Source of the DNA: Buxus sempervirens
Taxonomy: Eukaryota > Streptophyta > Magnoliopsida > Buxales > Buxaceae
Direction: 5' to 3'
NCBI GenBank assembly: GCA_947561395.2
Contig: OX387193.1
Span: forward strand, 34,980,255 to 35,044,254
Length of the DNA stretch: 64,000 nucleotides
This document shows, in pieces, positions 1 through 64,000 of this stretch; positions within the stretch are counted from its first letter, which is position 1; each line of letters begins with the position of its first letter. The position numbers and the translations under genes are program-made. The notes below the pieces were generated by a model, which had not been told where the DNA came from, searched no databases, and worked only from the letters and a program-made list of their open reading frames with translations.

Positions 1-132
1 CTTAATTGAGTCCTTGTGCATTGATGTATGGATGTACCCACCTGTGACATGGAAACAGCTGTACTTGAGTCTGTTCAACATAGATAGGCCACTTTCAATG
101 AACTTGATATGTTTATTATTAATCCCACTGGA

Positions 133-316
133 CCTTCCAAGAGAAGAGCAGATCCTTTAAAATGGGCTTGAATTTTGAGAGGAATGTTTGACAAAATGGT
201 TAAAATGATGAATGGAACAAATCCACTTTACCCTGCCAAGAGAAGAGCAGTTCCTTTAAAATGGGCTTGAATTTTGAGAGGACTGTTTGAAAAAATGGTT
301 AAAATCAGGAATGGAG
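133..316. repeat. Tandem duplication of about 98 bp
   Basis: Two adjacent copies (about 133-217 and 231-316) share GAGAAGAGCAG, CCTTTAAAATGGGCTTGAAT and TTTGAGAGGA, with a few differences. They sit in the SKIP31 intron just upstream of the exon at 441. No coding sense is visible. Confidence 0.85.
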
Positions 317-440
317 CCTATTTTGCACACAATTCACAAACACTCCTTGTATGCTTGTACAAGTGCATGCAAAACATGCTCTCTAATATGCTGTTTGCTT
401 GTGGGCATGTGCTTATATTATCAGATTGTAACTATTGCAG

Positions 441-3400
441 ATATTGTATGCGCTGGGGTCTGTCCACTCCTACCAAAAAGTTACGTGAGTGTGCTTGGAA
501 GAAGCTTTATATTCAGGTACCTTCTAATTTAAACTTACTGTTATCAGATAACAATGACGTGAAAGCCAAAATCATGATAAGGTTTTAAGTATTGATATAT
601 CGTCTCTTTGGAGACATCTGATAAAAATGGAATATACAGAGAAGATTAGCATGGCCCTCTAGAAGGATGCCACACACAAATCAAGAAATGGTCCAAATAT
701 TTACTCTTCTTTTCCCCCTTTAGCATATATGGTTTTCTATCTCTCATGGGTCATGTGCTTAGCACCTTTACTTTCTACTATTCTTAATCTAATTTATCTG
801 TTATTCATAAAAAAAAATGATATATTGCTTCATATATCCACTGATATATCCCCTTTCCCTGGAAGGTGATATAAATCCAAAGCATAATTTTTGTTTTACA
901 ATTTATTGTGGGATGTATTATGATATTGAGCAATATAGTAAGATATTGGCTGTATATATCATGATATCGAGTGATATATTTTTTGGTAACGTATAGGTCA
1001 TTATGAGAGGTAAAATAGGGTAAGATTTCTCTTGTTTTGATACATGAAAAATTCTTAAAGTTAAAACCTTAAATCTTCTTCTATGAACTTGAAATTTTAT
1101 ATTTTAGTCACTCATTTTGTAAATTGATGAATTCTTCAATCCAAAAGTCATTTGTAACATTTGATCCTCCAATAATTTAATAATCACTATCTATTGGAAG
1201 TTCGTTTTATTCATTGGTAGAAATATTTATTCTTATTCATTTTATTTTATATATATATATATATCATTTTTTTGAAAGACAGACATTTAATGTTGTCTTA
1301 TTTTTAATATATAAACTAATTTTATAATTTAAATTTTACTAATCCAATAAACTTTTTTGCCAAATAAATACTAGTATGTTTTTTTTTTTTGATGAGTAAT
1401 GATAGTTTAAATTTTATAAATATAAAAAGATGGAATGTACATCAATTTTCTACATGAACTGCCCAGCCCAATGACAAATCTCCACCAAAATACATAATCT
1501 ACTCAATGAAATACAAACCTAAACGACCATCCCCCATCGATATGCCCCCAAGGAACAACTATAGCGGACATGAGATAGAATCGCAGCTGAATAAGGCATT
1601 CAACTCTGAAACCAATAATGTAGTGATGCCTCTACAAAACTACCTTCCTCTTAAGACTCATCTAAGGCCACTCTCACTCCCTTCCATCCCCCAATGATGA
1701 AGAAGAAAAGCACCACCTATGCCAGTCTCTCACTATCTCCACAGCATGGGTACCCCGAAACTTTGGGAGAACCGCCATCCATGATGGTGCTGCAACTATA
1801 ATAGAATCAAAAACTTGTGCCACAGACACCTGAGAGTCGTGGAAAATCCTGTTATTATGCTCTAACCAAATATGCCATGTAACTGCATGGAAGATGGACC
1901 TATACAAAATGTTACCCTTGCTCCCCAACCCTCTAATTCTCCATTGAGCGAACAAAGCTGCAAAAGTGTTTGGAAGAACCCACGAAACTCCAATCACCTG
2001 AAACAAGCGCATCCAAATAGTATTAGCAAACTGGCACTGTACAAAGAGGTGATCAATACTCTCCCCAGCCTTGATGCACATGCTACACACGAGGGGATAA
2101 AGCATTCGTCTTCCATCTTCTTTGGAGACAATCAGCCGTATTAATCTTGTATAGGATGGCTGTCCATAAAAATGCCTTAGTCTTGGGGGGAACCTTGGGC
2201 TGACCAAATGACCTTATCATTAGAAGAAGAATCAATGAACACATCTTTCAACTTATCTAGGAGAGAAGCCAAATCCTCCAATTCAGCATCACAAACTTCT
2301 CTCCTAAAAGCCAAGTTCCATGATAGACTTGAGCTTGACATAGACAAAATGGCGGCCACGAAGGCTTGAGGATGGGTAGCTAAGGGAAGCAAATGAGGAA
2401 AAAGACTCAATAATGCTATATTGCCCCACCACTGATCATGCCAAAAAAGAACTGAACAACCAAACCTGATTGACATGCTAGTGTGAGGGTAAAAAAGAGG
2501 AGCCATTCCCATGATAGCTTTCCAAGGACTATTTCCCAAAGGACGTGCCCTCACATTAATAGAACGCCCATTAGCATCAATACCGTATTTGCTAACAATC
2601 ACCTTGTGCTAAAGATTATCTTGTTTAGTGCTGAAGCGCCACAACCACTTGGCTAATAAGGATGAGTTTCGGGAAGCTACCATGCCCAAACCTAGACCCC
2701 CTTTTTCCTTTTCCAAGCACACCTTTGCCCAACTCAACAAATGCATCTTTTTTGCACCCCAACCCTCCCATAAGAAATATCTTTGTGCTTTCTCAATGAT
2801 AGCCACTACCTGCCTAGGCATATGAAACAAGGACATGAAGTAAACCGGTAAATTGAAAAGAACCGCTTTGATTAAAGTGATCTGACCCCCCAAAAACAAA
2901 TAATTCCTTTTCCATATCGCAAGTCTCTTTTCAACCCTTTCAATAATTGGTTCCCAAAAGCAAATATTGCGGGGGGAACTACCCAGGGGCAATCCCAAAT
3001 ATGATATAGGCCAAGAAGCAACCTGAAAACTTAAAATTCGGCTAACCACCTCAATGCCCCCCTCCCTCATGTTTAGCCCGGCTACAGAACTCTTCCCCCA
3101 ATTAACTTTTAACCTTGAAACCATGTGGAAAGTATGCAAAATGCTCTTTAGCCATACAACCTGATCTCTAGAAGCCTCTAAGAAAATTAGAGTATCATTA
3201 GCAAATTGAAGATGGGTAATTCTAGGACCTCTTCTCCCTACTTGGAATCCTAGAATCAAGCCGCCTTCCACCCCACTAGAGAAGAAACTGTGTAATACCT
3301 CAACTACTAGTATGTTATATAATATAAATTTAATTGCTAATGAAAAACTTGAAAATAATTTAAAATATATTAAATATATAGATTTTTGACAGTCATAGTT

Positions 3401-6400
3401 TGATTAATAAAATTCAAGTTTTGGAGAAAATATCTTAAAAAATTTAAGCCCTTGATCATGTAACATGAACTACATTTTGTGAATGTATATTATCCTATAT
3501 TTGTTTGAAAGCCTTCTACTGAAGTTCTGTTATTCTCTAACTGTAGAAATATTTATTTATGCTTTGTTGAATGTTTTTATGACTGAGCATATATGATAAT
3601 GTCTTAGTATATTGCTCAATATCCTCAACATAAGCCAGTTCCCACCAACTTTGGGTTGGCAGCATGTATTTTGACTCTCCATCCCATTCTATCATTATTT
3701 AGGCGTATAACTCATTGAAATGCTTATTAAGACATTTTTACACCTAAGTGACTCAAATTACAAAGTAATGACATTAATTAAGTAATTCAATATTTTGCTT
3801 GATATATCAAATGATATTTCTCCTTTCATCAGGTGGCGGTAGCGATATCAATAATTTATAAACTTGATCCTGATGGCCTCTTCGAAATAGAATCCAAAGT
3901 TAATTTTAGGGACCTATTTCTTTATAATTAAAGAATTTTGATTTCAAACTACTTAGTTGACTTAGTACTTGGTAGAACATTGACCGTATCTACCTAGAGC
4001 TTCTTTTGACTTGTTTACCTTTCCCTGTATTCTTCTTTCTTGAGCAAGGATATATTTTTTTTGCAGCGTGATGAAGAGGACATGGTTGAGTTTGTTAGAA
4101 ACACCCCGTCTGAGTTCAAGGAGTATTATATTCAAATGCAGGCAGCAAAGAGAAGCCAAGCACCTCTTCCATCACTAGTAAGAAATGGTTCAAGGACATT
4201 GTTGCTTGAAACTTCTTCTTCTTTTTGTTTTTTTTTTGTTTTTTTGTTTTTTTGTTTTTTTGTTTTTTTGTTTTTTTGTTTTTTTGTTTTTTTGTTTTTT
4301 TGTTTTTTTGTTTTTTGTTTTTTTGTTTTTTGTTTTTTTGTTTTTTTGTTTTTTATGTAGAAGGAATCCAAATTGCAATGGATCAATATCTCCAATTTCC
4401 ATGCACTGTAACAATTCCATGGGGCTTGGGACACATGATGTGGTTGTCTTAACCAAAAACATCTTTTACAACCCTAAGACCCTACTGGATTTGTTTTTTA
4501 TTTTTAAAATGTCCTTTTTAAAGTATACTTGTTTTTGAGAATCGCATTATTGGTAAAGGAATTCTGATTTATCTTTTTTCTTTTATAGAATGTTGTTTGA
4601 TGACATCTTAAAAAGAAAATTGTATCTTTCTGCTCAGTCTTGTTGGGGACATTGTTAGTTTTTTACTTTTAGTTAGTTTTAATCTTGTCTCGAACGACCT
4701 CATGTCAAATAACAATTCCTTTTGGCAAACATATCTTGATCAAAATAAGTTTTCAACAAAATATTTTGTTGAGGACAAGTTATATCTGTGATATAATTGG
4801 TGGAAGCATTCATTGAATTCCTAACCATCTAATCTCTATATTTGTTGGGGCCATTTAATATTTTCTTACCATTGAAAGGAGCATGGGCCAGAGAGGCATG
4901 TTATGTGGAAAATGATTTATATTTACTCAGGGATGTCCTAAAATAGGTGCAATGTGTATCTTAAACCTTCGTGCAAAGATGGCTTCTTTGTATTTCTCAT
5001 TCTGACGTGAGTATCATGTAAAAGAATCTGAAGGAGCATTCTCTAATTGTGCTTTCTTGTTCAGGTGAATGATGATCACATGGTTCTTGACAAAACAGTG
5101 TCTGATCAAATATCTTCGTGGAAAAGCAGTAGGGGCCTGCCTGATGAGGCGGCTGTGAATCATACTTGTTCTGGAGAAACATGTTCTTACTACCAAATCG
5201 GAGATGTTTTTGTGTGTGAGAAGACTGGTTGTGTTCATGGTAGGAAAAACTAGTTACCTTATGTGGCTACCTGTCTGTTCATATATGTTTAAATATGTGT
5301 ATGTATTAACTTTTTTGCTGTATGCAGTATGTGATGACACGTGCAGAGAAGCTGTTATGGATCCCACTAATGAGCTTTTAGTTTGCACAATATCTGGGCA
5401 CTGTTTTGATAGATTGCTCTCACCTGCCGAAATGGAGCCAGATTCTGTAAGTGAAGCTCATCTAAATTTATTTACCTTTTCCTTTTCTTTATAATCCCCA
5501 CCTTCCACTTGCATGTATTAGATTGAATAGCTGTATTACATACCTTACCATCTTTCTTGGATTATCAAAGTGAGCTTTTGTGCAATTTTTATAGATGTCC
5601 ATAGCTCAGAATCCGACACAGGCAGAACAGTGAGAATTGTAAATTTTAATGCTTTTGGACAGCTTCTTTCTACATGGGGTAATTCATGGATCGTTAAGAT
5701 ACAAATTTGTGGAATATTTGCAACAAATTAGTAGTTGAAGGCTGTTTGCAAGACATGAACAGAATGAAGGATCAATAAATAATACTTAATCTTCCCTTTT
5801 TGTTGTCCTCGACATTGTTTCTAAGGCCTGGTTATTCACTAATACTTTTCATTTCTCTTTGGTTTCAGAATTCATAGGTATCTTCTTTCCAAACTGTCAA
5901 AAGTCTATTAAATCTCAGCCAGGACCATTAAATACCGTAAATGCCTCTGTTTAATGTTAAATACTGGCTGGTACTCATGTACTGGTTGGTATGAGTCAGA
6001 ATCGGCCATGGCCAATCCATTGTTCGGTACCAAGGATTTAAACTTTGGTCAAGACTATAGATAACTGGATCTGATACCCAGCTAACCCCACTTCCATTAC
6101 CTAATATTGCTTGCCTAAAATGACTTTTTTGTCTTCTGGTATGAATGGGGTGAAGGAAAAGTCGGATATCTCTTTAGAGGTTGTTAAAGAGAATGATGAA
6201 CAGTTTCCAATCCGTATTGTTGAAGCATTTGTTAACGTGGATGTGCCCTTTCCTTACCTACCCCTCCTCCCTCTGCACCTCCCAGTTTGGGGTTTGTTTA
6301 GCTTGATTTCAACAGATCCTCTTATTAGGAGCCTGGACCCATCTCACACTACAGGAATCTTCAGAAATCTTGGAAATGTTATTCATGCTTTCTTTGATCC

Positions 6401-9400
6401 TATTGGGGAGGGGAACGCAATTAGGAATATGTTTATGCGTTAATTGAGGGGCAAGGCAAAGAACTTGGGATGCCAGTATAACTTACTGTTAACCCCCTGA
6501 GCATTGGGTATATGGATGATAAAGAGGAAGGGTCTGGCATGGTCAGAATTGGTATTTGAAATTGGGAATGCCATTATTACTTGCTGTTAACAAATTATAG
6601 TTATGGTATGATGGAAATGTCATCCTTCCCAAAGATTACCTTGTCTGATTTTTTGGAATGATTCATGATAGAACGCCCATGCCAATATTTCAGGTTAAAA
6701 GTAAAAGTGTACAAGTAGTGGTATTGTCCTAATTGGTTGACCATACTTAATCTTTAGTGCACTAATTATTTCAATGCTGTTCTGAAGGTTAGGCAATTCT
6801 GTTTTCAGTACAGTTGACACCAATATCTAGTTTTTTTTTTTTTTTGAGAAAGGTAAGCCATATTAATCCTAAGAAGAACTGTACAAGGGTAATCCCTGAA
6901 AATCCGAGGATCACACGGTATGGCTAGAGCCCCAGCAGGAGCTTAGGCAAAGTTAAATATAATTCCATATTATAAAGCGTATCTAGATGTACCATATTGT
7001 TTCATCTCTATTTCTCGGGCTATATACTGAACAGAGATCGGTTCTAGTCTAGGACTGCCCCATATTTTCAGTGTCTCTCCCCAAAGTGATTGGCTCTAAC
7101 TGCAGGAAAATAAGAGATTGTTGTGTGTTTCTGGAGCCACTCGACAGAAAACACAAGTAGATCTGTTCAGAATACTCATTTGCCGTGGTCACTCTTGAGT
7201 GAGAAACCTTTTATGCAAAAGGCTGTCCACATGATGAAACAATTTCTTTAGGTATATTGTCTGGAATCCAAACCAGATGAGCCCTTGGAACATTTGGCAT
7301 GTTTGTCACGAAATTTCATGAGTGTGATTGACCATAAACAGGCCAGGCTGAGGTGTTGAAGTGGTGATGTCTGGTTTACTTTCATTTGGGGAAGGTAGAT
7401 CATTGAGGCTTTTCTGAACTTCAAGAAATTCTTGTGGTAGGTTATTAGGAATTACCCATGACAGACCTGCAACAAATTGTTTAATTCTAGCATTTCGGTC
7501 CATACCTGGAGAGTAGATGAATGTGTTGCTATATTTCTAAGCTTGTGAACATGGTGACAGAAGGTAGTTCTCCCATCATTAATCCTCTGCAAATAGAACG
7601 GGTAGGCGACTTTCCAAAGGTTCGACAGTCGCCTCCAAAACCATGTGCATTTGAAAGGGATGTTCTTCAAACTCCAGAAATTTTTATTTTTAAGAGGGGT
7701 GCTGCGAATCTATCTGATGAATAGGGACTGTCTCCTGTTGTAGATCTCCCATACAAACCTCATGCCAGCTGCTCTGTTCAATATGGGAATGTTGGTCAGG
7801 CTGAGACCCCCTTTTTTTTCCCCCAAGCACACTGTCAACTGGTCGACTAAATTAATCTTAAATTTGAGCTCTGTACCTTCCCAAAGGAATGACTTGCAGA
7901 TGCTTTCAAGTTTGTTCAAAGCATTCTCAGGCAAGGTGAAAAGTGACAGCCAATAAATACAGTGGAAGTGAAAACGGATTTAATGAGTAAATCACGCTCT
8001 GCATAGGCCAGAGATTTTGCTTTCAAAGCTGGAACATTTTGCCTTATCTTGATCTATAATTCTTTGCAATCTCTTGATCTGAGTTTTGAGGTAATCAGGG
8101 GACCATTTAGTATTTCACTGAAGACTTGCCTTCAGGTTTTTGAAGAAGATTGCAAATAAGTTCTTCGGTTGCTAACTGAACAGCAAAGAAGAAAACTTGG
8201 CTTTGTTAAAGTTGATCTTCAAGCCCCTAAACTGAGATTAGTTCTTGAGTGTTGATACTAAGAACTTTATTAAATCCGTATCTGCTCTGCTTAGAATGAG
8301 GACATCATTGGCAAAACATGAGAAGTTTTATACCTTGTTGGCATTTGGGATGGTGACTGAAAACCTCCTCAGTTGCTTCCTCAATCAGTCAAGCGGTTAC
8401 TTCCATTACTGTGTCTAATAAATAAGGAGATAAAGGGTCTCCTTGTCGATCTTTAGTGTCTTGGAAGAAGCCAATTGGAGATCCATTTACAACCAGAAAG
8501 TACGATGGAGAGGTTTATGCAAGGGATAAGCCAAGATATAAACAAAAATGGAAACCCAAGTCCAAAAGGATAGGGAACAAAACATTTCAGTTGAATGAAT
8601 CGAAGGCTTTAGAAATGTTGACTCCAGAGCACAGTGGAGATTGCCTTTGTTGAGATGGAAATCATGAAGAAGCTGATGTGCCAGTAGTATATTATCACCA
8701 ATGCGTCTTCCTGGAATAAATGCAGATTGATATCCACAAATAAGAGCAAGGGAATAAAATTTTCAACTTTTTGGCTAAAACCTTGGCAATGCGCACATAT
8801 ATAATGTTTTTACCCATGAGATAGGCCTTAAGAACATAACTTTAGAGGGTTTCTACTCTTCAGCACCAAGGAGATTAGTATTGCATTGATCTGCTTTAGA
8901 AGATAACCAGATTTGAAGAAGTCAGAGATAGCCATCACTATGTGTTCCCCTACTACTGCCAATGCTTTCTTAATAAAAAGGGATAATTATACTTCGACCC
9001 CCTAAGGTTTGTAACTTATGCATGTAGAACTCCTGAGATTTGGAAAATGGCAAAAAACCTCCCTTGACATTTGCTCAAATGGTCACAAAGCCCCTTTTTG
9101 TTATTAAAAAGAGCAAGCTAACTCTTGAGATTGAATTTATTTAAAAGCCAATATAATCCCAAAAATATCAAACTAAAGTTAAAAGAGTTAATACAACTGA
9201 AATAAGTCCTAATAAAAACAAAATTCCAACTTTCTCAATTGAGCATTCTCCAAAAGTTTTCTTATAAATCTACAAGGAGGTAATTTTGTCATTTAGCACA
9301 TACAGTACAGTATTTTGTTCAAACTTAAAGGGTTTTTTAGGGATAAAATCTTTGGAAGTGAACTTTGTGATCATTTGTGCATATGTCAAGGGAGGTTTTT

Positions 9401-12400
9401 GACTTCTTCTAAATGTCAGGGAGTCTATGTGCATTGCATAAGTGACAAACTTCAGGAGTCTAAGTGTAATTATCTCTAAAAAAAAACATTAGTATATCCA
9501 TTTGGACCCGGAGCTTTGCCATCTGATTTTTTATCATGTTATATCTCTGTTCTTCTCTGGTAAAATGACTTGGAAGAATAGCAGCAAACTGATCCATCCA
9601 TGATAGAGTTGCCATTAGCTTCACTCACAGTCATAATACTGTTGTGTGCACGCCTGTTGATCAGAGAGTTATAAAACATGCTGTATTGCCATCACTTGAT
9701 TTTAACCAGTGGACTCTGGATTGTTGGCATACATAGGCTTCTTCTACCTTCAACAATTCTGCCAATTATCTAGCAAGATTCTTCTCGTGAGAGGCTAAGT
9801 GAAAATTAGAAGGGTCTTTAGATTGCAGGAACTGAGTAAGGAGGAGGTGTTCCCTGATTTTCTGGGTTCAGCTGAGAATATACCAAAAAGTGTTTGTGCT
9901 TCATTTCTTCAATTGGCAGTTGAGAAGTTTAAATTTTTGTACAAGACAATACATTGGAGTGCCGGAGTGCCTCTCACATGAGTGTTCCAAGCTTCAGTAA
10001 CTAGAGGAAGAAAGAAGGGGTGGTCATCCCAATGGTTAAAATTCAAATGATTTTTTAACCTTTACTGGACTGTCAACATGGAGACAAGAGGAATTGTGGT
10101 CAGATATTCCAAGCTACTGGAACTTTGCTTCAGCGTAAGTGAATTTTGGTTGCCACTCGAAGTTGACCAGAGAACAGTCTAATTTACAAGCTATGTGAGC
10201 TGAACTTCAACTCCTCTTCAACTAGGTAAGAAACTCTCATCTATACTTGAGCTTAACTAATGCACAATGAATTAAACTCCTCCAAGTCTCCAGATATGAG
10301 CTGAGGCCCTTTAGTTAAACACATTTTAGGTCTTTCCATAGGATTTCCCTCTCATTACTGCTATTAGATCCGTAGACAAATGTCATTAAACAGTACTGTT
10401 CTTCATGGAGTTGAAAATGTCTGTGAATCAGCTTGTCTGTGATTGATAGGAGAGTGTTATGTGCTCCTCCCAGCTTCCAACATACCAATGCGCCCTTTGG
10501 GAGCTTCAGAGTAGTTATATACTGATTGCTAGCCAGGCAATATAAGAAATCATAGAGTGATAATTTATTTGTCTTACAGTCATCACCACAAGACAATTCC
10601 GGATGATAACCCTCTTTACCTTGTAATGCTTAGAGAGGTCACAGAGACCTCTTATATTCCAAGTTCCTATGTTAAACATGGGAACCTGGGATGATGACTT
10701 GAAATCCAGTGGCAGGGGCTTCAGGTGCACCTGATTTTAATGCAGATACAGTCTTTGATCTGGTTGCTTCTGTTCTCTAATCTTCCACAATGATATGTGC
10801 TTTGCTTCTTATTTTTTTCCGTTTTGATTGTGGATTTAGGATCATCTTCCCCTTCAACTTGTGTCAGAAGTTCAAAGCCATTTGCCACTTTGCAAGGGGA
10901 GTGGAGCTCTATCAGAGGTTCTTGGGACAATGGCAGAGCCATTTGAGGCTCAGATTCTTGAATTTTAACAACAGTCATAACGAGGCATTTTACAGGAGAC
11001 TGCTTCCTTTAATCATTTTCAGAGATCATTGTGCATTCAACCGCTTCCTTGAGCTCCATCTCTATTCTCAGATGGAGCAGCAGATTTTGGAACCCAATTC
11101 TTAGCATTGTCTTGTGAACTAACAGGGCAATGCTGAAAATTATGACCAAATTTCAAACAGGAGTTACATCTCTTGGGCTCCATGGATATTCGACTCTAAT
11201 GCCCACCCAATCCTTTGTTTCTTTTGTTCCCATAGTCAACACAGAGTCTTGGGAAGTTTGAGCTAGAGGAGACATGGACAAAGATTCTAACATAATCCAG
11301 TATTTTCTGAGAAGAGATGACTTTGTCGATCAGCAGAGGCTTACCAATCGTGCTTGTAGCACAGCCTAGCCCTGTCTCGGTCCATAAGTCCAGTTTTACC
11401 CATAATGGTATTTGAGGGCATGGATAGCTTGGTAAACCTCATTCTAATCTGCTAGTCCTTCACAACGAACAGTGAACAGCCAACCTCCCAGATGCCAAGG
11501 CCTTTGGCTCAGCAATTTGTCCTGGTCTGTTTCAGTGAAAAATCTGAACAAAAAGAAGCCTTTATCTTTAGCCGAAGTATCAATTGCACCAGAATTACTC
11601 CAGAGTTTATACACCAAGGCTTTAAACACCAGGAAGGGGAGGGGCTTGTCTAAAAAATGCCCAACTAGAGCACCTTCCCAAATAGATTTACCTTCGTCAA
11701 TAACCTCCTGAGGATGGGTCACACAAATGTGCTCTTCAACAGAGGAAGGGGCAAAATATTTCAAACACCATCTGCTCCTGCCATCCCTTCTGCTGCACAG
11801 AGCCAATAATCTCTTGGTAAGGTTCAGGGAGAGGATAGGATCTGCCATTGCTCCATAGGAGCAGAGACCTTTGGCCCCCTAAGGAACAGGGGCAGAAGGA
11901 GGAGGATCTAAAGAAAGGTCATCAGGAAATGAAGAAGAGGGGGGTGGTAGAGAGGGTGAGGGCATGAGGACACAAACGGCTCACTACTAGCCAGCAGAGT
12001 GCTGGTGAGGTGAAAGGAAGGCAGATGGAGGGTATAAAGGGGGTTAAGGGAATGCAGAGGGAGGACACCAATATAAAGTTGTACCTTTCATTTAGAAAAA
12101 TCTGAGTATCTGGTCACTGTTCTTTTGGGAGTTTCATACTAATGGTTTTCTAGAAGTTCTATATGACAGTGTATTGCGAATACTCTTACCTTATAATATT
12201 GTTATTCTGCATCTTGGACTTCTTTTCACTCTTCTTCGTTTTTTTTCTTTTAATTTTTTTTAGCGCAGTTATAATAGACTAGTTGCACTACTTCCATTAG
12301 CCATGAGTAAGGCAAAAAGGCTGGCATCTGTGATTTGCATCTTGGCATTTGATTCTGATGCTTGCTTCTGAAAATTCAGGAACAGCAACAAGGTGGTGTC

Positions 12401-12603
12401 ACGGATGAAGCAGAGCCATTTATGGGATCAGGCCGATTTGGTAAGGGCTCATGTCAAATTTCTATTATTTTCTTATTCCAGTATTGATTTTTCCTCTCAC
12501 AGTATTGTACCGTGTTTTCTTATGTGTTTCAGCTCGTGCTTACGTGTTGGGATATAACTGTGCTGATGAGAAGGAACTTGAAGATGCACTGAGGTTTTGC
12601 TGA
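441..12603 (+). CDS. SKIP31: SKIP31-like F-box protein, C-terminal 203 residues in six exons (5' part off the window)
   Basis: Exons by eye are 441-516, 4067-4177, 5065-5239, 5328-5446, 12380-12440 and 12533-12603. All five introns are GT-AG and the phases join into one frame ending in TGA at 12601-12603. The product matches plant SKIP31 proteins as I know them: [92 protein letters not shown] and [12 protein letters not shown]. The Cys/His-rich middle (CX4C, CEKTG, H-V-C, DDTC, SGHC) looks able to bind metal, which is inference. SKIP31 proteins are F-box subunits that contact ASK/SKP1 in SCF ubiquitin ligases; the F-box itself lies upstream of the window. No stop or frameshift is seen, so the gene is probably active. 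Introns 517-4066 and 5447-12379 are swollen by LINEs lying antisense to the gene. I see no second gene inside it. Confidence 0.93.
602..700 (+). pseudogene. U6 spliceosomal snRNA-like pseudogene
   Basis: The stretch follows plant U6 almost end to end. It has a 5' stem-loop (GTCTC TTTG GAGAC), the ATACAGAGAAGATTAGCA block with the ACAGAGA box and AGC triad, CATGGCCC, a diverged internal stem-loop, and the 3' part ACAAATCAAGAAATGGTCC. U6 forms the catalytic core of the spliceosome. The copy lacks the plant upstream element (TCCCACATCG type) and a TATA box at the usual distance. The pol III T-run is replaced by ATATTTAC. It also has several substitutions in the internal stem-loop. It lies inside a SKIP31 intron in the sense direction. 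I read it as a dead copy. Confidence 0.88.
703..1368. other. SKIP31 intron sequence, no gene
   Basis: AT-rich intron DNA with several GATATAT/TGATATCG words (about 835-975) and an AT dinucleotide run near 1248-1264. No coding or RNA signal is seen. Confidence 0.6.
1381..3304 (-). mobile_element. 5'-truncated L1-type LINE with 12-bp target-site duplication
   Basis: A T-run at 1381-1391 is the poly(A) tail of a minus-strand element. The right edge cuts into reverse transcriptase. Both sides carry the same 12 bp, TACTAGTATGTT, at 1369-1380 and 3305-3316, which fixes the insertion exactly. About 1.9 kb remains: the end of RT and the C-terminal domain. It lies antisense in a SKIP31 intron. Confidence 0.93.
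1674..3271 (-). pseudogene. LINE ORF2 remnant: RT end, linker and zf-RVT domain
   Basis: Reading down the minus strand, 3271-2609 encodes the second half of a LINE reverse transcriptase, including [11 protein letters not shown] where FADD is expected, then YLGLPLG and the connector ending KWLWRFS. Segment 2602-2177 continues the connector with WKAIMG and FWHDQWWG. Segment 2207-1674 carries the zf-RVT zinc finger [18 protein letters not shown]. The three pieces are joined by a stop or frameshift, so no full protein is made. In the first piece the first catalytic Asp of the FADD box is Asn, which would stop polymerisation. The N-terminal endonuclease and early RT are missing because the copy is 5'-truncated. 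Confidence 0.9.
3317..4066. other. SKIP31 intron sequence right of the LINE
   Basis: AT-rich intron DNA ending in the TTTTTTTTGCAG acceptor at 4066. The segment 3790-3860 loosely resembles 835-900 (TGCTT.ATATATC...TGATAT), which may be an old repeat. No gene is seen. Confidence 0.55.
4222..4354. repeat. T7G microsatellite
   Basis: Runs of six to nine T separated by single G, about sixteen units, within a 887-bp SKIP31 intron. It creates long spurious frames rich in Phe/Cys or Lys/Gln. Confidence 0.95.
5447..6815. other. SKIP31 intron, left of the large LINE
   Basis: Intron DNA. The part 5920-6060 has CTGGCTGGTACTCATG, GGTATGAGTCAGAATCGGCC and GTTCGGTACCAAGGATT, which look like a worn small DNA transposon, but I cannot find its ends. 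A 110-codon frame at 6111-6443 has no recognisable domain and is not taken as a gene. Confidence 0.5.
7059..10730 (-). pseudogene. LINE ORF2 remnant: endonuclease, RT and zf-RVT
   Basis: Minus-strand pieces in order: the endonuclease start [10 protein letters not shown] (about 10680-10640); [18 protein letters not shown] (within 10596-10315), typical of the exonuclease/endonuclease/phosphatase fold; the RT entry motif DGKAPGPNG at 9523-9499; FANDVLIL at 8317-8294, where the FADD box again has Asn; the RT/connector piece 7934-7710 with [10 protein letters not shown] and KKGGLSL; and a finger of the [18 protein letters not shown] type near 7150-7090. Many stops and frameshifts separate them. 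A 497-bp MITE splits RT just after DGKAPGPNG. It is dead, and only its remains explain the short frames on either strand here. Confidence 0.87.
8980..9476. mobile_element. Long-TIR MITE, Mutator-like, nested in LINE RT
   Basis: The two ends are inverted repeats of roughly 110 bp: GGATAATTATACTT...AAAAACCTCCCTTGACAT on the left matches the reverse complement of the right end. The flanks are TAATAAAAA (8971-8979) and TAAAAAAAA (9477-9485), a 9-bp duplication with one mismatch, as expected for Mutator-like elements. No transposase is encoded. Confidence 0.82.
11127..11848 (-). pseudogene. LINE ORF1 remnant: DUF4283 domain and CCHC zinc knuckle
   Basis: The frame 11848-11444 starts MADPILSL and carries the plant LINE ORF1 (gag-like) DUF4283 pattern: [24 protein letters not shown] and [14 protein letters not shown]. 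Past a frame break, 11167-11127 reads C-N-S-C-x4-H-x4-C ([14 protein letters not shown]), the zinc knuckle expected after DUF4283. ORF1 proteins coat LINE RNA. The reading frame is interrupted between the two parts, so the protein is not made intact. Confidence 0.85.
12079..12379. other. SKIP31 intron right of the LINE
   Basis: Intron DNA ending in the acceptor AAAATTCAG at 12379. Pyrimidine runs near 12240-12262 lie some distance upstream of the acceptor. No gene. Confidence 0.6.
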
Positions 12604-13480
12604 TGAGAAACCATGGACTTTCCCAAGGATGGTGAATTTTGGTTTGCATGGTTGAAAAAGAGCATAAAATTAGTGTTGAATATCATAGTATACGACAGGT
12701 TGTATAATGCTTATGGTTGTTGTTGGAGGAATGCAAGCCTATTGTTATATTTTCTTCATTCTGCGTCCTCTTAAGTCTTAACCAGATGTTACATAGATTT
12801 GTTTCGTGTTATGTAAATATGATGTTAACGTGAACGGATCCTGCCGTCTTTAATTCTGAGGCTTGGGCTTCTAATATATAATGGGTCGCCTGGAAATGAC
12901 GAAATGCAGAATTCCCTCGGGCCTCTGCTTACATTTCTATTTGCTAGTCGAAATGAAGGCAGGTTATAATTTGCTAGGAATATTAGGTTAATAAAAGTCA
13001 TTAATGGTTACAAGAAAGGATAATACCAGACCATTATCAGTTGGATTTGGTGACAGGGAAGAAGAATGTGAGATGGAGGACTGACGGGCTGGATTGGAAC
13101 TTCTCAAACCGAGCCCTTAAACGGACCACTTGTTGATATTCACTGACAAGATAAGGTAAGATCAAGGTGCTGTTGGGTAAATATAGCCTTTGTAAGTTAA
13201 AAAGACGAAGAAATAGGGAAGACATCCTATCCAATTCTGCTGTGATAGCCCAGCTGCAGTGCCCGTTCAACGTATTGAAAGAGACTTGTACGTGGACGAC
13301 CAAATACTGAACTAGATGGAGAGAAGAAATTAGGGAATAACCGGCTCAACTGACTACTCTCCCTTGATCTGCATCCACTATCCGTGTCCTTTGATCTGAT
13401 CTCCTGCTCCCCAGAAAACCACCTGGGAAGTCTGTGACCCCTTGTGCAATGTGCCCGCACATACAACTGCTGGAAGAACA
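12604..13480. other. SKIP31 3' UTR and downstream sequence
   Basis: The stretch after the TGA has the low-complexity look of a plant 3' UTR to roughly 12,900; AATAAAAG near 12990 is a possible poly(A) signal. The rest (13,000-13,480) shows no domain in any frame. Confidence 0.5.
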
Positions 13481-13499
13481 TGATAGACCTGCACTTCTA

Positions 13500-15482
13500 A
13501 GGTCAAAACAAACATAAATCACACCCATTTAGTCCTGATACACAAAACTGAATCTTCTAGACTGATGACTATAGACCCATAAGCTTTAGCAACCTTATCT
13601 ACAAAACAGTTAAACCCTAATCATGATAAACAGAGTAATACCTATTATGGATAAAATTATTGCTCCAAATCGGAGCACTTTCATTCCCAATAAAGCCATA
13701 CATGATAACATCATATTAGCTCAAGAAATTTTTCTCACCATTAGGATGAAAAAAAAGATCTCTCTGCCAAAAAATTGATTTATCTAAGTATATGATAGGT
13801 TGGATTGGACTTTTATTAAGCATTCCCTCAAAGCCTTAGGTTCTAATTCCCACTGTGTCACCCTTATAATTAGGGATGAGTATTGGGTCGTGCCGGCCCG
13901 GGCACGGCACGGCCCAGCACGCCAGCGGCCCGGCACGGCCTAGGGCCCTGGGGGCACGGCCTGCCAGGGCACGCCCAATAGCAAGGTTCGAACCTTGCCC
14001 AAATATTGTTGATAGCAAGGTTCGAACCTTGCCCAAGAGATTGAAAACCTGTCTCTTTAACCACTAGTACATAGCATCCTCTTACATCAATAATATCATA
14101 ATTAAATTATTTTAGCTAAAAATTAAGGATTTGGAAAATATAATTATAAAAGCTCTTATACAATCAATCAAAACTAAAAAAAAATTAGGTATAAATAAGC
14201 CCAAAAAGTTGTTATAAAATCTCCAATTAAATATATTTATTAAGTCTATGGTTTTTAATTAGACTACTTTAAGTCTCTAATGGGTGTAATTTATTTATTT
14301 TTTTGAGCAAAATCTATCCCAATAAGTGTAAAACAATTTTGTGAATAATAAAAATATTTTTTAGAATTTTTTGGGATTTTTTGGGATTTTCTTAGGTTTT
14401 TTTGAAAAAAAAAAGGGGTTAAATACCCAGGCCCGCTGGGCCGGGGTATTGGCCAAATGGGCCTGGCCTGCCCGAGCACGCCTCAGGCGTGCTGGGCCGG
14501 CCCGGTGCTCATCCCTACTTATAATGACCTGCGTATCTTCTGTTTCATATAGTATTCTTTTCAATGGTGTCCTACAAGGTTGCATAATACTGAATAGGAA
14601 GACCCCTAGCACCCTATTTTTTTTTATCATGACCCAGCAATTGCTAATCCAAGCTCTTCTTAATGCTGAACAACAAGGAATCATACATAGAATCAACGTC
14701 AGCCGTAATAGTTGCCCCAATTCCCATCTTATGTATGCTAATGATCTCCTCCTTTTCCGAAGAGCTAGTAAAGTAGTAAGAAGGATGCCCAAAATTTTAT
14801 CTCCATCCTTCAAAGTTTCTTCTATGTGGCAGACCATGAAATAATTGTTAACAAATATGAGCTTATCTTAAGTCCCTCCATAAAAGGTAAACAAAAAGCA
14901 GACTTAGGCCAAATTTTCAATATGAGACCAAAAGATAAACTTGGGGACTATGTAGGAATACCTGTCACAATTGGTAGACCGAAAGAAAACAGTTTCAGCG
15001 ACCTAGCGTGCAAGATAACTAAAAGGCTTGGAAATTGGAAAGCCAGTCTAGTAATTCAACCGGTCACACCACTCACATAAATTCGGTAATCACTAGTATG
15101 CCTGAGTTGTATCCAACTTCCAATAAGCACCAAAAAATACTCTTGAAAAAGAGATGCGAAATTTCTAATGGCACAAACCTGGTAGGAATAGAACTCTTCA
15201 TACTATTATTGGTTGGGACAAAGTCACCGAATCTACAAGACAAGGGGGCCTACGTGTCAAAAGGTTGCATCTCTTCAATGAAGCTTTATTGGCCAAAAAA
15301 GGTTCTGTTCGAAAAGGTAATGATGTGTTGGGGCCAAAACCTTAAGATCTAAGTAGTTGCATGAGGATAACTTCCTACACACCAATGGGAAAAGATATGA
15401 TACTTGAGTATGGTAACAACTTTGCCAAACCAAAAACACACTCTAAAAAGGAGTACGAAGGGTCATTGCCAATGGGGAGTCT
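13500..15482 (+). pseudogene. LINE RT remnant, first half of the split ORF2
   Basis: Before the MITE the frames read HTHLVLIHKTESSR, DDYRPIS, NRVIPIMDKIIAPNRS, FIPNKAIHDNIILAQE and YDRLDWTFIKHSLKALG. After it they continue MTCVSSVSYSILFNG, GVLQGC, HLMYANDLLLF (FADD box again with Asn) and GIPVTIGRPKENSFSDLACK. These are successive conserved blocks of LINE RT. Several stops and frameshifts (for example at about 13,617 and 14,843) disable it. The last part before the copia insertion reads NGESIS. Confidence 0.87.
13871..14517. mobile_element. hAT-like MITE, 647 bp, nested in LINE RT
   Basis: Ends are TAGGGATGAG / CTCATCCCTA, with similarity running on through a GC-rich GCCGGCCCGGG stretch. An exact 8-bp duplication CTTATAAT (13863-13870, 14518-14525) flanks it, the size typical of hAT. 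The inside holds two copies of the palindrome GCAAGGTTCGAACCTTGC (13,981-13,998 and about 14,015-14,032). No transposase. Confidence 0.92.
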
Positions 15483-15487
15483 ATTAG

Positions 15488-15734
15488 TATCAAAGATAAG
15501 AATCCTATACAAGAAGGAAAGACAACTATTGAATCCTAAAATCTCTCCTCCTCTCTCTACTTGGAAAGAATATATTATTCATATTCATTGGGACTCTAGA
15601 AGGAATGTATATGACTGTTGTACAGAAAGCTTACTGTGCATACAGCATTGTTTCTTTGTATAAATTCTGTAACTTCTCTATTTAAGAAAATGGAATACTA
15701 ATGAGAAGTATAATTCAAAGCAACATTTTCTTTA
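15488..15734 (+). repeat. Copia 5' LTR
   Basis: It starts TATCAAAGATAAG where the 3' copy has TGTCAAAGATAAG, so the terminal TG is mutated. It ends TTTTCTTTA just before the primer site. By eye the two LTRs differ at about 14 positions plus a 1-bp indel. Confidence 0.9.
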
Positions 15735-15749
15735 TGGTATCAGAGCCAT
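15735..15749 (+). promoter_or_regulatory. Copia primer-binding site (initiator tRNA-Met type)
   Basis: TGGTATCAGAGCCAT directly follows the 5' LTR. It is the standard plant copia primer site. Confidence 0.92.
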
Positions 15750-18700
15750 AGGCACACGCCATCTCTTCGATCCAATCTTTTTTTTTATTTTTTTTGATAA
15801 CAGTTTTTTTTTTCCTCTATTCTAATGGCAACATCATCCACTGTCACGATCTCCAATTTCGTGACCAACAAGCTTCAAAGCGACAACAATCCCTTTTGGA
15901 GGGATCAAGTTCTTCTTTTAGCCGAAAGTCAAGAGCTTCTCGGCTATCTTACTGGTGACACAAAAGTACTAGAAAAGTTTCTCACAAATACTGACGGGTC
16001 CAATACTGTGCCTTAGAAAATCAATACAGAATATACAAATTGGAAGAAGAATGGTGTACAACTTCGGGGATGGATCACGAGTACTCTTTCCCTAGAAGCA
16101 CATGGCTTAGTCACTGGCCTTGAAACAGCTGCTCAGATGTGGGCTGCCTTTCAAGAAGCCTATGCTCAATCTTCCGAGGAGCATGAATATCATCTTCAGC
16201 AAGAACTCCTATGTATAAAAAAAGATGAAAGCACCTCCATGGGAGAGATTATGTTCGTAAGTTCAAGACTCTCACTGATAGTTTTGCAGCAATTGGTAAA
16301 CCTGTTGGAGATCATTCCAAGGTATTTCATCTCCTAAATGGGCTAGAATACCGCTATGATAATTTTGTCACAGCTATGCTCAAGCCTCCAACACCGTCAT
16401 TTAATGAAGTAGTTCCAATGCTGCTTAGTTATGAAAGCCGCAATGCTACTTGATTCCAAGAGAATATGAGTCATGTGGCCTTCTATGGCCAGAAAAATCG
16501 AGGTCAGAACAACAACAAGGGTACTAGTCGTACCAACAACCAGCCCTTCCACTCCAAAGGCAAAGGGTTCTCTCAACACTCTTCATCCCCTGAAAACTCT
16601 AAGAATATCGGCTCCTCTTCTTGACCAAGATCTGAGAGAAAGCCTGGGGTCTGGTGCCAACTGTGTGGCAAAGAGGGTCATGATGCATTTGATTGCTGGT
16701 CACGATTTAAAAGAGATTTCAAATGTCGTAATCCAAATCAAGCTTTTGCAGCTCTTACTTTAAATAATGATGTTGAAGAGGCGAATTGGATAACAGACAC
16801 TTGTGCATCCACTCACATGACCTCTAATGAAGGTATATTGTCTAACTTGAAACCTTACTTAGGCAGTGATAAATTAATGGTGGGAAATGGCCAATTACTA
16901 TCTATTACACACACAGACACTACTATTATTGGGTTAGGTGCTTCAAAACTTACACTGGCTAATGTTTTGCTTGTTTCCTCTCTAGAATGAAGTTTAGTTT
17001 CTATAGGACAACTTACCGCAGAGCACAATGTGACCTGTGACTTTGATGCTACTGATTTTTGTATAAAGAGTAGGGAAACAGGTCAACAACTTCTGAAGGG
17101 TGTTAAGCGTGGAAACGTCTACACCTTTACCACTCACAAGCATGCTTTCTTTTCAAAACGACATCAGTCAACAAGCTATGAAGTTTGGCATCAAAGATTG
17201 GGCCATCCTCATGAAGCTGCTCAAAATAAACTTAGAAGTCTTGGTTTAATTTCTGTTAATGGTTCTCATAAACTTACTTCTTTGTGTGAGAGTTGTCAGC
17301 TTGGCAAACTCTCTAAGTTTCCTTTTTTACCAAGGGATGACATCGTGCTTGGTTTACGAGACAAAATCCACTGCGATTTATGGGGACTTGCCCCACTTCC
17401 TTCAGTTAATGGTTTTCTATACTATGCTTGCTTTGTGGATGACTATAGTCGTTACATTTGGATAATTCCTTTAAAATGTAAATCAGAATTTCTGCAATGT
17501 TTCAAGTTATTTGTCCAATACGTGGAATGCCAATTTACTAGGAAGATAAAAGTCTTCCAAAGTGATGGCGGTGGGGAATTTCACAGCACCGCTCTAACAA
17601 GTTACCTGTAGGAACTTGGCATTAAGCATCAGGTCTCTTGTCCATATACCCCTCAACAGAATGGAATGGTGGAGAGACACCATCGCCATATTCGTGAACT
17701 TGGACTTAAAATGCTTACTCATGGACGTGTTCCTTATCGATTCTGGGTAGAAGCATTTCAGGCAACCGTATATGTTATTAATTGGCTACCATCTACAGCA
17801 CTAAACCTTGATACTCCATTTTACAGGTTGTTTCAAAAACATCCCAACTACTCTAGTTTATGTGTTTTTGGTAGCTATTGCTATCCTTTTACTTGGGACT
17901 CTAGGCAAAATAAATCTGACTCCAAATCCTTGCCATGTATATTTCTTGGCTATATTGAAAAATATAAAGGATATCGTTGCTATAATCCTTCCTCTAGATG
18001 TTTTGTTGTGAGCAGGCATGTGGCTTTCAATGAATCCAGATTTCCCTACAAAGAACCTGGAATTCTGCAAGACTCTTGCCCTCTATCTATGGTGTCTGAA
18101 TATAAGCAATGCACGGTTTGGTGATTCTTAGGCTGACTGTAAGCAAGTTTTCACTCAAAGTTTATCTTCTTCTAACCCAAGTAGTGCTACATTACAGGAA
18201 GTCAGCAGCCCTATTATTCTTCCACATTTTGTTCCACCACAAGCTGATCCTAACAGCACCCTCCTAGCTCCAATACAGGACACCAATCTCCTAGCAGCTA
18301 GCTCCTCTTCATCCGATATAGCCTTGACTTCATCTGATGAGAGCTTCTCCTCCGAGGCTACTAGTCCTTCACCAACAAATCCATCTCCACAACATTCCAT
18401 GGTAACTTGTGCCCGAGCAAGTATTCATAAACCTAACCCTCGTTATGCACATTTGCATGTGATTCCTAATATTCCTACTGAACCTAAATCTATCAAAAAT
18501 GCTTTAAAGGATGTTGGTTGGCGTGAGGCCGTGCTTGAAGAGTTAAAATCTCTACATTCCAACAAAACTTGGGTTCTTGTACCACGCCAATTCTCCATGC
18601 ATGTCATTGGTTCAAAATGGGTTTTTAAAACTAAGCTTAAATCTGATGGCTCGTTGGAACGGTTGAAAGCACGCTTGGTTGCCAAAGGATTCCACCAAAT

Positions 18701-20281
18701 TGATGGTGTGGACTTTGTGTGCACCTAAAAATCCTAGATCGCACACGAGGCACACGTGGTGTCGTGCGTGCCTCGGGACTTTCGAAGTCGCCACTGCCTG
18801 AGAAGTGTAGGCAGACACAAGGATTGCCTATCCGGGTCTAAGTCTGGTCTGTGGCTTATTAGAGATCTAGCTAAGTCCTCGGTTAACTCCGGGGAAGTCC
18901 AAAGACATCCCAGCCCACCCTGTCGGTTTGACAGTTCCCTCGGGTCTCCCAGGTTTTTGAGTTAAGTTCACCCTTCCTAGATCAGCATGAACCCTTTTTA
19001 GTCTAGTGGGGGCCTCTGAAGGTGTGGACCCTTTTATTCCATTTTTTTTATCTTTTTATTTAAGTGAGGTGGGTCAGGTATAGGCCCCGTTGGAAGGCCT
19101 ATCGGAAATCAAGATTGGGCTTGGGCCTAGTAGGGTTATTGGGTAACCCTATTTTGGTTTGTTTTGGTTATTTAAGCAATTATGTATTTTAATGGCTTAG
19201 TGGGCTTGGATTTGGCCCATTAGCAACTATGCAAGCGGCTTTGGGCCCATTTGTTGAAAACGGGCCTGGTTTAGGCCAGTCAGAATGTGGGCCTAGGAGG
19301 GCTTAGTGGGCCCATTTAGGCCCAGGAGGTCTTAGTGGGCCCATGGTCTACAAATGGGCTCAGGATAGCCCAAACAACTTTACAGGGTTGGGTCTTACCG
19401 ATTCGAGTCGGTTCAAGTCCATCCGGGCTGAAAAAATTAATTTTTAAGTTACTTTTAAAATTGACTGTATTTGATATACGGTTTGGTCTGAACTGTAGAT
19501 GCAATACGGTTCAGGTCGGACCGCATAACAAGTGTGGGCATGCATGGACCGTACTTCAAATACGGTTTTTACCGGATTTTACAATTTTTCGCCGATTTCG
19601 GTCGGGATCAATCCGGTGAACCTTCTGAGACGTCCGGCGACTGCTGTTGAGGTTTTTAGCACGACTTCTGTTGTGCAAGTATCTTTATTTGTCTTCGAAT
19701 CGCTTTTTCCTTCCTTGATACTCCATTACTTGCCAACTTGCATTTATGAGGCTTTGAGAAGGGATGAAGGGGGAAAAGTTTATGGGATACAGCAAGTTTC
19801 CAAGGAGGACAAACCCCTCCATGTTAAATGAACAAAATAAGTTGATCACATTAGACTTAAGTTAATGTAAGTGCTATTTTTGGATTGAAATCACTCTCCT
19901 CCCTTCAAGTGGGATCTCCCTCTTGCCATGGGGAGCCCAAAGCCATGCAAAATAAGAGCCAAAAAGGTGAGAAACAAATAATAAAGTAAACAGTAAATAC
20001 TTTAGAAAGAATCAAACTTAATTTATATTGAATGAAATATTACCGGAAACCTCCCTTTGCTATTACCTTCTTGTCGTTGATTTTCCAAATTGGGTGTCAA
20101 AAGAACCTTCTTGCTTTTGGAATTGGAAGGGATAAAAGGGGAAGGTAAAGGGTATGGCCTAGGGGCAATTTAGGGATAAAAATTAAGCTTGAAAATGAGA
20201 GGGCATTTGGACAGGGTTTTGGACGTGGGAGAAGACAAAAACGGAGAGTGGGGAGGTTAGGGGGACCAGCTTGTTGAAATT

Positions 20282-20306
20282 GGGGGGGGGGGGGGGGGGG
20301 GGGGGG
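20282..20306. repeat. 25-nt poly-G tract
   Basis: An unbroken run of 25 G inside the solo LTR, just 10 bp from the TATA-like box. It could form G-quadruplexes, or the exact length could be a sequencing estimate. Confidence 0.9.
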
Positions 20307-20316
20307 CGGCTGGCCC

Positions 20317-20328
20317 CCTATTTATAGG
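20317..20328 (-). promoter_or_regulatory. LTR TATA box
   Basis: CCTATTTATAGG reads CCTATAAATAGG on the minus strand. The same box occurs in the other LTRs at 39785-39796, 42233-42243 and 61553-61564. Confidence 0.6.
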
Positions 20329-20334
20329 CAAAAT

Positions 20335-20490
20335 TTTGTGCCCGTATTTGAAATGTGGGCGAACCACGTGCTTCAAATCTTCGCGCGAATCGGCCAGCTG
20401 TCGCTGTACGGGACACGCGTCCTGCTTCTAGAAGGTTTGCCCGTATTTGAAGTGCGGACATGCCTTGTCCGCATTTCAAATACGGGGGAG
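20335..20490. repeat. Palindromic cassette upstream of LTR TATA
   Basis: Copies of CCCGTATTTGAAATG and its complement CATTTCAAATACGGG, in both directions, plus GCGGACATGCCTTGTCCGC. A related motif (GTATTTGATATACGG, ACTTCAAATACGG) recurs at 19468-19566 in the same LTR. Confidence 0.75.
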
Positions 20491-22352
20491 CACGGTTTTG
20501 AAATGCTGGATTTCAAATGCTTTATTAAATTTGATTTATTTAAAGATTTTTATCCGCTTTTTTGATTATTTTATTATAAAAACGAGATTATTTAATTACA
20601 ATATTTAAGATATTTATAATAAACATCTATTTTATTTATTTTATTGATTTATTCTTTTTTTGCTGCCTTTTTTTGCCAAACGGGCAGTTTTCTTGAAATT
20701 TCAACTGTCCATAACTTCTTCGTTTGGTGTCCGATTTCAGCAAACTTAGTGTCATTGGACTCAGTTCAGAACCACCTTTGCATTGGGATCAATTGGGGCA
20801 GATGAATTGGGGTAGATAAAAAAAGTCAACTTTTTGCTCCCCAAAAGTTTGACTGACTCATAACTTCCTCATCCGGACCCGATTCCAACAAACTCAGTTG
20901 CGTTAGAACCGTATCGAAAAGCTCTTTTCAATGAGATAAAGTTTGATGGCCAATTCTCTTGAATCAAAAAGTCAATTTTTTTACCCCCTCAGGGTTTGAC
21001 TTTTTATTTTTTTCTTTGTTTTTTGGGGGTGCAAAAATCAGGTGCTAACAGACTTCTCTGAAACTTTTTCACCTGTCATTAAACTAGGAACAATTCGGTT
21101 AGCTCTTACAGTTGCCTTAACTAAGAACTAGCCAATCCGTCAATTAGACGTAAAAAATGCTTTTCTTCATGGTACATTAAATGAATCAGTTTTTATGGAG
21201 CAACCTCCTGGGTTTCAAGATGAAAAATTTCCAGAACATGTTTATCACTTAAAAAAGGCCATTTATAGTTTAAAACAAGCACCACGTGCTTGGTTTGATC
21301 GATTTAGCAAAATTTTGATTTCAAAAGGTTTCTTTTGTAGTCTCTCGGATCCCTCACTTTTTGTTTTTCATCACAATGAAGAAACTATCTTACTGTTACT
21401 ATATGTAGATGACATTATATTGACAGGTTCCAATATGTCTATTCTACAAGATTTCATCAAATTGCTACATTCTGAGTTTGCTATGAAGGATTTAGGACCA
21501 TTAAACTAATTTTTGGGGATCCAACTGACCCCAACTACTAATGGTTTGATGCTTTCTCAAGAAAAGTATGTAGAAGATATTCTTCACACGGCCAATATGC
21601 TAAATTGCAAGCCTACAGTCACACTCATGACCACCAAGCTGTAAACCAAATCATTCAGAAATTGCTGACCCTAGCACATTTCGAAGTCTTGAGGGAGCAC
21701 TGCAATAACTCACACTAACTAGGCCAGATATAGCATTTAGTGTGAATTCAGTCTCACAACATATGCATTCTCCTACTCAATAGCATCTCACAATGGTGAA
21801 GCGTATCTTGTGCTACGTTCATGGTACCATCCATCATGGTTTGCATCTTCAACCAGCACATAAGCTCTCATTTTATGCCTTCTCCGATGTGGATTGGGCG
21901 GGATGTACAGACACAAGAAGATCAACTACAGGGTATTGCACTTTCCTTGGACCTAATTGTATTAGTTGGTGTTCCAAGAAATAGACTACGATTTCCAGAT
22001 CATCTACTGAAGTAGAATATCGAGCGATGGCACACACCGTAGCAGAGTTAACGTGGCTCACCTACATACTTCGAGATCTTCGCATTTCTCTTGAAGTCCC
22101 TCCAGTTATCTTCTGTGGCAACCTTAGTGCCTTATACATGACCATCAATCCAGTCTTTCATAGTCGAAGTAAGCATATTGCTATTGACTACCATTATGTC
22201 CATGAGCAAGTCGCTAATGGGAGCTGACGCACACGACATGTCTCATTTACTCAACAGGTTGCTGATATGTTCACAAAGCCTCTATCAAGCCCTCATCTTC
22301 AACGTTTGCTAGTCAAACAGAATCTCCAAAGTCGACTCAATTTGAGGGAGCA

Positions 22353-22598
22353 TGTCAAAGATAAGAATCCTATGCAAGAAGGAAAGACAACTACTGATTC
22401 TTAAAATCTCTCCTCCTCTCTCTACTTGGAAAGAATATATCATTCCTATTCATTGGGACTCTTGAAGGAATGTATATGACTGTTGTACAGAAGCTTACTG
22501 TGCACACAGCATTGTTTCTTTGTATAAATTTTGTAACTTCTATATTTAAGAAAACGGAATACTAATGAGAAGTATAATTCAAAGTAGCATTTTCTTTA
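22353..22598 (+). repeat. Copia 3' LTR
   Basis: It starts TGTCAAAGATAAG after the purine tract and ends CATTTTCTTTA. It pairs with the 5' LTR at 15488-15734. Confidence 0.92.
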
Positions 22599-23282
22599 AT
22601 TAGTATTGATGACAACAACTGGATCCCTAACCACAAAGGCTCCATTCCATTAGCTCCCTTGTTGACAATTGGGAGTGACCTGTAACACCCCGAATCCAAG
22701 TTACGTAATAAAACCGTAACTCGTTTACGAAGGTTAATTTTTCACACAGGATCACTATATTAGAGTGAAAGAAAACATGAAATAAACATATACCATAAAA
22801 TTAGAGTCAACTAAAACCCAACACAATATAGAATAACATATCTCTAATCTGAAACTCACATGCTCCAAGTATCTACCCTTTTGTATCATCCTCTCCAAGA
22901 GCAGCTGAAAACAAAACAAAACAAAATGGAATGAGATACGAATATCCCAGTAAGCAGCACATGCATGCTCAAATACATTTTTCATAGTTATAAAACACGG
23001 ATCGGATATAAAGCATGTAACAGTGGTGATAACTCGATTAATCCGAATAATCCCACAATATTCCAGCAATCAAATACAATATAACTCATATAATCCAGCA
23101 TATAAGTTAAATCCATAACATCAATATCAAATCATGCGAATAATCATGAAACCCAATATAACCATGTAACCACATGTCGATGAAACAAATTTTTCAAAAC
23201 AACACAGTAGATATAACTCAAATCAAAACAAATGTCAACATCGATAAAGCCACTTCATGATCAAGTCCATGCCTCCATGTGT

Positions 23283-23374
23283 ATATCCGGCCTACTCAGG
23301 GTTTCGGATATTGAAATGACGGCCTACTCTAGGTTTCGTCATCCAATGCCGGTCTACTCCGGGTTTCGGCATTG
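23283..23374 (-). repeat. Hairpin array with constant loop (array A of this LTR)
   Basis: Three hairpins have 15-nt loops of the form GCCTACTCAGGGTTT and different stems: ATATCCG (23283-23311), ATGACG (23316-23342) and CAATGCCG (23344-23374). A fourth, degraded unit follows at about 23380-23400. Confidence 0.9.
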
Positions 23375-23589
23375 ACAACACCGGACTTCTCATAGTATTG
23401 ATGCTGCTCTACAATGGCGGTGGAGATACAAATACCAATAACCACATACAATAATAAACAAGTACCGATAAACTAGCTGACAAAACATCTTGTGTCAAAT
23501 CAAGGCTTAACATAGGCCAATGTCATGTAATTTGTTTAGACTAAGTAATCAACATGCCAGAGTGACATCCACACCTCCATGTACACAGT

Positions 23590-23707
23590 TCCGGCCTACT
23601 TAGGGTTTCGGATACTCTGAAATGATGGCCTACTCAGGGTTTCGTCATCCAATGCTGGCATATTTCGGGTTTTGGCATTGACAACCCGACTTACTCAAGG
23701 TTTCGGG
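23590..23707 (-). repeat. Hairpin array with constant loop (array B of this LTR)
   Basis: Four hairpins with 15-nt loops: stems TCCG (23590-23612), ATGATG/CGTCAT, CAATGC (inner pairs lost) and CCCG (23685-23707). The slot order matches array A. Confidence 0.88.
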
Positions 23708-25979
23708 CTGCTCTACACCGGTCGTGGCAACACTCATGGCCATGGCATTACACCAATGAAACAAAAACATCACATTACTAAGCTTAGACATGGATCCAAG
23801 ACAAGCTAGACCAGAAAATAAAATCAAATCCCCAATTTAAACCAAGATGTAACTCAGCATGTAATCCAACGTGTAAAGCACATATAGCCCAATGTGATCA
23901 ATACATAACATGGGTCACTCAGGACCGACCCACTCCATCATGGAGTTTCCAAGGTACCTTCTCAAGTAAATTCACAATAACAAAACAATATGCATTTCCA
24001 AAGTCGACTTCCGATATTAAACAACATTCAAGTAAAGCATTCATGAAATAATCCATGCATTCAAATCTGTCCCAAATAATTAAAGCATGCAAAATCCGTC
24101 CAAAACCAAATAGTATTTCAAATCTGCAGTTTTAGAGATTAAACACATTATATAGAAACCCAAAACTGGCATAGGAACTTCGATTAAGCTTAATCAGAAA
24201 TCAATTTCATAGATTGCTAATTTCATTGACTTATATCCATTCCACATCTACTTAATTTCTATCATTATATTTATATTGTAGGTAACCTTCAACTAGAAAC
24301 CAATACAGATTAATTGTAACACTTATTTAACTCTAATTGGATGTGATTTGGAAGTAAAAACCATGAAAACCCCCTTAGAATTAAATAACCGCACTTAACT
24401 GTCCAAAATGGAGTTGGTCACTTGGGCGACCTACCTGGTCGCCTGGGCGACCTCACAAATTTTCCACAGTCCCGTGGGCGACTGTCTGAGCGGTCATTTA
24501 ACTCTACTTTCTGGCAATTTCGAAAGTCTCTGTAAATTCAAAATCATAACCTCTGACCAATAGTTCATCACCTACAACACTTCAATTCTCATCTCTGATC
24601 ATCTAAGATCATAATCAACTACTTTTGAATTTAATCGGAACACAACAGCAAACAAATCACGGAAAATCAAATTCAAACACATGAACCTTCAATTTCTCTT
24701 TTACTCAGATTATACACTGATCAAACTGAATTTCATATGCAATTCGGTAAAACGAGGGTGCTACTTACCTGTAAGAAGTCAACAACAATTCAATCTCGAT
24801 ACCTTGTGATTCCAGGAGCTCCTAATCTATAGATCTAAACCGATCCCACCAAAACAACCTTAATTTGATCGAGCTCTCTGTGCGCACCCGATTTCGGTCG
24901 CACGACGAGGCGCACGCAAAACGATGCGTGCCTCGGGATTTGTTTGGAGTCGCCACTACCTGATGGGGTGCAGGCAAACACCGGGGTGCCTAAGTTCTTC
25001 TACTAAGGCTTGGTCTGCGGCTTGAGATTCTAAGTAGGGGCTCGGTTGCGGTCTGGGGAAGTCCGTAGACACCCCAGTCCACCCCGTCAAGTGACGGGTC
25101 CCATAGGTTTCCTTGGTTTGAGTCAACTTTGGTCTCACCTGATTCCTAATCCGATATGCAATTTGGTTAAGTCTGGCGGGACCACCTGAGTGGTGTGGGT
25201 CCCTTTAGTTGCTTTTATCTTGATTACTTAGGTGATCTGAGTCTGGTTGGGTGGGCCCCTTTGGAAGGCCCACGGTACCCTTGGTGGGCTTAGTCAAGCC
25301 CGTGTACCCTTGTGGACCTCAGTCTAGCCTGAGAGGTCTTTTGGGCTTTGGTTAGTTCAATTGATTTTACTTTAAGTTCACATTTGAAGATTAAGTGTTT
25401 TTCATGCACAAGTGGGCCGGACCGGTTTGTGGGCCCCTAAGGTGGGCCCACATGGTGTCCAAGTATTTTTTTTATTGGATTTATCTTTTGAATTTTGCCA
25501 AAGTGATTTGGACACTGGGCTTGGGGCCCGCAGTCCAAATCTGGGCTTGTAAGCCCAAGTTACCGGAAGTTAGGGTTTGTACCCTTCCTTGGTTCGGTTG
25601 GTGGGCTTTGGCGGGCCTGGTAGGCCTTTGCCCTTGGTCTCGGCCAAACCACGCAATTCATGCATCAATTTCACATAACAAGGCTCGGGTGGGCCGCATT
25701 GGGTTTGGCCCGCCCGGTTCAAATTGTTCATTTTACTTAAGTTATTTTAATGGCATGCTTTGGTGTTTATTGGGCTTGGTGGGCCCCGTTGGAAGGCCCA
25801 CTGGAAGTCAAGTTGGACCGAGAGTCCAAGTCCCATGTCGGGTTTCCGGGTGACCCAGAAACCCTTTTGGTTTATCCGGTTTGGTTCGGAAATATCATTC
25901 ACATTTAGCAATAATCACAGAAAAAAACACAAAATAGACACTCTGTCAGAAAAAAACTGGCTCATTGTGCTGGGTCCAA

Positions 25980-26109
25980 GGGGAGGTACCCGGGGGCCCT
26001 GTGGGCGAAGCGGAGCCCACGGGGTGGGGTACCTCCCCGTACCAAGGTACGAGTTGGATGCGCAACGAACAAAGGGGGGGGGGGGGGGGTGCGGGGGGCG
26101 AAGCCCCCC
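25980..26109. repeat. GC-rich hairpin pair with poly-G run
   Basis: Arms GGGGAGGTACC (25980-25990) and GGTACCTCCCC (26028-26038) enclose a second stem GTGGGC (26001-26006) / GCCCAC (26015-26020). A further hairpin GGGGGGC-GAA-GCCCCCC is at 26093-26109, right after a 16-G run at 26074-26089. Confidence 0.88.
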
Positions 26110-26267
26110 ACGGTACAGTAAAGGGCATATTTGGAATTTTTCAAAAATATATTAATTTGGCATGTTTTAGGGGTTGGCGCCGACCTCAGGTAGTAGGCGC
26201 GAGGTCGGCGCGAAATGGGCGGACCGAAAACAGCAAAAAAAACACAAAAAATGAAGTGGGCGCGGGG

Positions 26268-26345
26268 TTCGCGCGAGCCTCGCGCGAAGGGTACGCGCGA
26301 GCTTCGCGCGAGATTCGCGCGAGCTTCGCGCGAGCTTCGCGCGAA
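26268..26345. repeat. GCGCGAGCTTC minisatellite
   Basis: Five to six units of about 12-14 bp built from TTCGCGCGAGC, each palindromic at CGCGCG. Very CpG-rich in an AT-rich window. Confidence 0.9.
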
Positions 26346-26924
26346 CTCAGCGGACACTCGATGCTCTCGGTTTTCTTTTAAACTCCATTTTCGACTGGTT
26401 TTAAGCCCTGTAACTGGTTTCTGGGGATCCTTAGAACCCCAGCAAACCTCTAAACACAGATGGAAATTAACCTAACCTAACACATCCTCCCACTCATCAC
26501 TTAAATCTCTCTGGAAACTTACAAATCCGAAACAAAATATTAACAGAACATGAATAAACTTCCAGGATCAAAACCCTAGCTAACAGAACATGATTATGAA
26601 GAAGGGAACAGGGGGTTTTATGGGGTTACAACAACAGGGATGGAGAACTCATGGGGGAACATGCTCCCCCTTCGAATCAAGCAAACAATGACAAACCAGA
26701 TGTTAGAGATGCATGGGAAGCTTGATTTATATATGTTGAACAAAAGAAAATGGAGAGCTCACCTTGGTTCTAGGTCTCTGTAGAGTAGGCCGGAGGGTCC
26801 CTTGGAGCCAACGAGCAGCTGCCGGAGCACCAACAACAAGATCCTCTTCGGGTTTGATGAGGAAGAAGAGGAAGGGAGGGAAGGAGTGTGTCTGGTCTTT
26901 TCTTAAAAATTCCGAACCCAGAAA

Positions 26925-27085
26925 ATGCCCAACCCAAGAAAAAATCTCCAACCAAAATTTTTCCAACCTCAAAACAGCCAACCCCCAAGAAATGCCGAAC
27001 CCAAGAAAAAATCCCCAACCAAAATTTTTCCAACCTCGAAATCAGCCAACCCCCAAAAAAAATGCCGAACCCCAAAAAAATCCGA
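26925..27085. repeat. 66-bp tandem repeat in LTR
   Basis: Two and a half units start AATGCC.AACCCAAGAAA and share CCAACCAAAATTTTTCCAAC. Unit starts are about 26926 and 26992. It makes Pro/Asn/Lys-rich spurious frames. Confidence 0.88.
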
Positions 27086-28314
27086 CCCCCACAGTTGAAG
27101 ACTCTCGCGGCTTATATAGGCAAGGGAAATGGGGTGCCGCTCACCTTGGCGCCCAGCACAAGGTGAGCGCATGTCGCTCGCCACGTTTGCGCGAGTGGCA
27201 TAATTATTACAAAACAATAAATGCCGCCGCTCGTTTGTCTTAAAAATCTGAAAATTAGGATATGGTCCCTGGGATATTTAGGTTTAATATTATTTTATTC
27301 AGATATTTTCAGATACTTTTAGATTGGTCCCTGGGATATTTTGAATGTTTGGATATTTACGGATTTGATCCCCGAGATATTTTTCTGCGCAACTCGCCAC
27401 GTGTGCAGCTTTTTGCCACGTGCGCACTTCGCCGGTTTTGCTGCTCGGAAACTTCGCCAGCTCATATTTTCTTCACCCGGGCTCCGATCTAGGCAAACTC
27501 AGTGGCGTTAGAATCGTATCGGAGCCCTCTATCCGATGACCTAGGGGTAGGCCTCCGGATCGGATTTTGGCAGAAAGTCAACTTTTGGCTTCGCCAAAGT
27601 TTGACTGCCCGCAGAACCTTCATCCGGACTCCGATTCCTGCAAACTCAGTTGCGTTGGAACCGTGTCGGGATTCTATATCCAATGATATAAAGCAAGGTG
27701 GCCAAATATCACTTAATCAAAAAGTCAACTTTTTGTCCCCTCGGGGTTTGACTTTTTGCCAGGGTTTTCATTTTCAGCAATTCCAGGGGTGAAAAAATAA
27801 GGTGCTTACACTCTCTACTGTTTACTGTTTCTGGAATCAATTCCCTTTCTACTCTTCAAAACACTTACAGCCGATTGAGATGTTCCTCTGATCTCTTCCT
27901 CGAGATCTGCCAATCAGGTCTCTCTATTTCTTCCTCTTTAGTCTCTCGTTGCCTTCCTCAATTCCCGAAATTTCCAAGTTTAACCAAATGAACCAACTCT
28001 ACCAAAATAACCTCTATTTATAACTGCCGCCCAAACTCACCTCCTTTAAACTCCCTGATTCCATACAATGCCACTTCAGCACCCTTTCTATACATTCAAG
28101 ACTAAACTTATAAATAAAATATTTAAATAATTTACTCAGCAATAATTATGAACTTAATTTAATCACTTACCTCATTTAAGTAGTTCATCCTTTATTTTCT
28201 GAATTTACTTAAATATCCGCAAATTCCTTTTTCCTGAAAATTCCACAAATAATAATAATTAATATTACCAAAATAAATTCCCAATTCATTAATAAAAAAA
28301 TATGGGGTTTTACA

Positions 28315-28835
28315 CGATCCCAATTAAAGATGCTCAACTTATGAATACAAGAAAAGAATGGAACATTGAAATTATTAACTCTTTGGCCTCCTGATGTCAT
28401 GGATAAAATCTCATTTACACCTATATACAAAATGAGCATAAAGGGTGACATCATATAGAGAGGCACTACAAAAGGTGAGTTCTCGATGGCAAGAATCAGA
28501 TCCAAACAAAAATTGGTTGAGGTTATGGCATCTCCCTTGTTTAAAGAAGATAATGTTTTTCATATGGAAGTGCATACATGATGGCATCACTACAAATGAG
28601 CTTTTAAAAAGAAGAATAGGTGCCAGAGAGGAAGCTTGTATTTTCTATAATGACATACAAGAGAGTTGCAAACACATGTTCTTCAAATGCCCATTTATAA
28701 AGGCAGTATGATATGCATGTACAAGTGGTTACATTGATAGAGTGAAAGCTGCCAACAACATCAAAGAATGGTTCTTTGCAAGAATAAAAGAAGACGGCAC
28801 CAAAACAGTAAAAAAGGAAAGCCAACTATGGCAAC
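28315..28835 (+). pseudogene. LINE ORF2 C-terminal remnant (zf-RVT)
   Basis: This continues the split LINE after the Tekay-type LTR. It reads IPIKDAQLMNTRKEWNIEII near its start and, at 28,445-28,711, NWLRLWHLPCLKKIMFFIWK, TTNELLKRR and CIFYNDIQESCKHMFFKCPF, which is the zf-RVT finger (C-x2-x-D...H-x4-C with the second Cys replaced). A short piece of the same LINE, IDDNNWIPNHKGSIPLAPLL, is isolated at 22,604-22,675 between the copia and the LTR. The protein is broken by stops. Confidence 0.83.
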
Positions 28836-28839
28836 AACC

Positions 28840-30817
28840 TAAGTTAGCTAGAGTGCCTAGGCGCCCTGTACTGGGCGACTTAAACATAAAATTCCAGATT
28901 TTTATAATGTGATTCCTAATTCAACATTAAATGATTTTTAATGGATTTTATCAATTAAATTAGATGATTTGAGATGAATTTAACTGCTCAAATAACCCGT
29001 TTCCTATATAAACAAATTGAGGATTTATTTTAGGTTTGACAGTTGCCTGACTTAAAAATAAACAGGAATTATGAATTTTAAACTTCAAACTTATTTGACT
29101 GAGACTTTCACTTAGAAAAATATGTTTAAAACATAATGAATTCTGAACTTCACTAGAAAAACCTCACACCAGGAACCACCTTATAGATTCAATCTTGGAG
29201 AAAGAACCCTATATGCCTTTAGGCTTTATTATTTAATTAAAATTGGCTTACTCTAATTTCTCTCTACCGAATAGTAGGTACCTTATTACTTTATGTGACT
29301 ACCTCTAAACTTTAAATAACCTTTAAATTACTTTAATCGATCTCACCACTACCTTTAACCACATAAGTCTTCTATTACCATAATAATCACATAACTAGAC
29401 CCTGTCATTATGAGTACACACTAATGAACTAATTTTGGAACAAGACATTGGATTACCGATTGAACATGAACAAACTATGATTATAAACAATATTGAAATG
29501 TGGATGATTTGTACAATGGCTTGGTGGCCAGTTTTATTGATAACCTGTTGGTGGCAGAGATTATTACCCGCTTGGTGGTGGAGACCCTTACCCGCTTGGT
29601 GGCAAAGAACCTTACCAGCTTGGTAGTGGAGACCCTTACCTGCTTGGTGGCGGAGACATTACCTCCTGTGGAACAGACTTATTACCTCATGTGGGGGAGA
29701 TGTAGTTCTGAGGGGATTGTATCCTACAGAAGAGATACCTCATGTGGGGGAGATGTGATTATATATGAGTTACCACTGGAAGGTGAGGAAGGTATCTCCT
29801 GTGGTAGAGGTAGATGCTATGTGTTCACAATTTGCGGTATAGTTATGCTATCTCATGCCGGGGGTACCTGTAGTCTGAGAGATGGGCATTCTCCTGCGGA
29901 GGAAGTGTCGATACTATGTGTTTACATTCTGTGGTAGAGGTATGCTAATACCTGAAGGTGGGCTTTTACTACTGATTATTTATGATTGTTCTCTGATTGA
30001 TGGATCGATTTAGCCGTGTTTGACAAGAATGGTTTAAATGAAATATTAACATGACATAATTGAACGGAATTGCTGTGGTTTGATTTGAATTGTTAAAATT
30101 GAAGATTAATGAAACATGAGTAAAATGTAGAATTGTTCTTAGGGAGACAGGTGATTATGATTTATAATGTAGAATTGAAATAAATTGGAAATGTAGAATT
30201 GAAATAAATTGGAAACCAGGTGATTATGATTTATAATATATTGTCCTTCTAATTGAAATGAAATTTACATGATAAACTTTCTTTAATTCGAGCATTAATT
30301 TAATGTTGGTTTGTATCGTGATTATTCATTTATATTGTCGACCATGATTACTCGTTTATTTTATTGAGCATGAAACTACTGTTATTTTCCATATATATAT
30401 AAACTGTTTTGGTTCATGCATAGTTTTACCTACTGAGATATTCGTATTTCACCCCTGCTTTTAAATGTTTTGTTTTCAGGTCATCTTAGAGAGGATGCCT
30501 CGGGTTAGACTAATAGTGGGTTTGCAAGCTAGAAAATCCAGAAGACAAGAGTAGGATATTTAAATAGATGTATTTATTTTTTTGGATTAATAATAGTGAT
30601 CTAGTGGAGTTTGAGTGTTAGTTAAATTGTAGTTGCCTTTCATTTGATTAATTGATGTAATAGAAAGATTCAGGTTCTAATGAATAATTTAAGCTTCCTA
30701 GCACTCTGATAAATCTTAGTTCTTTTATTTTCTATCTTTTGAGCTGATTGTAATGTACCACAAGTTAATGCCTTGATCCGAGTAAAAAAAAAAAAGACCC
30801 AGATTCAGGGCGTTACA
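28840..30817 (+). mobile_element. Partial Tekay-type LTR, opposite orientation
   Basis: The right end ATTCAGGGCGTTACA at 30817 is the LTR terminus of this family. The words TACTGAGATATTCGTATTTC, TTTGTTTTCAGGTCATCTTAGAGAGGATG and GGGCGAC also match positions in the 22681 and 54643 LTRs. The left part is missing or diverged, and it abuts LINE sequence near 28,840. Confidence 0.65.
29518..29690. repeat. About 30-bp tandem repeat
   Basis: Five units of the type CTTGGTGG.GGAGACCCTTACC, followed by CTCATGTGGGGGAGATGT twice (about 29,685 and 29,740). It occupies roughly the LTR position of the hairpin arrays in related LTRs. Confidence 0.8.
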
Positions 30818-30828
30818 TAGGGATAGCC

Positions 30829-32914
30829 TGTCAACACCCCATTTTTGCACCATGTAATTGCCCAAGATGCATATCTTGAATCGATATATATGTGGGCATG
30901 CAAATCAAGGTTTTATAGCGGACCCGTCTTTCTATTTTGCACCATGTAATTGCCCAAGATGCATATCTTGAACCGATATATATGTGGGCATGCAAATCAA
31001 GGTTTTATAGCGGACCCGTCTTTCTAAAATAACAAGCCTATAAGAAGGAAAATTCCTAGCTGACGCTAATGCACCAAACTGTGCTTAAATCGGACATCAA
31101 AAGGGGGGGGGGGGGGGGTTGGGAACGTCCAAGGAGGAGGGGAAGAAGTTGTTGAGAGGGGTGGGTGTCAGAGAAGAAGTGCAGTTCTTAGAAAAAGAAA
31201 AAACTTAGCACTCATAGGAGAGGACGGTTGCTAGAGAAAAGTATCAAAGATAGAAAGAGAAACCTTGAAGAACGCTCAAGCATCGTAGGGGAAGGAGACT
31301 GCTGTCCAAGCATCTGGGTTTTGCATCTGGTTCAATAGTAGAAACAACAGGTATTTCCCAGGTTTAAATGTTGTAAACAAAAGTGTCATTTCTTATTTTC
31401 AAATTTATTAAAGCATGCTTGCATGATTGTCTATGCGTTTTGAGTTGATTCTGAGATTAAGTTAAAAAATAATTCATGTAAAAACAGCAAAGATAGCTGT
31501 TGTTTTATGCTTGCACAGCCACATAACATGACATAATCGCATGTTTAGTCATGCTATCTTTAGTTCATTTCAATTCCTGGGTGTTGTAGCATGATAGGTT
31601 GGTGGTTAGGTGAAAGTAATGAAGAGTCAGAAATGCTAACTGTCAACGAATTCATAGAGCAAATGGTTGCTCTATTATTCTGAAATTTTTGAATAAACCA
31701 AATCAAGGTTGCTGTTGCTAGCATCTCCTTTAAAGCTTAATTAATTGTTTTGTTCTTTTAATACTTGCAAATCATAAAAGATTAGTCAGAAATAAATGAA
31801 GAAATTGAAATGCTGACAAGGGAATTAGATTAGAGAGTTCGACTATGCACAGTTGGAACCATGCATATTCGATCTCACAAGCCAGTTTTCTTTCTACTAT
31901 TCTTTTAATTGTTGATCAAATGAATAAGAAACAATAATTAAAAATTGGTGCTTCAGATCCGAAAATTGAGTGGACACAGCAAGATAACAGTCATGAAAAG
32001 TAAGAGAAAAAAAATAGAATATAAAAAAAGGGAGCCATGTGTTCGGCCATTGCTAAATAAGTCATAGTTAGTACTTTGTAGTTTTATTTTTTTTATTTAC
32101 TTTAGTTTGTAAATGTAGCATAAAAAATAATCATAATATTTTATGTTTGTTGTTTGGTTTCTTTCATTTTCCTACGTAGATTTATTTCATTTAGATCTCA
32201 TTTTTTTTTAAGATTTTTATTTGCATACGTGTCTAGCTTATTAGATTTTTTTTTGAAATGTAATGTAGTGGATTTGAATCTTGCAACCCTTGTATATATG
32301 AGAAAGATAAATTTAAAAAAAAGGCAAAAGGAAAAGAAGAATAAAAAATAATAAATAAATAAATACCTTTGAAGAGGCCGACCATATGGCTCTATGTTGG
32401 AATCTTTGATTTGGGTTTCTTTGTTTTATTTATTTTTGGTACATGTGCATTATGTTTTATTTTGTCTGAGATGTAGCATAGCAAATACCCATTCCTCAAA
32501 ACTCTTGTACACATGCGATGTAGCATAGCAAACCCCATTCTTCTAATGTTTGTATATATATGATCATAATTAAACAAAAAAAAGATAAAAAAATAAAAAA
32601 TAAAAAATTAAAGAAAATAATAAATTAGCCCCAAATATAGTCCAACTAATTTAAGGGAATCCATTTTGGTGGGGCAACCCAGGGTGTTCAAGGACTTCCC
32701 TGGGTTGTAATTGGGTCACTTATCTGGAATCATTGGTATAGACCAAAAATCAAATGGGTGACTACCTACACCCTTAAAACTCAATAGGAAGTGGTGACTC
32801 ATAAAAAATCGGATAAAATAAAAAGGAAATAAAAAGGGGTCAACGCGCTTAAACTATAACTGAACCAAAAGATGGTTCAAGCAGGCCGAGCCGCAAAAAA
32901 ATTGGGTGCGCACA
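30829..32914 (+). mobile_element. LTR of a Tat-like gypsy element
   Basis: It starts TGTCAACACCCCATTTTTGC and ends GGTGCGCACA, followed after 2 bp by a primer-site-like TAGCGCCTCCACTGGGGATC. The same end and leader occur inverted at 58740-59517. A 91-bp tandem duplication occupies 30,845-31,027 and a 16-G run is at 31103-31118. Confidence 0.8.
30845..31027. repeat. 91-bp tandem duplication in LTR
   Basis: Two nearly identical units begin TTTTGCACCATGTAATTGCC and end CGGACCCGTCTTTCTA, with one difference seen (GAATCGAT / GAACCGAT). Confidence 0.92.
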
Positions 32915-33367
32915 GCTAGCGCCTCCACTGGGGATCGAACCTAGAATCTCTGGTTTGATTGAACCTAGAATTGCTGGGGACTGATCCAACCCGGTATAAT
33001 TAGTTGGATTATAATGGGCTCACTCTTTGTACATGTGTACACACTTGCACATGCACGCACACTCTCATTGCACATGTGCACACACTTGCACATGCATGGA
33101 CACTTATATTGTACATGTCCACACATTTGCACTTGCACTTGCACATCCACCGTGGAATGTTAAATGATTGTTTATTTCATTTCATTATTTGTCCCTTTAT
33201 TTGTTCTTTATGATTGGGTTGAGACCAAAGGTTGATACCTTGATTGGGTTGCCACCATTGGGTTGAGACCATTGATTGGGTTGAGACCAAAGGGTTGATA
33301 CCTTAATTGGGTTGAGACGAAATTTTCTTTTACTGATTTGAAACTTCAAGAATTGATTTTTGTCTCA
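32915..33367 (+). mobile_element. Tat-like element leader: primer site and minisatellites, then junction
   Basis: After the primer site (about 32,917-32,936) come CTAGAATC.CTGG repeats, a CACACTTGCACATG minisatellite (about 33,030-33,140) and a GATTGGGTTGAGACC minisatellite (about 33,210-33,318). It then runs directly into the cut end of the Tekay integrase near 33,368. Confidence 0.7.
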
Positions 33368-36300
33368 ACGATTTGAAGTTGGCAATGCTAGACAATAAGC
33401 CACTGGTCCTACTATCTTAATAATCTCAAATGGTCCTACAAACCTTGGAGAAAGCTTCCCTTTTTTACTGAATCTTCTAATACCACGAAAAGGAGATACT
33501 TTCAAAAATACCTTATCACCAACATCAAATTTCAAATCCCGTCGTCTAGTATCTGCATAACTCTTCTGACGACTCTGTGCTGCCAACATACATTGCTTAA
33601 TTAGATTCACCTTACTAACACTGTCTTGCACAAATTGAGGACCTAAGTACTGTCTCTCACCAACTTCCTCCCAACAAACTGGTGATCTGCATGTTCTCCC
33701 ATATAATGCTTCATATGGCGCCATTTGAATACTTGCTTGATAACTGTTATTATAGGCAAATTCTACCAAAGGTAGATACTTACCCCAATTACCTCCCCAA
33801 TCAAGCACACAACACTGTAACATGTCCTCAAATGTCTGAATTGTCCTTTCTAATTGTCCATCTGTTTGTGATTGATAGCTTGTACTAAATCTTAATTCTG
33901 TCCCCAAGGCTTTCTGAAAAGATTCCAAAACTGAGATGTGAATCTAGGATCACGATCGAAAACAATAGACACTAGCACTCCATGCAATCTCACAATCTCA
34001 TTTACATATAACTCTACAAGTGAATTAAGTGGCTGGTCTTTTCGAATAGTCAAGAAATGAGATGTCTTAGTCAAATGATCCACAATCACCCATATAGCAT
34101 CATATGTCTCTTTATTGTAGGTGGTAAGCTAGTCACAAAGTCCATGGTGATATGCTCCCACTTCCATTCTGGAATAGGGAGTGGCTAAAGTAAACCTAAG
34201 GGTCTCATATGCTCAGCCTTCACCTGTTGACATATCAAGCACTTTGCTACAAACTCAGCTACATCTCTTTTCATACTTGACCACCAATAAATTGCTTTCA
34301 GGTTTTTGTACATCTTGGTGCTACCTAGATGTACTGTATATCTAGACTTGTGTGCCTCTATCAAAATTACTGCCTTAATCTCCTCATCTGCTGGAACACA
34401 GATCCGTCCTTTGAATCTCAACAAACCATCCCAATCAGAAAAGTCCTTAGTGGTCTCAGAACCACTCTTTAATAACTCTCTAGTAACAATCAGCTTAGGA
34501 TCTAACAACTGACTCTCCTTGATCCTTTGAATTAAGTCAGGCTTTACCTGAACTCTAGCCACTCTTATAACTCCATCCCAAGGTAAGCTAAACTCTCCAT
34601 GCCAATCACGAACTACATCCACCAAACTACACTTGCTAGTCATAAACGCAGCTAATGTGGCAACAGAAACTTCATTAAGACTACTTTTACGGCTTAAGGC
34701 ATCTGCAACTACATTTGCCTTGCCTGGATGAAATTGCAGGGTAAACTTGAAATCCTTCAGGAGATCCATCCATCTTCTCTGCCTCATATTAAGATCTTTT
34801 TGTGAAAACAAATATCTCAAACTCTTATGATCTGAAAAGATCTCAAACTCAACCCCGTATAAGTAATGCCTCCATAACTTCAAAGCGAAGACTATGACTG
34901 CCAATTCTAAATTGTGAGTGGGGTAATTCCTTTCATGAGGTCTCAACAACCTGAAAGCATATACTACTACCCGACCTTGCTGCATTAACATACATCCCAA
35001 ACCAACCTTAGATGCATCACAATATACAACAAAAGGCTCATCCATGGAAGGTACAATCAAAACTGGAGTTGTAGCATGCCTCTTTTTCAATTCCTGGAAA
35101 CTTTGCTCACATCTGTCATTCCATTCGAATGCAACTGTCTTCTTAGTCAAATTAGACAATGGTGCTGCAATTTTGGAGAACCCCTAAAAAACGACGGTAG
35201 TACCCCGCCATCCCAAGGAAACTACAAATCTTAAACAATGTGGTAGGTCTAGACCATTCTACAATAGCCTTAACCTTAGTTGGGTCTACTGAAATGCCTT
35301 CTCCTGAAATGGTATGTCCAAGGAAAGAAATTTGTCTCAACCAAAATTGGCATTTACTAAACTTGGCATACAGTTTAGATCCCTCAATGTCTGAAGTACT
35401 ATCTTGAGGTGCCCAACATGCTCTTCTTGAGTCCTGGAGTAAACCAATATGTCATCAATAAATACCACAACAAATTCATCCAAGTACTGGTGGAAAATTC
35501 GATTCATGAGGTCCATGAACATAGCTGGGGCATTGGTCAGCCCAAATGGCATAACTAGAAATTCATACTGCCTGTATCTAGTGGTGAAAGCTGTTTTCTC
35601 AATGTCTTCCTCTGCCACCTTCAATTGATGGTAACTCGACCTCAAGCAATGTTGGAAAACTAAGATGCTCCTCTCAACTGATCAAACAAATCATCTATCC
35701 TGGGCATGGTATATTTGTTCTTAATTGTGACTTGATTAAGTTGTCTGTAATCAATGCACATCCTCATGCTACCATCCTTTTTCTGAACAAATAATACCGG
35801 CGCACCCCAAGGTGAAACACTCGGTCTAATAAATCCCTTCTCCTTCAATTCATCAATTTGTTTCTTGAGCTCCTCCCTTTCAGGGAATGACATCCTGTAG
35901 GGTTGCCTAGAAATAGGAGTTGTGCCTGGTTGAAGCTAAATTCTGAACTCAATAGCTCTAGGGGGTGGTAATCCTGGCAATTTATTAGGAAATACATCTG
36001 CATATTTAGATACCACTGGCACCTCAATGATATTAGGTGTATCCCCCATGGATTCAGTTATGGCAATAGAAGCAACAAGTGCTATCCGGGTATCAACTCC
36101 TTCGCAATGGAAATAGTAAACCGGTTGCTCTGGCTTGTTAATGATGATTGTCCCTTTATAACAGTCTATGGTCACGTGATGCCTGTACAACCAGTCTATT
36201 CCCAAAATAATATCAAATCTAGAAAATTCCAATTCTATCAAGTCATCTGGTAATTCTATCTGATTAATCTTGATCATGCAATCTCTATAGATGATTTGGA

Positions 36301-37455
36301 CTGCAGTAGTCTCTGCCCTGTGGCCTCTGCCCTGGCCTTTGCACCTGTGGCTGTCCCTGTACAGGTGCACTAGCTGTCTGTGGTGCCATCGGTGGACGAG
36401 CAAACTGAAGTAACTGGTAAGTAGCTGGTAAAGGGCAACTCGAAATATGGTGTCCTTGCTTGCCACACCTGAAACAAGCTCCCAATGGTGCAAAGCAAGG
36501 TCCTCGAACATGAAATCTCTGGCACTGCTGGCATCTAGGAGGTCCTGATCTAACTCCCTGACCATTGCTACTTTGAATCTCTAGCCTTGGCCTCTTGTTT
36601 GTATGTATAAATGTCCTCTGTGGGGTTGGCCTGTATGGAACTCTATCTCTGCTCGAATCTGGTCGCCTTTCTAAAATCAACCGCTTTGCCCTCTCAGCTC
36701 TACGGACCAGCTCAGCATACTAGGTGCACTCCACAACTGACACCTTGTCCTTAATATCAGCTCTCAGTCCCTGCTCAAAGTGCTGGATCCTCTTTACCTC
36801 GTCAGCTACCATGTGAGGTGCAAATCGAGATAACTCATCAAATCGAGCCTCATATTGCAATACGGTTTGACCTCCCTGGGAGATGTACATGAACTCTTTC
36901 GCCTTCTGCCGGCGAAAGTTTGCAGTGAAGTATCACTCATAGAAGATCTCTCCGAATCTCTCCCAGGTGATTTGACATCCTGGGTCAGTCCCCACCGGTG
37001 AACTGCCTCTCCCTTAAACATGAATGTGGCCAATTTGACTCGCTTATCAACAGGGCACTCTATGCCCTCAAAGATCTACTCAATCTTCAGCATCCATCGT
37101 TCCGCCTCCATGGGTCTGCCTGTCCCCCAAAAGATGGAGGTCCCATTTTGTGAAACCTCTCTAGTTCCTTAGCAAAATTATCGTCATCTCTCCTAGGAAT
37201 TCTATCGTCTCCCTTGTTCCTCTCTACTCTGTCTACTAGCCAAGCAACAGTTGCAATAGCCCTCCAGACATTCTCCTGTGGAGCAGGAATGGGTGGAGGT
37301 GGTGGAATAGGCCGCTCAACATGATCCCCAGTAGGATAGCCCATCCGTGGCTCAGTCTGTGGTGCACTTACCGGCTCAGGCTCTACAGTCGGGATCTCCC
37401 TAGGATCATGTGCAGGTCTGCCTTTGACTCTAGAACGAGTATTCATGATGATCAA
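33368..37455 (-). pseudogene. Tekay-like gag-pol remnant
   Basis: Gag begins MIIMNTRSRVKGRP at 37455 and holds FHKMGPPSFGGQADP. After frame breaks a knuckle CFRCGKQGHHISSC lies within 36680-36285. Protease keeps its late motif FDIILGIDWL (frame 36565-35936). RT has [44 protein letters not shown] and FIDD ([12 protein letters not shown]). RNase H has YCDASK, NLELAV, SDHKSL and GKANVVADALSRK. Integrase has the zinc part ending CLICQQVKAEHM, DRDPRFTS and QTDGQLERTIQTF, with PYEALYGRTCRSPV after it. GKANVVADALSRK and PYEALYGR.CRSP point to the Tekay/Del lineage. At least six frame breaks are present, so no polyprotein can be made. Confidence 0.92.
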
Positions 37456-37590
37456 TTACCACAAAGAAAATGAAGCATAATTAGAATAAGGATCTCTCAT
37501 CCTAGAAAATAATTTAATGGTGCTATCTAGCGTATCACACATTCCCATATCAACCTAAGGCCTTCTACCTAAGATTGGGATCCTATTTTC

Positions 37591-37600
37591 TCTGATACCA
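37591..37600 (-). promoter_or_regulatory. Tekay-like primer-binding site
   Basis: On the minus strand TGGTATCAGAG lies 4 bp after the LTR terminus GGGGCGTTACA. This is an initiator tRNA-Met type site and gives the element its direction. Confidence 0.9.
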
Positions 37601-39784
37601 CTTCTGTAACGCCCCGGATCTAGATCTCGTATCCAAACTCGGAGTGTTAAAGTAACAGTGGCCCAAAAGATGCTTGTGAGACATGGAAAATCACCTAAAT
37701 GATCTCCGTATCATCACACGGGTTTAACAAAAATGAAGAGTCGCCACCATTCAAGTTAAGGTGTGAATGGACACCAAAAGGATCATAAAAATGCCAAATA
37801 GAGCCTGAGTAGCTCTAATTCAAGGAAAAATCCAGAGATCAGGTAAGGGGAATTAGTTATGAGCACGGTGTGAGACACGGGAAAAATCACCGGGATGATC
37901 CCCCCTCCGTCAGCACACGGGCTCATCGTAAAAATGGGAGAGTCGCCACCATTCAGAATTTTGGGGTGTGAATGGACACCAAAAGAATTAAAAAAACAAG
38001 CAAAAAGAGATAAAAAGTGCTAAAAGGCAAATTCTAGAGTAAAAATAACCCTACTTGAAAATCAAATCCAGAGATGGGTAAGGGGATTAGATTATGAACA
38101 GGGGAAGGTGTTAGGCACCCCTATTCACCCACACAAGGTGGTTGCCAAGTGTTATTCATGCTAAAAGAAAATATAAAGCTTGCTAAAAAATCATGAAAAC
38201 CTTGAAAAAGGACAAATATATGATATCTTCACATGAAAATCCAAATGAATTCCAGATCTTCTTTTATGTTAATATCACTTCTGGAATATCACAAAAAGAT
38301 GGAAATCACAGCAAAAGTTGCATAAAACCAAGTTGAGGCAAATTCGGGAAATTTGGTAAAAAGTAAGGCTATTTCTCTTGAAATTAATCAAATCCAGTTT
38401 TAAATTAAATCAAACCAAATCCATTTGAAAGATTAGGGTAAACAATAGTCTCATGCAAAATTTCAATTAATTCCGGTTGAAATCCTAAGAGTTATGGCTC
38501 TTTTAAAGTTGCTGCCGGAGAAAATCAAAAGTAGCAAGTAGGCAACTTTGGAAAATCACCTAGAAAAATCTACTCCATAGAAATCCGTGACATTTGGTGT
38601 CAATGAAGTCTGTATGGCCATCTTTCAAAAGAAACTAGCCTCATACAAAAACTCATTCGGATGTGTCTTGGGTGGTCTCCCGAACAGGCCCCGAATATCA
38701 CAGATTTACCCAGAAAAGTACTAATGAGCAGCTCTGAGTAAATCTGTTACCAATAATTCAAATAGAGTCAAAAAATTATGAAAGCAACTGGATTTAAAAA
38801 TAGACTCATAAAGGAGTGCCCAGAAATAAAAATCATTCGAATCGGATTTAAAACGAACACATGGCGCTCCGTAGAAGTGACAAGTTCTGTATTTGAACCT
38901 GAACTGTCCAATCAACTTCGACAGAGACGTGTCAAAAATCCGTTTGATAGAAATTAATGAAATTTGGTGGACATAAACTAGACAGCCTCACCTTTCCTAT
39001 GGTTTTAGAATCGCTCCAAAATTCATCCGGACGATGAAGTTATGAGCGTCCGAAGTAAGGGTACAGGTGCTGTCCAGTTAAGCCACTTTTGAAGAAAACC
39101 AAATCCGAAAAGTGATAAAAATGTGTGATCCGTGCAAGATGAACACAAATACTTTAAAAATCATTCAAAGACATTCCAGAATTGATTGAGGCCATTTATT
39201 TCAGATTTATCACAATAAATGCAATAAACCCAAAATATGAGCCTATCCCGCCAAAATAGTGCTATGTATGTGCAAGTGTGAAAACCCCTATAAGATTAAT
39301 GGAACAACATAGCATGCATACATATTCATCAAAATAAGGTTCTAAACAGCCTAGGGTTCCGTTCCATTATCGTTTCCCTCTGTTCTCTCTCCCCGTTAAA
39401 CACGGTTCTTCAAGATAATCAAGGGTACTTTGAATATGAAACGGTTTACAATCAATCAAAGGCTTTATGCTATATAGGTTCTAGTACTAGGGTCAATCCC
39501 CAGTCTCGTTTCTCCTAGTTCCCGCCTCCACGTTTTACGGCTAGGGGGAGTCCCGAGATACTTTGAGCCGGGGAAGGATTTTCACACACAAAGAAGGCCT
39601 TATTCTACAGAAAGGTAGAAGAAGAGATCTAGATCTAGGAATGTAAAAACAGAAAATAAAAGAAAAGTTTGAGGCTTACCTGAGTTCTGGATGCACTTCC
39701 GCAGCGGTTTCCCTTTCCTCTTGGAGTTCTTCTTGGCGAGAATTCAAAACAAGAGTTGATTGCCATTTGCTTAAGGAGGAGCCT

Positions 39785-39796
39785 CCTATTTATAGG
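39785..39796 (-). promoter_or_regulatory. TATA box of inner solo LTR
   Basis: CCTATTTATAGG lies in GAGCCTCCTATTTATAGGC. The same context is at 61545-61566, and a variant at 42233-42243 in the outer LTR. Confidence 0.6.
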
Positions 39797-39959
39797 CAAA
39801 GGCTAGGGTTAGGGTTAGTGAGAATGGTAGACACAACATAATGTCTATAGCCCACCAACCTTAACCCTAAGGCTATTTCCGAGATTTCCCCTCATTTAAT
39901 GAGGGATATGATGGTAAAAGTGAAAAGCTCTCGGAAAGCCCTAATTTTGAGCAAAACTT

Positions 39960-40112
39960 GTGTATCCGGTATATCAGGCCGGATACAAAAGGGTCTTAAT
40001 GTATTCCGCATATAATGCCGGATATACTAAGGCTTGCTTGTATTCGGTATGTTTCACCGGATACAAAGGAAAATACTTGTATCCGGCCTGAGTTGCCGGA
40101 TACAAGGAAAAA
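39960..40112. repeat. GTATCCGG palindromic cassette
   Basis: Four hairpin-like units of about 40 bp carry TGTATCCGG and CCGGATACA in both directions. They lie about 165-315 bp upstream of the minus-strand TATA box. Confidence 0.85.
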
Positions 40113-40144
40113 AACCTTTTTTCCGAATTTTAACACAGGCAATA

Positions 40145-40226
40145 CTTATTTACATGTAATATCGTTTAAGTAAATGTCCTCGTATTTTTTAATCTCCATT
40201 TACTTAAGATATTACATGTAAATAAG
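40145..40226. repeat. 30-bp inverted repeat (foldback), inner LTR
   Basis: The left arm starts CTTATTTACATGTAATATC and its complement GATATTACATGTAAATAAG ends the right arm. Arms continue with TTAAGTAAATG / CATTTACTTAA, with a 2-nt bulge on the left arm and a 20-nt loop. Confidence 0.92.
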
Positions 40227-42439
40227 CAAACACCCCCTTCCCCATTTGAATCCATTAAAAATAGTTCCAGACCCAAATTCCAAGTGAATAAAAAGTCAAC
40301 TTTCCAGTTCTAGGCAAAATTCCGATTTTTCAAGTCTGGAAAAAAGGTTCAATATGTTAAAACCAAGGTATTCGTCAAGATTTAAAATCTCAAAAAATTC
40401 TTTTATGCAATAACATGGCTAAAAACCTGATTACCGGGAAAAATTATCTTGAAATCTGGCTTTAAAAAATATTTCATTTTCTGGGGTCAAAAGTCAACAA
40501 AATTCAACTGGAAAAAGCTTGACTTTGCACAAAAGATTGAATTCGGGCCTTTTCCTTTTCCGTTTTGGATTCAAATGGGTTAAGTATCTCAAACCCAATG
40601 CAAAGAATTGAAAATTCCAATAAAATATTTCTCTCCTTCAAGATTTATCAAGAATCGTGCAATTTTGGGGTGTCTACACAGGGGAAGGTGTTAGGCATCC
40701 CCACTCATCCATACAAGACGGTTTCCAAATGCTTGTTTATGCTCGAAGATTGTTTGCTAGCTAAAATCAACAAAACACAAAAAAAGGCTTGAAAGTAAGC
40801 ATACATGTGTGTGATTCCTCCATATGAATAGCCCAATAAATTTGGACTCTCTTTATGGATATATCACATCTAGAACTTCATGAGTGGATAAAAATCAAAG
40901 TAAAAAAAAATGAAAAGAAATCAAGCTAAGGCAAATCTGGCCATAAGGGCTTGAAGACTTTAAACACTCATAAGTTCCTCGATCTAAACTCAAATCAAAT
41001 GAAATCAAGGCCATTAGAAAGCTGGTATGAAGTAGAGTATTCAGTAAAAAATTCAGCTCGATCCGATTTAAAACAAGAGAGAAATACTCTATTAAAATCT
41101 GCTGTTATAACTTAGAAAAAGCGGCAAGTAAGCATTTTTGAAGTTCTATTTGTGGAGTTTGGATCCATATAAATTCGTGAAAACTTGCATAGATGAAGTA
41201 GGAGGTGCCATCTTTTAGACGAAATAAGCCTCACACCAAACTTCATCTGTTTGTGACTTATGTGACCTCTTGAACATGCCTAGAGGATCACAGATTAACT
41301 CAGAACTCTGGTACATAGCCACTCTGAGTCAATCAAACACACAAGCCACAAATCAAAACAAAACCTTATGAAACCAATTGGACTCGAAAATAGACTCCTC
41401 AAGGAAAATACAGAGATTAAAATCACCTGAAACAAATAAAAAATGAGCGAATGGTGCTCAATCAAAGTAGTAAGTTCAGCAATCTGGACTGAACTGTCTT
41501 GCCGAATTTGACCAGATGGTATCAAAAAATGGCTTCATAGAAATCAATGAAAATTACCAGAGATAAACTAGACAGTCTCATCTATCACATGTCTCTAGAA
41601 TCATTCAAAAATTCATCCGGATGATGAAGTTATGAGCATTCTAAGGCAGGCTACAAATGCTGTCCTGTTTTGAAGAACTTTGAATAAAAAGCCAAAGTCA
41701 GTGCATGTGTGCAAATGGATTCGACCAAAAACAACTTGAAATCATGAAAACATTCTCATGAAGTCCCAAAAGTTCATTCTAAGGCTTGGGATTTCTATTT
41801 CTACGAGAACACAAAGATCAAATGCTATAGAGAGCATTGATCATGATGTTTTCTCCACATTCAAAACACAACTAATTCAAAGAAGCAATCATAGGTGCAA
41901 AATAACCAGCATGCTCTTCATCATATGAAGATTCTAAGCCTAGAGGATCCATTCCAACTTCTTTTTCCCTAGGTTCTCTCTTCACATTTTACGGCTAGAG
42001 AGGATTCTTAGGTACTTTGGAAGAGTTTTGGGGCTACAAACAAACACAAAGTGGCCTTATACTACAGAAAGGTAGAATTTGGGAGTTAAAATGTAAGGAA
42101 GAAGCTAGAAATCCAAATGGAGCTTTACCTTTAGTAGCTTGAGCCTTGAGTAGACAATCCAGCAGAGTTTCCCTTCTTCTTGCAGAGCTTCAATGCTTCA
42201 AATTGTCAGCCATTTGCAAGAGGAGAACCCTTCTATTTATAGGCACAGCCAGGGGCATAAAGGTCCCAAGGGTATGCCCATAAACCCTTCTAGATTATTC
42301 CAATTCCAATTAAAGGCTTGAATTGGAGTAATTTCGCAAGTTTCGGAGGGTAAAATGGAGAGTTCAAGTCCCCAAGAGAGAGGCAATCTGCATAAATAAG
42401 GCTCAGAAATCGAGTCTTTTCGCAAATGCAAGAAATGGC

Positions 42440-42720
42440 AAAAACCACATACTTAGTGCGGTTTTGCACAATACGCCCTCTATGTGCGGTTGCAGCACCA
42501 GACTTCACCAACCGCATACACAGAGCAGTTCAAATTTAGTTACAAGCTCATGATTGCTGCCGACGTGGCCTAACGGCCTGAGCTTCTAGAAGCCACATGG
42601 CAGCCCACTTGCGCTCATGCACAAAGCGTGAATCCAACCGCACATCATGTGCAGTCGCAACAGCACTTCATATGTGGTCAGAACAAAATTAACAAAAACC
42701 ACTGTACATATGCGGGCAAC
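42440..42720. repeat. TGTGCGGTT palindromic cassette, outer LTR
   Basis: Copies of AGTGCGGTTT, TGTGCGGTTGC, AACCGCATAC and AACCGCACAT in both directions, upstream of the TATA-like box at 42233-42243. It replaces the GTATCCGG cassette of the inner LTR at the equivalent position. Confidence 0.75.
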
Positions 42721-42761
42721 ACATTTTTGGTTGGTTTTGAGCCTTACTTGCACATGCAATA

Positions 42762-42843
42762 CTTATTTACATGTAATATCATTTAAGTAAATGTCATCGT
42801 ATTTTTTAATCTCCATTTACTTAAGATATTACATGTAAATAAG
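42762..42843. repeat. 30-bp inverted repeat (foldback), outer LTR
   Basis: The same foldback as at 40145-40226, differing at only about two positions. It sits at the same LTR position. Confidence 0.92.
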
Positions 42844-45788
42844 CAAACACACCCCCCTCCAATTTGAATCCATTAAAAATAGTTCTAGACCCAAATTCCA
42901 AGTGAATAAAAAGTCAATTTTCCAGTTCCAGGCTAAATTCCAATTTTTTAGGTCCGGTAAAAAGATTCAACATGTTAATACCAAGGTATTCGTCAAGATT
43001 TAAAATCTCAAAAAATTCATTTATGCAATAACATTGCTAAAAACCTGATTACCGGGAAAAATTATCTTGAAATCTTGCTTTAAAAAATATTTCATTTTCT
43101 GGGGTCAAAAGTCAACAAAATTCAACCGGAAAAAGTTTGACTTTGCATAAAAGATTGAATTCGGGCCTTTTCCTTTGCAGCTTTCGATTCAAATGGGTTA
43201 AGGATCTCAAACCCAATGCTAAGAATTGAAAATTCCAATAAGATATTTCTCTCCTTCATGATTTATCAAAAATAGTGCAATTTTGGGGTGTCTACAATGC
43301 TAAACCAGACAACAATTCAAATTATACTTTATTCATAATCAGAGTGCGGAAGAAAAATATGAAATCTAACAAAAGTGCGGATTACATAAATCAAAGTATC
43401 CAATCATAATCACCGATCAATAGCAACCATCAATTAAAATTGTCTGGTATGGGTTTAACTATAGTACTCTAAAATAACCCATGATAAACTACTATAAATC
43501 TCCTACACAAATGAATATCAAAATAATAAATAATATCCCTAATCCTACATAGTAAAGTAATCTTCTTCTTGATAATCAGAATAGTCCCCTTGCGAATCAG
43601 GATCCGCAACGTCCTCACCAAGATAATCTGAAAACAAATCCAATAAAACAATGTGAGATAATAAAATCTCAACAACTAGCCATGTAGAAAAGAAACATTT
43701 ATACAGTTCTATATATGCAAAAGAATAATCAGATTAATCCATCAATTTAAATCTCAAAACAGTCGTTCACGATAAGTCTTGCAAGACTCATGAAATAGAG
43801 ACTAGAGAAACAACAAGCTCTACCAATATGCTACTTAACCGGTTTACAGGTGGACTAGCCGCTACCAATTAGGTTATTCAACACCCAACGGAAGAACTCA
43901 ACCAATATCGAAGTGAGTTAGCATGTATGGCCCAACCAATCTAAGAGTGGGTAACGTAGCAACCGACCAATACAGGAGCGGTATCATCCTCGTGATGATG
44001 GAATGCCTATGACCCAGAATTCGAACTCTAATAACATTCCACTTACTAGCTACTCTATGGATCCATGTAAGAGCTAAGCCCACTCAACAATGGCAAACCA
44101 AAACCAGGTAGTAGACATACGTCACAAAATCCGCATATGCGAAATCAATAATATAGGCATACGCCAAGTCACATAGGTGATAATAAACCTACATACGTGT
44201 AGACACATACATGTCCAAAATCATGGTCTCAATAGGCAAATACGATCTGAGTGTAAATTAAATCATTCAATGCTTAAAACATATTTAGATAGTCCAAATA
44301 CAAGTGTAGGAACTCTAAAAATCAAATTTCATTTAAAAGAAAACAATTTGGAACAATAAACTCGAATAAAAGCTATTTCAGTAGAACGTACCCAAAATCT
44401 TTATAAAAATTCGATTTAATCAACGGCCAGTGCAAACAATCTCTAAACACTTAAATCTTATGGGTACATGAGTTGGAAATCAATAAAAACAAATTTATAG
44501 TGAAAAACTAGGCTAATTTCAAAATATCAAAAATACTGTTAGGGGCGCTCGGGCGGCGTTGGGTGCTCATGCGGGCGTTTGTTACAAACAGGTTTTGAAA
44601 AGGTTCTTAGAAGTTTGGTCGCTCAAGAGAGTCCTTGAGCGACCACTCGGGCATTCGGTTTATCGAAATCTGTCAACTCTCAGGTTTCAGAACTTTAAAA
44701 AAAACACAGGTGGGGCACCTTGAGTAGCGCTCGAGCGGCGACGAGCGTCCGCTCTTTTCAACTAGCGCCTCAGGTGAGGCTCGAGCGTTATTGCAGGTGT
44801 CAGTTATAATTTGTAACTTTCTGGAATTCGCGATTTTTGAAAACTTCATATTTGTTTTTCCAGATTTTTAACACCTTGTTCCAAATCTTGGGTTTTCATC
44901 TTCAAAACACTTTAAACTATTCCAGATGATCGAATACATCAAACTACATGTTTCTATATCAAATCATTCACAAACCATCGGAAAACTCTCGTTTAAACAT
45001 GTTCTTTGATAAACCAAAGTATGTCTGTTTATTCAAGTTTTAAGGGGCTACTTACCTCTCTTCTTGGATTAAATCTTCACCAACAATCCTAGCAATCACC
45101 TCTCCTTCAATCCTTACGAACACAACAACTTCTCTTCTGATTTAAATCAACATAAACATGAATCCAGAATATTTCAGCAAACTAAACCATACGTGAAGAC
45201 CACAAATCAATATTTTGATTTATTCTCCTACCTTAGATCCCACGAAAATCTTCCCTTCTTCTTCTTCTGATCTGATCTGAGCAAAGCCAAAGCAAAGTTT
45301 TAAGCTCCACAAAACTCACGTATAATAGAGAAGTAGGCTGCGGTTGTCTTCTTTCTCCTTCTCTCTTCTCTTCACGTGAATACCACTTCTAATAATTTTT
45401 TTTTCTTTTTATATTTTCATCCAACACAAGTTTAACCCTAATAACCCTTCCTTAAATACTTCCTATAATATCTCAAGTGTTTTATAACTCCCAATAACAC
45501 CTAGTTGACTACTCTCTCTCCTTAGAGTAGGATTCGGTCAACTCTAAAATATTTTCTCTCCCCTTTTATTTTATTTAATTAATTAGATAAACAACAATAT
45601 AATAATAATGTTAAACTCTAACTCAACATTAAATTATAAACTCACCTTGAATTAACTCTCCAAGTTCTCAGGGTCACCCTGCAACTCTTCAGATCGAACC
45701 AATTCCTCATTCCCTGCAATATTAATAGTATTGATTAATTTATTTATTTTATATTAATTATTTTATTAATAAAATCTGAGATTTTACA

Positions 45789-46287
45789 ATGTAGCTATCA
45801 CTGGTCATCATATGATTCGTGTGGACCCACCTAAGACACAACATGGCACCACGCTATTAATCCACGGTGATTGTTGATTGGTTTCGGTATGCTGCCATCT
45901 TACTATAGCGGCAAGGTTCTATTTCTCCTGCATGGGAGATCGGTTGAGGTGTTTTCCTTTCCAAAAAATGACCCTGAATTTTCTTTTGGCTATATCTCCA
46001 TTTCAACTCTGATTTGAGCACGGGTTTTTTTTGTTCTTACGCATTCTATTCGAACTACCCTTTAAAATGGCATAGGCCTTGCAGCCTAATCACGCCTAGG
46101 AAAAGACTAGTTTACCCTTACCTTATTTGGGTGAAAGTTTGAATGCTTATAGTCACTTATTATAAGAAAATAACAGAACAAATCCAAACTAGGATATTAA
46201 CGATCTTGGTGAATTCACAAAACCATACCATTTGACACTCCAATGATAACAGCTTGTTAATCAGAAATAAAGTTCAATTTTACAATA
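45789..46287. other. Intergenic sequence, nothing recognised
   Basis: Between the Tekay LTR and a hAT MITE. I see no domain, RNA or repeat structure. Confidence 0.5.
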
Positions 46288-46295
46288 CATATGCT

Positions 46296-46839
46296 TAGGG
46301 GTGGCAATCGGTCGAATATGGTACGGATCTGCTAAGATCCGAATCTGATCCGAAAAAAATTTACCGATATCCGAATTCGATCTGATATCTGACGGATCTT
46401 TAATACTTAAATCCGAATTCGAAATTCAATGAATATCCGAATTCCGAATTCGATCCGATATCCGATCCTAAATCCGAATTCAAAACCGAAATCCGAATTT
46501 GAGCTTGTTTGAACCTGAAACTTTAAAAAACAATTTTAACAATTAAAGTAAATTCAACTATAAATTTTAACACAAATCCAAGTGTCTAATGATCAAATGA
46601 AAAATTAACCCATTTAACTTATGGTTGAACCATGGTCTGGGCTAAGTTTATATATATTATAAGTATGTTTTCGGTTCGGATCTTTTTCGGATCGGATACA
46701 TGTATATCCGAATCCGAATCCGAAAAAATTCGGATCTGAAATTCGAGATCCGTATCCGAACCGTGGATCTAAATCCTATATCCGAATTTGGTAATTTCGG
46801 ATCGGATTCGGATATATATCCGACCCATTGCCAGCCCTA
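46296..46839. mobile_element. hAT-like MITE, 544 bp
   Basis: Ends are TAGGGGTGGCAAT / ATTGCCAGCCCTA. An exact 8-bp duplication CATATGCT (46288-46295, 46840-46847) flanks it. The interior is packed with ATCCGAATTCGGAT-type words in both directions. No transposase. Confidence 0.93.
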
Positions 46840-46847
46840 CATATGCT

Positions 46848-47557
46848 GATTTAAAATTAAAGCAATTAGATGCTCTTATTCTTATAAATAACTAAAAAAG
46901 AAAGGCAATATGCAATAAACAATATTGCTTTCAAACCGACGTCGCCTTCACTAAAATCCTATCGTTTTGGTTGATCGTATTGATCTTCAAAACGGCAAGG
47001 GCCTTGGCAGAGCAGTGGAGCACCCTTATGCACACAATCAGCTCGCTAGCCACAGAGGTAACAACACAAGACTGCTTTCAATCGCAAGAATCAAATCATG
47101 ATCTAGCCTAGGCATGTCAATTGGTTCGGTCCAAATTAAACGAGAGAAAATTTATTTGGTTCGTTTACACTTTCTTTGGAAGCAACCAAACCGAATTAAA
47201 CTGAAGTGCACACACACACATATTATTCAAACATTTTGCAATGAATAATTTAGATTCTACGACCAATTGAACCAACCAAAATGCCTTTAACAAACGTCAG
47301 CCAAGAAAGAGGTCTCAAATTTAATCCCTGTCAGCCTTCCCAGGAGGGACATCATTCATCCATATATACAGGAAAACCCCATTTAAAACAATTCTATTAT
47401 CCAAGTACATGCTATAGTGAAGACACAACATAAATCCGACCCAGGTCTAAAGGCCTTCAAAGCATAGAATGTATGCTTCATTTAGAGCATAAAATCAATA
47501 ATAGCAGTATATCAGTACTAGCGGAGTCAAGTGGCTGTCGATCTCAAGGATACTACA
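46848..47557. other. Downstream region of the GPRP gene
   Basis: This holds the 3' UTR of the minus-strand GPRP gene (about 47,330-47,557, extent not fixed) and intergenic DNA with a worn GGTTCGGTCCAAATTAAACG-type repeat near 47,120-47,220. No other gene is seen. Confidence 0.5.
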
Positions 47558-48534
47558 TCATTTCCACTTTTTAAACTTGCCTCCAAACATCCCATGCCGG
47601 CCAAACTTCCCGTGCTTCCCGAATTTCCCATGCTTGAATTTTCCGTGTTTGAACTTCCCCTGGTGATGCCCATAGTAAGCTCCATGGCCCAGATGATGTG
47701 CACCATGTGACATCTGGTGTGCACCATAAGCAGCGGCGGCGGCAGCAGCACCACCGGCTAGCATTCCCCCAAGGCCAGGTCCATGTCCATATCCATGTCC
47801 TGCAGATAGCAGCCTCAGGGATCAACCAATACTTATATTAAAAAAAAAAAAAATCAGAGAATGACATCATAGCCTGTGGAGCCAGCAAAGAACTCAGTTG
47901 AAAACTAGAGCAGTTGCAGAAGATTGGGTTTTTATTCCAAAAATATAGCTAGGAGTATGATATTTAGACATCAAGAGACAATGTCTGAAACAAAAATCTC
48001 AACATCATTTATGAAATGATTCCTACTCATTTTTTCTGCAATTTAGATTCACTGAAGCATTTCTTTTGGCAACTACTACTTCTCACAGCTAATAGAGGAT
48101 GCATAAAAGATTTCAATTTGAGCTTTTTCAACTCGTAAATCATAGAAATCATCCTACATGTTTTAAGTATCAATTTCTGTTTCTACAAAAAAATGGATAA
48201 CATTTGGCACCACAAACAACCTCAAGTATATAAATTGCTTGTCCATATTACCTGGATAAGGGGCAGAAGGACCAGGGTAACCGGTTGGTGGGTATGCACC
48301 TGGAGGGGGATATCCTGCAGGTGGGTAGCCTGGTGGTGGATACCCTGATGGTGGATATCCCTGAGGTGGGTATCCTGAAGGAGGATATCCTTGAGGAGGG
48401 TATCCTTGTGGAGGGTATGCTCCGGGTGGTGCAGGATAATGTCCATGTGGATATGCAGCAAGACCATGAGCAAGGTGTGAGAAAAACCCTTTGTCAGATG
48501 ACTCGTGATCATGTTTGTCCTTGCCACCACCCAT
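47558..48534 (-). CDS. GPRP: Glycine/proline-rich protein, GPRP (XYPPX) type, 174 aa
   Basis: Exons are 48534-48252 and 47799-47558, with a 452-bp GT-AG intron splitting a Gly codon. The N-terminus MGGGKDKHDHESSDKGFFSH is the family signature. Residues about 30-90 are tandem GYPPx repeats (QGYPPSGYPPQG). The second half has GPGLGGMLAGGAAAAAAAYG, a His/Gly-rich stretch and a KFKHGKFKHGKFGKHG array ending GMFGGKFKKWK. All three zones match plant GPRP proteins, small proteins of unsettled function linked in the literature to growth and stress; the Ala run may be a membrane segment (inference). The frame is intact and the gene is not inside a transposon. A hAT MITE lies about 720 bp past its stop codon. 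Confidence 0.95.
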
Positions 48535-50553
48535 TTTTCTTCACTGAAAAACTAATGCCCCAACTGTTGACAGAAAAGTGACCTGTTAGAGCAGCTACAA
48601 GCATACAATAATCAACAGTGCACGTATCAGAGGCAGATGGAATGCATATATACAATTGAGTCTAATCAAGCTACTGGAACTAAAACTCATTGCTTTTCTT
48701 TTCTAACGCTCAATAAAATATTTCTCACCTTTTCGCTCATAGATGTGGAAAAAAAAACTTGATTAAAAAATAAGTGTCTAAAATTTATAATAACAAGGAT
48801 CCAAACAAGATAAATTTGAGGCAAGAAGCTAGAAATGATGGATCCAAAATGATGTGGGAAAAACGATACCAAGTGATGCCAATGATGCATTGCAATCTGT
48901 GTAGAATCTGATCTAATCTAGCTGGTCAAGACTGGAACAAGCACAGATGTTCATGCTTTTAATTTCACCATGATCAAAATAAGCAGGACAAGGGGCCAAG
49001 AATGAAGAGTTTAGGCCATTCTCTCCTTCACTCCTTGACTATCAAAAGCTATGGCCAACATCTATCTGTACTCTATATAATGCAAAGCAGTTCCTTGGAA
49101 TTGTATATTCCTATGGGGGCAACTTGCTCATTTTTATTTTCACTTTCCAAAAATACCCTTGAATAGTTTTTATGCCCTTAAATATCATAAACAATTTCTC
49201 ATATGCCCTTTTCAATTGCATACCACCCACAACTGCAGCCATATATAAGATGACCAATTCAAAATCCTCAATTCCTCATCATGAGAGCAGCCAATCTATC
49301 ATATGGATCAAAATATTACTTAAAGCTCTTCCTGAGCTTTCCAGCAAAAACTTGCTGCTTTACTGCAGCCCTTAGTGAGAGCCTGAACTAATTCACAATC
49401 CATGAAATAATATTCTGGGTGCATATGATTCAGATGTTATTTATTTTCCTTTGCCTTCCCTTTCCTCTTATCTAAAGCCGGTGCTATGCTCAAGCAGTAG
49501 TAGGTCATTTCCCATCCCAACATAAGCACAATATCCAAAACGATAGCAGTAGAAACAACAAAGAACTAACATGTTCACAAATTTTCTTGATTAATGTCTG
49601 AATTCTAACTCAAGACACTTTCACATTGACAATAAGCATGTGGGCCTTATAAAAAAAAAAGAAAAAAGAAAAATAACAAATTGCCTGGGACTTAAACATC
49701 TATCTTTCCCTAACATGATACCCAATACATCTTATTTAGTAGTTATTTTAGAAGAATGAATAGCTTTGGCAACAGACCTCTCAGGTTTCCTTGCATGTTG
49801 ACGCCCCATGAAAAACCAACCAACAGACAACACCAGTCTCAGACAAAATGGTACGTCTTTTAGTTTGAGGTTTATCTTATGAATTCCATATGAAGTGCCT
49901 CTGAACAGCTCTGTGTGTATTTTGCTCTGTTTTGTTCTAAACAAATGCAGATCACAACAAAGATCTCACCAGGGAAAAAAGCAAACCCTAGAAATCCTAA
50001 GGAGATTTCTCAAATATATTTTTTCTGGGCCCATCTGTTTTTCTATCCTCAGGAAATTGCCACTAAACATCAACAGAAAGCACTGTTACTTACAGATTCA
50101 CACATACGCACAAGGGGGAATATCCCGTAATCTAAAACTTCAATGTGAAAGAGGAAAAGACCCAAAGAACTTAGGACGGAAAATCATCCTCATTCCTCAT
50201 TCCAAAAGAAAAAAACAAAAAGAAAGTCGCTGAACAAGATCCAGAACAGCACTAAAGAGAAAGAGATCTAAATACCATATTTCATATATGATTCAACGGA
50301 AAAAAGAAAAAAAAGGTAATTAGAAAGCACTATCGATCACTCTCAAACAAAATATAAAAGACGATCATTCAAAAACACAATAGATGCAACTTTAAACATT
50401 TCATCGATCATAGCCAAACTAACCGTAAAACATTTCGAGAGCTGAAGCTCCAAATCGCTGATCATAAATATAATCCGGAAATATAATTTTGTTCATAAAG
50501 ATCAAATCAAAATCCACAATAAGATTATTCCAAGAGAAGAGAAGACAGTTTAC
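48535..50553 (-). other. GPRP 5' UTR exon 2 (48535-48563) and predicted 2-kb leader intron
   Basis: On the minus strand a good acceptor CTGTCAACAG ends at 48564, 30 bp before the ATG. A donor CG|GTAAACTG lies at 50553. The stretch between shows no coding domain. A leader intron of this kind fits GPRP genes, but only transcript data would prove it. Confidence 0.6.
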
Positions 50554-50672
50554 CGATTTCGATTGGAATCTCCGTCCCGATTGCTTTCAATATCACTGTC
50601 TGCAGAATTGGGAATCTATTTTTTGGCAAGTGACGAGAGGTGTTTGCGTATAAATACGTTTTGGGTATTTAT
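50554..50672 (-). promoter_or_regulatory. GPRP first leader exon and core promoter (predicted)
   Basis: The minus strand carries TATA-like GTATTTATAC (50648-50657) and ATAAATA (50666-50672). Transcription from about 50,620 would give a leader of some 65 nt ending at the donor at 50553. Confidence 0.5.
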
Positions 50673-51780
50673 GAATTCCGTGTTGGGCAGGAAACGCGTT
50701 CTATCCATTCCCACGCACCGAGGCTTAATCCCGAAGGAATTTGTTGGGATTGGAGAAAAAGTAGGGGAAAGATATTTCTTAAAAATAATTCAGATTTAGT
50801 CTATTAATTCTTAAGAATTAAGAATGAATAATACTTTTTAAAATTATTGTGAATCAGTATCATTTTATTGGACTTGTGCTTTATGTTTTCTTTTCTTTTT
50901 GCTTCATTTTTGCACATCCAATGTCCTTTCTTATTTCCTTCTTTCATACCAAGCACTTTATTTAGGGCTCATGACTCAATGGGTTAGAAAAAAGAAATTA
51001 GGCTCAACTGATTTGACTAGAGATTTTGTTTTGAAGACTTGACAGATTAAAGCAAGGATGGCCTTTCATCCTTTTGCAGAAGTTGTGACAACTTGGTTTA
51101 GATATTCGATGCAAATTTAGTTCAGGAATTGTTTTCATCCTTTTGTTCTTATTCTTTTTTCTCTACCCCAGTGTGGGGTGGCTAGACACAACACGGGTAT
51201 CTGAATAACACGAACAAGCCTGAAGTGTTTCACTAGCGATTCTTGATTCGAGATGCATGAAGGATGGCCTCTCATCCTTTCTCAAAGACATGATGCTAAA
51301 GCCAGCCTTGACCCTTAGCTGGTTTAGGCATTTTTCTTTCTTTTTCTTTTCCTCTCTTTGCTTTCAGGGATTGCTCTGCCCCAATTTAAAGATAGGTGTG
51401 GAAGGAAAATCAGGGTTTGGATCAGGAAAGGATTGCCACTGGCTTAGTCAAGGTTCTCATGGGAGCAGTATCTTGCACCCAGCTGAAGACACCTTTGAGC
51501 AACTTGGTATCTTTCCATGATCATGGTCGTGGCAAAAAAGGTGGTGGTCTCAGAGCGAAGTCATCATCCACCGAGCACTTATCAATTTTTTTCTTTTCTT
51601 TTATTATTATTATTTTAAATTTTGCATGAAAGTAAAAGTATGCAGAAACTCTTACAAAATGATTGATCCCGCCTGGGATGGTCGGTGCAAAAAAGTAAAA
51701 TTTAACTTAACCTGAAAATGGTGGACTCGGAGAAGAACCACATTCGGGAGTTGGTTGCTCCTTGCAACCTTACTTGATTT
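50673..51780. other. GPRP upstream region passing into Tat-like remnant
   Basis: To about 50,800 this is the promoter region. From about 51,400-51,550 the minus strand gives a fragment KVFSWVQDTAPMRTLTKP that may be decayed polyprotein. No gene is seen. Confidence 0.4.
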
Positions 51781-51783
51781 TTT

Positions 51784-53285
51784 TCAACTTGTTCCTCTTG
51801 AAGATGCCCCCTTGTGATCTGGAAGAGGGTTTTGAGTCACAGCAGTGGCTAGTGTGTTGGTTGGAGCAGGAGGGTCCACAGTGAGTTTGCTGGTGTCAAT
51901 CAAATCTTGGATCTCATGTCTCAGATCCCAACATTGGTTGGTGTTATGTCTCGGTGCCCCTGAGTGGTACTCACATCTCTCATTAGGACTGTAGTTCTTG
52001 CCGATGAATGTTTTAGGATTTGACAGCTTTATTTGCAAATACCCTCCTTTCAGTAATGTTGGTAATAACTCAACTAGTGTGTATGGAAGTGGAGTGAATA
52101 CTCTTCTCAGCCTTGCCTCCATTTCTTCTCTTGTCCTTCTCGGTGGACCCTGATATGGTACAGCCATTTGTCCCTGGTTCTGTGGAACTGGTGTCAGGGG
52201 CCTCTAGGAGATGTGATAAGGTCGAGTAGGCTGCACATAGTTCACTGCCTGCCCCTCAGTTCTCCATGGTTGCTCTTGCCCCTGGCTTCTATTACCCTGA
52301 TTCCCCATTGGCCTCCTCTAAGTGGCATTCTGCCCACTGCTATCTATCTTTCCTAATCTTACCGCATCTTCAATTTTGTCAACTGTCAGAATCAAGTCAC
52401 TGAAACTTGCAAAACTTTGCCCCAGTAACAGAGTGAAGAAAGGTTGACCAAGCGATGCTATAAACAAAGACGTCAACTCTTGCTCTAGCAGTGGTGGCTT
52501 GACCATTGTTGCCAGCTCTTTCCATCTCTTAGCATAGTCTCAAATTAACTCATGACTCTTCTTTGCCAACCTTTGCAGCTCTGCCCTTGTTTGAACCATC
52601 TGGCTGTTCCGACAAGATTGCTGAATGAATACCGCAGCGAGGTCATTCCAGGTCTTTATCTTTGCTTTGTCTAAACTCAAAAACCAATAATAGGCAACCG
52701 CAGTTAAAGACCGCTAAAAGAACTGTACCATGATTTTCTCGTCTTTTGCATATTGGCACATGTCGCTAGAATATGACCTTAAGTGGTTTAGTGGACAGCC
52801 AGTGCCATCAAACTGGTGCAATTCGGGACATTTGAACTTGGTAGGGAGTGTATGTCTGAGAAAAAGTAGAGGTTTTACAAAGTAGCCTCACTCTGAACTG
52901 TGTTTGGCTATAGTTGCTTCAGAAGATCTTCCTTCATGGTCATTAGACGGGCCTCGAATTGGGCTTCCTGCGTTCTATACTAGTCTTCTTCGTCTTGCCC
53001 TAGTTGGACAGGTGTGAACTGTTCTTGCTGCTGTATTGGGTGGACAAGATCTGCCACAGGAGGTGGGAGTGGAACGGCTTGTGGTGGCGGATGTGGCAGT
53101 GCCATAGGTGGAGGTTGTGCTGGATGTGGCGGAAGCGGTACTGTTGGCACTTCTACCCGTGGTGGTTGGTGCTGTTGAGTGACCAGAGTTGTCGGTTGAA
53201 CTTGCTTTAGATCCCTGATCTCTGCCATGAGGGACTGAATAACCATAGTCATACTTTCGACCTTTTGGGTTAGGTCTTTAACCAC
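51784..53285 (-). pseudogene. Gypsy (Tat-like) gag remnant
   Basis: Minus-strand pieces in order: 53285-52980, a coiled N-terminal part (VKDLTQKVESMTMVIQSLMA) then a Pro/Gln-rich stretch; 52506-52318 with ELTSLFIASLGQPFFTLLLG; and 52167-51784 with RLRRVFTPLPYTLVELLPTL and CEYHSGAPRHNTNQCWDLRH, the His/Cys motif typical of Tat/Ogre-lineage gag. Stops separate the pieces and no protease, RT or integrase follows, so the element is cut off just after gag. It probably belongs with the primer site at about 58,930 and the LTR end beyond. Confidence 0.82.
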
Positions 53286-53589
53286 TTGGGTTTGACTAGA
53301 TTCTGCTTAGTACTGCACTGGTGGAGTCTGATTCCTTGTACATCCATATCTAGTCTTTTGTGAGATCGAAGATTGTATGGGCTCTTGGGAGCAATTTTGG
53401 ATACCTGTTGACCATTTTGCAAAAGTTAGTGCATTTCTTTGGCAAATTAATCATATTTTTTTTATGCTTTTTGCTTTTGAACTTATCTGTAGATTCTTAT
53501 GAAAATTCCTCTTTGCCATGGTCAATTGAGATCAGATTTGTGATCTGATTTAGATGGATGGAAGCAAGTTAGGAACAATCTTTGAGAAT

Positions 53590-54040
53590 GTATCATTGAT
53601 CTATTTTTAGTTACACGAAGGCAACTGGGAGAGAGAACCTGAAGGAATGATCTGTTTTAGCTGCACAAAGACAACTGGGAGAGAGAACCCAAAAGAATGA
53701 TTTTTTTTTGGTCGCACGAGGGCAACTGGGAAAGAGAACCCTATGTCTACTGGTTTGTTTTAATCGTCTGTAGACGACTGGGAATGAGAACCCAAAGGAT
53801 AGGTCTGTTTTAGTTTCACAAAGGCAACTGGGAGAGAGAACCCAAGGAATGATCTGTTTTAGTTGCATGAAAGCCACTGGGGAAGAGAACCCTATGTCTA
53901 TTGGTCTGTTTTAGAAAGAGAACCCAAGGGATTGGTCTGTTTTAGCTGCGTCAAGTCAGCAAGGAAAGGGAACCTAAAGAATTTGATCTATTTTAGTCGC
54001 TTGCAACAAGGAAAGAGAACCTCTTGGTTCATGCCCTAAT
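53590..54040. repeat. About 55-bp tandem array in Tat-like leader
   Basis: Roughly eight units built on GGCAACTGGGAGAGAGAACC, CCAAAGGAATGATCTG and TTTTAG.TGCA. Units vary by several bases. No coding sense. Confidence 0.88.
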
Positions 54041-54074
54041 GAACCGGAGATAGTTTATAATGAATTGAACTCAG

Positions 54075-54475
54075 TATCACGGGGTTGGACTTATGTCTCC
54101 GCAGGGGTGGGCTAAAAAACAGCAACACCCGGGCTCACCCAACTGGTCTTCGATTTAAGAATTAGTCGCCAGGTGCCACAATGTTTGGACTCAAGTCGAG
54201 TCTTTGCAGGGGAAGGGCTAAAAACAGCCACCTCAAAGTTCACTCAGTTGGTCTTCGATTTAAGAATCGGTCATCGGGTACCACAATTTTTGGACTTATG
54301 TCTCCGTAGGGGGTAAGCTAAAAAGCAAATACCTGGGCTCACCCAATTGGTCTCCAATTTAAGCATCAGTCACCAGGCGCCACAATTTTTGGACTTATGT
54401 CTCCACAAGGGAAGGGCTAAAAATAGCTGCCTCCGAGCTCATTTGAAGGGTTGGTCTTGACAGGGCCATCTTCAG
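54075..54475. repeat. About 105-bp tandem array in Tat-like leader
   Basis: Four units start GGACTTATGTCTCCGCAGG or a close variant (near 54,083, 54,187, 54,291 and 54,391) and end with TCACCAGGCGCCACAATTT-type sequence. Confidence 0.88.
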
Positions 54476-55534
54476 ACGCCACCAATTTAGATCGTTGGAT
54501 CTAGGGCAAAAACCGAGTGATCTTGTGAATAAGATGCATTCGGGTGTGATCCGAGTTCAATCCATGAGCACTTTAAGAAACGCCTATAGGTATTAATATT
54601 AGAATAATTAAGGAGTAGGATTCGAAGGAAGGGGTCTAATGTTGTAAGACCCCAGTTTTGAGTAGAAAAAATAATAATAATAATAATAAACAATATAAAA
54701 TAGTAGATAAAATAAAATATACGCAAAAGTATGAACACATGGATTTATGGACAGGCTTGATCAAAATTTATTTATTGCTGGAGATTTGTGGTCATTAGTT
54801 GTCAAAGAGAATAACCTAAGTGGCCGGAACATGTAGGGTTTCCAGTGGGCGAGCGCGCATAGGATCAAGGGTTTAAAGAGTTATCGAGCGGCGTATGTAT
54901 CGCAAGGTAAATATACCAAAAGGGGAAATTAGGGTTTGGGTTTAAACGAATACTCGTATCGTACTTGTGGAAATATTTTCGTTAGTCTCGTTATCTGGAG
55001 AACTGGGCGACTTGGCGATTGCGGCTGTTAATGGCGATTAGGGTTATTCCCGTGAAGAACAAGAATCGGAAGAAATACTAGGAGGTTATTGGAGTCGGAT
55101 TTCTGCGGGTTATTTCTCTCGTGAGCAGAGGATTCGTGCGGCTACCATTTCATCTTCGTGCGCAGCCGGAGTCGTGCTCGGCCGGTTGTGGAAGATGCTG
55201 TTGTTCTGGGATTAAGCGCATACGGTGAGTAGCACTGATTTACAACTGGGTTTTGTACTTGATGTTTTCGTGAGCTTATTCTGATGCATGGTTTGTATAT
55301 TAAGTGATGTATGAGTTTTCTGGTTTTTTTGGTTTTCTGGAAATGACATGAACAGAGTCTCCGGACTGAATTTTATCTTTAAAAATAAAAGTGTTTATAT
55401 TAAATCCAAATATGGTTGGGAAGTCTCCTGGGAGTATTAGGAGTGTAGTAGAACAATTACAGGGGTAAACAAACCGGCCAGTCATGTAGATCTTGGAATA
55501 ACAGAGAAATGAAAATCACAGGGGGTATCCGCCC

Positions 55535-55790
55535 ACCTCGCGCTCACCGGCGCTCACCTAAGAGGTAGGCGCCCCGTTAAATACCACCCACCGCCGAGCT
55601 CACGCCCGTCTGGCGCTCAGCTCGCGCTCAGCAGAAAACCCTGTGCTCATCTCGCGCAAATCTCGCGCCCACCTCACGTCCGTCTCGCGCTCAGCTCACG
55701 CTCACCTAGCGTCGAGTGAGCGGTGGGTCGATTTTACCCCATTTCCTTACCGCCGACCGGCGCTCACCTCGCGCCCACCTCAGGAAGTGA
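55535..55790. repeat. GCGCTCACC-type GC-rich repeats in LTR
   Basis: Many copies of CTCGCGCTCA, CCGGCGCTCACC and CTCGCGCCCACCTC in a CpG-rich block. Comparable GC-rich blocks lie at 24,420-24,485 and 44,540-44,780 in related LTRs, but with different unit sequences. Confidence 0.75.
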
Positions 55791-56409
55791 GCGGCAGACC
55801 CTATTTTGCTTACTGAATTGGAGATTTGATTTAACTAAGAGTATTTGGGTTACTTGAGGATTAAACCACTTCACTATTCACTTGTTTGGGAACCCTGGGA
55901 ATCTATTTTGCCTAGGAAACTATTAGAGGAAAATTTAGTGAACTACTTAAAAGCTTTCAAGTTGAGTTTAGGTTATTTATGAATGTTATGCCGGATACCA
56001 AACCACTAAGAGTTACTAGTTACATTTCCTCTGTTTTATACACTGTTTTGATTGAGGAGTTATTCTATTCTGGTTTCACTGGTTTGGAAACTTTAAATGT
56101 ATTGTAAAGATTTCCTTGGTATGAATGAATTGAGTTTTACTTTCAAATGACATGTGTTACGGAAATGAGAAAATACTGAAAGTACTTGAGGTACTGCTTG
56201 GTCCAGAGGGACAAGTGATGAATTGTGATGAGTTTTGCATGATGTGGAATGAATGGTTTTACTTTGATATTGGAATTGAGATTAAACGATGTTTTACTGT
56301 TTTGGTCTAGCTTGTCCTGGATCCAGATGTTTAAGCTTAGTAATGTGATGTTATTGTTGGTTGTTGGAATTGCATGGCCTTGTGTGTTGCCACGACCGGT
56401 GTAGAGCAG

Positions 56410-56529
56410 CCAGAAACCCTGAGTAGGCCTGGTTGTCAATGCAGAAACCCGGGGAGTAGGCCTGCATTGGATGACGAAACCCTGAGTAGGCTGTCATTTC
56501 AGAGTATCCGAAACCCTGAGTAGGCCGGA
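56410..56529 (+). repeat. Hairpin array with constant loop (first array)
   Basis: Four hairpins with loops AAACCCTGAGTAGGC or close: stems CCAG (56410-56432), CAATGCAG (56437-56469), ATGAC (56471-56497) and TCCG (56507-56529). Confidence 0.92.
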
Positions 56530-56720
56530 ACTGTGTACATGGAGGTGTGGAGTGTCTACTTGGCATGTTTAATTTATCAACTAAACAATAGTCATGACAT
56601 TGACCAATGTTGGTACTTGATTTGTTTTGACGTGATATGTTTTATTCGCTGGTTTGTTGGTATTTATGGTTCATGGAATATTGTTTACCGATTATTCGGT
56701 ATTGTACCTCCCGCTGGTGT

Positions 56721-56834
56721 AGAGCAGCCAGAAACCCTGAGTAGGCCTGGTTGTCAATGCAGAAACCCGGGGAGTAGGCCTGCATTAGATGACGCAGTCA
56801 TTTCAATATCCGAAACCCTGAGTGGGCCGGATAT
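56721..56834 (+). repeat. Hairpin array with constant loop (second array)
   Basis: The same four slots: CCAG, CAATGCAG, ATGAC (its loop has shrunk to GCA while both stem arms remain) and ATATCCG (56806-56834). Confidence 0.92.
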
Positions 56835-57412
56835 ACATTTGGAGGTGTGGACATGGTTATGAGAAGACTTTGTGTTATATGACATTGGTATATTCTGGAA
56901 TTATATCTTGAGATACGAAATTATGGTTAATTGCTATATTGTTGTCAGTTAATCATTATTTTATCGATAGCTTCGGGATTGAAAGCGGATTGTTATTGCT
57001 TGATTTACCTGATGGTTTTCCGCACTGATATGAATTGGATTATTGAAGTTTAGTCGGATTATTCGGAATATGTGTGTTATCATCATGGGATATGGTTTAT
57101 AACTGTGGCATGTTTTAGAACTGAAATAAATGTATTTGTGCATGCATGTGCTGCTCACTGGGATATTCGTTTCTCATTCCGTATTGTTTTGTTTTGTTTT
57201 CAGCTGCTCTTGGAGAGGACGATACTTGCGGGTAGTTACTTGGTCATGTGAGTTTATTTTCGTTTGGGATTATTTAGCGCACTCTGTTATATAGTTATTG
57301 TTGTATTCATGTTTTTCCTTCACTCTGATATTGCAATCCTGTGTTTTATAATAACCTCTGGAGACGAGTTACGGGTTTTTCATGTGACTCGGATCCGGGG
57401 CGTTACAAATGT

Positions 57413-58540
57413 GACCAGAGATCGCGATTTTGTATAATTGGAAAAAAAGGGGTCCATTAGGACCAAAAGGCAATATTAACTTTGCAACAAGCGTCTGCAA
57501 ACTGATTTACTGCTTTCATTATGTCTTTGTTCTATCCATTCAAAATTACATTTAAAATTAAAGCATTAAATTGAAATAAAAAGTGTGTGATTCTAAGGGT
57601 TGGTGCCTATCAAAGCACAACTCCTAGACATACTTGTGTAAGGAAGCATGCCCAAGTCCTGACGAGCTTTATCCTTTCACTGCTCTTTCATCTGTTAACA
57701 TGTGACCTCAACAAAACTTACAACTTGTCAGCTAGGGTGAAAATTACATGATGTTCAAAAAGCTGAAAGAGAATGCAATCTTAGGGTTGTTGTAAACTCT
57801 AAGAAAGGATACATTTGATTCAAAAAGGGTAGGTTGAAAAAGGCCTAGTTCTAGGGTTCAATTTTCTTTGTTCTGATCTGGCCTGCTTTCATCTGCTTAA
57901 AGACTGATCTGGACTCAAGATACTTCTTGCGGACTCAATGGGTTGAGGCCCACAGCTCTCAGGACTCAATGCATGGATCTTGGGTGGTTTCCTTGATCAG
58001 AGTTTAGGTAAGCTTCCTAATTTAGGGCTGAGGTAGCCCAAAGTCTAGGGTCCACTCAATTTGATGCAAAAGAAGGCGGGGGTTACTGCCCTTGATGGAC
58101 TCTTGGGTTTTAAATTGATTTTAACTCATCTTCATTTATCATTCACATTTACATTCACATAGTAGTGTGTATCAGAACGTTAGGTGGGAAAAGGATACCC
58201 AGCCCTAGACAAACGCCTACAAGGGTCTGAGCCAAGTACTAGACCCTCGCATACCACGGCAAGAAACCAGTGGCGCTATAGGAATCCAGAAGCCTAGGGG
58301 GATGTTTTACCTTGCTTTCCCTGGCAAGCCACGGGTGCGTGAGGCTAATACCATCCCAAAATTTGTTTATATGATAAAGAAGGGTGGCTGCTAGAGAGGT
58401 CTAGGTTTTGGTAAAGAAGAAATGCCATATTCAAGCCATGTATCATTCAATCGGATCACCCACGCGGGCTCCCTCGCACCTGTCACCCCACATAGTTTAT
58501 ATCAAAGCATATAAACAAACCACAGTGTGCGTGAGTGCAC
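57413..58540. other. Tat-like element leader or LTR sequence
   Basis: This continues the host of the solo LTR. No reading frame or domain is visible. It probably belongs to the leader of the Tat-like element, because it lies between the primer site at about 58,930 and the gag remnant. Confidence 0.45.
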
Positions 58541-58739
58541 ATGTGTGCAAGTGAAGGAATTTTCACTGCCTCATATAGTAAAGTGAAGAATTGGTACACA
58601 AATCAATGTTCTGGGAAAGTTCCCAGGAAACTGAAGGGGTCACAAAGGTCCCGCTTAAGACCCAGTTTCCTTAGGTCATTTAAGTCCTATTTGATAGAAC
58701 TTCCCCAAAATATGTTTTTGCGTATATTCTACACTTACT

Positions 58740-59517
58740 AAAGTAAGGCGGCAAATCTCCCTAGACCAATTTGTGCAAGTGTGTGCATAGGTACAAAGAG
58801 AGTGTGCTTGCATGTGCAAGTGTGTGCACATGTACAAAAAGTGAGCCCATTATAATCCAACTAATCAAACCGGGTTGGGTCAGTCCCTAACGATTCCGGG
58901 TTTGATCAAAACAGAGATTTTGGGTTCGATCCCTAGCGGAGTTGCCAAGTTGTGCGCATCTTGGGCGCTAGGAAAAGCGTGTTACATGTTTAATGGAGTC
59001 ACCACAACCTGAAATGGTGCAGGTAGACACCTTGTTGATTTTTGTTCTACACCAGTTATTCCGAATAAGTGACCCGATTACAACCCAAGGAAGCCCTTGA
59101 ACACCCTGGGTTGCCCCACCGAAATGGGTTCCCTTAAATTAGTTAGATATTTAATGGGCTCTTTTATTATTATTATTTTTATTTCTTTTCTTTTTATCTT
59201 CTTTTCTAATTTTATTTTATCATTTTCAGCGTACAACAAATATTAATCTATATGTACAAGGCCTCCACAAAATTACATCGAAAGTAAAACAATATGGACA
59301 AAACGAAACCATGCTAAAACAATTGAAATTGAAACCACTTAATATGAAAATTTACTTAATCTAAATGAGAAATAAATTGAACTCAAAACTAATAATCGAT
59401 AAAAACAGAAACAAATAAAATATCAAAACAAATGAATTCGGCCATGGTAGGCCGAACCATGATACAAACACTCACTTCCCTTTTTTTTTATATCTGTACA
59501 AGGGTTTAAGGGGTGGG
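58740..59517 (-). mobile_element. Tat-like LTR end, primer site and leader, minus strand
   Basis: On the minus strand the LTR ends GATGCGCACA (58951), then comes a primer site TTGGCAACTCCGCTAGGGAT. The leader has the same CACACTTGCACATG repeats as 33,030-33,140 in the plus orientation. LTR sequence 58,951-59,517 matches the right part of 30829-32914 inverted. It is cut by another LTR at 59518. Confidence 0.78.
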
Positions 59518-61552
59518 TGTGAGACATAGAAAAATCACCGAGATGATTCCCTCCGTCATCACATGGGCTCAATGAAAATGGGAGAGTCACCACCATCCAA
59601 TTTTAAGATGTGAATGGGCACAAAAAATCATCAAAATGAGCAAAAAGGCATATACTAGAGTAAAAATAACTCTACTTGAAAATAAAATCCAGAGATGGGT
59701 AAGGGGATTAGATTATGAATGGGGGAAGGTGTTAGGCATCCCCATTCACCCACACAGAGTGCTTGCCAAGTGTTGTTCATGGTCAAAAAATAAGAAAGCT
59801 TGCTAAAATCATAAAAAAACCTTGAAAAAGGATTAAACAAATGTATGATACTTTCACATGAGAAATCCAATGAACTCCAGATCCCCTTTTATGTCAGTAT
59901 CACTTCTGGGATATTACCATTAGATGGAAATCAAAGCAAAACTTGAATAAAACCAAGTTAAGACAAATCCGAAAAATTCGGTAAAAGATGAAGCCATTTG
60001 TCTTGAGATCATTCAAATCAAGTTTAAATTGAATCAAACCAAATCCATTTGAAAGATTATGATAAATAGAAGACTCATGCAAATTTTCAATTAAATCCGG
60101 TTAAAACCCTAGGAGTTATGCTCCTTTGAAATCTGCTGTTGGAAAGTGTTAAAAGTAACAAGTGGGCCACTTTGGAAATTCATTTGGAAAAATTGGCTTC
60201 ATGTAAATCCATGAAATTTGGCATGAATGAAGTATGTAGGGCCATCTTTCCAATGAAACTAGCTTCATACAAAAATTCATCCGGATGTGCCTTAGGTGAC
60301 CTCCCGAACAAGCCCCGAAGATCACAGATTCACCCAAAAATGTGCTGTTGAGCAGTTCTGAGTAAATCTGTTACCCACGACACAAATGGAGTCAAAAAAT
60401 TATGAAATCAACTGGACTCTAAATTAGACTTCCAAAGGAAAACATAGAAACAAAAATCACTCGAATCGGACTTAAAAAAAACACATGGCGCTCAGTCGAA
60501 GTGACAGGTTCCGCAATCTGGCCTGAACTAACCTATCAACTTCGACTGAGTGGTGTCAAAAATCCACTCCATAAAAATTCATGAAATTTTACAGGCATAA
60601 ACTAGACAGCCTCACCTTTCCTGTGGAATTGGAATCACTCCAAAATTCATCTGGACGATGATGTTACGAGTGTCCGAAGTTGGGGTCCAACTGTTGTCCA
60701 ATTTCAGCCCTTTTAAAGAAAATCAACTCAAAGCAGTGATAAGGTGTGTGTGATTCGTGCAATGTAAACCAAAACCACTTGAAAAAGTGTTGGAGAACCT
60801 CTAGAAAGAAATAGGGCACAAGCTTGGCTCACCATTCTCTCCGATTGGAAAGAATATGCCAAAAACCCCAAAAGTGACCAAAAATACCCAAAACCGAGAG
60901 GTTAGACCTAGAGGTCTTCAATACTCAAAAGAACTTGCTTGAAATCGTTGAGATACATCCCAGAATTGCTTGGGGCTATTTATTCTAGATCTATCATAAT
61001 GAATGCAATAGATCCAAAATACAAGCCGATTCCGACAAAAACAGGTGCTATGTGTGTATGTGTAAAAATCCACTCTTCAACGACATAACAACATATAGCA
61101 TGCATTCATATCAATCAAATGGGTTCTAAAACAACCTAGGGTTCCGTTCCATTCTCGTTTCCCTTAGTTCTCTCTCCCTGTTTTACGGTTCTTCGAGATA
61201 ATCTTGGGGTACTTTGAGTATGAAATGGTTTTCATAGAATCAAAAGGCTTTTCAAAAGGTTCTAACACTAAGGATCAATCCTCAGTCTCATTTCCCCTAG
61301 ATCCCGCCTTTACGTTTTACGGCTAGGGGGAGTCTTGAGGTACTTTGAGTAGAGGAAGGGTTTGCATACACACAGGATAGGCCTTATTCTACAGAAAGTT
61401 AGAAGAAAAGAACTAAACTTAGAATGTAAGACAGAAAAGTAAAGAAGGCTTTAGGCTTACCTACGTTCTGGAAGCAGTGCGGCAGTGGTTCCATTCTTCA
61501 CTCGGAGCTCTTCAATCTCCAACTTCTTGGCCATTTGCTTAAGGAGGAGCCT

Positions 61553-61564
61553 CCTATTTATAGG
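61553..61564 (-). promoter_or_regulatory. TATA box of third LTR
   Basis: CCTATTTATAGG in the same context as 39785-39796. Confidence 0.6.
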
Positions 61565-61724
61565 CAAAGGCTAGGGTTAGGGTTTGCATGATGGTAGACA
61601 CAAAATGATGTCTAGAGTCCACCAACCTTAACCCTAAGGCTATTTCCGAGATTTCCACTCCTTTAATGAAGGATATGATGGTAAAAAGCGAAAACTCTCG
61701 GAAAACCCTAATTTTGAGCAAAAA

Positions 61725-61870
61725 GCTTGTATCCGACATCTCAGGTCGGATACAAGAGCACCTATATGTATCTGACATATGTCTTCGGATACATTAATGC
61801 CTGCTTGTATCCGACAACTCCTGTCGGATATAAAAGGATACGCTTGTATCCGACTTGAGTTGTCATATAT
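61725..61870. repeat. GTATCCGAC palindromic cassette
   Basis: Units TTGTATCCGAC and GTCGGATACAAG in both directions, 165-315 bp upstream of the TATA box. One more pair lies at about 62,468-62,535 beyond the pyrimidine tract. Confidence 0.82.
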
Positions 61871-62143
61871 AAGAAAAAAATGCTTATTTGTCAAATTTTG
61901 TGCTGGTTTTAAAGGAAAGAATGATTTTTGCCAATTATTCATCGTTTTTACCGTACAATTTGGGGCATCTAAAACTGCCCCTCTTTGCGGGAGTTGCAAA
62001 GCAATGAGCTACAAAGATTAGACAAGCCCAAATTGCACTCCCTTAACCATGATTTGCTTGGTTCAATTCAATTTTGTAAAATAATTTTTGAGTGAAGATT
62101 TGCCAAAAAGCCCTAACTTTAAGGGGGGCATCTCTCCAAGATG

Positions 62144-62337
62144 TCTTAAATTCCACTGAGCTCTTGTGGTTGTGAAGTGGATTTTAAGCCCAAAATAAGA
62201 TTTTTGAAAACTGATTTTTTTATCAAACCAAGTTAAAAATTGAATGAATATTTTCCTTTTGACCAAAACATTTCCCCAAGTTGTCATAAATTCCACTGAG
62301 CTCTTGTGGCTGTGAAGTGGATTTTAACCCAAAATAG
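62144..62337. repeat. 143-bp spaced direct repeat
   Basis: The 50-bp block AAATTCCACTGAGCTCTTGT...GTGAAGTGGATTTTAA occurs at about 62,146 and 62,289 with a few differences. Confidence 0.88.
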
Positions 62338-62369
62338 GGTTTTTTGTGAAATAGCAGATTTTGTAGCAC

Positions 62370-62470
62370 ACATTTTTCTTTTTTCTTTTTCTCTTTTTCC
62401 TTTTTTTTTCTTTTTCTTTTCCCTTTTTTCTTTTCTTTTTCTCTTTTTTTTTTTTTCTGTTTTTCTTTTG
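62370..62470. repeat. Pyrimidine tract (TTTTCTTTTTC)n
   Basis: About 100 bp of T with scattered C, giving Lys-rich spurious frames on the minus strand. Confidence 0.92.
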
Positions 62471-62540
62471 TATCCGACGTAATCGGTCAGATAAGAAGAT
62501 TCTCATTCGTATCCAACCTGAGTCGTCGAATACATTAGGC

Positions 62541-64000
62541 TTTATTTAGTCGCGCGTGACCGCGACTCTTCATTTCTTTTCCTTCTTCTCCGACTACTTA
62601 AATCGGCTACATACTTCTTCTCCTTAGCCCCCGACGACTTTCCTTTCTTCTTCGGCCACTTCCGACGACTCCTTGAGCTTCGACAACTTCCTGCGAACTC
62701 CGGCGACATCCTTCAACTCAGAGAAACCTACCGCGACTTCGGTGATTGGCATTGCCAAGCCCTAATTCGGTTTCGGTTTTTCACTCTTGTTTTTATTAAG
62801 TTCAAGCAAAAATCCCCTGCTTGGTGTTTCCTGATTTTTGCCAATAACACTCTGTAGCCAATTTCAAGCTCTTGGTTCGCTCAAGTTGGGATTTCATCCA
62901 CAAATCAGGTATGCCCAATCCATCCTTTCGGCTTTCTTCCTTGTTGATCACATGCTTATAGAAATTTGATTCATGCTTGATTCATTGGCTGTGGCCGTAT
63001 GGGGCTGATGCCTTCCACTAGTTGATACAGATTTTGTTGTGCTGTATTTCTCCATGTTCGATTGACTGCCTATCTGTGGAAATTGTAGCTTTGATATCCC
63101 TGCCAACTCATGTTCTCAGATTGGTGATGTATACTTCACATGTTTTTCATTCTCTAGATTGCTGATACCATGCTGGATTTTTCTTTTCTTTTTCTCGCAA
63201 TCTGTTCTGATTTTGATCTGACTTCAGTAATGTGATGCTCTACATGACTTGTTCTCGATTACACTTTGCACGATCATCTCGATGCGTTTTAGGTTGTAGG
63301 GACCTCTGAATTGCTGATATCGAGCTGCCATTCACTTTGGCTTTTTCCTGATCTGATTGCCAATTCTTGACTTGAATTCGGATTGCCTGTTGGTGGTAAT
63401 TTCCAACTAGATTGCTGATTTTGTATACCTCAAATGCTATTGATCCTGTCGGTATATGAAAATGTCAGATCTGATTCCAAATACCCTGCTGTGTTTTTTT
63501 CTGCAACCTGCTTGGGCTTTCCACTTCAATTTAGCATTTTTCCGATCGAGGCGGTGCTTCTATGATTTGTTCTTTAATAGACCTCGCTTTATGGATTCTT
63601 TGCATGGCCACCCCAAACTTGGCGTCCTGGTAGTCTCTTGAGATTCTGTAGGACTAATTGCATGCAATTCTTGCTAGGACCTCTTTATGCAGTATTGATC
63701 TCCTTGCTTTGCACATTGTTTTCTTGATTACGTCTGGTAACCCTGAAAGATAATTAAGAAAATATTAAGCTTCACAGAGATATTTTAGGAAAATATTTGG
63801 AAATGCCTTAGAAACAAAATTTCTGATAAATAACTTAGCACAAAATTGTTAATTAGACAGAAATATCAAAGACTTTCTAAAAAACTTCGAACTGAAACAG
63901 AGAACAAAAGTAAGATAAAACTCCCTCAAGACACAATCCATGATAACTTTGAAAAAGTCCGGTAAGATTCCTGATGAACTAGAACTGAAACCTAGGCCAA
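62541..64000. other. Unassigned sequence at the right edge
   Basis: A CG-richer block with repeated TCCGACGAC/TCGGC words (62,560-62,760) resembles a retrotransposon leader or 5' UTR, and TCAG|GTATGCC near 62,909 could be a splice donor. No coding domain is found to the end of the window. Confidence 0.4.

Follow-up and report, generated by a model that had tools for sequence, protein, structure and literature searches.

In the genome of Buxus sempervirens, a long terminal repeat (LTR) carries rows of small hairpins that present nearly the same loop on different stems, which raises the question of what such a row might do for the element. We analysed a stretch of 64,000 nucleotides around it (the window) and its relatives in the genome, and the evidence on the array comes from this one genome. 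How plant LTR retrotransposons divide the RNA for translation from the RNA for copying is poorly known. For decapping, one route by which these RNAs may be separated, direct evidence is lacking in plants according to the accessible text of PMC12786077.

Hairpin arrays in the solo LTR

The LTR read at 54643-57407 is flanked by the target duplication AATGT at 54638-54642 and 57408-57412, in agreement with its initial annotation as a solo LTR. An array consists of four hairpins in the constant order H1-H4, with stems of 7-8 bp, and H1, H2 and H3 abut. The layout is GTAGAGCAGC-H1-H2-H3-linker-H4, followed by a conserved tail. The features of the solo LTR are:

54643..57407, + strand: solo LTR (TGTAAG...TTACA) bearing both arrays
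56406..56436, + strand: array 1 H1, GCAGCCAG / CTGGTTGT, 15-nt loop, pair 2 covaries
56437..56469, + strand: array 1 H2, CAATGCAG / CTGCATTG, 17-nt loop, pair 2 covaries
56470..56498, + strand: array 1 H3, GATGACG / TGTCATT, 15-nt loop
56503..56532, + strand: array 1 H4, AGT(A)TCCG / CGGAACT, one-base bulge, 15-nt loop
56724..56754, + strand: array 2 H1, 8 contiguous pairs
56755..56787, + strand: array 2 H2, 17-nt loop, 7 contiguous pairs
56788..56802, + strand: array 2 H3, loop shortened to GCA; the short form (GCA or GTA) recurs in relatives
56806..56834, + strand: array 2 H4, ATATCCG / CGGATAT, 7 contiguous pairs

Seven full loops are present, at 56414-56428, 56445-56461, 56477-56491 and 56511-56525 in array 1 and at 56732-56746, 56763-56779 and 56813-56827 in array 2. 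Each of them stands on 4 to 9 contiguous pairs, counting G.U, against a background of at least 4 contiguous pairs at 2.4% of positions in the whole window. Four hairpins had been described for each array. This holds for array 1, but array 2 has three full hairpins only, because its H3 reads ATGAC-GCA-GTCAT and has lost the loop. Likewise, the 15-nt length first taken as constant is that of most slots, but H2 of the solo LTR has a loop of 17 nt. The short stems first given had to be replaced by stems of 8 bp in H1 (with two G.U), 8 bp in H2, 7 bp in H3 and 7 bp in H4 of array 2.

The stems observed include GCAGCCCG/CGGGTTGT, CAATGCCG/CGGCATTG and GATGACG/CGTCATT. The H4 stems differ between array 1 (AGTTCCG/CGGAACT) and array 2 (ATATCCG/CGGATAT), yet each can pair. 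In many copies the outer stem of array 1 H4 pairs only over a one-base bulge, and in plain register its pair 5 is paired in a fraction of 0.44 of 95. The two arrays, about 300 bp apart, look like a tandem duplication, and a single array is found in many copies. Slots fuse or duplicate at the common loop in loci L009, L013, L021, L105 and one further copy (probably L098), where the fused slots are hybrid hairpins with the 5' arm from one slot and the 3' arm from another.

Arrays in the inverted LTR

The second LTR of the window lies in the opposite orientation, and its arrays are:

23587..23711, - strand: array 1, with H1-H4 loops at 23689-23703, 23658-23672, 23628-23642 and 23594-23608
23283..23407, - strand: array 2, with loops other than that of H1 at 23352-23366, 23322-23336 and 23290-23304
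23384-23398, - strand: variant loop ATACTATGAGAAGTC of H1 in array 2

Reading these loops in sequence bears out the proposal that this LTR, too, has two arrays with the slot order of the solo LTR. The hairpins first described for array 2 are present, but the variant-loop H1 at 23384-23398 had been overlooked. The region 22681-28314 had been taken for a single LTR and is not one, as it encloses a nested solo LTR from a different family. This nested LTR, TGTAAGCACC...GGGTGCGCACA, occupies 24879-27810 on the minus strand, with GAGAG on either side.

Abundance and conservation of the loop

In most slots the usual loop is AAACCCTGAGTAGGC. The window contains 12 matches to the loop with at most 3 mismatches where 1.5 are expected, and none of 100 shuffles got to 12. 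The 676.5-Mb genome contains the exact 15-nt loop 11,578 times (5,777 and 5,801 on the two strands), and the reversed sequence gave 0 matches across the same 676.5 Mb. The window excess, the genome control and the flanking pairs together rule out a chance match. A 23-base anchor just 5' of the array has 5,786 genome copies at up to 3 mismatches, and its control has 0.

Among the 491 fifteen-base loops in a set of 537 hairpins, A3 (1.00), A9 (0.99) and T11 (0.99) are near-invariant, transversions stay below 1% at positions 3, 5, 8, 9, 10 and 11, and position 7 is the most variable. The core of the loop, A3 and G8-A9-G10-T11, scarcely varies. RNA folding predicts a small helix inside the loop, for example CCU/AGG closing GAGU. 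In the H1 loops of array 2, the inner helices differ between two families, and the pair inside this loop reads T-A 22, C-G 9, T.G 2 and C/A 2 among 35 exact sites genome-wide. At loop position 2, A changed to T jointly in H2, H3 and H4 of one lineage, in keeping with either co-evolution with a single partner or gene conversion.

An 18-mer of the core matched 0 contigs of the viral_contigs collection and 1 contig of the genome_contigs collection. The latter holds a single core copy with no array in the 201 bases around it, and by our own estimate about seven chance matches are expected in that collection.

Compensatory changes in the stems

For the comparison of stems, 103 stretches were retrieved, of which 20 measure 9.0-9.5 kb and the other 83 roughly 0.56 to 1.1 kb. 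They originate from 23 first-listed loop matches and 42 first-listed exact anchor matches on contig C1; the remaining 38, spread over contigs, are BLAST matches of the inverted LTR. Because they were picked in this way, they are a non-random sample. The 153 anchor matches gave 104 copies of array 1 and 41 of array 2, with 8 left out that had no end match. Seven of the 145 arrays were not parsed, and 15 of 552 hairpins were left out. Three arrays initially placed in array 1 were reassigned to array 2 before the alignment of 114 distinct arrays (150-166 bases; 78 of array 1, 36 of array 2) used in a tree-aware test; the single-array covariation tests and the array 1 pair-state table predate this reassignment. 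For the null of the tree-aware test, the tree was made without stem columns and the changes of each column were reassigned over the branches in 100 sets.

H1 pair 2 and H2 pair 2 take ranks 1 and 2 of 12,720 column pairs, with an E of 0.10 each. Covariation summed over the 29 stem pairs reaches 216, whereas none of the 100 null sets exceeds 104, and 94.0% of 3,179 cells are paired in the 114 arrays against a null maximum of 89.8%. Covariation with E of at most 0.1 is confined to 2 of the 29 stem pairs, and variation in most other stem pairs is chiefly single-base decay. In array 1 alone, with 81 sequences that include 3 misfiled copies of array 2, E was 0.02 for H2 pair 2 and 0.05 for H1 pair 2; no stem pair reached E below 0.05 in array 2 alone (33 sequences).

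We then counted the states of pair 2 across the genome, in every slot whose loop has TGAGTA. The pair reads A-T at 3,946 sites, C-G at 7,506, A/G at 121 and C/T at 35, so that it is matched at 11,452 of 11,608 sites; the reversed controls for these four states gave 0 each genome-wide. Some A/G sites are two-slot fusions, as in L021, and 12 of the 100 A/G sites listed fall in one tandem repeat on contig C8. Pair 1 occurs as Y-R at 1 site and pair 2 as G-C at 0 sites in the genome. Since Y-R is so rare, the G-C of pair 1 looks like part of the fixed core. In array 1, the states of pair 2 in H1/H2 are C-G/C-G in 18 copies, A-T/C-G in 13, A-T/A-T in 25 and C-G/A-T in none. The intermediate A-T/C-G copies indicate that the two changes were separate, successive events. 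Compensatory change is real, though it comes from few events.

The initial annotation would have given up its structural reading if compensatory stem changes were no more frequent than single ones, or if the arrays were simple slippage products with random flanks. The excess is found in the two top-ranked stem pairs and in the genome-wide matching of pair 2. Pairing drops to 19-42% when the 3' arm is slid by 1 to 4 columns, compared with the 94.0% in register. We thus reject simple slippage with random flanks, though slots fuse or duplicate in some copies. Pairing and compensatory changes uphold the structural part of that reading, a conserved loop on changing yet paired stems. When 3' arms were swapped between slots, no other arrangement scored as well as the true one in 84 of 125 copies, a result blurred by the CCG/CGG that H1, H2 and H4 often have in common. 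The hairpin structure of the array is well supported.

As a separate observation, the region G000:C8:29624072-29725158 contains twelve array-bearing sites, mostly about 6.85 kb apart, and the element or part of it seems to be tandemly repeated there.

Strand and folding energy

The fixed wobbles of the stems read as G.U in the LTR sense, at pairs 5 and 8 of H1, pair 9 of H2 and pairs 7 and 8 of H3. Three of them (H1 5 and 8, H3 7) can form together, because H2 9 and H3 8 share bases with neighbouring stems. No pair within the stems of H1-H3 is fixed as A/C; H1 pair 9, just outside the stem, is A/C. States found in at least 15% of copies comprise 16 G.U and 5 A/C, which are non-independent, and single-cell departures at the G-C pairs of array 1 (88 G.U, 87 A/C) have no strand bias. 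The fixed wobbles lean towards sense RNA as the form in which the array may act.

Compared with shuffles, the window array folds no better (z 0.04), and array 2 of the inverted LTR has a z of -1.99. Over 70 of the 114 arrays, the mean sense z is -0.64 for array 1 and -0.90 for array 2; the mean antisense z is lower, at -1.69 and -1.30. The sense energy is lower than the antisense energy in 38 of the 70.

The better relative folding of the antisense strand would suit an array that acts as DNA, whether as a cluster of binding sites or cruciform-forming palindromes for a DNA-binding protein, or as single-stranded cDNA in reverse transcription. Under this explanation, template switching would copy one arm onto the other and so produce the compensatory changes. 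Quasi-palindrome correction makes both changes at once without selection, and the fused hairpins of L009, L013, L021 and L105 indicate that slots do recombine. However, arm copying leaves unexplained why one conserved loop with near-invariant bases stands on four unrelated stems, and the fixed G.U positions would be mismatches in a cruciform. We regard action as DNA as unlikely, and action at the RNA level as likely.

Conservation of the array module within the LTR

We compared 21 LTR segments, L014 being excluded. Several pairs from diverged subfamilies can be aligned in two places only, some 300-320 bp at the array and a block near a splice-acceptor-like site. The alignable block at the array extends between about -98 and +218 relative to the anchor, with an identity of mostly 83-87%, or 75-81% for L009, where a slot is lost; the second block is mostly 75-110 bp long. 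Closer LTR pairs align further, and the two LTRs of the window are 73% identical over 1.17 kb. On these alignments, the array module is the best preserved part of LTRs that otherwise scarcely align.

This preservation bears on whether the array is an ancestral passenger without present function, which would look conserved since the copies are young and the slots homogenise each other. Slots do duplicate and get deleted. Both the joint A to T change at loop position 2 and the replacement of C-G by A-T at pair 2, which took place in H1 as well as in H2, look as if made by gene conversion. Yet the pair-2 changes of H1 and H2 were non-simultaneous, the paired cells exceed all 100 tree-aware null sets, and a passenger would hardly be the best kept part of the LTR. 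We consider a mere passenger quite improbable.

Splice-like sites around the array

Further signals of the solo LTR locate upstream and downstream of array 1:

55225..55235, + strand: splice-donor-like site GTGAGTAGCAC, start of a putative intron
56306..56345, + strand: H0, a conserved upstream element with the palindrome CTGGATCCAG (56317-56326) between GCTT/AAGC, a possible hairpin
57154..57158, + strand: candidate branch point CTCAC, in the conserved block ahead of the acceptor-like site
57190..57203, + strand: splice-acceptor-like site, a T-rich tract ending TTTTCAG

In 20 of the 21 LTR segments, the donor-like motif (at most 1 substitution) lies between -982 and -1591 relative to the array anchor. 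The acceptor block is found in all 21, with CAG in 19 and CAA in L022 and L025. In that block, the branch-point pattern is CTYAC or CTCGC, the latter being the variant of some relatives. Both signals occur together in 20 of the 21, and from sequence alone they resemble those of a U2-type intron. The array sits between the donor-like and acceptor-like sites within the LTR, ahead of the primer-binding site (PBS), and would thus be present only in unspliced RNA.

Of 20 LTRs, 19 have a phase beyond the acceptor that stays open for 8 to 25 codons, and in L009 it does so for 110 codons. It is possible that this frame is a C-terminal exon located in the LTR. On the donor side, the same phase closes after at most 6 codons in 13 of the 20 LTRs. 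We also notice that 25 codons are open in nine LTRs (L011, L012, L015-L019, L022 and L024), the corresponding stretch of the window lying from 57204 onward; most of these frames end YREEDYYYLP, and ten other LTRs are open for 8 to 13 codons.

H0 is present in 36 of 38 placed upstream segments (41 tried, 3 unplaceable), and its GGATCC is intact in 30 of the 36. No covariation of the palindrome hairpin was found among the 36 segments and its predicted fold is variable, so that H0 as a proven kissing hairpin is unsupported.

The loop segment 56420-56426, TGAGTAG, is identical to the seven bases +2 to +8 of the donor-like site (55226-55232). The array might accordingly be an RNA element for handling by the host, either for nuclear export of unspliced RNA or for control of LTR-intron splicing. 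In the splicing variant, the loop core TGAGTAG, equal to +2 to +8 of the donor-like GTGAGTAG, could bait the U1 snRNP without a usable GT. The position of the array between the two sites and the shared 7-mer, which is read directly, are in line with host handling. According to the accessible text of PMC12786077, RNAs that lack introns can be exported by means of regions of 160-285 nt in which a 10-nt motif occurs at least once, and mouse elements rely on structured elements for export. However, the donor varies between LTRs (GTAAGTAG, GTGAGTGG) with TGAGTAG still the usual loop, and therefore donor and loop do not track each other. Besides, the GGAGTAG of most H2 loops spoils pairing with U1, and the identity of the 7-mer was spotted post hoc. 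Host handling seems rather unlikely to us.

Identity of the element

The PBS TGGTATCAGAG, which presumably fits initiator tRNA-Met, lies four bases past the LTR end in L016-L018, three near-identical copies; with one substitution allowed, it is absent from the other 17 long loci. The TG..CA ends, the 5-bp target duplication and the tRNA-Met-type PBS are those of a Ty3/gypsy LTR. At one locus, L016, we found a Gag zf-CCHC and an RVP_2 protease, then the beginning of a Ty3-like reverse transcriptase (RT). The zinc knuckle of this Gag is matched by HIV-1 nucleocapsid chains (E about 1e-4). The 2.2 kb further along show short frames only. The Ty3-type pieces seen run from Gag through protease to RT, no chromodomain was seen, and the Tekay type given in the initial annotation is a tentative assignment.

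L016, L017 and L018 lie on C1 about 61 kb apart, are 100% identical over the 3,350 bp compared, and are probably a segmental repeat. Upstream of L010 and L028, the large frames code for RVT_3/zf-RVT and RVT_2 domains and are parts of other elements.

A possible packaging signal in unspliced RNA

Taking the conserved loop, the paired stems and the location together, we favour the reading that the array is a multivalent protein-binding element in unspliced LTR RNA, where it would most likely signal packaging or RNA fate. In this reading, each of four short hairpins, of which three stand end to end, would present one same 15-nt loop, and their stems could change freely so long as pairing holds. 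A single protein would find a multivalent dock in the many loop copies of one RNA. Splicing of the putative intron would remove the array, which would thus label the unspliced genomic RNA, the form that reverse transcription would require to rebuild the full LTR. The reader could be the element's own Gag with its CCHC zinc knuckle. That the array is a cis-acting element marking unspliced genomic RNA for packaging by this Gag is possible, and we propose it tentatively. A further and rather doubtful step would be a Ty3-type family with a packaging code unlike any described, in which an intron-located row of 4-8 identical-loop hairpins is read by Gag in unspliced RNA and the stems drift yet stay paired.

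As a packaging signal, the array may be compared with retroviral psi, which also has several stem-loops in genomic RNA, namely SL1-SL4 with the kissing-loop SL1 (accessible text of PMC3902901). H0 is a possible palindrome counterpart of the dimerisation hairpin SL1. Like psi, the array has several stem-loops with evolutionary support, which here rests on few pairs. In contrast to psi, it repeats one identical loop in four or eight hairpins. Moreover, psi lies downstream of the PBS (PMC3902901, same text), whereas the array, known from sequence alone, lies upstream of it inside the LTR.

Among other elements, the accessible text of PMC12786077 reports separate RNAs for translation and packaging in BARE and functional introns in Ogre and EVADE, to which the putative intron and the proposed RNA label of the array-bearing LTR family would correspond. 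Splicing of EVADE takes out the protease domain, however, and that text mentions neither introns within LTRs nor a hairpin array. The mouse RTE and MTE are structured RNAs too, there for splicing-independent export of full-length transcripts; they belong to other hosts, and no repeated identical loop is described for them in the same text (PMC12786077). In the LTR hidden Markov models of Benachenhou et al. 2013, residual conservation in long R regions is tied to stem-loops, which resembles our case. Their chromovirus model (Sushi) covers fungi and fish, and the accessible part of the paper has no plant chromovirus and no repeated-loop array (PMC3601003).

A known Rfam RNA family was ruled out, since none of 4227 models matched the LTR at gathering score; one match, with E 2.2 and below gathering score, is on the other strand. 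A literature search with the motif letters returned fragments in works with biomedical or fungal titles. The suggestion that no such LTR module had been described agrees with our finding none in the literature, in which subscription journals are thinly covered, and the hairpin-array module is likely new. It offers a concrete target for mutation and a bait for its protein, and the thousands of genomic LTR copies are a natural mutation experiment for finding structured RNA.

Apart from the LTRs, the window contains a match to U6 spliceosomal RNA at 602-702 on the + strand, with 73 bits against a gathering score of 44.
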